Positions 1-54,906 of a stretch of DNA of 54,906 nucleotides are shown here, in pieces. The position numbers and the translations under genes are program-made. The stretch comes from an uncultured Opitutia bacterium (GTDB lineage: Bacteria > Verrucomicrobiota > Verrucomicrobiia > Opitutales > CAJWYM01). A model generated the notes under the pieces. It saw nothing but the letters and a program-made list of their open reading frames with translations, had not been told where the DNA came from and searched no databases. Each line of letters begins with the position of its first letter. The first letter of the stretch is position 1. The stretch is taken from NCBI GenBank assembly GCA_913049555.1, contig CAJWYM010000014.1, positions 1 to 54,906 on the forward strand, in the 5' to 3' direction.

Positions 1-669
1 AATTTTATTTTCTAGAACAAAATTTGCCATAAGACCTCTAGCTTTCTTAGCATAAAAACTAATAATTTTATATTTATCTTTTTTAAAATCTTTGAAAGTG
101 GGCGTTATGATTTCTGCATTCAGTTTTTGAGGCTGGATTGATTTCCAGTATTCATTGGAGGCTAAATTGAGCACTTTTTTGGAGTTTAAAGAGTTCAAAT
201 CCTCATTTAGAAAATGGGTGACTTTAGATCCCCAGAATTTGTAGAGATTGTTTCCATTTGCGCTTTCAAGAGCCGTTCCCATTTCGAGACGATAGGGAAA
301 TATATGATCCCCGGGTCTTAAAATTCCATAGAGACCGGATAATATCCTCAAATGACTTTGGGCATATTCAGAAGTTGAGATACTCCAATTTTTGGCTTTC
401 ATTCCTTTGTAAACATCTCCTTGGAATGCTAAGCCACAAGGACTGGTTTCTTTAGAACGGTGATTTTTTTCCCAACTCATGAACCGCTGTGTGTTCAACG
501 AGGCTAACTTTTCAGATAGGGACATCAAATCTGAAATTTCTTCCGGGGATTTTAATCTCAGGATTTGTATCAATTCATCGGCTTCTTTAATTGCACGAGG
601 AAGACTTTGAATATTCCACATTCTATTAGAAAAATCGAATGTTTTAGCGGGTGAAATAATTGTGATCAT
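1..669 (-). CDS. yaaA: Peroxide stress protein YaaA (DUF328), 3' end cut by window edge
   Basis: My own translation of the minus strand gives MITIISPAKTFDF at the N-terminus. It continues with the family blocks LAFQGDVYKGM, LYGILRPGDHIFPYRLEMGT, NLYKFWGSKVT, NLASNEYWKSI and, at the edge, KIISFYAKKARGLMANFVL. These are the conserved motifs of YaaA/DUF328, a cytoplasmic DNA-binding protein that limits iron-driven damage under peroxide stress. The 223 residues present compare with about 255 in the family, so roughly 30 C-terminal residues lie outside the window. The ATG at 669 gives the canonical start, and no Shine-Dalgarno is visible upstream. The YHYH gene ends only 17 bases upstream on the same strand, so the two may share a transcript. 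Confidence 0.93.
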   Translation of the reverse strand, partial: MITIISPAKTFDFSNRMWNIQSLPRAIKEADELIQILRLKSPEEISDLMSLSEKLASLNTQRFMSWEKNHRSKETSPCGLAFQGDVYKGMKAKNWSISTSEYAQSHLRILSGLYGILRPGDHIFPYRLEMGTALESANGNNLYKFWGSKVTHFLNEDLNSLNSKKVLNLASNEYWKSIQPQKLNAEIITPTFKDFKKDKYKIISFYAKKARGLMANFVLENKI

Positions 670-686
670 GATTTCCGTTTAGACTT

Positions 687-1595
687 TTAAAAGTGGGGGT
701 GAGATAAAGGGCTTTTGTGGGATGGATGCGGCCTGTTTTTTTTGTGCTTTTGAGGGAGTTTTCCAGGTCCTGAATTTTTCTTTTTTCTTCGGTCGTGCAT
801 GTTTCTAAACTTTTTTTTAAAAGATGGATCCGCATTGCCATACCAGAAGCGCGGGATAAAAGGAAATTTATCAGTGATTAAATAATAATAGGTCCCTTTT
901 GGGAATTCAGGAGTGATTCCATGGATCCCGTTAGACTCATCAAGATCTCCAGAGCCAGAGATGAATTCATAATCCTCTACAAAAGTTCCATCATAAATCC
1001 CTTTAGGGGAATTGGAGGGGCGTTTTCCTTGCTTTAATTGCCAGCTGGGTTGCAGTTTTATTAATTGATTATTATTGTCACTCCCATAAATTCCATAGAT
1101 TGGAAACCCATCTGCCGCAAATCCTAAGAGAGTCATAAGTGCATTTTTTTTTCTGGACTGATACAATTTAGTGGGAAGTCCATGATAATGATAAGAACCA
1201 TCGGGTTGAACATGAGCGTTGGACTGGTCTGTTCCCAATTGAAGCTTCCCTGAAAGCACCTCGTATTGCCATCCACTCTCCTTGTCACGATTCCAAAATT
1301 CAGCTCCAGAGGGATCGAAAAGAATTCCATTAAGAGCGACTCCAAAAGCGTTCATACCAATATTTATTGGAGAGGCATTTTTCTTTGGATATAAAGGAAC
1401 CCGGTAAGTTTTATTCTTTTCTTGAATTCGATGTGGATTGTTCCGATTCGGAAAAGCACCTGTCTCATGATCTGGAAGACTGTTGGTCTCAAAATACCTA
1501 TATTCACCGGAGGTGTAGGTCGAAGTTTTACTATCGAGGTTTTGGCTGAGTATATAAAAGAAAAAGAATATTCTAATAAGCAAATACCGAAACAT
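687..1595 (-). CDS. Exported YHYH-domain protein
   Basis: A 302-residue protein. The N-terminus (about 1-20) is hydrophobic and Phe-rich, fitting a signal peptide or membrane anchor. The central region carries GMNAFGVALNGILFDP, then the namesake DGSYHYHG block, then GFAADGFPIYGIYG, and later GTYYYLITDKFPFIPR. These blocks define the YHYH domain, found in exported proteins of marine bacteria; its biochemical role is not established, and the His/Tyr cluster may bind metal. The last 40 residues are Lys/His/Pro-rich and low in complexity. It sits just upstream of yaaA on the same strand. The family call is firm and no function can be stated. Confidence 0.8.
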   Translation of the reverse strand: MFRYLLIRIFFFFYILSQNLDSKTSTYTSGEYRYFETNSLPDHETGAFPNRNNPHRIQEKNKTYRVPLYPKKNASPINIGMNAFGVALNGILFDPSGAEFWNRDKESGWQYEVLSGKLQLGTDQSNAHVQPDGSYHYHGLPTKLYQSRKKNALMTLLGFAADGFPIYGIYGSDNNNQLIKLQPSWQLKQGKRPSNSPKGIYDGTFVEDYEFISGSGDLDESNGIHGITPEFPKGTYYYLITDKFPFIPRFWYGNADPSFKKKFRNMHDRRKKKNSGPGKLPQKHKKNRPHPSHKSPLSHPHF

Positions 1596-2099
1596 GCTTA
1601 CTTTTTTAGTTTACTTGTCTTTATTTGCAATCATGAAATGAAAGGTTCATGGAGGGTTTTCTAAGTATAGACAAAGCATTCAGTCTTTTTTGGTAAGGAA
1701 ATTCAATGATTCTAAGAGAGGACAATCGCTTTTCTAATTTAATATTTTAAGATCCACGGAAGCTCGCAGAATTTTTGAATTTTCGAGTTTGTCCAGAGTT
1801 TACTTCGCCTTCCATAAACCTAAATTCCTCAGTTGACTCGCTGATTTATCATCAATCTTATAAACTGCAATAACATACGAAAATCTTCGATGTAGCCAGA
1901 GGCTACTACTTCAGAATTTCGTAAGTCATTTCGAATCATAATATTGATAATATTCTCTACTCTCAACTGAGTTATTTAGGACAAAGCTTAATTTCTTAAA
2001 AAAAATGCTCTTGATACGCCTCGCAGTAAGAAGGGTAAACCCTAAGTTTTTTCATGGATTGAGAATCCGTTTGAAATAAAAAAGAACTTATCTTTTTTC
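1596..2099. other. Gene-free gap of about 500 bp
   Basis: No convincing gene. On the minus strand, two short overlapping frames between about 1940 and 1800 read like protein: a 36-codon ORF starting at 1939 containing EVVASGYIEDFR, and, one frame over, YVIAVYKIDDKSASQLRNLGLW. This could be a frame-broken gene remnant, but I recognise no family. A short perfect inverted repeat, GTAGCC-aga-GGCTAC, lies at 1892-1906. Confidence 0.4.
2078..2098 (-). terminator. AT-only hairpin after the EamA gene
   Basis: AAAAAAGA (2078-2085) and TCTTTTTT (2091-2098) form an 8-bp stem with a 5-base loop, 1 base beyond the stop codon of the transporter. On the minus strand the stem ends in a T-run, like an intrinsic terminator, but it has almost no GC pairs and would be weak. 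Confidence 0.35.
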
Positions 2100-2975
2100 C
2101 TAGTTTTTTGGGGCACAGAAACGCAAAGAAAAAAGAATAAATGTGCCGCCAACAACAATGCCTATACCAATGGACTCATCCGGAATAAATAAAGCGGATT
2201 CAATTACGCCGCAAAGAGGAATTAAGAACCGATAAGCAGCCATTCGATGAATGCTGAATTCCTCTATCAGTTGATTCCAAATTGTAAAACCTGTTGCAGA
2301 AATTATGGCCAGATAAAATAAGATGAATAAAAATGAAGTCTTGTAAAAGTTATCAAGCTCCAACTCAAAAAAAAGCGCAGTGACTGTCAAAAGAATCCCC
2401 CCAATAAAAAGAGACGCAGCAGTCATAAAACGAGGCTCTATAATTCTTGATAGCGGCTTGATAGCTAAAGTTCCAAAAGCGCCGCACAAGCTTGTTAATC
2501 CAAAGAATAAAACCCCTAATTCTAAATTATTTGAACCAGCCCCAGGGCTAAAGAGAGAGATACTAATTCCAACTATGCTTATTAGAAGACCGATCCAGTT
2601 TTTTGCTTCAGGCCATTTGCTTTTCAGAAATAAAGGTGCAAGAATCATCCACCAGAAACTGCCTATACTGGTTAACAAGGCACCCAATGCTGCACCTGAA
2701 AGTTGCAATCCTTGATAGAAAAATAAGTATTGAAAATAAGTTTGACCTAAGCAAAGGAGCAAAAAGGGGAAAGAGAACAAAGCTTTGCATGCGTGCAGCG
2801 ATAAATTTCTACAAAAAGGGAGTATGAGTAATCCTGCAATGATAAACCGAATCCCCGAAAAAAGAATTTGATCTCCTAAAGTGCTTATCTCAAAGTGCTT
2901 ATAAGCATATTTAATAACTGGGAAAGCGCTCCCCCATAAAAGAGAACAGAGAAGAACTAAACCGTAAAATTTCAG
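2100..2975 (-). CDS. EamA/DMT-family transporter without a standard start codon
   Basis: The EamA (drug/metabolite transporter) fold is clear. The in-frame N-terminus reads KFYGLVLLCSLLWGSAFP, the classic first helix, followed by further hydrophobic segments and a second EamA repeat with GLTSLCGAFGTLAIKPLSR and ISATGFTIWNQLIEEFSIHRMAAYRFLIPLCGV. About ten helices are expected and the substrate is unknown. The reading frame is open back to a TAA near 2988, but this stretch has no ATG, GTG or TTG ahead of helix 1. The best candidate is CTG at 2975-2973, giving 291 residues, the normal family length. The first conventional alternative start is TTG at 2780, which would delete the first two helices. 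A CTG start, a sequencing error or recent start-codon loss are all possible. It follows the TerB-like gene by 29 bases. Confidence 0.75.
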   Translation of the reverse strand: MKFYGLVLLCSLLWGSAFPVIKYAYKHFEISTLGDQILFSGIRFIIAGLLILPFCRNLSLHACKALFSFPFLLLCLGQTYFQYLFFYQGLQLSGAALGALLTSIGSFWWMILAPLFLKSKWPEAKNWIGLLISIVGISISLFSPGAGSNNLELGVLFFGLTSLCGAFGTLAIKPLSRIIEPRFMTAASLFIGGILLTVTALFFELELDNFYKTSFLFILFYLAIISATGFTIWNQLIEEFSIHRMAAYRFLIPLCGVIESALFIPDESIGIGIVVGGTFILFSLRFCAPKN

Positions 2976-3004
2976 ATCTTTTTGCTTGCTGGATTAAAAT
3001 AAAT

Positions 3005-3811
3005 CTAAATCTCTAATAAGATCTTATAACTAGCGTGAATAGAGAAAATCAACCATTCCACTTTTTCTTCAACAATTTGAAGTTTACTTCCTATCTTACG
3101 AATCATTTTTAGTTCGTAAGGAAACCAAATCCCATCACTCATTGAAATTTCTAACATAAATTTCACAAACTTTTCTGCTTTGATTGGATCGATTGATTTT
3201 TGTTCTATTTGTTCCCCATGGATTGAGATCCTCTCAATGAGGTTGTGTTCCTTGGTTATCCGAACCAAATCCTCTAAGTATGGAATGTCTTTGTCTACTA
3301 ATTCATTGTCATTGTATACGATTTCTAAGGTTACAACAACTAATGTAAAAATCTCATCCTCCTCCATATCTTGGAGAAGGCGATCTAAAAGTTTTGATTT
3401 CATTGAGATCGTCAACTCATTAATTATTTGACGCCGGAGTTCAATGTCTATGTTGAGCATCAAAGCGGTTTCTCGCATCAAATAAATTTCATTAATATCT
3501 AAGTCCAAGTCACAGGAACAAATAGATACCACCGTCTTAAACACTTTTATACTCAATGCTGCTGGAATTTTAATGGGCTTTAAAACGATGGGGTGCCTCA
3601 AGTGAATAAATTTTTTTAAGCTTTTTACGATGGGTGGATGATCCATAAACACCTCTTTTATATGATTGAGGTATTCTTGCTCAGATTTGTGGATTTTACC
3701 ATCCGCCCAAATTGCAGCAATGATCGTCTTTATGATTTCTTCCTGCTCATGGGATGACAATCCTGATTGGGGCCCGATTTCATCGGGAGTAAAGGGTTCT
3801 AAATCAAACAT
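3005..3811 (-). CDS. TerB-like (tellurite-resistance-type) domain protein
   Basis: A 268-residue, all-helical soluble protein. Residues about 20-55 contain EIIKTIIAAIWADGKIHKSEQEYL, which matches the TerB pattern of a helix, an Asp-Gly turn and an acidic helix. A related segment appears near 145-165 (IVYNDNELVDKDIPYL) and again near 213-232 (MLEISMSDGIWFPYELKMIR), so it may hold two or three diverged copies. TerB-like domains bind metal ions or serve as membrane-associated scaffolds; no enzyme motif is visible. It lies 28 bases downstream of the ParA ATPase gene and probably belongs to the CHAD-parA-terB operon. The domain assignment rests on pattern, not a search. There is no signal peptide and no Shine-Dalgarno. 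Confidence 0.6.
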   Translation of the reverse strand: MFDLEPFTPDEIGPQSGLSSHEQEEIIKTIIAAIWADGKIHKSEQEYLNHIKEVFMDHPPIVKSLKKFIHLRHPIVLKPIKIPAALSIKVFKTVVSICSCDLDLDINEIYLMRETALMLNIDIELRRQIINELTISMKSKLLDRLLQDMEEDEIFTLVVVTLEIVYNDNELVDKDIPYLEDLVRITKEHNLIERISIHGEQIEQKSIDPIKAEKFVKFMLEISMSDGIWFPYELKMIRKIGSKLQIVEEKVEWLIFSIHASYKILLEI

Positions 3812-3839
3812 TTATTTTAGGAGTATTTTTTGAAGAATA

Positions 3840-4592
3840 TCAAAAGCTTTTATGACTTTTGGTCTCTATTTTTTCGAGGAGATCTCTATATCTTTGAGCA
3901 ATCAAACTACTTTTGCTGATATAATTAAAGACCGGACATTGGTGGATACCCATTTTTTCTATCTCAGCAGAAGCTGGTATCTGAACATGGAGCGTTTTCG
4001 GAAAACTTTTAGTGAATGAAATGATTGAATCTCGGTGGAGCTTTTTTCGGATTTCGACCATTGAAAAGTAGGGTTTCAGTTTTTTCTTTTTAATTTGGTT
4101 TTCTTTAAAAAAGGACGAGACTTGATGAAAGGTTCGAATCGATAGGGTGGTTGGAATAATGGGAACCAAAATTTGGTCTGAGGCATTGAAAATATTCTCA
4201 GAAAGAAGGGTTAAGTTTGGAGGGCAGTCGAGAAAAATGCAATCATACTCGCTTGAAAAGTCCTCCAGAAGGCTTCGCAGTTTTCTATCGGATTTTTTGA
4301 GTTCGTCTAGTTTAATGTCAAGATTTCTGTAAGAAATATCAGAAGGTAAAAGATCAAGATTTTCGAAGTCGGTTGCTTTTATATGTGGAGAAATCTTTTT
4401 ATGACCTTTAAGAAGCTTTTGGTCATTGTATGATTTGGAGGACTGAATTCTTAAGTAAAAGCTAGCAGCAGATTGAGGATCTAGATCGATGAGCAGGGTT
4501 CTATATTTAAGAGAAGCTAGATACGCTAAATTAACACATGTAGTCGTTTTACCAACGCCCCCTTTGATGCTGTAGAGAGAAATTGTTTTCAT
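3840..4592 (-). CDS. Orphan ParA/Soj-family ATPase
   Basis: A 250-residue deviant-Walker P-loop ATPase. Residues 10-17 are KGGVGKTT, including the signature lysine (K10). LLIDLDPQ at 33-40 is the switch I/Walker A' region and IFLDCPPN at 119-126 is Walker B. The LVPIIPTTLSIRTF segment is typical of Soj/ParA. There is no N-terminal helix-turn-helix, so this is the short type Ib-like form, which dimerises with ATP on DNA to position a cargo. No parB gene and no obvious parS repeats are nearby, so it is unlikely to be the chromosomal ParA. Its ATG overlaps the CHAD stop codon as TAATG, implying translational coupling, which ties its cargo to the CHAD protein by inference. Confidence 0.88.
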   Translation of the reverse strand: MKTISLYSIKGGVGKTTTCVNLAYLASLKYRTLLIDLDPQSAASFYLRIQSSKSYNDQKLLKGHKKISPHIKATDFENLDLLPSDISYRNLDIKLDELKKSDRKLRSLLEDFSSEYDCIFLDCPPNLTLLSENIFNASDQILVPIIPTTLSIRTFHQVSSFFKENQIKKKKLKPYFSMVEIRKKLHRDSIISFTKSFPKTLHVQIPASAEIEKMGIHQCPVFNYISKSSLIAQRYRDLLEKIETKSHKSF

Positions 4593-6214
4593 TATGAGTT
4601 TGGTTGATAATCAAAAAGGGCTTTGGCGTTGAGAAGGTTGTTTTTGGAACAAAAATTTTCAAAATGGGTAAAGAATTCACATTTTAAAGTCACTTTATCC
4701 ATTTGTAAATTTCCGATTAGTATTCCCATTGCGGTTGCTAATGGGATGCTCTCCTTATCAATACATAGCTTCTTTATATATTCATTGAGTTTTAATTGTT
4801 GCATACTTCTATCATTGAATTTACCTAAACATTTTTGCAATGTTTTCAAATTGTTAATAAAAGACTCCACTTGATTCTCTAAATAGAGACTGGAGTAAAA
4901 TTCCATTAAATATCTTAATTTTTTACCATGTATTCTCAATTCATGAAGCATTTCATCTGGAGAGTCTCGGTTTATCTTATAGCCCTCTGTCATCAATTTG
5001 CTGAGCGCTTTTAAAATCTGTTTATTGGCAATGCTTCCAACTTTTTCAGAAATCTTGTTGGTGATTGGATTGTCCGGAAATTCATTTTCTTTCAAGAAAA
5101 GTTCCCATCGATCTATAATTTCATAATAGACATTACTTTTAAGGAAATTTTTAAGTTTGCGCTGCTCAAGAATTCTTTCTTTTCTCAATTCGCAAAAAAA
5201 TGGATTCAGAGCGTCACTCATTTCGGGAGGGAGTGACTTTTTAATTTTTATTTCGCGTTGTAAATAGACATCGATATCTCGTAGTTTGTTGGTTGCATTG
5301 CCCAGCATTCTCATGTCGGTTTTTGCTGATTCCAAAGCATCCCTATCAAAGAGTTTTTTAGCAAAAGAGATTCCAGATCGGACTCTTCGGGTAGCAACCC
5401 GATAGTCGTGTAAAAATTCTACGTCAAGGTCTGCAACAATCCCCTCGGTATTTAAGTGGATTGTTTTCGTGCATTGATTGAAGATTTTTATCAAAGCTTG
5501 GTCTGCGTCGAGATTAGAATCTAAATGCAAGCGCAAACGGTTGTTGTAATTGAGATTTTTTCTAAGAGAAATGGGGAGGAATAATTGGGCCCAATCAAAT
5601 GGATTTTTCAATTCACTCTTTAAAAGAGGAGAAAAATAAATTTTTATTTTATTAAGAGCCTCTGTGTATCCTCGAAAAGGAAAAAGTTGGACCCAAGACA
5701 AAGACGGTTTCTCCTCAGTATACTTACTCTCACAGTAGATTCTATGGTATAACATAAATGCAACTGTTTTCATATCTTTGTTGAATATGGAATGTAGAGA
5801 GGACTGCTGATTGTATTGAACTTGATCTAGTAGAGATCGATTTGAAAGATGTGACGCAATCAGGTTTTGGAGATTCGGATCTTTAATCAGATGCTTGTTC
5901 GTGGCACCTTTTAAACATGATTTCAAAAACATTGGCGGAGGAGACGGGTAGGGGGGGGTGGCCTCTTTGGAGAGAAGGCATAGTTTATTTTTACTTTGAA
6001 ATAGAAGGAGGTTGTTTTTGTTCAGGCGCCAGTCGAAAGTGTCCCATCTGTGAAAAGTGCTCTGTCTAGTTTCTATTTTTTTTGAAGTGAATTTGTTTCG
6101 GAGAAATTGTAGCAAATCGGATGGAGAATTGTTTTCAGCTAAATGAAAATTGATCGGAGACAAAGTCCTAGTGGAGGAGGATTCAAATGAAGGAAAGTCT
6201 TGGGGTATCAACAT
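4592..6214 (-). CDS. CHAD-domain protein with degenerate CYTH-like N-terminus
   Basis: A 540-residue protein. Residues about 230-520 form a CHAD domain, a histidine-rich helical bundle: HDYRVATRRVRSGISFAKKLF, TNKLRDIDVYLQRE, MLHELRIHGKKLRYLMEFY and KCLGKFNDRSMQQL match its conserved His/Arg/Lys blocks. CHAD proteins bind inorganic polyphosphate and localise to polyphosphate granules. The first 200 residues contain WDTFDWRLNKNNLLLF, resembling the YFDTFDWRL segment of CYTH (triphosphate tunnel) domains, but the ExExK catalytic motif is not visible, so this half is probably inactive. It is the first gene of a tightly packed minus-strand operon, with a TAATG junction to parA. The start at 6214 is the only good ATG. 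Confidence 0.82.
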   Translation of the reverse strand: MLIPQDFPSFESSSTRTLSPINFHLAENNSPSDLLQFLRNKFTSKKIETRQSTFHRWDTFDWRLNKNNLLLFQSKNKLCLLSKEATPPYPSPPPMFLKSCLKGATNKHLIKDPNLQNLIASHLSNRSLLDQVQYNQQSSLHSIFNKDMKTVAFMLYHRIYCESKYTEEKPSLSWVQLFPFRGYTEALNKIKIYFSPLLKSELKNPFDWAQLFLPISLRKNLNYNNRLRLHLDSNLDADQALIKIFNQCTKTIHLNTEGIVADLDVEFLHDYRVATRRVRSGISFAKKLFDRDALESAKTDMRMLGNATNKLRDIDVYLQREIKIKKSLPPEMSDALNPFFCELRKERILEQRKLKNFLKSNVYYEIIDRWELFLKENEFPDNPITNKISEKVGSIANKQILKALSKLMTEGYKINRDSPDEMLHELRIHGKKLRYLMEFYSSLYLENQVESFINNLKTLQKCLGKFNDRSMQQLKLNEYIKKLCIDKESIPLATAMGILIGNLQMDKVTLKCEFFTHFENFCSKNNLLNAKALFDYQPNS

Positions 6215-6325
6215 GATTCATTCATAACAGTAAAATTTTCACTGCCCAACAATTAAATACAAACTCATCAAAATATTTTCACAGATGACATCCAAAATTC
6301 ACAAGAAATTAGTAATTTATACAAT

Positions 6326-6694
6326 ATGAAAAATCGCAATCAGATTATAAACGCATTGTATCAATTAGAAGAGTCTTTCTTGTCAGAAGGATTGAGTCCA
6401 ATTTTAGAGGAATATCAAATTGTCGACGACTCAGCAGAATCTGTTTGTTTACAAAGTTTTGAGTTTCGTGATAAGAAGCAAATGATTACCAGTTCTCGAA
6501 TTAGTTTGAAAGACAAAGTGACGGGTGAAGTTTTTATTGGCAACTCTGTTTTAGTTGGAGAAAAAATTAAAAAAAGTCGTTTATTGGCTATTTGTGATGC
6601 AATTGTAAACAACCAACTTTATGGGATTTTAGTAGTAGTGTCTTTAATGGACAAGGCTATGAAAAATAAAAGATTGGCTCCTTCGACTCTATAA
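6326..6694 (+). CDS. Small conserved-looking protein of unknown function
   Basis: A 122-residue protein I do not recognise. It starts MKNRNQIINALYQLEESF and has a helical first quarter, a strand-rich middle (MITSSRISLKDKVTGEVFIGNSV) and a hydrophobic helix near the end (LYGILVVVSLMDKAM). There is no signal peptide and no cysteine pair or metal motif. Composition and length look like a real coding gene. It is divergent from the CHAD operon, so the 111 bases between them must hold both promoters. The gene stands alone: the next gene begins 148 bases on. Confidence 0.6.
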   Translation: MKNRNQIINALYQLEESFLSEGLSPILEEYQIVDDSAESVCLQSFEFRDKKQMITSSRISLKDKVTGEVFIGNSVLVGEKIKKSRLLAICDAIVNNQLYGILVVVSLMDKAMKNKRLAPSTL

Positions 6695-6842
6695 AGTTTC
6701 CAATCAGAATATCCAGTTTCTTTTATAAAAAGAGTAGAGATGGGAATTGGATTTTTAATACAGAAAAATTACATTTCTTGTAAAGATTCTTAGAACTTTA
6801 TATTTTGCTTTTTATTTAAGTTTGAAGTTGTATTCTTAACAC

Positions 6843-7820
6843 GTGATTGATTTGTGTATTGTAGGCGCAGGAACTACCGGACTTTTTCTAGCGGATTTGT
6901 TAAAAAACAACTTCGGGCTTGTTCTGATTATCGACAAAGGTAGAGGAGTTGGGGGGCGATTAGCAAATAGAAGATTTGCGGACTCTGCTTTCGATACGGG
7001 CGCTCAATTTATTCGCTGTCGAAGTGATTCATTTCGTGAGAAAATGAAGTCCCTAGCCATTGCTGGAGCCGCCGAAGAGTGGTTTTTAGATCCTGAGGGC
7101 AACCCTGTTTATAAGGGACGCGGAAAGATCACTGAAATTGCGAAGCATTTAGTCCGTGATTCTGAGATTCAGGTTGAGAATCAATTTCACTTAGTTAAAA
7201 TCGAACAGAATGACGGAATTTGGTCACTGATTAGTAAAGACGGTGAAAAGCGAAGGGCTAAGAAAATTGTTTTTACTTCTCCTCTTCCACAAACTTTAGC
7301 TATTTTAAAAAATTCAGAAATCCCCATTGTTCCGGATGAATTGCGAAAGCTTGATTCTGTGAAATATCGTAAAACCTTGGTTTTGATTGGAATTGCATCC
7401 ATGATTCCAAAATCTTTTTCTCAGGAATTTCAGGAAGTTGCAGATTTCGAATTTTTGGACGTCGTTGTAGACAATAAGCAAAAAGGGGTCACAGACGTTG
7501 GTGGGAGTTATACCATTCATTTCGATGAGGAATTTTCTTCCAAATACTACCCTTGCCCGGATCCTGAAATTCATTTCCGTATGCTTGAAGTGCTAGAAGC
7601 CATCGGGTTTCACTTCTCAAATTCAGAAGTCAAAAGATGGGGTTTCAGTGCCCCTCAAAGCACTTTCAGCACTTTTAGCAATTCAAGGCAAGAGGCTATA
7701 AAGCTTCAGGGACATGAAGACTTGATTCTTGCTGGAGATGCCTTTGGAGGGGGAAGTATAGAGGGCACTTGGCGTTCTGCCAACAAAGTGGTTCAATTAC
7801 TTGCAGAGTCTGCAAATTAG
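6843..7820 (+). CDS. Renalase-like NAD(P)/FAD-dependent oxidoreductase
   Basis: A 325-residue flavoprotein. Residues 3-14 ([12 protein letters not shown]) form the GxGxxG dinucleotide fold. This is followed by the [12 protein letters not shown] motif and the FDTGAQFI block, both typical of the renalase/COG3380 group of amine-oxidase-fold proteins. The C-terminus has [23 protein letters not shown], the second FAD contact with a GD motif. The reaction is unknown; family members oxidise aromatic or dihydropyridine-type substrates. Translation starts at GTG 6843 with no Shine-Dalgarno. Its last 24 bases overlap the tail of pckG on the opposite strand. A second member of the same group lies at 9919. 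Confidence 0.85.
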
Positions 7821-9611
7821 AAGTTCTCTTTCGAAAATCATTTCTTTTGGAAGATGATTGAATAAGGACAAGAAAAGTTCCTCATGAGAGAGCGTTTGCA
7901 GCCTTAGCTTTTCAGGAACAAAATGCATCAATTCTTCGAACTTTTCTTCAGAGAAATCCAAACCTTCCCAATTAATATCTTCATATTTAGGCATCCATCC
8001 TAGTGCAGTTTCTTTTGATTTGCTTTGCCCTCTACATCTTCCAACGATCCATTGCAGAACTCGCATGTTTTGACCAAATCCTGGCCATATAAAGTGGCCC
8101 TCTGCATTTTTTCTAAACCAATTCACATGGAAAATACGAGGAGCCAGTTCTACTCTCTTTCCCATTATAATCCAGTGCCTTAAGTAATCTCCCATATTGT
8201 AACCACAAAATGGAAGCATAGCCATTGGGTCTCTTCTTAATTCTCCGACAGCCCCTTCCTGAGCTGCTGTTTTTTCAGAACTGATTGTGGCTCCAAGATA
8301 AACCCCGTGACTCCAATTAAAAGATTGATACACCAATGGAACGTCTTTTTCTCTTCTGCCCCCGAAAATCATGGCATGAATAGGTACTCCCTCTGGGTCT
8401 TCCCAAGCATCATCAATGGTTGGGCATTGAGAGGCCGGTGCCGTGAAACGAGCATTGGGATGAGCCGCAGGGGTTTGCGAGTCTGGAGTCCAATCATTTC
8501 CTTTCCAGTCGATCAAATGAGCTGGGGGTTTTTCAGTCATTCCTTCCCACCAAACATCGCCCTCATCTGTCAAAGCAACATTGGTGAAAATGCTATTTTT
8601 TGAACAGGATTCAATCGCATTTGGATTGGTTTCTTTAGAAGTGCCAGGAGCTACCCCAAAAAATCCTGCTTCAGGATTGATCGCTCTCATTCTACCTCCC
8701 TTACCCGGTTTCAGCCAAGCAATATCATCGCCTATTGTAGAAATTTTCCATCCTTCCATGCCTTTAGGTGGAATGATCATTGCAAAATTAGTTTTACCAC
8801 AAGCACTAGGAAAGGCAGCGCAAACATATGTTTTTTCTTTTTGTGGGCTTTCTAGTCCAAGAATTAGCATATGCTCAGCCATCCATCCCTGATCTCTTGC
8901 CATACAGGATGCAATTCGCAACGCAAAACATTTTTTACCTAACAAAGCATTTCCGCCATATCCACTGCCAAAAGATACGATGGTTCTGTCCTCCGGGAAA
9001 TGAACAATATAACGATTTTCAGGATTGCAAGGCCACGGGACGTCACAGGTTCCCTCCTGAAGAGGCATTCCAACCGAGTGAAGACAAGGAACGAAAAAGT
9101 CTTTTTCTCCAAGTTGCTCTAAAACTTTAGACCCCATACGAGTCATAATCTTCATATTGACAACCGCATAAGGAGAGTCCGTAACTTGAACTCCAATATG
9201 TGAGATGTTAGAGCCTATAGGACCCATAGAGAAAGGTATGATATAGAGAGTGCGTCCTACCATACAGTTTTTGAAAAGGCCTCTCAATTTGGATCGCATA
9301 GATCGAGGCTCATGCCAATTGTTCGTTGGCCCTGCATCGTCTTCGCTGTAACTACAGATAAAAGTGCGATCTTCAACCCTTGCGACGTCTCTAGGATCCG
9401 AACGGCATAAATAACTGTTGGGTCTCTTCTGTTCGTTCAGTTTTATCATCGTTCCTTGTTGAACCATCATCGACGTGAGTCGATGCCATTCCTCCTCGGT
9501 TCCATCTGCCCAAACGACCTCTTTGGGATTGCACATCTTAATCATTTTAGAGATCCATTTGATCAATGCTTGGTTTTTTGTCTTAGAACTGTCAAAACGA
9601 GGGTCGGCCAT
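7797..9611 (-). CDS. pckG: Phosphoenolpyruvate carboxykinase (GTP)
   Basis: A 604-residue protein, the normal length for the GTP-dependent family. It converts oxaloacetate + GTP to PEP + GDP + CO2, the entry to gluconeogenesis. Visible hallmarks are [15 protein letters not shown], the [10 protein letters not shown]-loop at 267-275 with the hyper-reactive cysteine C271, [11 protein letters not shown] with the metal-binding aspartates, [18 protein letters not shown], and the guanine-pocket region [23 protein letters not shown]. The ATP-type motifs are absent. It is monocistronic and convergent with the upstream-numbered FAD gene, overlapping it by 24 bases. In this window it is the opposite-direction partner of ppc at 44429. 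Confidence 0.97.
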
Positions 9612-9918
9612 AAGGATAAACTTGGGTTAGAGTTAGAAATGGGTAAAAATTAACTTCAATTTTAATTAGAGACAATATTTAATACAATGTAGGCTAAAAT
9701 TAATGGAGTTTTTGGAATTAGCTATAAATTTTTTATTTTATTTGACTGAAAGCTGGATTTTTATCGTTGTATATCCCTCTGTAAGAATCCAATTTTTTAA
9801 GTTTATTAGTCCCTCATTAAGTGCCCTCCTTTAAGGAATAAAAAAGGATTCCTTTTCTCCTTCTACAGTGATCATTAATTACAATTTAGAAAGACAAAAT
9901 GGAACTTTTTTATAGCAT
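9612..9918. promoter_or_regulatory. Divergent intergenic region between pckG and the photolyase cluster
   Basis: About 300 AT-rich bases between two divergent genes, so promoters for both are expected here, although I cannot assign -35/-10 boxes with confidence. A hairpin, AAGGAAT (9833-9839) with ATTCCTT (9848-9854), lies 64 bases ahead of the plus-strand gene and could be a regulatory or leader element. Confidence 0.4.
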
Positions 9919-10926
9919 ATGTTGAAATTGGGAATTATTGGTGCAGGTTTTTCAGGATTGTCGTTGGCAATTCTTCTCAAAGACCTCATGGAGGTGACTC
10001 TTTTTGAGAAGGGTCATCGCCCCAGCGGTAGAATCCTTTCTTTTGACTCTGATACTTGTTCTTTTGATCTTGGAGCTCAATATTTTACTGCCAGAACAAA
10101 AGTATTCCAAGATTTCATTCGGCCTCTTGTTGATCTTGGCACAATCAAGCGTTGGAATGCGAAGCACGTTAGAATCCAAAATGGTGTCCTAATAGAGCGT
10201 AAAAATTGGATGGATGATGAGCCTCGATATGTAGGTTGTCCAAGAATGAATTGTGTGGCTGAATATTTATCACAAGATTTAAACATTCAAACAAGTTCTA
10301 GTATATCCTCTCTCAACAAACTAGACAAATGGCAGTTGCTTGAGGAGAATGGAACTATTCATGGAGGTTTCGACTGGGTGGTTTCTACATTGCCCGCACC
10401 CTCAGCAAAAAATCTATTGCCTGAGTCTTTCAAATACCATTCAACCCTTTCCTCTGTACCCATGCGACCCTGCTTTTCTTTAATGCTTGGATTTGAGAAT
10501 GATAGGTGCATTGAATTTGAAGCGGCTCATGTTTTAAATGCAGAGATCAGCTGGATTGCAGTCAATAGTCATAAACCCGAAAGAAAAGGTTTGTATACGC
10601 TTATGGTTCACTCCTCAATGGAGTTCGCTGAAAAATACAAAGCAGTTTCCAAATCAGAGATCATTCAACATATGATTCATGAGACCAGTCAAGTCTTAGG
10701 TCAGGATTTGAACTCGGCAGCCTTCAAAGATCTTTACAAATGGCAATACGCTAACAACGCTCAAAAAGAGAATACACCAATATTGATCGATTCAGATCTT
10801 CAACTTGCTGCATGCGGAGATTGGTGCTTAGGAGGAAGAGTCGAGGGAGCATTCACCTCTGCATGGAATCTTTCTAACTCGATTCAAGAAATTCTTTATG
10901 GAACAATCAACGAACAAACAAAGTAA
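9919..10926 (+). CDS. FAD-dependent oxidoreductase of the photolyase cluster
   Basis: A 335-residue member of the renalase-like flavoprotein group, related to the protein at 6843. LGIIGAGFSGLSLAILL at 3-19 is the FAD-binding Rossmann motif, then FEKGHRPSGRI and FDLGAQYFTAR, and at the C-terminus AACGDWCLGGRVEGAFTSAWNL, the second flavin contact. Genes of this type commonly sit beside photolyase, TIGR03643 and DUF2256 genes, which is exactly the arrangement here; the substrate and the link to photorepair are unknown. It begins at ATG 9919 with no Shine-Dalgarno and is followed 30 bases later by the TIGR03643 gene. It probably leads the operon. Confidence 0.85.
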   Translation: MLKLGIIGAGFSGLSLAILLKDLMEVTLFEKGHRPSGRILSFDSDTCSFDLGAQYFTARTKVFQDFIRPLVDLGTIKRWNAKHVRIQNGVLIERKNWMDDEPRYVGCPRMNCVAEYLSQDLNIQTSSSISSLNKLDKWQLLEENGTIHGGFDWVVSTLPAPSAKNLLPESFKYHSTLSSVPMRPCFSLMLGFENDRCIEFEAAHVLNAEISWIAVNSHKPERKGLYTLMVHSSMEFAEKYKAVSKSEIIQHMIHETSQVLGQDLNSAAFKDLYKWQYANNAQKENTPILIDSDLQLAACGDWCLGGRVEGAFTSAWNLSNSIQEILYGTINEQTK

Positions 10927-10944
10927 AATTATAATCTTCTCAAT

Positions 10945-10950
10945 GAGGAG
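10945..10950 (+). promoter_or_regulatory. Ribosome binding site GAGGAG
   Basis: GAGGAG six bases before ATG 10957 is one of the few strong Shine-Dalgarno sequences in this window; most neighbouring genes have none. It fixes the start of the TIGR03643 gene and implies boosted translation of that small protein. Confidence 0.7.
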
Positions 10951-10956
10951 TTTTTT

Positions 10957-11205
10957 ATGAAAAAAAATACCCAAAATGAAAATTTAGTAATCGAGTTGGC
11001 CTGGTGTGACAAGACCTCCTTTGAAGAAATTGAAAAAGTCACTGGCTTGTCCGAGTCTGAGACGATTATGATCATGAGAAATAATCTCAAGCCATCCAGC
11101 TTTCGACTTTGGAGAAAGCGAGTATCTGGTAGGATTGCCAAGCATAAAAAGAAGAAAGTGGATTTGGATAAGAATATAGATAAGAGCCCTTTACCTGATT
11201 ATTAA
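10957..11205 (+). CDS. TIGR03643 (DUF2805) family small protein
   Basis: An 82-residue basic protein. The core, VIELAWCDKTSFEEIEKVTGLSES, followed by IMRNNLKPSSFRLWRKRV and a Lys-rich stretch, matches the TIGR03643/DUF2805 family. The EIEKVTGLSE helix-turn-helix-like segment and the basic tail suggest nucleic-acid contact, but no function is established. The family is known for its association with photolyase genes, as here: FAD oxidoreductase upstream and CPD photolyase downstream. It is preceded by an unusually good Shine-Dalgarno. Confidence 0.85.
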   Translation: MKKNTQNENLVIELAWCDKTSFEEIEKVTGLSESETIMIMRNNLKPSSFRLWRKRVSGRIAKHKKKKVDLDKNIDKSPLPDY

Positions 11206-11339
11206 AAAGGATTGAACTTTTAAGATTACCGTCGTTTTTAAGAGGAATAATTTTGGCATGGTCTTCAAATAGATTTACCATTCAAAAATCCAACTTAGAC
11301 CTCTTTGCCCTTAAATCCCTCGTCCTCTTAGATTTCATT

Positions 11340-12761
11340 ATGAAACAAAAAATAGTTTTATTCTGGTTTCGCCAAGATTTACGATTGTTAGACAATCCAG
11401 GTCTTTCCTATGCTGCGAAATTTGGAAATGTTTTACCCATCTACATCTTAGATGATCAAAATTCTGGAATGCAAAAAATGGGCGGAGCCAGTCGGTTTTG
11501 GTTGCACCATTCATTGTATTCATTGCGTGCCTCATTAAAGGGTCATTTGTCTGTTTATCAAGGAGATCCTAAGAGTGTTTTCAACGACCTTCTTAATCGT
11601 TATGAAGTTCAAGGAGTTTTCTGGAATCGATGTTACGAGCCTTGGAGAATCCAAAGAGATAAAACTTTAAAAAATTACCTTAAAAGTCTTCCTATTCAAA
11701 CAAGAACATTCAATGCTTCTCTTCTCTGGGAACCTTGGGATATACAAAAAAAGGATGGCAAGCCTTACACCGTTTTTTCTCCCTTCTATCGCAAGGGATG
11801 TTTGAAAGCGGAGACCCCACGAGAACCTTTACCAAGAGTGGTTCAATTAAAATCCGTGTATGACCCTTCTGAACTGGGTATAGATTCACTCAATTTATTG
11901 CCTAATAATAGGTGGGATGTGCAATTAGAAACTCATTGGGAAATTGGAGAGAATGCGGCCCACAATCGTTACCAAGAATTTATCAAAGAAGGATTGTCCA
12001 ACTACAAGGAAGGGAGGAATTTGCCTGCCACGCCTTGTGTATCAAGATTGTCTCCATACATCCATTTCGGTGAAATTTCTCCCAATTACATATGGCATGA
12101 GGTTCAGAGCTTAGGCTCTAATAAAAATATCGATCATTTTTGCAGTGAACTGGGATGGCGAGAATTTTCATACTCACAACTTTATTACAATCCAGATTTA
12201 CCTGATAAAAATCTTCAATCAAAATTTGATTCCTTTCCTTGGAGAAAAGACAGTAAAAATTTAAGAAAGTGGCAAAAGGGAATTACAGGAATTCCGATGG
12301 TAGATGCAGGAATGCGTGAACTTTGGCAGACTGGTTATATGCATAATAGATCTAGAATGATTGTGGGTTCTTTTTTAGTCAAAAACTTGCTGATACATTG
12401 GCACCATGGGGAGCAATGGTTTTGGGACACTTTAATCGATGCGGATCTGGCTAATAACAGTGCTAGCTGGCAGTGGACTGCTGGTTGTGGAGCGGATGCC
12501 GCTACCTATTTTCGAATTTTTAATCCGGTCATTCAAGGTTTGAAACTAGATCCAGAGGGATCTTACGTTCGCAAATTCATCCCTGAGATTGCAAGTCTTC
12601 CCAATGAATATCTTTTCAGCCCCTGGGATGCTCCAGTCGAGATCCTTGACAAAGCAGGGATTCAATTAGGATTGACGTATCCAAATCCTATTGTGGATTT
12701 AAACCAATCTAGAGATACGGCTCAAGAGGCGTTTCAATTATTAGAGGAAGTATCGTTATGA
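11340..12761 (+). CDS. phrA: Class I cyclobutane pyrimidine dimer photolyase
   Basis: A 473-residue DNA photolyase that uses blue light and reduced FAD to split cyclobutane pyrimidine dimers. The N-terminal antenna domain starts with VLFWFRQDLRLLDNPGL. The FAD domain shows SRLSPYIHFGEISPNYIW, WREFSYSQLYYNP, GIPMVDAGMRELWQTGYMHNR and the signature ADLANNSASWQWTAGCGADA, followed by YFRIFNPVIQG. The reading frame stays open upstream to 11253, but the N-terminal family motif starts right after ATG 11340, so that start is chosen. Its stop overlaps the next gene's start as ATGA, indicating translational coupling. The antenna cofactor (folate or deazaflavin) cannot be told from sequence. Confidence 0.95.
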   Translation: MKQKIVLFWFRQDLRLLDNPGLSYAAKFGNVLPIYILDDQNSGMQKMGGASRFWLHHSLYSLRASLKGHLSVYQGDPKSVFNDLLNRYEVQGVFWNRCYEPWRIQRDKTLKNYLKSLPIQTRTFNASLLWEPWDIQKKDGKPYTVFSPFYRKGCLKAETPREPLPRVVQLKSVYDPSELGIDSLNLLPNNRWDVQLETHWEIGENAAHNRYQEFIKEGLSNYKEGRNLPATPCVSRLSPYIHFGEISPNYIWHEVQSLGSNKNIDHFCSELGWREFSYSQLYYNPDLPDKNLQSKFDSFPWRKDSKNLRKWQKGITGIPMVDAGMRELWQTGYMHNRSRMIVGSFLVKNLLIHWHHGEQWFWDTLIDADLANNSASWQWTAGCGADAATYFRIFNPVIQGLKLDPEGSYVRKFIPEIASLPNEYLFSPWDAPVEILDKAGIQLGLTYPNPIVDLNQSRDTAQEAFQLLEEVSL

Positions 12762-14296
12762 AGAGTTTGAGGCTTATTTTAGGGGACCAACTGTCAAGAT
12801 CCATATCCAGTCTCGTTGATTTTGATTCCTCTCAAGACAGGGTTCTGATGTGTGAAGTTTGGGAGGAGGCAACCCACGTGAAGCACCATAAAAAGAAAAT
12901 CGCCTTTCTTTTTTCAGCGATGCGGCATTTTGCTAAATCTCTTCAGGAAGAGGGCTTGAATGTTGCCTTTGTTCCACTGGATGATCCAAAAAATTCAGGC
13001 TCTTTGAAAGGCGAAGTGAAGCGAATGCTTCAGAGTGAAAAGTTCGATCGTATCATTGTTACCTTCCCAGGAGAGTTCCGAGTGCTCGAAGATATAAAGC
13101 ATTGGGAAGCCGATTTCGGGTTGCCAATTGAAGTCAGAGAGGACGATCGATTTTTATGTTCTCCCATTGAGTTTACTCATTGGGCAAAGAGTCGTAAGCA
13201 ACTTCGAATGGAATATTTTTACCGGGATATGCGTAAAAAGTATAACATCTTAATGGACGGGCAAGATCCGGTTGGAGGACAGTGGAACTATGACTCCGAA
13301 AATCGCAAACCTCCTAAAGAAGGCTTGAATGTTCCAAAATCTTTTGTTGGAGAAATGGATGCAATCACCCAAGAAGTGATTGCCATGGTCGCTGAGAGAT
13401 TTGACAGTCATTTTGGAGACTTAGATCCCTTTTATTTCGCAGTTACTCGAGCAGATGCCTTAGAAGTTTTGAAACTCTTTATTGAGGAACGCTTGAATCA
13501 TTTTGGAGATTATCAGGATGCAATGATTCAAGGAGAGGCATGGATGTATCACTCCCACATTAGTTTTTATTTAAACTGCGGTTTGTTGGATCCTTTGGAA
13601 TGTGTTCAAGCCGTCGAGATCGCTTTCCAGAAAGGAAAGGCGCCTCTAAACGCTGTCGAAGGATTTATTCGTCAGATTATAGGTTGGAGGGAATATGTTC
13701 GAGGAATCTATTGGCTGAAAATGCCTGAATATTCATCGGAGAACTTTTTTGAAGCAAAGCGAAATTTACCACCCTTCTATTGGACGGCCCAGACAAAAAT
13801 GAATTGCCTACATCAGTGCGTATCAGAAACCAAACAAAATGCTTATGCTCATCATATTCAGCGTTTGATGGTTTTAGGCAATTTTGCTCTGCTTACCGGA
13901 ATTGATCCTAAGTTTGTAAATGAATGGTTCCTAGTTGTTTATGCGGATGCTCATGAATGGGTAGAGCTTCCCAATGTTTCTGGTATGATTTTATTTGCTG
14001 ATGGAGGTTATTTAGCAAGTAAACCGTATGCAGCTGGTGGGGCTTACATCAAGAAAATGTCTAATTATTGTAAAAGTTGCGATTATAAGGTAGCCAAGAA
14101 AAATGGGCCTGATGCTTGCCCTTTCAATTACCTTTACTGGGATTTTCTGGATCGCAACCGAGAAAAGCTCAAAGGGAATCCCCGTATTGGGATGATGTAT
14201 CGAACTTTTGATCGAATGAGTGAAGAGAAGCAGAGCTCTATTCGCGAGGATAGTTCTAAATTTTTGAAAGATATGGATCATGAAGTCATTGTTTAA
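12758..14296 (+). CDS. phrB: Iron-sulfur bacterial cryptochrome/photolyase (FeS-BCP, PhrB-type)
   Basis: A 512-residue protein of the FeS-BCP family, the (6-4) photolyases that carry a 4Fe-4S cluster and a lumazine antenna. It starts LRLILGDQLS, the family N-terminus. The four cluster cysteines are visible at C350, C438, C441 and C454, the same numbers as recalled for Agrobacterium PhrB. The last three lie in SNYCKSCDYKV and GPDACPFNYLYWDF. The FAD pocket includes EGFIRQIIGWREYVRGIYW and WFLVVYADAHEWVELPNV. It overlaps phrA by 4 bases and the next gene by 17 bases, so three proteins are translationally linked. An active (6-4) photolyase is likely; a signalling cryptochrome role cannot be excluded. 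Confidence 0.94.
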   Translation: MKSLRLILGDQLSRSISSLVDFDSSQDRVLMCEVWEEATHVKHHKKKIAFLFSAMRHFAKSLQEEGLNVAFVPLDDPKNSGSLKGEVKRMLQSEKFDRIIVTFPGEFRVLEDIKHWEADFGLPIEVREDDRFLCSPIEFTHWAKSRKQLRMEYFYRDMRKKYNILMDGQDPVGGQWNYDSENRKPPKEGLNVPKSFVGEMDAITQEVIAMVAERFDSHFGDLDPFYFAVTRADALEVLKLFIEERLNHFGDYQDAMIQGEAWMYHSHISFYLNCGLLDPLECVQAVEIAFQKGKAPLNAVEGFIRQIIGWREYVRGIYWLKMPEYSSENFFEAKRNLPPFYWTAQTKMNCLHQCVSETKQNAYAHHIQRLMVLGNFALLTGIDPKFVNEWFLVVYADAHEWVELPNVSGMILFADGGYLASKPYAAGGAYIKKMSNYCKSCDYKVAKKNGPDACPFNYLYWDFLDRNREKLKGNPRIGMMYRTFDRMSEEKQSSIREDSSKFLKDMDHEVIV

Positions 14297-14933
14297 AGTA
14301 GACAGGCCTTACAGTGTATGTGTGATTGATATCGGATCTCCAAAGCTTGGAAACATAGGTTGGTGCTTGAAAGATGCACACTCTAAGAAAGAGCATACGG
14401 GGGATGATTTGGACAAGTTGTTTGTTCATATCGATGCTTCAACCAAAATGGGTGGACTTATAATAGGATTAGAAGCACCTTTGTTTGTTCCCTTACGCAA
14501 GGATTTAATTTTAGCTACAAAAGCTAGAAAAGGCGAGGGGAGAAGACCATGGTCGGCGGGAGCCGGTGCTCAAGTTTTAGCGATGAATTTGCCAATCATG
14601 ATTTACCTTTTTAAAGGGATTCAATCTTTAAGTCCGGATCTTCATTATTTTTTAAATGAGGAAAACTTTTTAGCCAAACCAAAACATGTTATGATGTTTG
14701 AGGCACTGGTGAGCGGAAAAGATAAAGGTTCCAGTCATATCCATGATGCTGAAATTATGGCAACGAGTTGTTACACGGAATCGATGAAATGTCTGCTACC
14801 CCCTTCCATATTAGAGTATGAATATGAAACGGAATTTTTTAATTTGGCTGCTGCCGCACTTCTCCGATGTGGGATTTTAGAGGACCTGAATTCTCTAAAT
14901 GTTTGCTCTCCCATCTACAAACCAAGTGATTGA
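14280..14933 (+). CDS. Uncharacterised photolyase-operon protein, possible RuvC/DUF429-like fold
   Basis: A 217-residue protein I cannot assign to a named family. The layout resembles the RNase H-like/DUF429 group: an N-terminal strand with an Asp (VCVIDIGSPKLGNIGW), a second strand ending in an acidic residue (GLIIGLEAPLF), a conserved-looking Arg/Gly loop (ARKGEGRRPWSAGAGAQVL), and a late helix with Asp (HIHDAEIMATSC). That order of three acidic residues is typical of metal-dependent nuclease folds, but this is inference from pattern only. It starts inside the end of the FeS-photolyase gene (17-base overlap) and is followed 6 bases later by the DUF2256 gene, so it belongs to the photorepair operon. 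Confidence 0.7.
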   Translation: MKSLFKVDRPYSVCVIDIGSPKLGNIGWCLKDAHSKKEHTGDDLDKLFVHIDASTKMGGLIIGLEAPLFVPLRKDLILATKARKGEGRRPWSAGAGAQVLAMNLPIMIYLFKGIQSLSPDLHYFLNEENFLAKPKHVMMFEALVSGKDKGSSHIHDAEIMATSCYTESMKCLLPPSILEYEYETEFFNLAAAALLRCGILEDLNSLNVCSPIYKPSD

Positions 14934-14939
14934 AAAATC

Positions 14940-15113
14940 ATGAAAAAACAAAATTTACCTCAAAAAATATGTCCCGTATGTGAAAGGCCTTTTTCTTGGA
15001 GGAAGAAGTGGAAAAAAATTTGGGAAGAAGTGAAGTATTGTTCTAAAAAATGCAGAGGCAACAGAAATAAAAATAAAAAAATCTGCAATTTATCGGCCCT
15101 TTCCCAAGTTTAG
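14940..15113 (+). CDS. DUF2256 zinc-finger protein
   Basis: A 57-residue ORF found by direct translation. The core, [19 protein letters not shown], then [12 protein letters not shown], is the DUF2256 signature: CPVC plus YCSxxC, four cysteines for one zinc, with the WRKKW block between them. The small basic C-terminal tail fits nucleic-acid binding. DUF2256 genes are habitual companions of photolyase/cryptochrome genes, and here it is the last gene of that operon, 6 bases after the uncharacterised gene. Its function is unknown. Confidence 0.9.
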
Positions 15114-15620
15114 GTTGGACCTTTTTCCAGTTTCAAAAAGAGACAAATCTTGCGGTTCGTTGATTTTGAAAAATCCTCTTAATTTTATAGAATCCATTAA
15201 AAATGAAACTATAAAATGGTTTCCTTTTAAACAAGAGTCCTCAAACTTCTAAAATTTATATCAATATTTTATAAATCTTTCAAAGGAGAGTCACCCAATT
15301 TGTAGACTGAAAATGGTTTCCTGAATCAGTAGTGGGGCTAAATCCTAATAAAATTGTAGACCCAAATAGCTTTGGTACAAAAACCATCCCAAAAATACAA
15401 GAAAAGGGGGGGATACTACATAAAGAATTTTCCTTCTTCTTATTTGGATCCGATTGTATTTACTTACGTTCAAGAGCTTGGCTGCTCCTGCGTACAAATG
15501 GTGGTGAAAAGAATGACCAATTTTTCTTTCTCCATTGATTTGATAATCGAATCTCCGTTTTCCTTTTCGGAGATACTTCCATTTAAAGTACCACTTCAGC
15601 ATAATGAGTTTAGGTAAATT
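15114..15620. other. Convergent intergenic region, no convincing gene
   Basis: About 500 bases between the photolyase operon (plus) and the glycogen cluster (minus). Short open frames on both strands around 15330-15620 overlap each other and contain no recognisable motif. A perfect inverted repeat, ATCTCCG (15551-15557) and CGGAGAT (15568-15574), could stop transcription from either side but has no T-run. Confidence 0.4.
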
Positions 15621-18086
15621 TCACCAGTGGGGTTGTTTTTCTTGAACCCAGAGCCCACAAGAAAGTTTTGGTAAACTCAACAATGCACCCTCTCCCTCCT
15701 GACGAATCCATCCATCATCAAACCCCTCATCACTGAAATGGTCTTGATGGGCTAGTTGTTTCCAATGTTGAGCACAAACCCCGTGCATATAAATACACAT
15801 TTTTGTGTCATGAGGATTCACTGCAAAAAGAAGCCTCTCATTCCCTGTTGAAAAGTCTACATTGATAATTTCCGCAACCGAAGAGTAATCATGAGTTGTA
15901 TAGTGCACGGTATAATTAGAACTGGGTCTGTGCGTCAATCTAAAATATTTACCAAGAGGGGATTGTCTGAATGCGATCCACTTTTTGAAGTAATTGTGCG
16001 TGTGGGATTGATCTTTTATTTTATGGTAGTTGAGAGCGTTTATATTGCCATTTTGATAAGTATTATTGATGCCTTCTTTGGATCTTAGATAGTCTTGTCC
16101 AGCAGAGATCATCGGAGTGCCAATACTACACATCAAAGTTGCAAGCATAATTTGCGTTCGTATCCTGTCATTGTGAGTTGGAGAATCGCCTCTGTAATTA
16201 GGATTTTCGGTGATCTTATCAATCCAACATCTATCATCGTGAGATTCAACATAGTTGATGCTCTGGCCAGGCCATGCAGAGGCGTCGTCTAAACTTCCCT
16301 TTAAATAATATATAATTCCCTCTTGGTTTCCTTTACCACGAAGATACTTTACCATGAATTCACGATAGCCATCATTCCAGAAACTGTAGCCTGTTTTCTT
16401 AAGGTCTCTAGCAATATTACCACGGAAGCTCCAAGGTTCAGCAATGAGGATCACTTTAGGATTCACTTTTTTCAGTTCAGTCTCAATTTCAGCGAGGACA
16501 GCAATTCCAAGTAATTCAGCAAGATCAAATCGAAAACCATCCACGCCATAGAACTCCATTAAATGGGTGAGACTTTCAATGATCAACTTTCGTCCCATTG
16601 GAGTATCGGCCCGAAGCGTATTGCCGCATCCACTCCAATTCATGAGACTTCCATCCTTAGCTAAGTCAAAATAATATTTTTTATCAAGATAAAGTAGATG
16701 GGGAGGCTCTCCAACATGGTTGTAGACCACATCTATAAGGATTGCTAGGCCTTTTTTGTGAGCCATTTCGACAAGTTCTCTAAACTCGAGTATCTGGGAT
16801 GCTTTTTCTGGCTCGGTTCCATAATGGCAACAAGGCGCAAAATAATTGTTAGTCATATATCCCCAATGATACTCATCAGCAGTCGAACTATCAAATTGCT
16901 GGATGGGTTGGAGTTCCAAAGTGTTGACTCCCATTTTTTTAAGGTAGGATTCTTCCGATTCTAACCATTTTGTTAATCCCTTGAAACCTTTGCGTTCTGA
17001 TTCACTTAGACCAATGGGGGCAAAGGTTGTCAGGTCTCGAACGTGGGCCTCCATAATCACCATATCTTCGATTGCAGGAGGATCAAAATCTACTTTTTTG
17101 AATTTTGGAAATCGATCTTCATTGATGATCACTCCAGGACCCAAAGGTCCCATGGTTGCCTTTGCATATGGATCTACAATTTTAAAATTTTTGTCAAAAT
17201 GTGTGGTATCATCGAGGTTCACCCCATCCACTCTGTAATGATAATAAGTTCCGTGCAGGTCACCCAGACAATGAGATTGCCAAGTGCAATCATCAATCAT
17301 CTCCATTTTTAATTGCCTCGTTTTTTGTGTCTCTAAATCCTTAAAAATTTCAAGGGTCACCTCGGTCGCGCGAGGTGCAAAAAGTCGGAATACAGTGTAT
17401 CCCTTTCTAAAATGAACGCCCATATCATAATGGGAAGAAATTTGAGTGAAAGAATATCCAGGAACAACTGGGGACTCATCATTGCAATCGTTGTTTTCCC
17501 ATTGAACCGTGTACTTTTTGGTGAGAGCTCGATAATCTTCAATGGCGAAAGTGAACATATAATTGTCCGATTGTTGTTTGGTCAATCGGTAGTTAGTATT
17601 GCCTTTGTCATCTTCTACTCGATTTGGGGCATGATCCGGGATTTCTATCCAGAAATGATCGTCGGAGATATATTTAAAAAGAACCTCGCCATGGCTTAGG
17701 CATAGAGCCCTAGGGACCCGCAGGCGAAGAACTTTTTTTCCGCTTACTTCGGTTTCTGGTTTTAACTCCCATTTTTCGTTGCCGACTGCCTGGTCCCACC
17801 CATTAAAATCACCCGCAACATATATTTTGCGTTTCTCCCAATTGAAGTGGGGCAGAGTATTGGCATCAAATATAAAATTAATTTGCTCCTCTTCTGTGTA
17901 ATATCCAGTCAGTTCCGCTTGAACAATCTTGTCAATGGGAAGAGGGTCCACCGGTTTGTTCCCATATTCTGAGTGAAGACAAATCGGTGGAGGTTCCTCT
18001 TGATCCCAATCTTTTTTTAAAATTAGAAGACCCGTATCTGCATTCAGCCAAAAGGAAGATTCAATAATTTTATTGGAAGACTCCAC
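15621..18086 (-). CDS. GH13 glycogen/starch debranching enzyme (pullulanase/isoamylase type)
   Basis: An 821-residue glycoside hydrolase. Two beta-sandwich modules resembling CBM48 come first: KIYVAGDFNGWDQA near 88-100 and VFRLFAPRATEVTLEIF near 232-248. The (beta/alpha)8 barrel from about 340 has region I DVVYNHVGE, region II GFRFDLAELLG with nucleophile D521, region III LIAEPWS with acid/base E550, and region IV NYVESHDD with D617. The YNHVGE sequence and the double N-terminal module point to type I pullulanase or isoamylase rather than GlgB, so cleavage of alpha-1,6 branches is expected. It is cytoplasmic, with no signal peptide. It starts at GTG 18086, only 2 bases after glgA. Exact specificity is uncertain. 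Confidence 0.88.
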   Translation of the reverse strand: MESSNKIIESSFWLNADTGLLILKKDWDQEEPPPICLHSEYGNKPVDPLPIDKIVQAELTGYYTEEEQINFIFDANTLPHFNWEKRKIYVAGDFNGWDQAVGNEKWELKPETEVSGKKVLRLRVPRALCLSHGEVLFKYISDDHFWIEIPDHAPNRVEDDKGNTNYRLTKQQSDNYMFTFAIEDYRALTKKYTVQWENNDCNDESPVVPGYSFTQISSHYDMGVHFRKGYTVFRLFAPRATEVTLEIFKDLETQKTRQLKMEMIDDCTWQSHCLGDLHGTYYHYRVDGVNLDDTTHFDKNFKIVDPYAKATMGPLGPGVIINEDRFPKFKKVDFDPPAIEDMVIMEAHVRDLTTFAPIGLSESERKGFKGLTKWLESEESYLKKMGVNTLELQPIQQFDSSTADEYHWGYMTNNYFAPCCHYGTEPEKASQILEFRELVEMAHKKGLAILIDVVYNHVGEPPHLLYLDKKYYFDLAKDGSLMNWSGCGNTLRADTPMGRKLIIESLTHLMEFYGVDGFRFDLAELLGIAVLAEIETELKKVNPKVILIAEPWSFRGNIARDLKKTGYSFWNDGYREFMVKYLRGKGNQEGIIYYLKGSLDDASAWPGQSINYVESHDDRCWIDKITENPNYRGDSPTHNDRIRTQIMLATLMCSIGTPMISAGQDYLRSKEGINNTYQNGNINALNYHKIKDQSHTHNYFKKWIAFRQSPLGKYFRLTHRPSSNYTVHYTTHDYSSVAEIINVDFSTGNERLLFAVNPHDTKMCIYMHGVCAQHWKQLAHQDHFSDEGFDDGWIRQEGEGALLSLPKLSCGLWVQEKQPHW

Positions 18087-18088
18087 AA

Positions 18089-20182
18089 TTAGTTTCTAAT
18101 GTGAGCGTAAATATTCACATAGTGCTCCCCTGGATGATTCCAAGAATAATCATATCGCATTCCGTTTTGCATCAATTTTCTAAAATCTTCAGGGAAGTTG
18201 TAGTAGAGTCCAATGGCTCGATCCATAGCAGAGTTGATCCCAGCCACATCCGCTTGTTGAAATACAAAACCGTTCCTTTCCTCTGGACTTTTATAATCAC
18301 AATAGTCTTTGTCAAAAACAGTATCCGCAAGTCCACCGACGGATCGGACGATCGGGACTGTTCCGTAGCGAAGAGCAATCAACTGAGTCAGTCCACAAGG
18401 TTCAAAATGGCTAGGCACGATCATCATATCGGAACCGGCATAAATCAGATGGGCCAATTCCTCATTGAATCCAATTTCCAAATGAACATTCGGGTTCTCA
18501 TTCAACTCGTGCTTAATTCTCCAAAAGTTTTCATTGATCGAATGGTCTGGACTAGAGCCCAACAAAATAAATTGACAACCATTGTTTATGGTTTGATAGA
18601 TGGAATGCAAAATCAAATCTAGACCTTTCTGAGTGTCTAATCGACCTACATAAGAAATGATTGGCTTCTCGTTGTCCTCGAGAAGGAGACGTTGCCGAAG
18701 AGAACTCTTATTGCTGTATTTGCCCTCAATGGCATCAACTGAATATTTATGAGGGAGTAGCGGGTCAATTTCTGGATTCCACACGTCATAGTCCACACCA
18801 TTTAAAATGCCTCCAAATTTTTGGTGATGGACTTGCAAAGAGTGCCCCAATCCATATCCTTGGTCTCCGTCTTTCGCTTCCGTTGCATGTTTCATAGAAA
18901 CGGTCGTAACAAAGTTAGAATAAACGATACCGGCTTTCATTAAATTTACAGCCTTGGGATTGCAATTGTCATGCAATCGATCGTGGTGCATAAAGTACTC
19001 AGGACGCCCTAAGCCTACTGCATGAAGAACATTCTCACCCGTGACACCTTGATGCTTGAAATTGTGAACAGTGTAGCAAACTCTTGGATGGTGTAAACCA
19101 ATGTGTTGATAAATTTCGAATAATAAAACTGGAACCAATCCTGTTTGCCAGTCATGACAGTGAATGATTTCAGGAGACTTTCCAGATTTGTAAATAAATT
19201 CTAGAGCAGCTCTGCTGAAAAAGGCATATCTGTAGATATCATCTCGATCTCCATAATATTTGCCCCGATTGAAGAAATTATCATGAGATTTAGGCTCGAT
19301 AAGAAAACATCGTCTGCCATGAACCGTAGCGGCCCAAACGTCACAAGCGATTGCTCCACCATACCATGGAACGAATAAATCCTCATAACATTTATCCATG
19401 CAGTATACATGATCGTAGCGCATACAATCGTATTTGGGGAGGATATATTCAACGGTATTTCCCCGAATTTCTGTTTCTCTCCCTAGACCTGACACAACAT
19501 CTCCCAAACCTCCTACTTTTGCTACAGGTGCCATCTCAGGAGTAATATGGATCACATACATGGGGTCCGGCCTGTTTGAATAATCTGGACCCGTTTGTTC
19601 TTCTTGAGTAAGAGGAATTTCATTGGCAATAGGCTCTTTTGCTGAGCTTTCTTGTGCCTTGTTTTGAATTACTTTTTTAACTACCTTTTTAATTGGAGAT
19701 TTCTTCGCCAGTTTATCCTGCTTCTGATTCCCTTTAGAATTAGATTTGGATGTATTTGAAGAGACTTTGACGGTTGCGGTTGCCTTTTTAGGAACACTTT
19801 TCTCAACCTGTTTCGAGGCTAGATCGGTTGCAGAGGGCGTTTTCTTATTTTCAACAGTACTCTCATTATTTTTACCAATACTTTGGCTATCAGTCGATGA
19901 AGTTTTCGATTTATTCTTTGCAGGGTTTGTGCTTTTTTTCTCCGCTTCAGTCGTGGTTTTATTTTCTACATTTAAGGGTGCTTTAGAAACTACTTTTTTA
20001 GGCGCCGCTACTGGGGCCTTTTTTGAGGCTGTTGTTGGTGACTGTTTTGGTGCCGATGGAGAAACAGTTTTAGAAACAGTTTTAGAGACTGTTGTAGTTG
20101 CCTTTTTAGCTGCTTTTTGAGGAGCTTTTTTGGCGATTACTTTTTTTGCCAGCTTTTTTTTGACCGATTTTTTTGATGCCAT
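18089..20182 (-). CDS. glgA: Glycogen synthase (GT5) with 200-residue histone-like N-terminal tail
   Basis: A 697-residue protein against about 480-500 for a usual GlgA. Residues 208-697 are a full GT5 glycogen/starch synthase using ADP-glucose: MYVIHITPEMAPVAKVGGLGDV with the KVGGL substrate loop at 222-226, IIHCHDWQTGLVP, TVHNFKHQG, GILNGVDYDVWNP, ISYVGRLDTQKGLDLI and the catalytic SHFEPCGLTQLIALRYGT. Residues 1-200 are almost entirely Lys, Ala, Ser, Thr, Pro and Val (KKAPQKAAKKATT-like repeats), resembling the histone H1-like tails of bacterial chromatin proteins, and are predicted disordered. The tail becomes more acidic and Gln-rich near 175-200 before the enzyme. It is in line with the GH57 and GH13 genes. 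ADP-glucose synthesis (glgC) is not in the window. Confidence 0.93.
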   Translation of the reverse strand: MASKKSVKKKLAKKVIAKKAPQKAAKKATTTVSKTVSKTVSPSAPKQSPTTASKKAPVAAPKKVVSKAPLNVENKTTTEAEKKSTNPAKNKSKTSSTDSQSIGKNNESTVENKKTPSATDLASKQVEKSVPKKATATVKVSSNTSKSNSKGNQKQDKLAKKSPIKKVVKKVIQNKAQESSAKEPIANEIPLTQEEQTGPDYSNRPDPMYVIHITPEMAPVAKVGGLGDVVSGLGRETEIRGNTVEYILPKYDCMRYDHVYCMDKCYEDLFVPWYGGAIACDVWAATVHGRRCFLIEPKSHDNFFNRGKYYGDRDDIYRYAFFSRAALEFIYKSGKSPEIIHCHDWQTGLVPVLLFEIYQHIGLHHPRVCYTVHNFKHQGVTGENVLHAVGLGRPEYFMHHDRLHDNCNPKAVNLMKAGIVYSNFVTTVSMKHATEAKDGDQGYGLGHSLQVHHQKFGGILNGVDYDVWNPEIDPLLPHKYSVDAIEGKYSNKSSLRQRLLLEDNEKPIISYVGRLDTQKGLDLILHSIYQTINNGCQFILLGSSPDHSINENFWRIKHELNENPNVHLEIGFNEELAHLIYAGSDMMIVPSHFEPCGLTQLIALRYGTVPIVRSVGGLADTVFDKDYCDYKSPEERNGFVFQQADVAGINSAMDRAIGLYYNFPEDFRKLMQNGMRYDYSWNHPGEHYVNIYAHIRN

Positions 20183-20243
20183 TTTTTTATAGATTGAGGT
20201 TGTTTAATTTGTGATCCATGTGCAATTGCTACAACAGTAAATG

Positions 20244-21857
20244 TTACGGGGTTTGGGACAGTAGATGATAGTCTATCTCTGGAAAAATATCATCCATTAT
20301 TTCAAGTGCTAGTAGTTTTCTTTTTGGAATGTCTTTATTTTGAATAGAATGTGCCAAAAAATTAAATCTTGCAAGGCTATCCTTGACGCGCTTGAAAGCA
20401 TATTTTTGCGAAGAACCCGTACGAATCATAAATGCCCAGTCCGAAGATTGAGCAAGCAGTAAGGATCGAGCTGCTTGCTTGAGTGTTCTATCCAATTCAT
20501 CGGAGATGACTTCTTCTGTTTGAAATTGAGTCAATAAGATTTTTTGAAATTGGCGAACTGCTTGGAATAATTGGGGGTAAATCCAATCATTAGTGGGATT
20601 TACCCAATGCTCCAGAGAACTATTTTTTCCCCAAGTAGCCCCCTCTGGTTGGATTTCGACTGAACAATTCACTGAGCTTTCGGAGGAGCTGGGTTTGCCT
20701 AAGGTGAAGTCTCCTTGGCGATTGGCAATTCGAATGACCTCTTCCAGCCAAATGGGACCTTCATGCCACCAATGGCCAAAAAGTTCCGCATCAAATGGAG
20801 CCGTAATCAAGAACTCTTGATCTTTTTGGTGCAAGTTTCGCAGTTGATTGCGCTTATCAAGCATAAATTCCCTTGCATGGTATTTTGCTTTGATACTCGC
20901 TTTTTGCGGATCATAAAACAACTTTTTACCATTCTTTTCAGCGACAGACCAATATTTTAAACCGCTCTGGCATCGATGTCTAAAGTATCCAATATATTGT
21001 TGAATCTGAGGGCTGTCGGAATCATCTGCTAAATCTTTGTGATATTCTCTGTAATCTGAGTCTGAGGGATAGCCGGTTTCAGCACTCCACACTTGATGAG
21101 AACTTTCTGGATCTCGAGCCATAAACTGAACCCCGTTTTTAGCTTGAGTGATTCTGTAAATATTATTTTCAATATTAGGACTGGCAAATTCAATGCTAGT
21201 GGTGTCTAAAAAAGTGTATTTATAACCTGCTTTTTTAATAAAATCTTCTAGTCCTTTGCAATAGGCACATTCTGGCAACCATAAGCCTTCAGGATCAATT
21301 CCTGTGAATTTTTCAAAAACAATTTTGCCCACCTTAAGTTGGGCTAAAATGGTCTCAGGAATAGAATTGTATAATGGGAGGACTGCGTGGGTAGCAGTTG
21401 TGGTTATGAGTTCGAGTTTCTTATTTTTGTGCAATCGAACAAATCTGCCAATTAGATTTGCTTTGTATTGAACAAAGTAAGCTCTGCAGTTTTCAAATTG
21501 TGTTTTGTAATATTTAGAAAGAGCCACTTGTTCTTCAGGAACCTTTGGATCTTTTATTTCAGCCTCACAGATTAAGAGAAGATTGTCGAGGTGTCTTAAA
21601 TAACGCTCTTGCAGTCCGGAGTTATCGAGCATGGAGAGTAAGGTAGGAGATAGGGAGTAAACGATCGAAAAATCAAGACCCTCTTTTTCTAATCTTTCCA
21701 ATAATTGCAATGTGGGTATGTAGGACTCGGTGATTGCTTGAAAAAGCCAGTTTTCCTCAAAAAAATAATCGTATTCCGGATGATTAATAAAGGGTAAATG
21801 GGCATGAAGAACAAAAGAAAGATATCCTTTGTTGCTAGTTATTGTCTCGGAATCCAT
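20244..21857 (-). CDS. GH57 1,4-alpha-glucan branching enzyme (DUF1957 type)
   Basis: A 537-residue GH57 enzyme. GYLSFVLHAHLPFI is the first conserved region with the active-site His. EGLWLPECAY carries the nucleophile E196, and FLITAPFDAELFGHWWHEGP carries the acid/base D356 and the family's HWW block. TGYPSDSDYREYHKDL also matches GH57 branching enzymes. The C-terminal helical domain (SSDWAFMIRTGSSQKYA) is the DUF1957-type tail. It introduces alpha-1,6 branches, so here branching is done by GH57 rather than a GH13 GlgB. It is cytoplasmic. It begins 23 bases inside the upstream DUF4912-like gene and is followed by glgA after about 60 bases, consistent with one glycogen operon. Confidence 0.9.
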   Translation of the reverse strand: MDSETITSNKGYLSFVLHAHLPFINHPEYDYFFEENWLFQAITESYIPTLQLLERLEKEGLDFSIVYSLSPTLLSMLDNSGLQERYLRHLDNLLLICEAEIKDPKVPEEQVALSKYYKTQFENCRAYFVQYKANLIGRFVRLHKNKKLELITTTATHAVLPLYNSIPETILAQLKVGKIVFEKFTGIDPEGLWLPECAYCKGLEDFIKKAGYKYTFLDTTSIEFASPNIENNIYRITQAKNGVQFMARDPESSHQVWSAETGYPSDSDYREYHKDLADDSDSPQIQQYIGYFRHRCQSGLKYWSVAEKNGKKLFYDPQKASIKAKYHAREFMLDKRNQLRNLHQKDQEFLITAPFDAELFGHWWHEGPIWLEEVIRIANRQGDFTLGKPSSSESSVNCSVEIQPEGATWGKNSSLEHWVNPTNDWIYPQLFQAVRQFQKILLTQFQTEEVISDELDRTLKQAARSLLLAQSSDWAFMIRTGSSQKYAFKRVKDSLARFNFLAHSIQNKDIPKRKLLALEIMDDIFPEIDYHLLSQTP

Positions 21858-22902
21858 GGATTAAATAAGTTGGCGGGGGTATGGGCAGACTGAGTGGTTT
21901 TAAAAATTGGTAAGGATATTGAATCCTTTTTAAATAAGTGTCCAAAACTTGAGCGTCCCTCAAATCTTGAAAATGTAAAATCGATTCAATATTGGAGATC
22001 GAAGCATGCAAAGACTCACTATTTGAGAGAGAATGTGTGTTTAAAGGGTCTAAAAGTGTGGCTTTTATTTTTTCAAATTCCTCTTGAAGAATGGGATAGA
22101 AGTAGAGAAATTCATGGGCACTTGTCTTATTGATTTCCTGTCCAAAAAAACTTAAGTTATTATTGGGTAACTTCATCTTTCCTGAAAACTGAATGGCTGC
22201 GATTACTCCTTCTAGCTCCCAATAAAGCGGGAGATTGGGCATGTTTTCCGAGCTAGAATAATCTCGATTTTCGTCTGGATGTTGTTGGGTTTTAAGTTTT
22301 TGAATGGGTTCCGGTGAATGGCCTATCCGTAGGGAGGGAGGCTTTATTGGGACAGACCTTTCAGAAACACCCAATCCTTGTTCGGGTTCATTTGTGACAA
22401 CCAACTTTGTAAAATCCTCTAATTTAGAAATTTCTTTCGGATTTCTGGAAAAGGTGCTCTGTTGGCCTGAAGAGGCTAGGGGCTTAAAATTCTGAGAGTT
22501 CAGGGCTCCATTGAAATCGGAGTTTAAATTTTCGCTTGATAGAGGTTTAGGGTTGTTTTCCCCTAAGATCGCCTCAACCAATAAGCCTGATTGCCAAAGA
22601 TCAAAATACATGTGCTTGCTGCCACCATGTACGGGCATGTCCATACGATTGTCTTTGTCATTGTCCAGCAGTGAGACAACGAGTTTCTGATCGCATTCAC
22701 TAAAATCCTGTTCGTTGCTTTGTTCTGATTCACAATTCCAAAAAGCGAGCACTTGAGACTCCTTAATTGGGATAATGTCGATATGGGCTTCCTCTAAGCA
22801 GGTTTCTTTTTCTGATGCAAACGAGGCTATCTCTTCGTCTATTGATCGAAGCTCCTTTTGTGATAAATGATATTCATCTGATTTTTTTAGTTTTTTCGAC
22901 AC
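21835..22902 (-). CDS. DUF4912-like protein of the glycogen cluster
   Basis: A 355-residue protein with no enzyme motif. Residues about 45-115 resemble DUF4912: a strand with VLAFWNCE, then LVVSLLDNDK, MDMPVHGGSKHMYFDLW and SGLLVEAILGE, the pattern of a small beta-sandwich. The middle (about 120-215) is Ser/Pro/Asn-rich and probably disordered. The end (LYWELEGVIAAIQFSGKMKL, then helical YFYPILQEEFEKIKATLL) is unrecognised. DUF4912 proteins frequently neighbour GH57 and glycogen genes; a glucan-binding or scaffolding role is a guess. It starts at GTG 22902 and overlaps the GH57 start by 23 bases. The domain call is tentative because the match is degenerate. Confidence 0.6.
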   Translation of the reverse strand: MSKKLKKSDEYHLSQKELRSIDEEIASFASEKETCLEEAHIDIIPIKESQVLAFWNCESEQSNEQDFSECDQKLVVSLLDNDKDNRMDMPVHGGSKHMYFDLWQSGLLVEAILGENNPKPLSSENLNSDFNGALNSQNFKPLASSGQQSTFSRNPKEISKLEDFTKLVVTNEPEQGLGVSERSVPIKPPSLRIGHSPEPIQKLKTQQHPDENRDYSSSENMPNLPLYWELEGVIAAIQFSGKMKLPNNNLSFFGQEINKTSAHEFLYFYPILQEEFEKIKATLLDPLNTHSLSNSESLHASISNIESILHFQDLRDAQVLDTYLKRIQYPYQFLKPLSLPIPPPTYLIHGFRDNN

Positions 22903-22974
22903 GTTATGTGATTGACAACCGATCCGTTCTTATGGAACCCAAATGGTGAGATTTGGAAAGGATTCTCGAAATTC

Positions 22975-23958
22975 CTAGAAGTATTTTATGTAGGCTTCTT
23001 TACGGAGTCTGTCTACCCACTTTCTTTGAGCGTTTTGAGAGATTTGGTCTAGCAGTTTATCTTCAATTTCATCTCGGACATCCTCAAGAGCTTGAACGCC
23101 CTCCTCTTTTTTCTCTTTGATGTATAGTATGAAAACATGTTCCCCGACAACAATGGGTTGACTGTGGGAACCTGCCGGCAATGCAAAAGCGACTTTTTCT
23201 AATTCCTCACGAATTTCATTTTTTTGAATCCATCCCCATTCTCCCCCTCTTTCGCGCATATTATCTCTACTGAAAGTGCGAGCCATTTCATAGAAACTGG
23301 CACCCCCTTCTAGTTTTTGGATAATGTTCTCTGCCTCTTGACGTAATAAATCAGTCGTTTCATCCGCATAAGGGGTGAGTAATATTTGCTGGAGGAAAAC
23401 AGAGTCTTCCTGTAAGAATAAAAATTTGTTCCTTTTGTAATATTGTTCAATTTTTTCTGGGCTGATCTCGGATTGTGTTCTTTTCATTCTAGCTCGCATC
23501 GCCTGAACCATCAACTTTTCTTCAAGTTCTTTCCTAAACTGTCGGACTGTTTTGTCTTGTCTTTTTAAAAAGTTTAGAAATCGAGATCGATCGCCCCCGA
23601 ATTGTTGCGTAAGAACGTCATCATATTCATTTTCAATGTATGACTTTGGGATTAATAAACCTTCTTCTTTGAACTCAGCAACGATGAGGTGCCGATCAAT
23701 AATATTTTTTAGAATCTCTCGACTTACTTGGGTCACTTTGGTTCTAATGTCCTCTGGAGAAGAGGCAGAACGGGTGATTTGCTGCATCAGAGGCGCCATT
23801 TCTTTCCGCACATCTTCGTAGGTAATTATACTTTCTCCAACGATTGCAGCAATTCCATTGGGTAAATAAGATTGGATTCGAGCCGATGCATGCGAAGTCA
23901 AAATAGGAAACGCGGAAAAGATTAATATAATTTTAAATAAGTGGACGTTAAACTTCAT
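22975..23958 (-). CDS. SurA-like periplasmic peptidyl-prolyl isomerase
   Basis: A 327-residue exported chaperone. Residues 1-26 are a signal peptide ending in SHASA. GIAAIVGESIITYEDV near 35-50 and the long helical region to about 165 match the SurA N-terminal domain. Residues about 180-285 are a parvulin (PpiC) domain: VFLQQILLTPY, ASFYEMARTFSRDNM, RGGEWGWIQKNEI and AFALPAGSHSQPIVVGEHVFILYI. It has a single parvulin domain, against two in Escherichia coli SurA. It assists outer-membrane protein folding, consistent with a diderm cell. Its ATG overlaps the mfd stop by 4 bases. Confidence 0.9.
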   Translation of the reverse strand: MKFNVHLFKIILIFSAFPILTSHASARIQSYLPNGIAAIVGESIITYEDVRKEMAPLMQQITRSASSPEDIRTKVTQVSREILKNIIDRHLIVAEFKEEGLLIPKSYIENEYDDVLTQQFGGDRSRFLNFLKRQDKTVRQFRKELEEKLMVQAMRARMKRTQSEISPEKIEQYYKRNKFLFLQEDSVFLQQILLTPYADETTDLLRQEAENIIQKLEGGASFYEMARTFSRDNMRERGGEWGWIQKNEIREELEKVAFALPAGSHSQPIVVGEHVFILYIKEKKEEGVQALEDVRDEIEDKLLDQISQNAQRKWVDRLRKEAYIKYF

Positions 23959-26900
23959 GCTTTTAGATGGTAACTCTCTATGTAATTAAATATCTCTTCC
24001 AATTTAATCAGAGGTTCTCTATTGGTCAAGCGGGGAAACCGATTTCCTATCTTAAGGTAGGGTTCAGATTGGGAACGTTTTTTTCGACACATTAACTTTT
24101 CACCTTTTGATTCGATGGAAATGAACTCTTTACTTTGGGCTAGGCATCTGATTTTATGCATCTCAGTGAAAGCGATAAATCCTGGGGGAGGATTTCCAAA
24201 TCGATCTAACATTTCGCGATTCAAATCCAGCAAATCTTCAATTTGGTCCGCCTGAGCAAATTTCCGATAAAACTGAATCCGCAATGAAGCTTCAGATACA
24301 TAATTCTCAGGGATTTCTGCAATCAAATAAGGAATGTTTTCTGGAGGGTCGAAATCACTGAATAAGCCTAAGGATTTTTTATGAGTTTTAGGAGCCGTTA
24401 AAAAATCAAGTTTTACCTCCGCCCGTATGATACTGCCTATTGCTTCCCCTTTGAGTCTGGAAACACTCTGCTTTAGCAATTGGCAGTAAAGATCAAATCC
24501 AACCCCTGCGATGTGTCCGCTTTGTTCAGCGCCGAGTAGATTCCCAGCACCCCGAAGTTCTAAATCTTGCATCGCAATCCGAAAACCGGCACCCAGTTGG
24601 TTGAATTGCTTGATCGATGCCAGTCTTTTTCGAGCTTTCCCAAGGATGGCTCCCTTCCTGTTCAAAAGCAGGTAGGCATAAGCTTGTTGTTTGAATCTCC
24701 CAATTCTTCCCCTCAGTTGATACAATTGAGATAGACCAAAACGGTCGGCACCCTCAATGATCATGGTATTGCAATTAGGGATGTCTAAACCCGTTTCAAT
24801 AATGGTTGTACAAACAAGCACGTGGTATCTTCCTTGAACAAAATCTACCATAATTCTTTCTAGGTAATTTTCAGTCATTTGACCATGTCCTACAGCGATT
24901 TCCAGTTTAGGGAAAAGAGTTCTTAAGTGTTTGGCAGTTTGCTCAATGGTTCCTACGCGGTTGTGAAGGTAAAACACCTGTCCACCTCGGCTGATTTCCC
25001 TTTGGATGGCTTGCTTGATTATGGAATCATCGTATCCTTTTACGTAGGTTTCAATTGGGAGTCGGTCGACAGGAGAGGTCTCGATTGTGCTAAGCTCTCT
25101 AGCTCCACTGAGTGCCATATATAGAGTTCTTGGGATTGGAGTTGCGGACAAAGTGAGGATATCCATAGTCGCTCTCATTTGCTTCAACCTTTCTTTGTGT
25201 TTCACGCCGAATCGTTGCTCCTCATCGACTACTAAAAGCCCTAAATCATGAAAATGAACATCTTTCCCGAGCAGTCGATGCGTTCCTACTAAAATGTCTA
25301 CTTGCCCGCGAGAAACCTGTTTTAGGGTTTTCTTTTGTTCTGCCGGGGTTCTGAATCGGCTGAGCATCTCGATGGATATGGGGTATCCTGCCATCCTGTC
25401 TCTAAAAGTATTTAAATGTTGCTGGCAAAGTATGGTCGTGGGCACTAAAATCGCGACTTGCTTGCCATTCATAACTGCCTTAAAAGCAGCTCGAATGGCA
25501 ACTTCAGTTTTCCCGTATCCGACATCCCCGCAGACAAGTCTATCCATAGGGTGGATCTTTTCCATATCTTCCTTTGTATCGACAATTGCCTTGAGCTGGT
25601 CGGGGGTCTCTTTGTGGGTAAAAGCGGACTCGAATTCTTGTTGCCATTCATTGTCTTGCTCACACGCAAATCCCTTTTGTGAGTCCCTTTCTGCCTGAAT
25701 TCTCAAAAGTTCTCCAGCTAAATCTAGAGTTGCTTTTTCCGCCTGAGCCCTGGCTTTTTCCCAGTTTTTTGAACCTGGTTTTCCAAGCTTCGGGAAGGTC
25801 TTTGCTAATCCGACATAGCGAGAAAGTAAGTGGGTTTCCGCCAACGGAAGATGAACGAGCACTTCATTAGCAAATTCAATTGAAATCACTTCCTCCTCAG
25901 TTCCATGGATGTCTAAATGTTGGATTCCTCTAAAGATACAAATCCCATGTTGTAGATGAACCAAATGATCGCCTGTAGCCAGTTCATTAAAATCAAGGAT
26001 TTGATCAATTTGTTTGTGAATCGCTTTTTTCTTACGTTGGAAGTTTACATTTCGTTTTCTTTTCCGACCTAAAAATTCATGACTGGTTACGAGAACAAAG
26101 CCTTTTTTAATTCCTGACTCAGGAAATCGGAGGCTGGATTTAAACCTAGAAAAACGATAGACAAAACCCTGACTAAGAGATCCAATAATAAACTTAGGTT
26201 GGAGACCTTCAACCGAGGCCTCCTCGGATAGAATTTGTAGGATACGATCTTTTTCGGAGAGATTTTCAGCAACGATGACAATTTGTAGCTCTGCTTTATG
26301 CCAATCGAATAAAGTTCTTAAAAACCTTCTGCGAGCCAATTGTTCACTCTCAAGCATTTCAAGACCCAACGCATCTAATAAAGGAAAATCTCTGTAGTGA
26401 ATCAACGATTCTGAGTTGTGTTTGACTACTTTTGGCTTGAATGAATCGATCCAACCTGAAAACGAGTTTTCTTGTATCTCAAACAAGCGATCTTTGGAAT
26501 TGCCCTTTTTTTTTCTCTGAAAAATACGATCGAATAAAGAGAGATTTCTATGACTGGAATAAAAGAGCTCAGGGTTTTCATCTTTCAAATTTGCGGAATC
26601 TATGAAGAAAAAATGATTGGATTCTTGAAGATAATCTTGAATCGACCCCATGGAATGTCTGAGTTCCTCAGGCGAGGGTAAAATGTCAATTTGATTCAAA
26701 GGATTTTCCGATTTTTGATTGGTCGGATCAAAACTTTTAATATCCTCTACTTCGTCTCCAAAAAAGTCGATTCGAATAGGGTAGGGAAGATTCACCGGGT
26801 AAACATCTAAAATGCCCCCGCGGATTGAGTATTGTCCAGGACCCTCACAAAGGGCTTCTGTAAAATAACCTAAATCATCGGATAAGCTGGTTTTGAGTTG

Positions 26901-27326
26901 ATCAAAGTCGAATTCTTGGCCTACTTCCAATTGGATTTTTCTTTGCAAGATTTCTTCTTTTTCTGGAATCTCTTGTTGCAGGGCTTTAGGCGTTGTGAAA
27001 AGTATCAACGGAATGTTGTTGTTTTTAACAATGGACAGTTTTTGAAGGATCTCCAAGCGATCACAATACCTAGAAAAATATTCAGGCCCCGATTTTTCAG
27101 ACCCATTGTCATCCAATAATTCTGGAAAAATTAAAGATTCATAAGGGAGCTCCTCTACGGATCGATTCCAAGTATGAAAGAAGGCAAAATCTTCGGCTAG
27201 ATGGCGAGCTGCTAAAGTGCTGTGAGAAAAAACCCAATTTACTTTATTAGGATTCAACTCAATTAATTTAGCAATCAAAGCTCCGTGAGTGGCTTCGGTC
27301 GCTAAAATGTGTTTTTCACTGATCAT
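23955..27326 (-). CDS. mfd: Transcription-repair coupling factor Mfd
   Basis: A 1123-residue DNA translocase of full family length. It removes stalled RNA polymerase and recruits UvrA. The N-terminal UvrB-like module includes YFTEALCEGPGQYSIRGGILDVYP. The RNA-polymerase-interacting domain has GDHLVHLQHGICIFRGIQ. The helicase motor carries Walker A VCGDVGYGKTE near 593-603, the DEEQ box in LLVVDEEQRFGVKHKERL near 704, LSATPIPRTLYMAL, and VCTTIIETGLDIPNCNTMI. RGAGNLLGAEQSGHIAGVGFDLY starts the C-terminal region. A good ribosome site (AGAGGA) precedes the ATG. The end overlaps the surA-like gene by 4 bases, so the two are co-translated. Confidence 0.97.
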   Translation of the reverse strand: MISEKHILATEATHGALIAKLIELNPNKVNWVFSHSTLAARHLAEDFAFFHTWNRSVEELPYESLIFPELLDDNGSEKSGPEYFSRYCDRLEILQKLSIVKNNNIPLILFTTPKALQQEIPEKEEILQRKIQLEVGQEFDFDQLKTSLSDDLGYFTEALCEGPGQYSIRGGILDVYPVNLPYPIRIDFFGDEVEDIKSFDPTNQKSENPLNQIDILPSPEELRHSMGSIQDYLQESNHFFFIDSANLKDENPELFYSSHRNLSLFDRIFQRKKKGNSKDRLFEIQENSFSGWIDSFKPKVVKHNSESLIHYRDFPLLDALGLEMLESEQLARRRFLRTLFDWHKAELQIVIVAENLSEKDRILQILSEEASVEGLQPKFIIGSLSQGFVYRFSRFKSSLRFPESGIKKGFVLVTSHEFLGRKRKRNVNFQRKKKAIHKQIDQILDFNELATGDHLVHLQHGICIFRGIQHLDIHGTEEEVISIEFANEVLVHLPLAETHLLSRYVGLAKTFPKLGKPGSKNWEKARAQAEKATLDLAGELLRIQAERDSQKGFACEQDNEWQQEFESAFTHKETPDQLKAIVDTKEDMEKIHPMDRLVCGDVGYGKTEVAIRAAFKAVMNGKQVAILVPTTILCQQHLNTFRDRMAGYPISIEMLSRFRTPAEQKKTLKQVSRGQVDILVGTHRLLGKDVHFHDLGLLVVDEEQRFGVKHKERLKQMRATMDILTLSATPIPRTLYMALSGARELSTIETSPVDRLPIETYVKGYDDSIIKQAIQREISRGGQVFYLHNRVGTIEQTAKHLRTLFPKLEIAVGHGQMTENYLERIMVDFVQGRYHVLVCTTIIETGLDIPNCNTMIIEGADRFGLSQLYQLRGRIGRFKQQAYAYLLLNRKGAILGKARKRLASIKQFNQLGAGFRIAMQDLELRGAGNLLGAEQSGHIAGVGFDLYCQLLKQSVSRLKGEAIGSIIRAEVKLDFLTAPKTHKKSLGLFSDFDPPENIPYLIAEIPENYVSEASLRIQFYRKFAQADQIEDLLDLNREMLDRFGNPPPGFIAFTEMHKIRCLAQSKEFISIESKGEKLMCRKKRSQSEPYLKIGNRFPRLTNREPLIKLEEIFNYIESYHLKA

Positions 27327-27331
27327 ACAAT

Positions 27332-27337
27332 TCCTCT
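27332..27337 (-). promoter_or_regulatory. Ribosome binding site AGAGGA for mfd
   Basis: TCCTCT on the plus strand reads AGAGGA on the minus strand, 5 bases before ATG 27326. It is one of the few clear Shine-Dalgarno sequences in the window and confirms the mfd start. Confidence 0.65.
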
Positions 27338-27525
27338 TTCAAAGAGTTCTTATCTTAGATTTCAATCGCATCGTGTAAAAAGAATTTTAAAAAGCAAGTG
27401 GTTTTAATTTAGAGTTTTAAGCGCGACCACTGTGACATTTCGGGAAAATCAATTTAATTTTCCAACTATCCATTGTATTTTAGTTTGCGATTCGTTTTCT
27501 ATCGGATCATTTTTACAGGATTCCT

Positions 27526-28254
27526 ATGAAACTTAAGACTTTTTACAAAGCATTATTTTTGGATTTAGATCACACTCTCTGCGACACTGCAGATGCCGAT
27601 CGAAAAGGGGAGCACTTCTTCGGTCAAATGCTTTTTCAAGAACAGATAGATGGGGAAATGGAATGTTTCAAGGCAGCTTCTCTTTTTATGAATGCGCTCT
27701 ACCATGGGCATTCTGATTGTGAAAGAATTTTGGATGAGAATGAAACCGATTATAGGAGTCGATTGATTCAGTTTGCAGTTGCTTCTCAGACCCACTTTAA
27801 GCCAGATTTAAAGAAATCTAAATATTGGTTGGAGGCCGTGATGGATCATCGAATTAAATCCTTGAGCTTTTTTGAAGGAACTGTGGAATTGTTGGAAAAA
27901 TTAAGCTCTAATTATAAGCTCATTGTAATTACAAATGGGCCATTATACTCTCAGAAACCGAAGGTGGATAAATTGCAAATTACAAAATGGACCGATCATG
28001 TATTGATGTGCGGGGCCTTTCCTTGGCAAAAACCAGACCCTCGAATTTTTCAGGAAGCGTTGAAGCGTGTGAATTGTTCTTCGGAGGAGGTGATTCATGT
28101 TGGAGACAGCTTGAAATCAGATATTCAAGGGGCATGGAATGCAGGAATCGATTCCATTTGGATTTCTGACAAAAAAACATTGAATGAATCCGATCCAGTT
28201 CCAAACGCAATTGTGGAAAGTTTTGTAGATCTGGAGAATTTGTTGCGTGTATGA
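27526..28254 (+). CDS. HAD-superfamily hydrolase (YjjG-like nucleotidase group)
   Basis: A 242-residue HAD phosphatase of subfamily IA. Motif I is LFLDLDHTLCDT with catalytic D13 and D15, motif II is VITNGPL, the conserved lysine lies in WQKPDP, and motif IV is HVGDSLKSDIQGAWNAG. A helical cap (about residues 20-110) separates motifs I and II. The overall pattern is closest to the YjjG/house-cleaning nucleotidases, which dephosphorylate pyrimidine nucleotides, but substrate specificity cannot be read from sequence. It is divergent from mfd and followed by the DUF2721 gene after about 57 bases. Confidence 0.85.
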   Translation: MKLKTFYKALFLDLDHTLCDTADADRKGEHFFGQMLFQEQIDGEMECFKAASLFMNALYHGHSDCERILDENETDYRSRLIQFAVASQTHFKPDLKKSKYWLEAVMDHRIKSLSFFEGTVELLEKLSSNYKLIVITNGPLYSQKPKVDKLQITKWTDHVLMCGAFPWQKPDPRIFQEALKRVNCSSEEVIHVGDSLKSDIQGAWNAGIDSIWISDKKTLNESDPVPNAIVESFVDLENLLRV

Positions 28255-28311
28255 TTTCCTCCTCTTTACAATAACCACTCTCTGGTTTAAAAAGATTCTT
28301 TATGTCTAACA

Positions 28312-28749
28312 ATGGAGCCTGACCAATTCAATACGATCCTTCAGCAATGCATTGCACCTGTGATTTTAATCTCAGGAGTTGGACTTTTGTTGTCTTCAAT
28401 CAATACTCGATTAGGACGAACCATCGATCGTCTGAGATCATTAGCTGCAGAAATCAATCAAGCCAGTTCTACATCAGGCAATAAAAAGCGAGAGGAGCTA
28501 AGAATTTTATTCCGGAGAGGTCAAATTCTTCGATTTTCTATTGTTTGCTTATGTTTTAGCATTTTTTGTAGTAGCACCGTAATTTTTCAAATTTTAATCC
28601 TGAATGTTACTGGAAATTTTTATCCGTTCTTTGGATTGATTGCCGCCTTCGGATCAGGTCTGGGGATTGTATTTTCCACCATTGCTTTATTTTTGGATGT
28701 GACTCTATCTTTGCAGGCAATTAAAATCGAAGTCCAAGAGCATTTATGA
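28312..28749 (+). CDS. DUF2721 membrane protein
   Basis: A 145-residue membrane protein. It starts with a helix, PVILISGVGLLLSSINTRLGRTIDRLR, where the RLGRTIDRLR block is the DUF2721 hallmark. After a charged linker come two more hydrophobic segments, FSIVCLCFSIFCSSTVIFQIL and LIAAFGSGLGIVFSTIALFL. The function of the family is unknown. Its end overlaps the convergent carbonic-anhydrase-like gene by 6 bases. Confidence 0.85.
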   Translation: MEPDQFNTILQQCIAPVILISGVGLLLSSINTRLGRTIDRLRSLAAEINQASSTSGNKKREELRILFRRGQILRFSIVCLCFSIFCSSTVIFQILILNVTGNFYPFFGLIAAFGSGLGIVFSTIALFLDVTLSLQAIKIEVQEHL

Positions 28750-29298
28750 GGGTTTGAAGTCCTTTTGTTTCTTATAAAATTTGGAGACTTTGATATATTT
28801 CTGTGCCCATGCCTGAATCGAATCTCTCCTAGATTGTGAAAGGGTTTTCTTTACCTTTGCGGGCACTCCTGAAACTAAAGATCCTGGAGGAATTTTGGTT
28901 CCTGGTGGAACGACCGCCCCAGCAGCAACAATAGATTGAGTTCCAATAACAACTCCATCCATGACAGTAGCGTTCATTCCAATCAAGCATTCGTTCTCTA
29001 TTGTGCAGGCATGAATCACCGCAGAATGACCAATGGTCACAAAGTCCCCAATGATTACAGGGAAGTCATCCGAAAGATGAATCACGGTGCCGTCTTGAAC
29101 ATTAGAACCACATCCAATCTCAATACAATTGATATCTCCCCTCAAGACTGCCATAGGCCAGATGGAGCTATCTTTACCGATTGTTACATCTCCGATCAAT
29201 ACTGATTGAGGATGTATAAATGAAGAGCTATCTACCTCGGGTGATTTTGTAGCAAAATAGTCCAAACGAGTTTCCAGTTTAAAAGGTTTTTTATTCAT
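28744..29298 (-). CDS. Gamma-carbonic anhydrase-like hexapeptide-repeat protein
   Basis: A 184-residue left-handed beta-helix protein. Hexapeptide repeats (VLIGDV, TIGKDS, VIIGDF, CLIGMN) fill the middle. The three zinc-ligand histidines of the gamma class are in place: H74 (VIHLSDD), H91 and H96 (IGHSAVIHACTI), along with R53, D55 and Q68 of the VLRGD and NVQDG motifs. This resembles YrdA/PaaY/CaiE proteins; carbonic anhydrase activity is possible but often weak in this subgroup because the proton-shuttle loop is short. It forms trimers in the cytoplasm. It is divergent from the cNMP-binding gene. Confidence 0.92.
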   Translation of the reverse strand: MNKKPFKLETRLDYFATKSPEVDSSSFIHPQSVLIGDVTIGKDSSIWPMAVLRGDINCIEIGCGSNVQDGTVIHLSDDFPVIIGDFVTIGHSAVIHACTIENECLIGMNATVMDGVVIGTQSIVAAGAVVPPGTKIPPGSLVSGVPAKVKKTLSQSRRDSIQAWAQKYIKVSKFYKKQKDFKPS

Positions 29299-29354
29299 TG
29301 CAATCTTGGGTTTATAATTATAGTTGCAATAGGTAAACTTAATTTTTACTAATA

Positions 29355-30548
29355 ATGAAACCTATGAATAAAACAGTTAATTATAAAGCAGGAGATTTAG
29401 TTTTAGAAAGTGGTCAGTTCGGTAAAGGTTTCTGTATTTTAAAGTCGGGTATACTAGAAGTTAAAAAAGGCTCTACAGTGATTACGGAAATTTCTTCAGG
29501 TGGCGCAATCTTTGGAGAAATGTCTGAGATTTTGGGGAAGCCAAGATACGTGGATGTTTATGCAAAAACTGAGTCTTCGGTTTTGCAAGTTGGGAAACCG
29601 ATTGAAGACATAGCAACTACAAACCCAGAGATTACAATCAAGCTAATAAAAACCTTAGCTAGACGTTTAGAGGATACCACAGCGAAACTTGCTTATGATC
29701 TCTCGGAAGAAGTTTTAGATGAAAAGAAAAAGCAAATAAAAGTCCTAATTGTAGAGGATCAAGTCAACGTGGCAGATACGATTGGTCAAAAATTGGCGCA
29801 CACAGGTTGGGATTTTACATTCGCAAGATCTTCAGAGAGGGCTATCGAATATTGTGGACGAGATCAGTTTAATACGATCATTATCAGCATGGGACTTCCA
29901 AATGAGGGAGCTTTCTCTCTAAGAAGAGCTCTAAGATCGATGAAAAAATCGGAATCTACTCCCATGATTGCTCTTGTAATCACCGGTGACAATGAGATCT
30001 CAAACAAAGCCAGACAGTATGGTTTCAATCGTCAGGTCAACAAACCCTTGGACTATTTAGAACTAGAAAGTAATATTTATCAGGCAATGGGTAAGAATCC
30101 AACCGAGCGTTTTTTCAGAATAGAAGAGAATACCTCAATTTGCACTTTGCCAGAAGAAATCCCTGAATTTATTTTTGAGTCTTTTATGGATCACATGGAA
30201 GACCACATTCGCGGTGCAGTCAATCAAGGACTCAGCAGAATTATCATCGATTGTTCCGAAATCATACAAGCAGATTTAAAAAGTGCCGATATTATTCATA
30301 ATTTTGTAAAAGATTCTGAAAAGCTAAAAATGAATTGTGTGGTTGTATGCAAATTAGATGCGGTCCCTAATTGGAAGGGTTTTGAAAAGATAAAGTCGCT
30401 AGAATTTTTAACGGATCTACAAGAGGCTTTGTCCAAACCTTTGTCTGAATCAAGCGCAGAACCCAATACCGATCCAACGCCAGCTCCGTCCGCGGAAACC
30501 AATTCAGAAAATTCAGAAAAATCATCCGAGGAATCCTCAGAGGGATAA
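29355..30548 (+). CDS. Cyclic-nucleotide-binding / pseudo-receiver / STAS-like protein
   Basis: A 397-residue protein with an uncommon architecture. Residues about 10-105 form a cNMP-binding domain (GQFGKGFCILKSGILEVKKG, then GGAIFGEMSEIL in the phosphate-binding cassette). Residues 128-245 fold like a response-regulator receiver (KVLIVEDQVNVADTI with acidic E134/D135; NKPLDY with K230), but the phospho-acceptor Asp is replaced by Ser178 in IIISMGLP, so it should not be phosphorylated normally. Residues about 262-345 (RIIIDCSEIIQADLKSADIIH) look like a STAS domain, as in anti-sigma antagonists. The last 50 residues are a Ser/Glu/Pro-rich tail. It has no DNA-binding domain, so it probably acts through protein contacts. 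A second ATG three codons on (29364) could be the real start. Confidence 0.8.
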   Translation: MKPMNKTVNYKAGDLVLESGQFGKGFCILKSGILEVKKGSTVITEISSGGAIFGEMSEILGKPRYVDVYAKTESSVLQVGKPIEDIATTNPEITIKLIKTLARRLEDTTAKLAYDLSEEVLDEKKKQIKVLIVEDQVNVADTIGQKLAHTGWDFTFARSSERAIEYCGRDQFNTIIISMGLPNEGAFSLRRALRSMKKSESTPMIALVITGDNEISNKARQYGFNRQVNKPLDYLELESNIYQAMGKNPTERFFRIEENTSICTLPEEIPEFIFESFMDHMEDHIRGAVNQGLSRIIIDCSEIIQADLKSADIIHNFVKDSEKLKMNCVVVCKLDAVPNWKGFEKIKSLEFLTDLQEALSKPLSESSAEPNTDPTPAPSAETNSENSEKSSEESSEG

Positions 30549-30557
30549 CTTTTTCCT

Positions 30558-30953
30558 GTGTCTTCTATTCGACGGGATAAGCCGCAGTTACTTTGCTGGA
30601 TCACTTGTGATGCGGTTTATGTAGACCCTTCTTCTGGAAAACACACCCTACTCGGGATTTTTTCTAGTTTAAGAGCAAAGACTTTTCCTGTGGTTCACAA
30701 ATCAATGATTTGGTTTATCACTTTGACGGATGTGGTTTTAGGGGAGCATGAGTTGAAATTATCTATGTCCTATGGGATCGATGAACCCAAAGTCCTCGTT
30801 CAAAAAAATTTTAAATCACACAGCCCTGCCCATCGGATTAATTTAGTCAATGAGATCAACCATCTTAATTTCAATACCCCTGGCAACTATAGCATTCATA
30901 TAGAGATTGATGATCAATTGTTACTCGTAATAGGCTTCCCCGTACAAAACTAA
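30558..30953 (+). CDS. DUF6941 family protein
   Basis: A 131-residue, beta-strand-rich soluble protein. It matches the layout of the DUF6941 family: LLCWITCDAVYVDPSSGKHTLLGIFSSL near the start, FPVVHKSMIWFITLTDVVLGEH in the middle, and a final strand with YSIHIEIDDQLLLVIGFPV. There are no catalytic residues and the role is unknown. It starts at GTG 30558, 9 bases after the previous stop, and the FGE gene begins 5 bases after its end, so the three genes probably form an operon. Confidence 0.7.
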   Translation: MSSIRRDKPQLLCWITCDAVYVDPSSGKHTLLGIFSSLRAKTFPVVHKSMIWFITLTDVVLGEHELKLSMSYGIDEPKVLVQKNFKSHSPAHRINLVNEINHLNFNTPGNYSIHIEIDDQLLLVIGFPVQN

Positions 30954-30958
30954 AGATT

Positions 30959-31927
30959 ATGGAATCCACAAAAGCTTGCTCTTGTAAACCCCTGATTCGT
31001 AGTGATGAGAACTCTACTCAACCAGCAAATGAAGAAAAGAGAAAGGTCCAAGCTCTGCATGAGCCTCAATACGGAAAGATGGTTTATTTGCCCGGAGGAA
31101 CTTTTAAGATGGGCGCAGACGGGGAGGAAGTTCGACCCTCGGATGGCGAGGGACCTATCCGAGAAGTAACCCTAGATCCATTTTATATTGATACTACAAC
31201 GGTTACCAATGATCAGTTTTCTCAATTTATTCAAGAGACTGGCTACGTTACGGAAGCAGAGCGCTTTGGCTGGTCTTTTGTTTTTGTAGCTCTGCTTGCA
31301 AAATCTAAAGTTAGAAAATTAAAAGCGCAAACGGTCAAAGGTTTAGATTGGTGGTTTGCCATCGATGGAGCTTCTTGGAAAAAACCAACTGGATCCGGTT
31401 CTAATATTAAGAAAATTATGGATCATCCTGTTGTTCAGGTTTCTTGGAATGATGCTCAGTCTTATTGTAAATGGTCTGGAAAGCGTTTGCCCTTTGAAGC
31501 GGAATGGGAGTATGCATCGAGGGGGGGTCGAGAGAGTGAAATCTTCCCTTGGGGGAATGAATTGGTTCCAAGCGGAAAGCATTGCATGAACGTTTGGCAA
31601 GGCAAGTTTCCACTGCAAAATACAAAAGCAGATGGTTACTTAGCCACTGCACCGGCCAAGCATTACAAACCCAACGGATTTGGGCTTTACAATACAACGG
31701 GAAATGTGTGGGAGTGGTGCCAAGATTTCTGGAGCGCAATGCCTCACTCTTATGGTGCTAATAATCCAACCGGTCCGATCCATGGGGATCAGAGAGTTTG
31801 TCGCGGGGGTTCATTTTTATGTCATCAATCTTACTGCAATCGTTACCGATGCAGTGCCAGAACCTCGAACACTCCTGACAGTGCATCCAGTAATTTTGGA
31901 TTTAGAACCGTTGCAAGTGCTCATTGA
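30959..31927 (+). CDS. Formylglycine-generating enzyme (sulfatase activator)
   Basis: A 322-residue FGE-sulfatase domain protein. MVYLPGGTFKMGAD opens the domain near 41. VSWNDAQSYCKWSGKRLPFEAEWEYASRGG and NVWEWCQDFW are family blocks. The active-site segment, RGGSFLCHQSYCNRYRC, carries C288 and C293 in the same spacing as the catalytic Cys336/Cys341 of human SUMF1, followed by ARTSNTPDSASSNFGFR. These copper-binding cysteines set true FGEs apart from EgtB-type and structural relatives. The enzyme oxidises a sulfatase cysteine to formylglycine using oxygen. No signal peptide is visible; a Cys-rich N-terminus (CSCKP) is unexplained. No sulfatase gene is in the window. It follows DUF6941 by 5 bases. 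Confidence 0.93.
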   Translation: MESTKACSCKPLIRSDENSTQPANEEKRKVQALHEPQYGKMVYLPGGTFKMGADGEEVRPSDGEGPIREVTLDPFYIDTTTVTNDQFSQFIQETGYVTEAERFGWSFVFVALLAKSKVRKLKAQTVKGLDWWFAIDGASWKKPTGSGSNIKKIMDHPVVQVSWNDAQSYCKWSGKRLPFEAEWEYASRGGRESEIFPWGNELVPSGKHCMNVWQGKFPLQNTKADGYLATAPAKHYKPNGFGLYNTTGNVWEWCQDFWSAMPHSYGANNPTGPIHGDQRVCRGGSFLCHQSYCNRYRCSARTSNTPDSASSNFGFRTVASAH

Positions 31928-31998
31928 TTTTTGAAAATTTCTAACGATCACTCAGCCAAATCGAATCTGGAAGTTTTCAATGCTTAGCGCCTACTTAG

Positions 31999-32016
31999 AT
32001 CTGGAGTCAGATTTTT
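31999..32016 (+). terminator. Weak intrinsic terminator candidate after FGE gene
   Basis: ATCTG (31999-32003), loop GAGT, CAGAT (32008-32012), then a run of T to 32016. The stem is only 5 bp, but the position is right, about 70 bases after the FGE stop and upstream of the metF promoter region. Confidence 0.35.
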
Positions 32017-32116
32017 AAGAATTTTAAAATTCCGCAAATGGTTGTATGACAGTAATTAAATCTGAATAATTTTTCCAAAAAATAAGTTCAAGGTTCAAGA
32101 ACATACTTTACATATC

Positions 32117-32142
32117 AACATATCATGATATATAGATATGTT
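32117..32142 (+). promoter_or_regulatory. Palindromic operator-like site touching the metF start
   Basis: AACATATC (32117-32124) and GATATGTT (32135-32142) are perfect inverted arms, and inside them ATATCATGATAT (32120-32131) is a 12-bp perfect palindrome. The repeat ends on the base before ATG 32143. A third copy of CATATC lies at 32111-32116. This layout suits a dimeric repressor, such as an ArsR-type or other methionine-cycle regulator that would block metF expression, but the regulator is not identified. The same symmetry could form an mRNA hairpin hiding the start codon. Confidence 0.5.
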
Positions 32143-33027
32143 ATGAGTGCGCAAATCCCTATCTCCAGATTGACAGACAACACAAAAAAGCGATTTTTTA
32201 GTGTTGAGTTTTTTCCACCCAAGACGGAAGAAGCAGCTACTTCTATGATGAAAGCGGCTGAAGAAATACAGAAATTAGACCCAGCCTTTGTTACCATTAC
32301 TTATGGCGCTGGAGGCACGACTCGATTGAGAACCTTGGATTACGCTACCCGACTCAAAGATGAGTTTGGTTTTCAAGTGATGCCTCATCTCACTTGCGTT
32401 GGACACTCTAAAAATGAGATTTGTAAATTATTAGAAGACCTCAGTAGTCGCGGATTCTGCAATATTATGGCACTTCGCGGCGACCCTCCTAAAGGAGAAA
32501 AAAACTTTACTCCACACCCAGATGGTTTTCATTATGCAAATGAACTCGTTGAATTTATTAAATCGGATTTCCCTGAATTCAGTCTTGGAGTTGCAGGGTA
32601 TCCTGACAAACATCCTGAGGCTTCCACGATTGAGGCGGACATAAACAATTTGGCAAAAAAGATCCAAGCCGGAGGAGATTTTGTTACAACGCAGTTGTTT
32701 TATGACAATTCGGTTTTCCACTCTTTTATAACCAAGTGTAGAGCCCATGGAATCACTGAGCCCATCATTCCCGGGATTTTGCCTATTTTATCTCTTGCTC
32801 AAATCAATCGTTTCTGTGAGATGAGTGGTTCGTCCTTACCTGAGAATTTAATACAAAGATTGAAAGCCGCTGAAGACGACAAACAAGTTGATGTAGGAGT
32901 GGAGTGGGCTTTCGAACAAACTAAAGATTTGATGAATGTTACCCATGGGGTTCATTTATATGTATTGAATCGTTCCAGTTCTACCATTAAGCTAGTTAAA
33001 AAATTGCGAGATGCAGCAATTTTATAA
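32143..33027 (+). CDS. metF: Methylenetetrahydrofolate reductase
   Basis: A 294-residue FAD-dependent enzyme that reduces methylene-THF to methyl-THF for methionine synthesis. The N-terminus has FFSVEFFPPKTEEA, with the conserved catalytic Glu in the EFFPPK motif. VTITYGAGGTTR, MPHLTCVGHSKNEI, NIMALRGDPPKGE, GGDFVTTQLFYDN, and PIIPGILPI are the expected barrel motifs. A frame-compatible ATG exists at 32125, but the one at 32143 (MSAQIP) gives the normal length and directly follows the palindrome. No MetH or MetE gene is present here. hslO follows after 22 bases. Confidence 0.95.
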   Translation: MSAQIPISRLTDNTKKRFFSVEFFPPKTEEAATSMMKAAEEIQKLDPAFVTITYGAGGTTRLRTLDYATRLKDEFGFQVMPHLTCVGHSKNEICKLLEDLSSRGFCNIMALRGDPPKGEKNFTPHPDGFHYANELVEFIKSDFPEFSLGVAGYPDKHPEASTIEADINNLAKKIQAGGDFVTTQLFYDNSVFHSFITKCRAHGITEPIIPGILPILSLAQINRFCEMSGSSLPENLIQRLKAAEDDKQVDVGVEWAFEQTKDLMNVTHGVHLYVLNRSSSTIKLVKKLRDAAIL

Positions 33028-33049
33028 TTAAATTATTAAATCTACGATT

Positions 33050-33859
33050 ATGGATGTATTAGAAACAGGAGATCGAAATGGCTTGGAAGTCCAATGTTCC
33101 TTTGTTCGGGGCAAGAATGTTCTCTTAGCAAAAGCATCTTTTAGTCCCATCTTTGTAGAATACTTTTTGCACTTAAATGAAAACAAACTCAATTTTTCAG
33201 AAACACATGTTGAGTTGTTTAAAACGGCTCTAGCAGCATTTACATTGCATTGTGCTTCCAGACCCAGAAACGAAGTTTTGTCTTGGACAATCAGTTTTCA
33301 AAAACCTCTGGTGAATCTATTTTTGGTGGGGGATACAGAACTCAGCACGGTCTCTGGTCGCATTTTTGACACCGATGTAAAAGTCGAAAAGTTCAATTCC
33401 TTTTTTCAAGAGGTCTCTAGACCAGGAAAGCCCATTCACAGAAGTTTTGTGGACTTCAGCGGCTGTGATTCCCTTCTTGCTGTTGAGAAATTTTATTCTC
33501 AAAGTGAACAGCGTCCCGCTCGATTGTTTCAATTGGATGAAGAAGAGTATGCCATGATTTCTGCTCACCCTGATTGGGATGAAAAATGGTTCAAAAACCT
33601 TGATTACGATCAAATGAAACAATTGTCCACGACCGAAGAAGTCAATCTTCTCGAAAGGCGATTTTATTCTTGGGATTGTGGTTGCAGTGTAGACAAAATG
33701 TATGAATTGATGGTTCCCATGGGATTAGAAGGGGTTGAATCTATTTTTGAAGATCAGTCGATGATTACAGTGAGTTGTCCTCGATGTGCAGGGAAATTTG
33801 AATTGAGTCGTTCTCGCGTGGATGCTTTATTGTCCCTTTCTAAGGATAAAATTAAATAA
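33050..33859 (+). CDS. hslO: Redox-activated chaperone Hsp33
   Basis: A 269-residue holdase that is activated when oxidants release its zinc. The N-terminal Hsp33 fold is less conserved, but the C-terminal zinc module is clear: WDCGCS with C210 and C212, then VSCPRC with C243 and C246, the CxC...CxxC pattern specific to Hsp33. The linker between them contains MGLEGVESIFEDQSMI, equivalent to the family's GxEEV segment. It is cytoplasmic. It lies 22 bases downstream of metF and may be cotranscribed. With yaaA and the photolyases it adds to the oxidative and light-stress content of the window. Confidence 0.92.
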   Translation: MDVLETGDRNGLEVQCSFVRGKNVLLAKASFSPIFVEYFLHLNENKLNFSETHVELFKTALAAFTLHCASRPRNEVLSWTISFQKPLVNLFLVGDTELSTVSGRIFDTDVKVEKFNSFFQEVSRPGKPIHRSFVDFSGCDSLLAVEKFYSQSEQRPARLFQLDEEEYAMISAHPDWDEKWFKNLDYDQMKQLSTTEEVNLLERRFYSWDCGCSVDKMYELMVPMGLEGVESIFEDQSMITVSCPRCAGKFELSRSRVDALLSLSKDKIK

Positions 33860-33865
33860 ATGGAA

Positions 33866-33902
33866 GTGCGGTCCTTTGTTTTATAAAAGGAATAAAACGC
33901 AC
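33866..33902 (+). terminator. Hairpin downstream of hslO
   Basis: GTGCG (33866-33870) pairs with CGCAC (33898-33902), and the inner CCTTT pairs with AAAGG around an AT loop. It begins 6 bases after the hslO stop. There is no strong T-run, so it may act as an mRNA end stabiliser or a weak terminator. Further on, AAATGGTTTA (33929-33938) and TAAACCATTT (34032-34041) are 10-bp inverted arms with a 93-base spacing of unknown meaning. Confidence 0.35.
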
Positions 33903-34149
33903 TGATTTTCTCAAGCTTCCACAGGATTAAATGGTTTAAATTTCCATTCCAAGAGGATCCCTCCTTTTTATTTTTGGATGTATCGGCAATCGATTTCTTT
34001 AAAAATACAGTTGCGAGTCCAATAAATTCTCTAAACCATTTCAATGTAATCTATTGGGAGATCTTACAAGCACTCCATTTATTACAGGGGTTAAATTCTC
34101 ATAATTTTCTTTCGACAGCATCGATCGAGTTTAGATAGAATCTAAATTT

Positions 34150-34854
34150 ATGTTAACTGATGACTTTAAAAAGCTTCTAATTTTGCAAGACAAAGACTTG
34201 CATGTTCGATCCATTGAGGCAGATCTTAAATCCTATCCTCAAGATAAAAAACAATTGCTCGCCAAAAAAGAAGCGCTCATTCAGCAGTTTGAAAAGGCAA
34301 AAAATGAGTTAAAAGTGCTTGAGGTTAAAATGAATGAAAGAGCTGGAACCATTGCGGAGCTTCGAGCAAAGCGAATCAAATACAAAACTCAACAGATCGA
34401 GGTTAAGAGGAATGAGGATTTGCAAGCTTTAGAGCAAGAGATTTTAAAGATCCAACAGAATATTTCAGACATCGAGGATGAGGAAATTCAGCTTATGATC
34501 GAATTGGAGGATGGAAAAGAGAATTTAAAGTCCTTTGAAGAGACTATGACCACAGACATTGCTCAATACGAGGATGAACTTCTAGTCTTGAACGATCGGG
34601 AAAAAGAGTCTGAGGGGCATTTAAATGAAGCAAGAAAGGATTTTGACGCAGCCAATTCTGACCTTTCACAAAAATTTGTTCGCGCCTATGAGCATGTCAA
34701 GCGACAAGTGCGAAGAGCTCCCTTTATTGTAGAGTTGCAAGGAGTCACCTGCTCAGAATGTCATTTAAAAGTCTCTAATGAGGCTCAATCTTCAGCAAGA
34801 GATACTTCACTGATCACTCATTGTGATCAGTGCAATCGCATCCTTTACAAGTAG
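34150..34854 (+). CDS. Coiled-coil zinc-ribbon protein (COG1579 type)
   Basis: A 234-residue protein. Residues about 10-185 are a long, highly charged antiparallel coiled coil (heptads rich in Glu, Lys, Leu and Gln). The C-terminus is a C4 zinc ribbon: TCSECHLKVS with C201/C204 and HCDQCNRIL with C225/C228. The layout matches COG1579, putative nucleic-acid-binding zinc-ribbon proteins widespread in bacteria, whose precise role is unsettled. The RNase P RNA gene begins about 37 bases after its stop, so transcription may read into rnpB. Confidence 0.88.
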   Translation: MLTDDFKKLLILQDKDLHVRSIEADLKSYPQDKKQLLAKKEALIQQFEKAKNELKVLEVKMNERAGTIAELRAKRIKYKTQQIEVKRNEDLQALEQEILKIQQNISDIEDEEIQLMIELEDGKENLKSFEETMTTDIAQYEDELLVLNDREKESEGHLNEARKDFDAANSDLSQKFVRAYEHVKRQVRRAPFIVELQGVTCSECHLKVSNEAQSSARDTSLITHCDQCNRILYK

Positions 34855-34891
34855 CACGGATTCGTCCATAGTGATTTAACTCTGTTCTTTT

Positions 34892-35289
34892 CCAGAAAGT
34901 AGATATCCGCTTGTTTCCATCGTGGGATGAGAGGAAAGTCCGGACACCTTAGGGTAGGATTCCTTGTGAAAGCAAGGGTGTTGTGTTTCAAAGCATAGCA
35001 ACGGCTAGTGTCACAGAAAATAAACCGCCTGATTTTGTTATCAAAATTAGGTAAGGGTGAAAAGGTGTGGTAAGAGCACACCGCTTGGAGGGCAACCAAC
35101 AGGGCAAGATAAACCCAATCTGGTGCAAGACAAAATAGGGGATCGAGCGGCCCGTTCTTAGATCTCGGGTATGTCGCGCTTGGTATTAGAATCCTGACCG
35201 TTTCTTTTGCCGAGATCTCGCAAGAGATAGATAAATGGATATCCTCCTTTTTCAGAGTGGGGAGACAGAATCCGGCTTATGCTTTCTGG
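34892..35289 (+). ncRNA. rnpB: RNase P RNA, bacterial type A
   Basis: The universal GAGGAAAGTCCGGAC core lies at 34931-34945, and the matching 3' block, ACAGAATCCGGCTTA, lies near 35265-35279. The P1 helix is visible: CCAGAAAG (34892-34899) pairs with CTTTCTGG (35282-35289), which sets both ends. Internal landmarks such as GGAGGGCAACC and the AGATAAACCC-like region fit the specificity and J domains. The RNA is the catalytic subunit that matures tRNA 5' ends. The length of about 398 nt is normal for type A. A T-run at 35292-35301 follows P1 directly and probably ends transcription. Confidence 0.95.
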
Positions 35290-35301
35290 AATTTTTTTTT
35301 A
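35282..35301 (+). terminator. T-run ending rnpB
   Basis: The 3' strand of P1 (35282-35289) is followed by AA and then a run of about ten T. The P1 helix itself may provide the terminator stem, or the 3' end may be processed. Confidence 0.45.
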
Positions 35302-35358
35302 AATTAGATTGACGATCATTAGGCTCTGTTTTTAAATGATCGTTTTAAAATTTTAACT

Positions 35359-35616
35359 ATGGCTAATACAAAATCAACTCGTAAATCAATTCGCAAAACA
35401 GCAACTCGGACTGTTCGCAACCGTTCTGTGCGAAGTGAAATCAAAACTTTACAGAAAAAATTTGAAGCTGTCCGTGATGGAGACGACAAAGAAGCAACCA
35501 AAAATGCAGCATCCGCTTTGATTTCTGCTTTGGACAAGGCCGTCAAGAGAGGGCTCGTTCATAAGAATAAAGTAGCTAGAAAGAAGTCCTCCTGCGCAAA
35601 ATTCTTTGCTGCATAA
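35359..35616 (+). CDS. rpsT: 30S ribosomal protein S20
   Basis: An 85-residue, very basic, Ala/Lys-rich helical protein with the S20 pattern: MANTKSTRKSIRKTATRTVRNR at the start and SALDKAVKRGLVHKNKVARKKS at the end, where the GxxHKNxAARKKS block is the family signature. It binds 16S rRNA in the small subunit. It starts at ATG 35359 after AT-rich sequence with no Shine-Dalgarno, notable for a highly expressed gene. It is framed by rnpB upstream and an intrinsic terminator downstream. Confidence 0.95.
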   Translation: MANTKSTRKSIRKTATRTVRNRSVRSEIKTLQKKFEAVRDGDDKEATKNAASALISALDKAVKRGLVHKNKVARKKSSCAKFFAA

Positions 35617-35637
35617 AAATAATTTTTTTCATCCCTC

Positions 35638-35676
35638 AAGTGCCCATGTTACTACTTGTAGCGGGGCACTTTTTTG
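35638..35676 (+). terminator. Intrinsic terminator after rpsT
   Basis: AAGTGCCC (35638-35645) pairs with GGGCACTT (35664-35671), an 8-bp GC-containing stem, followed by a T-run to 35675. It starts 21 bases after the rpsT stop and is the clearest rho-independent terminator in the window. Confidence 0.85.
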
Positions 35677-35690
35677 TTTAAGTTTCTAAT

Positions 35691-37340
35691 ATGGCTTCCA
35701 TGGAAGAGTATATACTAGTTATTGATGATGATACCGAAATCCGGTATTCATTAGAGAGAGTTTTATCTTCTCGTGGATTCACAATTAGATGTGCTGGAAG
35801 CGGAGAGGAGGGGGTTAAGATTGCTCGAGAGGAGTCTCCAGCAGTTATTTTCCTAGACAACCGCATGGGTGGAATGTCTGGTATCGAGACCTTGCAGCAC
35901 TTGCGCACTGCCTCTCCAGATTCTATGGTCGTTTTAATGACAGCCTATGGAACGACTCAAACGGCAATTGAGGCGATGAAATTTGGAGCTTTTGATTACA
36001 TCCTCAAGCCCTTTGATCTCAAAAAAGTTTTAAGTCTTACTGAAGGAGCCTTGAGCGCCCACAGGGATTTAAAAAAGGATCAGGGCGCTCCAGAGCAAAG
36101 AATTGATAGCTCTGATTACAAAGAGGGAATCGTTGGAAGCAGCGAAAAAATGCGAGAGGTGTTCAAGGTAATTGGTCAAGTGACCGCCAGTGATGCAACG
36201 GTTATGATCTCTGGAGAAAGTGGCACCGGAAAAGAGCTGGTAGCCCGTTGTGTATACCAGCACAGTCACCGATCGGATCAAACTTTTATACCTGTTAATT
36301 GTGCTGCCATTCCTGAAAACTTAATTGAGTCCGAACTTTTTGGACACGAAAAAGGAGCCTTTACAGGAGCCACCAATCAAAGAATGGGTAAGTTTGAACT
36401 TTGCAACAATGGAACCATTTTTTTAGACGAAATCGGGGATATGTCTTTGTCTACACAGACAAAGATTTTAAGGGCTTTGCAAGAAGGAGAAATCCAAAGA
36501 GTTGGGGGAGCAGGCGTGATAAAAGTCAATGTTCGCCTGATCACTGCTACAAATAAGAATTTACAATCGATGGTAAAAGAAAACACCTTTAGGGAAGATC
36601 TTTATTACCGTTTGAATGTCGTGAAAATTCACTTACCACCGCTCAGGGAGCGTTTGTCTGATGTGCCAGAATTGGTGGATTTCATGTTACAAAAGCTCGA
36701 AACGCAAGAAAAAGTAAACAAGAAAATTGTTACCTCGGAAGTATTAGAGATCTTGCAAATGTATCGCTGGCCCGGGAATGTCCGAGAATTAGAGAATGTA
36801 GTGCACCGCAGCGCAGTTTTAGCTCAGGGAGAAAGAATTTTAACCAAAGATCTGCCATTGGAAGTAGTAAATGCAGTAAAAGCAGGTGCTTTTTCAGAAA
36901 AAGAAGAAGCACTCTTGACCGAAGTAGAGCCTGTTTTGGATCTGGTTGAGGATCCTTTGCCCTCCTCAGATGCAACCCTATCAGAAGCTAAAAATCCGTC
37001 TTTGGGAAATCCTATATCTCCCGTCAAGCCGCCCGTAATGGATACGGCTCCCAAGCTAAAAAGCTTTTCGGAACCTGCAAAAGATCTTCAACCTGAATCC
37101 GACCCACAAGAATTTGGTAAAATAGGCGAATCCAACATAGGATTTGACGAGGCCTTTGATATTGTGTACCGAAAAGTCCGCAAAAAAACAGATTCCCAAC
37201 TTTTAGAAGCGGTTGAAAAACAAATTATCAAACGAACGCTCTCTGAGATGGGTGGCAATCAAGTCAAAGCCTCTGCTATTTTGGGGATTACTCGAGCAAC
37301 CCTTAGAAAAAGAATCGATCAATACGAAATTCGTTACTAA
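35691..37340 (+). CDS. Sigma-54-dependent response regulator (NtrC family)
   Basis: A 549-residue transcription activator. The receiver (1-125) has acidic D12/D13, phospho-acceptor D56 ([10 protein letters not shown]), T84 and K106. The AAA+ domain (about 147-380) has Walker A GESGTGKE at 175-182, the sigma-54 contact loop GAFTGA at 222-227, Walker B FLDE at 244-247 and an arginine-finger region. The C-terminal Fis helix-turn-helix is [22 protein letters not shown]. Between them, residues about 395-480 form an acidic, Pro/Ser-rich linker much longer than usual. No histidine kinase is adjacent, so its partner is unknown. A receiver loop that normally reads MPGMDG is MGGMSG here. A second ATG at 35700 is an alternative start. 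Confidence 0.95.
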
Positions 37341-37732
37341 AAAGTCGCTTTCATGTGAATTTTTTGAATCCTTTTGGAGTTCTCTAAGCTTTACTTATAC
37401 TTCAATAACTTTTATTAAGAGCAGACATTGGACCAGATTTCATTTCCTTTAAGATCGAATAATATTTAGATTGTTAGCATTTTCTAATGATTCTTTATAT
37501 TCAAGAAGAGTGAGCGAAAATCCGAATCCAAAAGACCCCTTGATTGGATATGAAGTTAGAAATTACTGACCATTTTAAGATTCTTATTTCTTGGGATATT
37601 AGAAGTGATTTCTGACTTTTTGTTGGAGAGGGAAACGGTTCTTACTTGCTAGGAAGAAATCCTTATTTATAGTATTCAGTTTTGTGGAGAAATATAAGGA
37701 TCACCCATATTTGCAATTAATACATTTTTTGA
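37341..37732 (+). promoter_or_regulatory. 390-bp gap with candidate carB promoter
   Basis: There is no gene in this AT-rich stretch. A sigma-70-like promoter is visible as TTGCTA (37646-37651) and TATAGT (37668-37673), spaced 16 bases, about 60 bases before the carB ATG. No pyrimidine attenuator or PyrR-type stem could be made out. Confidence 0.4.
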
Positions 37733-40700
37733 ATGCCTAAAAGAACAGATATAGAAACTATTTTAATTATTGGCTCTGGGCCAATCATAATTGGACAGGC
37801 CTGTGAGTTTGACTACAGTGGCACGCAAGCATGTAAGTCCCTCAAAGAGGAGGGTTACAAAGTGGTGTTGGTCAATAGTAATCCAGCCACAATTATGACG
37901 GATCCAGACTTTGCCGACGTTACCTATATTGAGCCTTTGACCAAAGATGCTTTAGAGAAAATTATTGCCAAGGAAAAGCCGGATTGTTTGTTGCCAACCC
38001 TTGGAGGGCAAACGGGTTTGAATCTTTCTTTAGAATTGTTTGAAGCCGGAATCCTCGAAAAGTATGAGGTGGAATTGATCGGTGCCAAACCTGCAGCCAT
38101 CAAGAAAGGAGAGGATCGCCAGCTTTTCAAAGATGCAATGCTCAAAATTGGCTTGGACGTGGCACGCTCTCGAGTGATCAATACCGTTCAGGAGGGTCTG
38201 GATGCTGTAGAATACATGGGAGATTATCCTTTTATTATACGTCCAAGTTATACTTTAGGTGGAAGCGGTGGAGGAATTGCCTACAACTGTGAGGAGTATG
38301 AAACTTTAATCAACAGTGGAATCGAAGCCTCCCCTGTAAACGAGGTTCTTGTAGAGGAGTGTTTACTAGGTTGGAAAGAATATGAAATGGAGGTCATGCG
38401 GGATCATCAAGATCAGTGCGTTGTGATCTGTTCGATTGAAAACTTTGATCCTATGGGGGTTCACACTGGGGATTCCATTACCATTGCCCCTGCCATGACT
38501 TTGACCGACAAAGAGTATCAACTGATGCGAGATGCCTCATTCGCTTGTATTCGAGAAGTGGGCGTCGAAACGGGTGGAAGTAATATTCAATTTTCAGTCA
38601 ATCCCAAAAACGGACGTATGGTTGTGATCGAGATGAACCCTAGAGTTTCTAGAAGTTCGGCCTTGGCATCCAAAGCAACTGGTTTTCCAATTGCTAAAAT
38701 TGCAGCCAAATTAGCAGTCGGTTACACCTTAGATGAACTTCGTAACGACATCACTCGTGAGACCCCAGCGTCATTCGAACCCACTATTGATTACGTCGTG
38801 ACTAAATTGCCCCGATTTGCATTTGAGAAGTTTCCCAATTCAGATACGACCTTGACTTCGGCTATGAAATCGGTCGGAGAAGCCATGGCAATTGGGAGAA
38901 CCTTTAAGGAATCTTTCCAAAAAGCCCTGCGTTCTCTTGAGATAGGAGCCGCCGGTTTTGGTTGTGGTGGGAAATTTGGTGGAGAGGATTTACCCTCAGA
39001 GCAAGAAATCAGATATGAGATTTCCCGTCCCAATGCCCATAGAGTCTTTTATCTTCGTTACGCAATGCTATTAGGTCTTAGCAACGAAGAGATCTTTGAC
39101 ATCACCGCCATTGATCCATGGTTTATTCAACAGTTGAGCGAACTGGTTGAAATGGAAAAGGCGATCCGAGCCACTCCTCTGGATAAAATGGAGCGTGCTT
39201 TTCTCTTAGAGGTAAAAGAAGCTGGCTACTCTGATTATCAGATCGGATGTGCTTGTGGAGCTGATAGAAAAACAGTCACTGCAAAAAGGAAGTCGCTTGA
39301 TATCCAGACGGTTTATCGCCTCGTAGATACTTGTGCTGCCGAGTTTGAGGCCAAAACACCCTATTTTTACTCAAGTTATGGAGATGAAAATGAGTTGATG
39401 CTGAATGATAAAAGAAAGATTATGATCATCGGTGGAGGCCCCAATCGCATTGGACAAGGGATCGAATTTGACTACTGTTGTGTGCACGCCTCATTTGCGC
39501 TTCGCGAGGTAGGAGTCGAGACAATCATGGTCAATTCAAACCCAGAGACTGTTTCCACAGATTACGACACCTCTGATAAATTGTTTTTTGAACCCCTCAC
39601 TGCTGAAGATGTTTTGGAGATCTACCATCAAGAAAAATGCGATGGAGCGATTGTTCAGTTTGGCGGACAAACCCCTCTTTCCCTCGCTACGGAGCTCGAG
39701 AATGAGGGCGTGAACGTTATCGGAACATCCCCCAAAAGTATTGACCTTGCTGAAGATAGAAGCTTGTTTAAAGAGATTCTCAATGAGATCGGCTTAAAGC
39801 AGCCAGTGAATCGGATTGCAATGCTTGCCGAAGAAGCCGAGGCCATGGCGGAGGAAATTGGTTATCCAGTATTGCTTCGACCTTCTTTTGTGCTCGGAGG
39901 ACGGGGAATGTTTATTGTCTACGACTCCAATGAGTTGAATGAAGTTTTACGCGAAGTTTTTGAGGTGGCCCCTGGAAAACCAGTTTTGTTAGACCAGTTT
40001 TTAGAAGATGCAATTGAATTGGATGTCGATTGCATTTCTGATGGAGAGACCACTCTTGTCGGTGGCATGCTTCAACACATTGAATTTGCTGGGGTTCATT
40101 CCGGGGATGCTGCCATGGTCATGCCTCCTCATGATTTAGATGCAGGAGTGAAAGAAGAAGTCAAAAAAGCGAGTTATGCTTTAGCGGAGGCCCTGAATGT
40201 TATTGGCCTGATGAACATCCAATTTGCTATTAAAAACAACGAAATCTTTGTCCTTGAAGTCAATCCTCGGGCTTCCAGAACAGTTCCCTTTGTCAGCAAA
40301 GCCATCGGAGTTCCCCTTGCAAAATTAGCGGCTCTGGTTATGGATGGTGCCAAGTTAAAAGACCTAGGATTGACCGAAGAAAAAGAGCCCCCTTACTGGG
40401 CGGTAAAAGAAGCTGTATTTCCATTTGCAAAATTTAAGGGAGCGCCCGTTGTCCTGACTCCAGAAATGAGAAGCACTGGAGAGGTTATGGGTCTGGATGA
40501 AGATTTAGGGATTGCTTATGCAAAAACTCAAATGGCTGCAAAACCCTCTTTACCTTTGTCCGGGAATGTCTTTTTGAGTGTTTGTGATCGAGATAAAGAA
40601 GAAGCCGTCCAAGTGGCCCAAGATTTAGTAGAACTCGGCTTTGAGATTTACAGCACTTCAGGAACGGCCAAAAAATTAGAAGCCGCTGGAGTCGATGTAA

Positions 40701-40957
40701 GTATCCTGCATCGATTGAGTGATGGAGCTCGTCCAAATGTCCGTGATTTAATGAAAAACGGTAAAATGGATTTGATCATCAATACCCCCAGAGGACAAAT
40801 GCCTCGAAAAGATGAAAACCAAATCCGGACAGAGGCGGTGATGCGAAGTATAAGTATTATGACTACTTTGGCATCTGCAAAGGCAGCCGTTCAAGGGATA
40901 AAAGCCCTCAATAAAACAGACTTTAAAGTTAAATCGATTCAAGATTACATCGGTTAA
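37733..40957 (+). CDS. carB: Carbamoyl-phosphate synthase large subunit
   Basis: A 1074-residue enzyme of full length that makes carbamoyl phosphate from glutamine-derived ammonia, bicarbonate and two ATP. Both homologous halves are present. The first ATP-grasp has [26 protein letters not shown] near 10-35 and [17 protein letters not shown]. The second begins near 560 with [24 protein letters not shown] and has [17 protein letters not shown]. The C-terminal MGS-like regulatory domain (about 935-1070) has [18 protein letters not shown] and NTPRGQ. The carA partner is not in the window. The next gene follows after 16 bases. Confidence 0.98.
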
Positions 40958-40973
40958 TCTCAAAAAATATATT

Positions 40974-41642
40974 ATGACTAGCAAGAAGACCCAACAAGAC
41001 GACCGCAATCTGGTCGAGAATTCAGAAAGTGGAGAAAAAACGATCGAAGGAGTGTTGATGAACATATGGGATGCGCATCACTTCAAGATCATTGCCGGTA
41101 TTGTTTTATTATTTGTGGTCGTCACTGTCTACAATGTAGGAAAAAGTGTCGAAATAAGAACACTAGCACAGCTACAAAAAGACTACACTGAAGCACTTGG
41201 AGATGCAGAAAAAGAATTGGCCTTTGCAGATGACAATGCCAATCAGTCTCTCGCTGGAGTCATTTACTTTGATAAAGGGACTGAAGCCTTTGAAGCACAG
41301 GAATGGAGTTCTGCGATTGAATTTTTTGGCAAAGCCTCAGGAGCCCTTAAAGGCACCATTATGGAAGGAAGAGCTTTGGTAGCCCTTGCAGTTGCCCAAA
41401 TTGAAAATGGAGACGATTCCAATGGGAAGAATTCTCTCGAGACTTTGGTTGCAGATCCAACTATATTCAAAACCTTTCGAGGAGAAGCTTATTTGAAACT
41501 CCTTGTTTTGGCGATCCAAGCGAATGACACAAGTGCAGTGGATGCTTATTTTGAAAAACTCAATGAAATCGAAGGAGTCGATCAAATCCTAGCAAGAGCC
41601 CATGTTATCAGAAGCCAATTTGAAAAGTCTGCGGAGGATTGA
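40974..41642 (+). CDS. Membrane-anchored TPR-like protein (YfgM-type layout)
   Basis: A 222-residue protein with a cytoplasmic N-terminus, one membrane helix near 37-54 (FKIIAGIVLLFVVVTVYNVG) and an extracytoplasmic helical region of TPR-like pairs: LAGVIYFDKGTEAFEAQEWSSAIEFFGKAS, then GRALVALAVAQIENGDDSNGKNSLETL and AYLKLLVLAIQANDTSAVDAYFEKL. This is the arrangement of YfgM-like proteins that work with periplasmic chaperones and the Sec machinery, but similarity is at the level of layout only. It lies 16 bases after carB, so it is probably cotranscribed with it. Confidence 0.75.
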   Translation: MTSKKTQQDDRNLVENSESGEKTIEGVLMNIWDAHHFKIIAGIVLLFVVVTVYNVGKSVEIRTLAQLQKDYTEALGDAEKELAFADDNANQSLAGVIYFDKGTEAFEAQEWSSAIEFFGKASGALKGTIMEGRALVALAVAQIENGDDSNGKNSLETLVADPTIFKTFRGEAYLKLLVLAIQANDTSAVDAYFEKLNEIEGVDQILARAHVIRSQFEKSAED

Positions 41643-41984
41643 GCTCAATCCATAGATTTCTTAATTTTTTCAAAGCTTCTAAATCTTTATTTTTGGATCT
41701 ACAACATTTAGAATTTGGGGCATTTTATTAAGAATCAAGCTCTCTTACTTTTGTAAGTAAGCATCCTTGAAGCGATTCATGAACTTCAGGTCTCTACAAC
41801 GAAAAGATGGTTCATTTTGTCCGCTTAGTGAGTTGAAGTTTATGGTGCGAGGCATTGGCATTCTTTTTGGTTCAGCAAGTCATTGATTATTAGTTTCATT
41901 GGGTAAAATTCTTGTTTTCTAATTCACCCCCTGGATTCATTGTGCTAGCTTTCTTCGATGTGGTTCTTACAGTGAACTCAGTCG
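41643..41984. other. 340-bp gap, no gene seen
   Basis: AT-rich sequence with a small hairpin, CTTAC-tttt-GTAAG, near 41752. Nothing looks like a gene or RNA. It must hold the promoter for the following gene, but no boxes are convincing. Confidence 0.4.
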
Positions 41985-43034
41985 ATGAAAAGTATTCCTT
42001 ACAGATTTTTAGAAAAATTGCCGGTTTTATTCCGGCAAAAGGGTAGGCTGTATTTTTCAAACAAATTTGAAAAATACAGCCGATGGGCCGGGTTTCTCGT
42101 GTCGTTTGCTTTTTTTTACTTTATTTCAAGCAATTGGGTTTTTATTAGTTTTTTTGGATTGGTCCTGTTTTTTTCTTTATTAGTTGGTTGGGATTTTTAC
42201 CGAACCCCTGCAATCGAAATTCCGGAAATTTCAGGCGATAGAAATCGGGTACTCCTTCGACAAGAAGGAATTTACCCAAAATCTTTGGAATCATTGATCT
42301 CCTGGATTACACAAAAGAGATTCACCACCTTGTTTTTCACTGATTTCAATCAACTTAGAAAATCAGAGATAAAAAGCTCTAAGAGTCTTCTTCTCCTCTC
42401 TAAAGGGAACATTTCTACAGCATGGACCTGCGCTTATCCTATCTTTAGAAAATACAATCAAAGGATGAACTTATTTGTCAGCGGTTATCAGAGGTCCAAG
42501 AGAAAAAAATCCTATCCTTTTTGGCCGGCACTCCCCTTGGAAGAGATTGACCAAGCCGGATATTTAACCCTCTATGAAATGCGTGAAATGTTTCAAAGTG
42601 GGTATGTCCGCTTCGAACATTGGTTGGACCCTCTCATTTCTGAAAGTGAAGAAGTTTATGAAACTTTTTGCGATGATTTGGATCTCCTGTATGAAGTGCA
42701 GTGCAACGATGTTCTCGCTTGGATTTCTGAAGATGAGGGAGAACTCTTTGCGAATATGGAGTTTCAAGAATGCCATGTTTTCAACCATAAAAACGCCTTC
42801 CCTAACAATCGGGACTTTCCCGAACAATTTTCCTATATAAGTCCTCAATTTTGTGGAATTGTATGTTTAGATCATGGTCTGCTAAGACTCGAGATCCTTT
42901 TGGAGCGAGGTCATTTTTATTTACTCCCCCTTGTACTCCTATTCAGTCGCTTCAACCAATATGTACTGCCATGGATTTTTAAAATGGAGTTGGATTTGAA
43001 AATTTCACGTTTAAAATCTAAAATTTCCAAATGA
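41985..43034 (+). CDS. Membrane protein resembling a catalytically dead NodB deacetylase
   Basis: A 349-residue protein. Two hydrophobic segments lie at about 35-65 (FLVSFAFFYFISSNWVFISFFGLVLFFSLLVGW, split here by family logic). The soluble part follows the polysaccharide-deacetylase order: GIYPKSLESLISWITQKRF, then KSLLLLSKGNISTAWTCAYPIFRKYNQRMNLFVSG, then GYLTLYEMREMFQSGYVRFEHW. These align with family segments of the type LLTFDDGY..AYPxLKKY..ATLFV and LTWxQxxEMxxSGxVEFGSHT. But TFDDG is LLSKGN and the metal-binding histidine motif is absent, so it should have no deacetylase activity. It was probably repurposed. Its first 35 codons contain two strong hairpins. The following FAD gene starts 45 bases after its end. 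Confidence 0.6.
   Translation: MKSIPYRFLEKLPVLFRQKGRLYFSNKFEKYSRWAGFLVSFAFFYFISSNWVFISFFGLVLFFSLLVGWDFYRTPAIEIPEISGDRNRVLLRQEGIYPKSLESLISWITQKRFTTLFFTDFNQLRKSEIKSSKSLLLLSKGNISTAWTCAYPIFRKYNQRMNLFVSGYQRSKRKKSYPFWPALPLEEIDQAGYLTLYEMREMFQSGYVRFEHWLDPLISESEEVYETFCDDLDLLYEVQCNDVLAWISEDEGELFANMEFQECHVFNHKNAFPNNRDFPEQFSYISPQFCGIVCLDHGLLRLEILLERGHFYLLPLVLLFSRFNQYVLPWIFKMELDLKISRLKSKISK
42018..42081 (+). repeat. Two tandem hairpins inside the first codons of the NodB-like gene
   Basis: Hairpin 1 is TTGCCGG (42018-42024) with CCGGCAA (42032-42038), a 7-bp stem and 7-base loop. Hairpin 2 is GGCTGTATTTTTCAAA (42046-42061), loop CAAA, and a perfect 16-bp complement at 42066-42081. They lie 7 bases apart, 33-96 bases downstream of the ATG. 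A perfect 16-bp stem in coding DNA is very unusual and would strongly affect the mRNA. Confidence 0.9.
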
Positions 43035-43079
43035 ATTTTTTAGGAAGCTCTAATAAGAATTACAAATGAATAAGATAAA

Positions 43080-44255
43080 ATGATAGGAATCGTGGGTGCT
43101 GGATTGAGCGGTTTGACTGCGGCATTGTCTCTGCAAGCGAGAGGAGTGTCCTGTGCGCTCTTTGAAGGAAGTTCTAAAGTTGGAGGACGCGTGAAATCAG
43201 ATCGTTACGAGGGTTATATTTTGGATCATGGGTTTCAAGTTCTTTTGGATTCTTATCCCTTGCTCTCTGAGTTTAGCCGTATGAAAGATTTGCAATTAGA
43301 AGCCTTTGATCCAGGAGCAAGGATTTATTCAGCTCAGGGAGATTTACATCGCATTTCAGATCCCCTCCGTCAACCCTCTGCACTTTTGGATACCCTGTTC
43401 TCCCCAATAGGATCTTTCACCGACAAGCTCCGCATTCTAAAGCTTCGATTTGCCTCGACCAATGAACCTTTTTCTACGGCTCAATACTTAAAGGAATTTG
43501 GTTTCAGTGAGAAAATGGTGGAACAGTTTTTCAAACCCTTTTTCTCCGGTGTTTTTCTGGAAAAAGAACTCAAGAGCAATGCCGAGTATTTTCTTTTTCT
43601 CTATAAAATGTTTAGTAAAGGCTATGCCACACTACCCAAAAGCGGGATGGGTTCCTTTTCTCAGCAACTAGCAGATGCATTTCATGGAGAACTTCATTTA
43701 GATCACAAGCTGACTCAAATTGAAGACAAGGATCCAACCACGCTTCATTTCTCAAACGGAAAGAGTCATTCCTTTTCAAAGGTAATTTTAGCTTTGGATG
43801 CGCCCTCATTGTCATTCTTAATGCCTGATTTAAAATTGGATTTAGGAAAAAGAGCCGTCACTACCTACTATTTTACCGCAGATTCAGAAGAGAAAAAAAG
43901 AAAATCTTTGTTTTTAAATGCGTCAGGCAAGGGGGACATCAACCATGTCGCCGTTTTGTCAGATGTTCAGCCCAGCTATGCTCCCAAAGGGAAGACCTTA
44001 TTCTCCGTCAATGTTTTGAATCGGAACACACATTCTCATCAAGAAATCCAAGAACAATTGCAAGCATTGGACTGGTTTTCAAAGCCACTAGAATTTTTAA
44101 AATCCTATCGAATTTCTTATGCTCAACCGGATCAATTTTTTATGGGCCAAAAAGACCTCTCCACAGATCGCATTAAAATAGCAGGCGACTTTATGCAAAC
44201 GCCCTCCATTCATGGATCTATGCTATCTGGCAAAATCGCTGCCCAATCCATTTAA
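43080..44255 (+). CDS. NAD(P)/FAD-dependent oxidoreductase (amine oxidase/desaturase fold)
   Basis: A 391-residue flavoprotein. MIGIVGAGLSGLTAALSLQARG (1-22) is the FAD Rossmann motif with its Glu in FEGSSKVGGRV, the classic GG doublet. ILDHGFQVLLDSYPLL follows. Later segments include GFSEKMVEQFFKPFFSGVFLEKEL, TLPKSGMGSFSQQLADAF, VILALDAP, and a C-terminal IAGDFMQTPSIHGSMLSGKIAAQSI, the second flavin contact. The profile is close to phytoene-desaturase/protoporphyrinogen-oxidase-like proteins of unknown substrate that often accompany lipid or pigment genes. No carotenoid genes are adjacent. It starts at ATG 43080. Confidence 0.85.
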   Translation: MIGIVGAGLSGLTAALSLQARGVSCALFEGSSKVGGRVKSDRYEGYILDHGFQVLLDSYPLLSEFSRMKDLQLEAFDPGARIYSAQGDLHRISDPLRQPSALLDTLFSPIGSFTDKLRILKLRFASTNEPFSTAQYLKEFGFSEKMVEQFFKPFFSGVFLEKELKSNAEYFLFLYKMFSKGYATLPKSGMGSFSQQLADAFHGELHLDHKLTQIEDKDPTTLHFSNGKSHSFSKVILALDAPSLSFLMPDLKLDLGKRAVTTYYFTADSEEKKRKSLFLNASGKGDINHVAVLSDVQPSYAPKGKTLFSVNVLNRNTHSHQEIQEQLQALDWFSKPLEFLKSYRISYAQPDQFFMGQKDLSTDRIKIAGDFMQTPSIHGSMLSGKIAAQSI

Positions 44256-44282
44256 TATTATACTTTATTTATTGGACTCAAT

Positions 44283-44366
44283 AAGTGGGATACCTCTATT
44301 TCGCAACTGTCAATTTTTGAATTGTTTTGCCACTTGACTCAAGCATCCTTTAGAGTGAAATAGAGG
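44283..44366 (+). promoter_or_regulatory. Nested inverted repeats upstream of ppc, possible structured leader
   Basis: Within the 173-base gap before ppc are three sets of complementary arms: AAGTGG (44283-44288) with CCACTT (44330-44335); CCTCTATTTC (44293-44302) with GAAATAGAGG (44357-44366); and a local hairpin, CAATT-TTTG-AATTG (44311-44324). The first two sets interleave, an order that can fold as a pseudoknot or as two exclusive structures. GGATACC is also repeated at 44288-44294 and 44380-44386. Confidence 0.45.
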
Positions 44367-44428
44367 ATCCAGTAACAAAGGATACCCTAAAAACAGCCTA
44401 CTCGGATCAATAATCAATCGGTAAAAAA

Positions 44429-47245
44429 ATGACAGTAAGAACGAAATACAGAGGATTTAAAAAGATAGCAGAGGATCTTGACTATGTCATGGAGATCTTC
44501 AAGGAAGTTTTATCAGAGATCGGGGAGAAAGAAATTGCCGACAAATTGCCTTGGATAGGCAATCAATCGAATGACCAGCACATCAGCTACAACTCCAGCT
44601 ACGTTCAAGCAGCTTCCCTCTGTTTTCAACTGTTAAATATGGTTGAAGAAAATGTAGCCAATCAAGTTCGCCGTCAAATTGAGACAGAAAAAGGCCTCAC
44701 TGGTTGGAGAGGCTTGTGGGCCTCGCATCTAAAAAACCTAAAAGATGAAGGGGTGACTGAAGAAGAAATTTTAGAAAAACTAGCGCAGACCCGTATTGAA
44801 CCTGTTTTGACTGCACATCCAACCGAAGCGAAGCGAGTCAGTGTTCTTGAACAGCACCGAGAGCTCTACTTAACCCTCGTTTTAAATGAGAATTCGATGT
44901 GGACGCCCAGCGAATTGAACAATTTTCGGGAAAAGCTCAAGACCATTATTGAACGTCTCTGGAGAACCGGAGAGATTTACTTGGTGAAACCTACTGTCGA
45001 GTCCGAGCGAGCGGCTTTGCAACACTATCTTCAGAAAATCTTCCCAGAATCTATAGGAAGGCTTGACCGCAGGTTGCGAGATGCTTGGGTAGATTGCGGC
45101 TTTGACCCCAAGAAACTTGAGAATCCCCGTAATTTTCCCAAAATGAGATTTGGAACTTGGGTAGGTGGAGACCGAGATGGACACCCATTTGTAACCCCCG
45201 AGGTTACCGAACGATCATTACTAGAGTATCGCCTGCGTGCGATTGAACTCATGAGAGAAGGGTTGGAGCAACTACGATCTGGTATGACCATGTCGGATGC
45301 CCTCCAGGAAGTCCCCGAGTGTCTGATGAAAGGACTTGCCGCTCAATGGGAGAAAATTGGTAGCAAAGCTCAGGAAATTGCGGACAGAAATCCCTCAGAG
45401 CCTTGGCGGCAATTCATTACTGCCATGATCGAAAGACTACCCATTGTCACTCACCAAGAATCCTCGATCTCAGCCCAACTATCGACCAGTATTTATTACA
45501 GTTATCGCTACGCCTTTGAGTTGTTAGAAGACCTAGAGGTTTTTCGACAAAGTCTCATAGAGATCGGAGCTACTCAGATCGTAAAGGTCAATGTAGATCC
45601 AGTGATCCGACAGTGCGAAACCTTTGGCTTTCATCTAGTAAAACTGGATATGCGTCAAAACAGCGACTTTCATGACAAAGCAATTGAACAAATTTGTCAA
45701 ATCAGTGGCATGGAGGATTGGCATTTCAAAGAATGGCCAGAAGAAAAAAGAGTGGCCTTTTTAGAAAAAGAATTGGACGGAAATGTGCAACGCGTATCCC
45801 CTCTCGATAAATTAGAAGAAGAAGCCAGTAAAGTGCTCGGAGCTTTTCGAGTTTTTGCCAGACACCACGATCGGTATGGAAGCAACGGACTGGGGGGATT
45901 GATTTTAAGCATGACACGTAGTTATTCCGATTTGCTATCTCTATTCTTCCTCGCAAAAGAATCAGGCTTATTATTCAACACCGAAAAGGGTCCGATATGT
46001 CCACTGCCCGTCGTCCCACTTTTTGAGACGGTTGGAGATTTACAAAATGCACCCGGGATTATGAAGAAATTCATGGCCTATCCAATGACTCGACGGTCTT
46101 ACCAATTTCAACGTGAACGATTGATCGTCACTGCCGAAGGCAAGAAGAGTGAATCTTTAAGTATTCACAGAAACCAATCTTTTATCCAGCAAGTCATGAT
46201 TGGCTACAGTGACAGCAATAAAGACCAAGGCATCATTTCTAGTCAATGGGCTTTGCACAAGGCCCAGAAAGAGATCGTGAAGATCGGAGAAGAATCTGAG
46301 GTCACGATCCGCTTTTTTCATGGCAAAGGAGGCACAATCAGTCGAGGCGCAGGACCGACAGATCGATTTTTAGAAGCTTCCCCAGAGGGCTCTCTAAAAG
46401 CAGATGTTCGCCTCACAGAACAGGGAGAAACCATCTCCCAGAAATACTCCAACCTAGTGACAGCAACTTACAACCTAGAGATGTTGACCGCTGGAGTATT
46501 TCGATACTCAGTCAAAAGAAGTCGAACTCCTTTAGAAGATTCACTCGATACCATTATTGATGCGCTCTCTATCAACAGCTCTGAGAAGTATCGCTCCTTC
46601 CTCTTGAAAGAGCGCTTCATGGAATTTTACCGTCAAGCCACCCCCATCGATGTTCTTGAAAACAGTCGGATTGGGTCGCGCCCCTCAAGAAGGACAGGTG
46701 CAGCCACGTTGGATGACTTGAGAGCAATTCCATGGGTATTCAGCTGGTCTCAATCCAGATTCTTCATTCCCGGTTGGTATGGAGCCGGTTCAGCCCTGCA
46801 TCAGCTCAAGCTTCAAGACAAGCAATCCTTTGAAAAACTAGTAGCCGAAGTACCAAAATCTCCCTTTCTCTGCTATGTATTTACCAATATTGAAGCCAGT
46901 GTATGCAGTGCCCACAAAGAAGTCATGCAGTCTTTTGGAAGTCTCGTCCAAGATGACAATCTGAGAGAAGAATTTATGGGAGACATCATGAGCGAATACG
47001 AGCTTACCCAATCTCTAATAACAGAGGTTCTAGGGAAAACCGTAGACGAGCGAAGACCTTTCTTTAGTTACACCGTCGAAAAACGAAACGAACCCCTACT
47101 GGGCATACACAAACATCAAATCGAATTGATTAAAGTCTGGAGATCCCATAGAGATCAGGGCAACGAACAAGCAGCAGCAGAATTACTCCCAGAGATTTTA
47201 CTCTCCATCAACGCAGTGGCAGGCGGATTAAAAACGACTGGTTGA
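44429..47245 (+). CDS. ppc: Phosphoenolpyruvate carboxylase
   Basis: A 938-residue bacterial-type PEPC that forms oxaloacetate from PEP and bicarbonate. VLTAHPTEAKR carries the catalytic H130. WVGGDRDGHPFVT, GYSDSNKDQG near 591 and FHGKGGTISRGAGPTDRF near 629 are the signature substrate and metal motifs. SRIGSRPSRR lies in the activator-site region, and the C-terminus ends NAVAGGLKTTG, the family's typical tail. It supplies the citric acid cycle and opposes PckG. It starts at ATG 44429, with no Shine-Dalgarno but repeats upstream that may regulate it. Its plus-strand composition is A/C-rich compared with genes to the left. Confidence 0.97.
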   Translation: MTVRTKYRGFKKIAEDLDYVMEIFKEVLSEIGEKEIADKLPWIGNQSNDQHISYNSSYVQAASLCFQLLNMVEENVANQVRRQIETEKGLTGWRGLWASHLKNLKDEGVTEEEILEKLAQTRIEPVLTAHPTEAKRVSVLEQHRELYLTLVLNENSMWTPSELNNFREKLKTIIERLWRTGEIYLVKPTVESERAALQHYLQKIFPESIGRLDRRLRDAWVDCGFDPKKLENPRNFPKMRFGTWVGGDRDGHPFVTPEVTERSLLEYRLRAIELMREGLEQLRSGMTMSDALQEVPECLMKGLAAQWEKIGSKAQEIADRNPSEPWRQFITAMIERLPIVTHQESSISAQLSTSIYYSYRYAFELLEDLEVFRQSLIEIGATQIVKVNVDPVIRQCETFGFHLVKLDMRQNSDFHDKAIEQICQISGMEDWHFKEWPEEKRVAFLEKELDGNVQRVSPLDKLEEEASKVLGAFRVFARHHDRYGSNGLGGLILSMTRSYSDLLSLFFLAKESGLLFNTEKGPICPLPVVPLFETVGDLQNAPGIMKKFMAYPMTRRSYQFQRERLIVTAEGKKSESLSIHRNQSFIQQVMIGYSDSNKDQGIISSQWALHKAQKEIVKIGEESEVTIRFFHGKGGTISRGAGPTDRFLEASPEGSLKADVRLTEQGETISQKYSNLVTATYNLEMLTAGVFRYSVKRSRTPLEDSLDTIIDALSINSSEKYRSFLLKERFMEFYRQATPIDVLENSRIGSRPSRRTGAATLDDLRAIPWVFSWSQSRFFIPGWYGAGSALHQLKLQDKQSFEKLVAEVPKSPFLCYVFTNIEASVCSAHKEVMQSFGSLVQDDNLREEFMGDIMSEYELTQSLITEVLGKTVDERRPFFSYTVEKRNEPLLGIHKHQIELIKVWRSHRDQGNEQAAAELLPEILLSINAVAGGLKTTG

Positions 47246-47263
47246 TTTAAATATACATTCATA

Positions 47264-47320
47264 ATTTGTTTCTAAAATATTTTTGTCCTTTGGTATAAGA
47301 ACAAAATTTTAGAAACAAAT
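47264..47320. terminator. Long hairpin terminating ppc (possibly bidirectional)
   Basis: ATTTGTTTCTAAAAT (47264-47278) and ATTTTAGAAACAAAT (47306-47320) are perfect 15-bp inverted arms, extended inward by further pairing (TTTTTGT with ACAAAA). It begins 19 bases past the ppc stop. A minus-strand gene points toward it, so it can serve both strands. It is almost all AT. Confidence 0.6.
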
Positions 47321-47453
47321 GACTGTAGATTGTATCCATTGTAAATCAGTTCTATTGAAACCGGTCCATCATGAACGGATAAAAACAAAAACTCACCAAA
47401 CCTAATCTTTTGCCCATCTTGTTTTTGAACCTCAAAAGATGGAGCCAAGCAAT

Positions 47454-48056
47454 TCAACGAGCCAACTTTTGCAACTCTAGTTCTGCAAGTTTTCTGGAAG
47501 TAATGTCCTCCACAGTTCCCTCATAATAAAGAATCTCCCCCGTTTCATCATGAACTGCCCGAGCGTTTTCTTTGATCCAGATGGTTTTCCCATCACTTCT
47601 CTTTACCTCTGACTCAAACTCAATCACCCGATCATTTTTGCTAAGAATATCTTGAAACTCCATTCTCTTATGGGGATCTAGGTATAATTGTTTGGCAATG
47701 TCATTGAGATGGAAAATAAGCTCATGCGTATCATCATAACCATAGATTCTAGCCAAGGGCTTGTTCGCAAAAATATATTTTCCAGTGGGAGTGGTTTGAA
47801 AGATCCCCTCAGAGGTATTCTCAATGATAGAAGAAAGCTGGTTTGCTTGTTTGACGTACTTATCTGCCTTCTTACGAAGCGATTCATTTTCCATCAAGAG
47901 TTGTCTGACTCGGTAGTCATGGGCCCGATTGTCCGTATTGTTTTTATTTCTTGTTTTAGGTCTGACAAGAGAGCCCACTTGGTTCGACAAGGAGTCCAGA
48001 AAACGGACAAAAAAGTTTTTGTTTAAGGGTAGGTAGTTATTTTTTGAAACACTCAT
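47454..48056 (-). CDS. Orphan PAS/PAC-domain sensor protein
   Basis: A 200-residue protein from ATG 48056 (MSVSKNNY); the frame is open to a TTG at 48131. A basic N-terminus and a short coiled coil (MENESLRKKADKYVKQANQL) lead into one PAS domain (SSIIENTSEGIFQTTPTGKYIFANKPLARIYGY) and PAC motif (WIKENARAVHDETGEILYYEGTVEDITSRKLAELELQ). In most proteins this end leads into a kinase, GGDEF or another PAS, but here the gene stops at once. So it is either a stand-alone PAS sensor or a 3'-truncated one. The minus-strand frame after the stop (to 47272) shows no output domain. Ligand and partner are unknown. Confidence 0.75.
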   Translation of the reverse strand: MSVSKNNYLPLNKNFFVRFLDSLSNQVGSLVRPKTRNKNNTDNRAHDYRVRQLLMENESLRKKADKYVKQANQLSSIIENTSEGIFQTTPTGKYIFANKPLARIYGYDDTHELIFHLNDIAKQLYLDPHKRMEFQDILSKNDRVIEFESEVKRSDGKTIWIKENARAVHDETGEILYYEGTVEDITSRKLAELELQKLAR

Positions 48057-48131
48057 ATTGAATTGGGTGTTTGCATTTGTAATGCCAATCAAAAAGATTG
48101 CAAACAAAAGATTATTTTTTTCAAAATCCAA

Positions 48132-48728
48132 AAATTAGTCGGAAATCTTTCAGCTCCAAAAGAGATATGATTAAACAAGATGGTTGATTTTTTCATAGGG
48201 ATTCTCTTTAGCCAAGGCTGAATCCCAAAAGTTACATACAGGTAAATGGACCGTTCTTACAGCGGGAGAATGCGAAACTTAGACCTCCTCCAAGGCTGCA
48301 ATCCAATGGGGATTTTAGGCACTCCGATCAATCCTTTGGATTCCTCTCCAGTAGTAGTTCGCATGGACAATATAACAAGCAATCATTTTAAAATTATGCT
48401 TCAGCAAAAAATGCCCCTTTTATCCCAAACCAATCGCACTCTTTTCAATCGTTCCATCCTATTGTTGGCACTTCGGATTTTGCTAAGAAATAATAAATAA
48501 TACATTCAGAAATCCATCCTAAAAAATCGGATCGATTGCAATCTAAGGTTTTCTAACCTTGAAAATAAAAAAACTTTCACCCTGTAGTTCAGTTGTAATG
48601 GGCTCTCCGAGTGATTATTAAAAAACTCGACTCAAAATTCAAAAAAAAGGATTGCAAGGAAAATGAACGTTTAATTTAATGAATATGTATGCAACTCATT
48701 TTTAAGTCTAACAATTACTCGCCCCAAA
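48132..48728. other. 600-bp gap between the PAS gene and the HEAT-like gene
   Basis: Apart from the possible domain remnant at 48246-48500 it shows no gene. It must contain divergent promoters for the PAS gene and the exported protein pair, but no boxes are clear. The stretch 48500-48720 is very AT-rich. Confidence 0.4.
48246..48500 (+). pseudogene. Probable remnant of a secreted lectin-like domain
   Basis: An 84-codon open frame in an otherwise gene-free 600-base gap. GCNPMGILGTPINPLDSSPVV, then VRMDNITSNHFKIMLQQK, follows the pattern NPVVIAGPPS..G..P..VRLRNVTSTGFEIRLQEW found in repeated domains of secreted bacterial adhesin-like proteins. The match begins abruptly, there is no signal peptide, and after LQQK the frame loses any resemblance, so I read it as a decayed fragment. 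It might be a diverged small gene, or the match may be coincidental. Confidence 0.35.
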
Positions 48729-49574
48729 GTGGTTCTAATTTTGGAGAGTTTTTGGGTGATATTAGTTGTAAGAGGTAGGTCTTTTTTTACATTATTTCTA
48801 TTTTCGTTTTTTTCTTACCTGATTTTTCACGGTAGTTTATTTGCCACTGATTATGTAGTTGGCAAGAAGTCCTGCAACTACGAAACCCGTTTCAGAATCA
48901 TTCATGGATATCATTCTTATTTGCCCAAAGACAAAATCTCACCACTTTTAAATTTCTTATTAGAAACCAACCCCCAAGAAATTGCATCCAAAGAAGAGCT
49001 CGTTGCACTTCGCAATGATGTAGCTGACAAACTCCTAAATCAGCGACAAATTGATTTAGAATTAGCCCCAGCCTTCTTCAAAATTCTAAAAGACAATACT
49101 TATTGGTATGTTTGGAGAAATTACATCCTCCAGAAGCTAGACCACTTACACCGAGTTGACACCCGATCTCAAGTAAGAGAGCAAATTATTTCCGAACTTG
49201 AGGCCGCAGCCATAAGCCATGAAATTACGATCTCAGGGACTGCTTTACTTACATTGGATCGCCTGGTTAATGATGGTATTTACACTAAAGACAACTTCCT
49301 AAAGCTTGCAGAGCACACATTAGCAGAGGAGCATATCAAGTGGCAGGACAAAATAACCATTCTGCATCTGTCTGCCAAGTATGGTTCCTCCAAGGCAATT
49401 AAATCCGCACGTCTTTACCTACAATCCAGCAATCCGACTCTATTAAAAGTAGCTTCGATTGCTGTGATAGGAAATTATGGCAAAGCAACCGACCAACAAC
49501 TCCTGACAAACTTCAGAGATCACCCAGATTATCGATTGAGAAGAGCCAGCAAGGTAGCTCTCAAAAAACTTTAA
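48729..49574 (+). CDS. Exported HEAT-like repeat protein
   Basis: A 281-residue protein. A hydrophobic N-terminal segment (SFFTLFLFSFFSYLIFHGSLFA) is a signal peptide with likely cleavage before TDYVVG. The mature part is all-helical. The C-terminal third has HEAT-like pairs (DKITILHLSAKYGSSKAIKSARLYLQ, LLKVASIAVIGNYGKATDQQLLTNF, YRLRRASKVALKKL). There is no enzyme motif. The start is uncertain: GTG 48729 gives the full frame, but in-frame TTG or GTG codons up to about 48755 would still leave the signal peptide. It precedes the giant PA14 gene by 5 bases, so the two are probably made and exported together. Confidence 0.7.
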   Translation: MVLILESFWVILVVRGRSFFTLFLFSFFSYLIFHGSLFATDYVVGKKSCNYETRFRIIHGYHSYLPKDKISPLLNFLLETNPQEIASKEELVALRNDVADKLLNQRQIDLELAPAFFKILKDNTYWYVWRNYILQKLDHLHRVDTRSQVREQIISELEAAAISHEITISGTALLTLDRLVNDGIYTKDNFLKLAEHTLAEEHIKWQDKITILHLSAKYGSSKAIKSARLYLQSSNPTLLKVASIAVIGNYGKATDQQLLTNFRDHPDYRLRRASKVALKKL

Positions 49575-49579
49575 TATTC

Positions 49580-52500
49580 ATGATGAAAAATCCACACTCA
49601 ATGATCCATCCTAACGGCATCCAAAAAATTGGGTTGTCTCTTACTTTATTGTTAACATTTTTGGGCATCTCCTGCCTGCAGGCACAAGTAAGTATTCCCT
49701 ACCAAGAGGATTTTGAAACTCTAGTAACAGGAGACTTAGACGGCCAAAACGGATGGGTATCCGACAAAGGAGTGGTCATACTAAGCAACGAAAACCTAGC
49801 TCATTCCGGGGTCAACTATGTTCGCATTCCTCCCAACGCCGACTTCCGTCTCGCGCAACTCACCCTCGATGGTTCTACAATTGCCAAGCCCGTTTATCTA
49901 GACTTTTTTGTCAAGCCAGTAGCTGTTTTAGACGATGAGAATACAGCCCTCGAATTTTTAGATGCACAAGGAGCCCTCATCAAATTTATCAAAATCGATC
50001 GCGAAGGTCAGATATCTGTGCTCAACGGAGACGGACAAGGTTCTGGCGACTGGTTGCCCATCGGCAAACCTTACAACCTCACAACCAATCATCAAAGTCT
50101 CAACTGGATTCGCATTACACTCAAGCTCGACTTCCAGCATCAAATCTATGATGTTTGGTTGGACGAACAGTTGGAAGCCGTCAACTTAGGTTTTATACAA
50201 GACACTCCATACTTTGCAGACCTTTCCATCATGGGTTCCACCTCTGCAGAAATTCTGGTAGATGGGATACAAGTAGTCGAATACAACCCACTTGACACTT
50301 TGATTCACTCTGAAGAAGAAATCCTTTCCCTAGCAAACTTGCAATTGTGGCTCACTGCCAGAAAAGGCACGGTTCTCCACTCAAACTCCGTATCTTTTTG
50401 GAAGGACCAAAGCAATCAAGGATTTGCAGCCTATCAACTAGATCCAGTCAAACAACCCCAAAAGGTTCAATATGACAATCTGGACTACTTAGAATTCTCA
50501 GACACTGACAACACCGAGCTAGTCATCGACCATGCAGAAAATTTAAACTTCACCAATGGAACCCTATTCACCGTTCAAAGACACCCCCAGAGGGAACTAA
50601 ACCCAAAATGGTCCGTTCTAAAAGGAAACGTTTGGAACCATGCAGGCTATGGTATCTCAAACTCCTCCACAAGCGATCCAGTAGCTTCAGGTTTTTACAT
50701 CCATGGCAGTCAAACCGCCCCTGAAACTAAGTCTTCAGTATTCACTGCAAAAGTAGCCAGAGAAGTTCCCACAATCTCAACCTTTGTTCTCGATCAAGAA
50801 GAGCTAGAGGTTCGAGCCTACTCCAATGGATTCAATGAGAGAATCAAAACACTCGACCAAAAAACTGACTTTTCCAACCTACAAAACCTCAGCATCGGAG
50901 CTGGGGGTCAATTCACTGGTTCCATCGCAGAATACCTCTACTTCAATCGCGTGCTTTCATCCGCTGAAATTCAGACTGTAGAAAACTTTCTCGCCCATTA
51001 CTATTCCATTCCATTGGATCGAGACCAAGACGGATGGGACGATCTTTGGGAATCCAACACATTCGGATCCGTTGATCAGGATCCATCCACAGACTATGAT
51101 CAAGATGGATTGACAAACGGCTACGAATTAGCAAACAGCCTCGACCCCACCCAAAAAGAATTTGAATTCAACGGCACTGGCTATACCTTCAACAGGATCT
51201 TTCAGGAAATTGCCGGCAAAGAAATTGGAGACCTCACCACAAGTAATAAATTTCCCCTCCTTCCAGACGAAGTCCTCAAAATCACCGAGTTGAAAACCCC
51301 AACCAAATACGGAGACAACTACGGCAGCCAAATCACCGCCTTCCTATACCCGCAAGTAACAGGCACTTATACTTTCAACATCCGCGGAGACAACCGTGCA
51401 GAACTTTGGCTAAGCAGCAATGAGAAAGCGGAAAACCGCCAGAAAATTGCCGAAGTCGCTAACCCTACCTACAACTGGGCCAAGTACCCATCTCAAACCT
51501 CCCCATCCATCCAACTTAAGGCCGGACAAAAATATTACCTCGAAGTTTTGCACAAAGAAGAAAAAGGGAATGACTTTTTAGAAGTAGCCTGGACCATTCC
51601 CGGAGACGTTCAAAAAACCTTATCAGGAGCCTTCTTATCGCCAGTAGGTCTGGAAAATGACACAGACATGGACTCCCTTCCAGACCCCTGGGAGCAAGAA
51701 CACTTCAACAGTCTAAAATTCAGCTTCAAGGACGACAACGACAACGATGGATTGTCCAATCTAGTAGAATTCAACAATCAACTGGATCCCCTGAGTGCAG
51801 ATTTAGGCATCGCTCAAGGCGCACTATTAAGAGAAGTCTGGACTCAACTCTCAGGCAACCAGCTCTCTTCCCTTACCAGCAGCAAAAACTATCCCCTCAA
51901 TCCAAATTACAAAATCTTGGTAAATTCCACTCAAAGAGACCAGAACTGGAGCCAAAGCTTCGGAGAAAAAATATCTGGCACACTGGAACCGAAAATCTCA
52001 GGAAACTACTACTTTCAGGTCGCAGGAGACGATCAGGTAGAACTCTGGCTAAGTTCCACCAAGAGCCCCGCCCAAAAAAAGCGGATTGCTTACACAGAAT
52101 CACTCACCCGAGTAGACCAGTGGAACAAATTTCCTGAGCAGAAATCCACTGCAATTTACTTACAGCAAGGGGAAAGCTACTACCTAGAAATCCTCCACAA
52201 ACAAAACGGTTCGCTCGAGAGTCTTCAAGTTGAGTGGAAGATGCCAGGAGGATTCTTTGAGCCCATCAACAAGCATTTCATTTCACCCGTAAGCAAACAA
52301 GTAGGCTTTGCGCTCTTGGAAGTCTGGGAGCAAATCCCATACTCAGGGCTCAATCATTTAGTTCAGAATGAAAACTTCCCCAACAACCCCGACAGCGCAC
52401 AATACGTCCCCGGCTTTCAAATCCCTCACCAACATAAAGACCGCTACGGATCCAGACTGAGAGCCTATATAAAACCCACCCAGACAGGGCCATACACCTT

Positions 52501-54906
52501 TCACGTCTGTGGAGACAACCAAGTAGAATTGTTTCTAAGTTCCGACCAATCCCCGGAAAATTCCCAAAAGATCGTAGGTCTCTACAAAAGCACAGGTATC
52601 CAGCAATGGGACAAATATCCCGAGCAAAACAGTCCATCCATCCAACTCCAAGCCGGAGAAAGTTATTACCTAGAGCTTCTACACAAAGAAAATTATGGAG
52701 GCGATTATGCCACCGTTGCTTGGACTACACCGAGCGGAACCTTCCGTCTATTGCCCCAAGACCAACTGGCACCCTATCAAGCATTCGCGGACAGTGACAC
52801 GGATGGAATGTCCAACCTCTACGAGAATCAATATGGCCTCAACAAAGACGAGCCCATAGACGCCTTCTCCGACTGGGATCAAGACAACCTGCTAGCTATA
52901 GATGAAGCTCTACTAGGAACCCAAGCCAATCAAGAAGACAGCGATGGAGATACTGTAAAAGACTCCATAGAAGTTTTTTCAGGCTCAGACCCCTTGAACC
53001 CAGAAGACTCACCTCAAAGCACTCAAACTTGGAATCACTACACAATCGGCAAGGCAGAGCTCGCATCCTACGAATACAAAGAGCAACTTATTGTAGAAAC
53101 CAATGGAAGAGGATTTAAAAGAGGCAAAGACCTTGGAGCTGGAATCGTAGGTCGAGAAGTCACCGGAGATTTTACATTTTCCACCAAGATTGCAAACACC
53201 TCAGCCACGACTCAAGATGCACAAGCAGGGATTGTCCTCAGAAGCTCCACGGATCTCTCCTCAGACTTTGTGTCCATACGATGGGGCGAAAACTATGGGC
53301 TCCGCTTTCAATACAGAAATGGCGACCACTACAACAATCAATGGGGCTTTTCCTGGTTCAAAGGAAACCCGATCTGGCTCAAAATTGAGAAAAAAGGCAT
53401 CCGTATCATTGCCTATCATTCCCGCGATGGAGTCAACTGGATCCCCTCAGGCGAACTGCTCTATCCATTTCCAGATCAAGTGATCGTTGGTCTGTATGCT
53501 TACAACAGCTCCGAAGTAGAGCACTCTCTCTTTGCATTTGAAGAGACCTATCTGTCCGTCGATTCCGATGGGGACGGACTCTCAGACACCGAAGAACAAA
53601 CCCTCGGCACCAATGCTCTCTCTGTAGACAGTGACAACGACGGCATCAACGACTATGTTGAAGCTCGTATCCTTTTCACAAACCCAAACAAAGATCAGTT
53701 TAAAGACAATACCCAGCACGTTCTGACTGCCTCTGGCTCCTCCACAATCAGTGCCACCGGCAACTGGCAAAAAGAAGGGGACAGCGTTTATGCACGCTCC
53801 GTTCGAGGAGAACTGGATTATGAATTAGAAATCCCCGAACAAGGCTGGTACCTCATTCAGATTCACATCCATGAGAACAACCCTTATGGAGGCATTCGAC
53901 CATTTACAATCGATGGCATCCTAAACGGAGATCGATTAGGTCGGCAGATTGTGGAAGCTTCTTACAATCAAGCAGGAATAGCAACCTACATAACCCCATT
54001 GTTGGATGCTGGAGAACATGACTTCACCATCGACTGGATCAACGGAACTGTAGGAACATTTCTCCAAGTTGACAGTATTGAAATCTCCAAACTAAGCGGT
54101 CAAGACCAAGACGAGAATGGTCATGCTGATTGGTTAGAAAACCGCTCCACTGGATTAACCACTATGGATGAGAGCCCAGTCAACACTTATATATCACCCT
54201 ACACCCTAGAGGGAGAGAGCAAAGCCTTCAATGAACTAGTAGTTCAAAGTTCATTTGTTGGAGATGAGACCGTTGAAGTTGTAGTAGAAAAAGGAACGGA
54301 CAATGGCTTCTATGTTCAATTACCACTGGATCCATCTGCAATCACAAATATTGAATTGACCGACGCCTCAAGCGCGCTCAGCCTCGAAAAACCAATTACT
54401 TGGGATTCATACGACTTATTAGCAGATCTAGAACCCTTATCCATCCCATTCGCATCCTCAATGCTCATGCAAGCTGACAACAGCAGTTTTGTTATAACGG
54501 CCCCCGATGGAATCAAAGAGTCCTTTGAATTGCTAGCCAGTGAACTACTAGAGTATAAATTCGATCAAGAAGGAAGTTACACAATCAAAGCAATACAAGC
54601 TCAAGAGGGAGAACCTACATTGCAAACTTTCAACCACACAATCACAACTGTAAAGGCAGTTTTTGGAAGTTCCCCCACTGTAGTCACAGGAAACTCAAGA
54701 AATTGGAAGCCCCAAAGTTTGCCCGAGTCCGTAGCGATCGAGTCTGACCAAAGGCTCCTTCTTATAGAAAAAAGCGTAAGTGGCAGTGCAAGAGAATATG
54801 AAATTTCACTCCAACAAAGCATCCCAGCAATCGTTGTCGCAAGGTTAGGCGAAAAAGGACCTATTTTGGACAAGGTAGAAGTGAATGCTATTAAAAATTA
54901 TGCATA
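49580..54906 (+). CDS. Giant secreted PA14/thrombospondin-3 protein, 3' end cut by window edge
   Basis: At least 1775 residues, with the end outside the window. A signal peptide (about 1-36; LTLLLTFLGISCLQAQ) leads into a concanavalin-like module (about 37-235) and a LamG-like module (about 240-475). Three PA14 domains follow near 533-677, 743-890 and 907-1053, each with a GDNRAELWLSS / GDDQVELWLSS / GDNQVELFLSS strand and a YYLEVLHK-type strand. Thrombospondin-3-like calcium repeats (DQDGWDDLWE, DYDQDGLTNGYE, DSDGDGLSDTEE, DSDNDGINDYVE) link the modules. A DUF1349-like module (about 1200-1327) and a CBM6/35-like module (about 1380-1503) follow. PA14 and CBM modules bind glycans, so surface polysaccharide binding is likely. 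No catalytic domain is seen yet. Confidence 0.85.
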   Translation, partial: MMKNPHSMIHPNGIQKIGLSLTLLLTFLGISCLQAQVSIPYQEDFETLVTGDLDGQNGWVSDKGVVILSNENLAHSGVNYVRIPPNADFRLAQLTLDGSTIAKPVYLDFFVKPVAVLDDENTALEFLDAQGALIKFIKIDREGQISVLNGDGQGSGDWLPIGKPYNLTTNHQSLNWIRITLKLDFQHQIYDVWLDEQLEAVNLGFIQDTPYFADLSIMGSTSAEILVDGIQVVEYNPLDTLIHSEEEILSLANLQLWLTARKGTVLHSNSVSFWKDQSNQGFAAYQLDPVKQPQKVQYDNLDYLEFSDTDNTELVIDHAENLNFTNGTLFTVQRHPQRELNPKWSVLKGNVWNHAGYGISNSSTSDPVASGFYIHGSQTAPETKSSVFTAKVAREVPTISTFVLDQEELEVRAYSNGFNERIKTLDQKTDFSNLQNLSIGAGGQFTGSIAEYLYFNRVLSSAEIQTVENFLAHYYSIPLDRDQDGWDDLWESNTFGSVDQDPSTDYDQDGLTNGYELANSLDPTQKEFEFNGTGYTFNRIFQEIAGKEIGDLTTSNKFPLLPDEVLKITELKTPTKYGDNYGSQITAFLYPQVTGTYTFNIRGDNRAELWLSSNEKAENRQKIAEVANPTYNWAKYPSQTSPSIQLKAGQKYYLEVLHKEEKGNDFLEVAWTIPGDVQKTLSGAFLSPVGLENDTDMDSLPDPWEQEHFNSLKFSFKDDNDNDGLSNLVEFNNQLDPLSADLGIAQGALLREVWTQLSGNQLSSLTSSKNYPLNPNYKILVNSTQRDQNWSQSFGEKISGTLEPKISGNYYFQVAGDDQVELWLSSTKSPAQKKRIAYTESLTRVDQWNKFPEQKSTAIYLQQGESYYLEILHKQNGSLESLQVEWKMPGGFFEPINKHFISPVSKQVGFALLEVWEQIPYSGLNHLVQNENFPNNPDSAQYVPGFQIPHQHKDRYGSRLRAYIKPTQTGPYTFHVCGDNQVELFLSSDQSPENSQKIVGLYKSTGIQQWDKYPEQNSPSIQLQAGESYYLELLHKENYGGDYATVAWTTPSGTFRLLPQDQLAPYQAFADSDTDGMSNLYENQYGLNKDEPIDAFSDWDQDNLLAIDEALLGTQANQEDSDGDTVKDSIEVFSGSDPLNPEDSPQSTQTWNHYTIGKAELASYEYKEQLIVETNGRGFKRGKDLGAGIVGREVTGDFTFSTKIANTSATTQDAQAGIVLRSSTDLSSDFVSIRWGENYGLRFQYRNGDHYNNQWGFSWFKGNPIWLKIEKKGIRIIAYHSRDGVNWIPSGELLYPFPDQVIVGLYAYNSSEVEHSLFAFEETYLSVDSDGDGLSDTEEQTLGTNALSVDSDNDGINDYVEARILFTNPNKDQFKDNTQHVLTASGSSTISATGNWQKEGDSVYARSVRGELDYELEIPEQGWYLIQIHIHENNPYGGIRPFTIDGILNGDRLGRQIVEASYNQAGIATYITPLLDAGEHDFTIDWINGTVGTFLQVDSIEISKLSGQDQDENGHADWLENRSTGLTTMDESPVNTYISPYTLEGESKAFNELVVQSSFVGDETVEVVVEKGTDNGFYVQLPLDPSAITNIELTDASSALSLEKPITWDSYDLLADLEPLSIPFASSMLMQADNSSFVITAPDGIKESFELLASELLEYKFDQEGSYTIKAIQAQEGEPTLQTFNHTITTVKAVFGSSPTVVTGNSRNWKPQSLPESVAIESDQRLLLIEKSVSGSAREYEISLQQSIPAIVVARLGEKGPILDKVEVNAIKNYA

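Follow-up and report, generated by a model that had tools for sequence, protein, structure and literature searches.

What does a ParA-type ATPase do when its gene directly follows that of a CHAD protein and no parB lies beside it? This question is raised by a minus-strand locus in a 54,906-nucleotide stretch of DNA from an uncultured Opitutia bacterium (the window; Table 1), where transcription runs from CHAD through ParA to a TerB-like gene. The original prediction read the locus as a system for positioning polyphosphate (polyP) granules, with CHAD as the cargo tag, and described a TAATG junction between CHAD and ParA, a TerB-like gene 28 bases after the ParA stop codon and a ParA lacking an adjoining ParB. 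These descriptions hold: the CHAD stop codon TAA (4594-4592) and the ParA start codon ATG (4592-4590) have one base in common, the spacing to the TerB-like ATG is as described, and contig C74, away from the ParA locus, carries the only ParB_N match in the genome. The genome also encodes a second ParA of the generic type (contig C16) and one PPK1. Upstream of CHAD, a divergent gene for a 122-aa protein (6326-6694) has a sub-threshold PhnG-like match (E 3e-4).

Table 1. Coordinates of the genes and sequence features of the CHAD–ParA locus in the window.
Feature	Position	Strand	Basis
CHAD protein gene, 540 aa	4592-6214	minus	PF05235 E 2.5e-46, residues 244-473
TTM-like (CYTH/TTM) N-terminal domain of CHAD protein, residues ~20-203	5606..6157	minus	AF2 model, Foldseek
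Long-type CHAD domain, residues 223-524	4643..5548	minus	phmmer to 3e0s/6qv7 E 3.5e-50
TAATG stop/start overlap, CHAD to ParA	4590..4594	minus	sequence
ParA-type ATPase gene, CHAD-linked clade, 250 aa	3840-4592	minus	AAA_31 PF13614 E 1.8e-39
Deviant Walker A KGGVGKT, ParA residues 10-16	4545..4565	minus	invariant, 45 homologues
ParA clade signature E212-x-M-G-x4-P220	3933..3959	minus	E212, M214, P220 invariant in 45 homologues
TerB-like gene, 268 aa	3005-3811	minus	PF05099 E 1.9e-9, two stretches

The CHAD–ParA pair occurs well beyond the window. A set of 289 genomes was drawn evenly from the window's phylum; the ParA clade (threshold E <= 1e-38) was found in 14 of them and CHAD in 77, and CHAD is directly followed by ParA in 12/12 genomes having both. 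Among 185 genomes of Gammaproteobacteria, searched with the Nitrosomonas ParA as query, 26 encode a clade ParA, 21 of them also encode CHAD, and the two genes are adjacent in 17 of the 21. Pooling both samples gives adjacency in 29/33 genomes having both genes (naive p about 1e-86, the genomes not being phylogenetically independent), and chance adjacency is ruled out by its frequency in the two samples. CHAD is also commoner in genomes with a clade ParA (Fisher p 4e-6 and 1e-8, shared ancestry ignored). From the two samples and a scan of genome contigs, 97 clade ParA loci were collected. CHAD lies directly upstream on the same strand (within 60 bases) in 58 of them, and these pairs overlap by 4 bases in 36 cases and by 1 base in 4, the window included. 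At least seven phyla contain the pair; examples are Chlorobiaceae, Desulfobacter latus, Pontiella sulfatireligans, Nitrosomonas europaea, Ruegeria, Tritonibacter and Marinospirillum, and one MAG each of Thermoanaerobaculia, Calditrichota and Dadabacteria. In two Halomonas species and one Binatia MAG the two genes stand side by side but convergent. In one of the 12 genomes of the window's phylum (G237; locus L213, contig C2 of 884,666 bases), CHAD spans the start of a circular replicon of ~0.88 Mb and ParA comes directly after it. The original prediction had staked itself on CHAD and ParA being neighbours in related genomes; they are, across phyla and with translational coupling, and the pair is confirmed as a tightly coupled conserved module.

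The CHAD half of the pair has close experimental relatives. The window protein matches the CHAD profile with 158.9 bits (PF05235; cut-off 25.6), and its AF2 model (pLDDT 85.7, pTM 0.84) superimposes on CtCHAD of Chlorobium tepidum with polyP (6qva) at a TM(target) of 0.94 in Foldseek. The C-terminal half is related to the same protein in sequence (3e0s, 6qv7, 6qva; phmmer E 3.5e-50), and CtCHAD itself is 51% identical to the ParA-paired CHAD of Chlorobium sp. L039. The structure of CtCHAD contains a polyP 9-mer, and the central residues H253, R256, R260, R296, R418 and Y419 were mutated in the same study (PMC6537752). All six are kept in the window (H269, R272, R276, R312, R434 and Y435), and none of them varies among 34 ParA-paired homologues; the window protein resembles CtCHAD and the Ralstonia phosins in its long-type CHAD and in its tested central polyP residues. 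In the outer basic patch of CtCHAD, K386, K390 and K441 are kept, and R385, K389 and R438 are replaced by L, S and N, respectively. Other CHAD proteins have been seen on polyP granules in vivo, according to work cited in PMC6537752, where depletion of CHAD proteins in Ralstonia is described as giving no apparent phenotype. The match to the CtCHAD–polyP structure and the retained residues strongly support the idea that CHAD is the polyP tag, and the window CHAD is on this homology a candidate polyP anchor.

The N-terminal half of the CHAD protein has no Pfam assignment and is beta-rich in the model. It takes on a triphosphate-tunnel fold there, and Foldseek relates it to thiamine triphosphatases, SaTTM and full-length YgiF; the matches to thiamine triphosphatase and YgiF have probability 1.00 and E-values of 4e-9 to 1e-3, with modest TM-scores. 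The catalytic ExExK motif was found in 0/59 CHAD partners within the first 60 residues, a range in which a few proteins have longer predicted starts and the strand may lie deeper. With ExExK found in none of these 59, the TTM-like half probably lacks polyphosphatase or cyclase activity, and it may be free to serve as an adaptor. Partners of ParA/MinD ATPases typically have a positively charged disordered N-terminal tail (PMC10241942). No basic N-terminal tail was found on CHAD: in 54 partners, the first 15 residues carry a net charge of -0.24 on average, and only 8/54 reach +2 or more. Many ParA-paired CHADs end in F..LF and a basic tail, with a charge of +2 or more in 27/54, and this C-terminal tail could be a candidate ParA-activating peptide.

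The ATPase of the pair retains its nucleotide-binding motifs and forms a distinct lineage. K10, K15 and T16 of the signature-lysine Walker A, as well as the Walker A' and Walker B aspartates D36, D38 and D122, are invariant in 45 homologues. R182, which was aligned by eye to the DNA-binding R189 of Soj, is arginine in 28/45, and position 183 is lysine or arginine in 43/45; nucleoid binding is uncertain because the putative R189 equivalent is kept only in those 28. The clade is split from generic ParAs by a branch with SH-aLRT 100, and five distant rows that had been labelled outgroup by score fall inside the CHAD-linked clade on this tree. The signature E.MG....P occurs in 94/97 clade members and 0/16 outgroup ParAs. 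The presence of CHAD, mapped as a label on the ParA tree, requires about 11 changes compared with 38 in shuffles. Distance matrices of CHAD and ParA are correlated (r = 0.80, Mantel 0/1000), part of which is due to shared species history. Moreover, both trees place Nitrosomonas and the Pontiella and Desulfobacter groups among Rhodobacterales-type members, and such matching cross-phylum placements would be harder to explain without joint transfer of CHAD and ParA. The window ParA itself is closest to those of Chlorobiaceae (58% identity), while the window CHAD shares only about 25-27% identity with its Chlorobiaceae counterparts, which may reflect either fast evolution of CHAD or separate histories of the two genes.

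The best reading of these data is a predicted role in positioning polyP granules, and we consider it fairly probable that CHAD and ParA form a self-contained module for this purpose. Since the cargo of ParA/MinD ATPases is usually encoded beside the ATPase, and gene neighbourhood is the usual basis for inferring it (PMC10241942), the analogy suggests CHAD as the cargo-bound partner and polyP granules as the cargo. The basic pore of CHAD would bind polyP chains of the granule, as seen for CtCHAD, whose residues are kept here, and the CHAD protein would act as a ParB/McdB-like partner, probably via its non-catalytic TTM-like half or a tail. If it behaves like other ParA/MinD ATPases, the ATP-bound ParA dimer would coat the nucleoid and granule-bound CHAD would stimulate ATP hydrolysis; granules following the resulting ParA gradient would be spaced and shared between daughter cells, with no requirement for TerB. 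Physical contact between CHAD and ParA, nucleoid binding and granule movement are what we infer in this scheme. The module is supported by conserved coupling, co-inheritance, the polyP residues, the polyP gene context and intact ATPase motifs; it is weakened by the lack of a basic N-terminal tail on CHAD, the imperfect conservation of the presumed DNA-binding arginine and the clade members without CHAD.

The gene context bears on what exactly the ATPase would place. Within six genes of the clade ParA, PPK1 is encoded in 13, a separate CYTH gene in 14 and PhoU in 5 of the 97 loci, as detected with neighbour-gene profiles whose seeds were named from motifs; NUDIX genes also recur near the pair. 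Three Paracoccus plasmid records have the order CHAD-ParA-CYTH, with NUDIX next in one of them (Paracoccus aestuarii). PPK1 is encoded in 37/40 genomes with a clade ParA, including that of the window, and lies within 7 kb of ParA in 7 of the 37. Its enrichment over the phylum background is not significant (13/14 versus 205/275, p 0.20), so co-occurrence of PPK1 was dropped as independent support and only close linkage was counted. On the conjugative plasmid pMAQU02 of Marinobacter nauticus (L225, 10163-18308), CHAD, phbB (PHB synthesis), pyruvate kinase and a clade ParA lie together, possibly as a mobile storage-granule island. The recurrence of PPK1, CYTH and NUDIX genes, and two loci (L199 and L092) in which PPK1 directly adjoins a clade ParA without adjacent CHAD, would agree with a ParA that brings CHAD and other polyP enzymes to a given place, such as a pole or the nucleoid, and thereby sets the site of granule nucleation without moving finished granules. 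However, the strict partner of the ATPase is CHAD, a polyP binder, and not PPK1, and next to most pairs no enzyme is encoded; we think this explanation unlikely.

Clade members without CHAD raise the question of other targets. For 36/97 clade ParAs no CHAD is encoded within two genes. Two genomes (G021 and G040; loci L007 and L009) have no CHAD at all, and their ParA gene is directly behind that of an SNF2-family helicase, which suggests another partner or cargo for the ATPase. In Chitinophagaceae CHAD is weak or absent in genomes with a clade ParA, and in this family and its kin a conserved 243-aa esterase-like protein follows the CHAD-less ParA (L055, L061, L066, L072, L074, L076-L079, L081, L084 and L086). 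Because such members exist, notably in Chitinophagaceae, the ATPase clade may have more than one cargo. They would also suit a scheme in which polyP is a signal: CHAD would sense polyP and switch a ParA acting on the nucleoid or the division site, and segregation or division would thereby be slowed under stress or starvation. But no conserved cell-cycle or division neighbour appears in the 97 loci, and we regard such a signalling role as quite improbable.

The TerB-like gene of the window (PF05099, 38.2 bits; cut-off 24.4), on the same strand just downstream of ParA, is probably on the same transcript as CHAD–ParA. The original prediction had given it the part of adaptor in granule positioning. 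This part did not survive the survey, as TerB adjoins a clade ParA in only 1/97 loci, that of the window. TerB as a conserved adaptor is rejected: the gene is a local addition and not part of the conserved module, and elsewhere the module must work without it. Its single-sequence model is poor (pLDDT 52) and yields no interface, and we hold it very unlikely that TerB links CHAD-coated granules to ParA; the CHAD protein with its TTM-like half is a better candidate. Least probable of all, and rejected here, is an ordinary ParABS partition ATPase beside CHAD by accident: it would fit the ParA fold, the Soj proteins as the nearest solved structures and the presence of relatives in 9 plasmid records, but the ParB of the genome is encoded elsewhere, no ParB neighbour recurs among the 97 loci, the clade is separate, the CHAD partner is conserved, and the inspected plasmid members from Paracoccus have CHAD-ParA-CYTH and not rep-parAB.

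The proposed positioning module has parallels in known systems. It is similar to McdA-McdB of carboxysomes in that a ParA-type ATPase with a deviant Walker A and no ParB is encoded beside a cargo binder. On the other hand, the partner here is a polyP-binding CHAD protein without a basic N-terminal tail and not McdB, and the structures of McdA (6non, 6noo) match the window ParA far more weakly than Soj. The polyphosphatase YgiF of E. coli (5a60) also has a TTM-like domain followed by CHAD, but the window protein differs in its long-type CHAD with a pore, the lack of ExExK and the ParA partner. In Pseudomonas aeruginosa, AlgP spaces polyP granules on the nucleoid; unlike CHAD–ParA, it is an unrelated histone H1-like tether and no ATPase (PMC9239181).

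Our literature search for CHAD or phosins together with ParA found only work on Acidithiobacillus to be relevant, in which parA of a folD-ppk-parA-CHAD cluster adjoins PPK1 and a CYTH-CHAD gene (PMC6416229, PMC10892726). The likeness lies in the reported gene neighbourhood, and that ParA may or may not be of the present clade. These papers concern one bacterial group. Their subjects are a proposed cAMP signalling role and copper resistance, with the adjacency read in terms of the former or just listed, and they do not deal with positioning. They describe the CYTH residues as conserved, whereas ExExK is missing in the CHAD partners here. In the parts of the CtCHAD and phosin work consulted, polyP binding is the only subject and a paired ParA is not discussed. 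The search found no proposal of a ParA for polyP granules. In the literature found, adjacency of CHAD and parA was thus known earlier only from Acidithiobacillus, without a positioning reading, and the proposal of a ParA for polyP appears to be new. A 2023 survey of ParA/MinD cargos does not mention polyphosphate (PMC10241942). A 2025 review of bacterial organelle positioning names a DNA-tether protein that places polyP granules in one species; for Caulobacter, it regards the positioning proteins as unidentified and the need for energy as something that remains to be seen (PMC13052382).

A two-gene module in at least seven phyla makes the question of ATP-driven polyP positioning directly testable. 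Its carriers include Nitrosomonas europaea, Rhodobacterales and Chlorobiaceae, the last being kin of the species with the solved CHAD–polyP structure. With the pair, a whole clade of 'orphan' ParA ATPases also gains a likely cargo. We see an even chance that it is a horizontally mobile and widespread two-protein machine for ATP-driven positioning and inheritance of polyP, in which a pseudo-TTM-CHAD protein replaces ParB without a basic N-terminal activator tail. The CHAD–ParA pair suggests a so far undescribed, ATP-driven way of placing and sharing out polyP storage granules, and if the positioning reading is true, these granules would be a new class of cargo for a known kind of ATPase.
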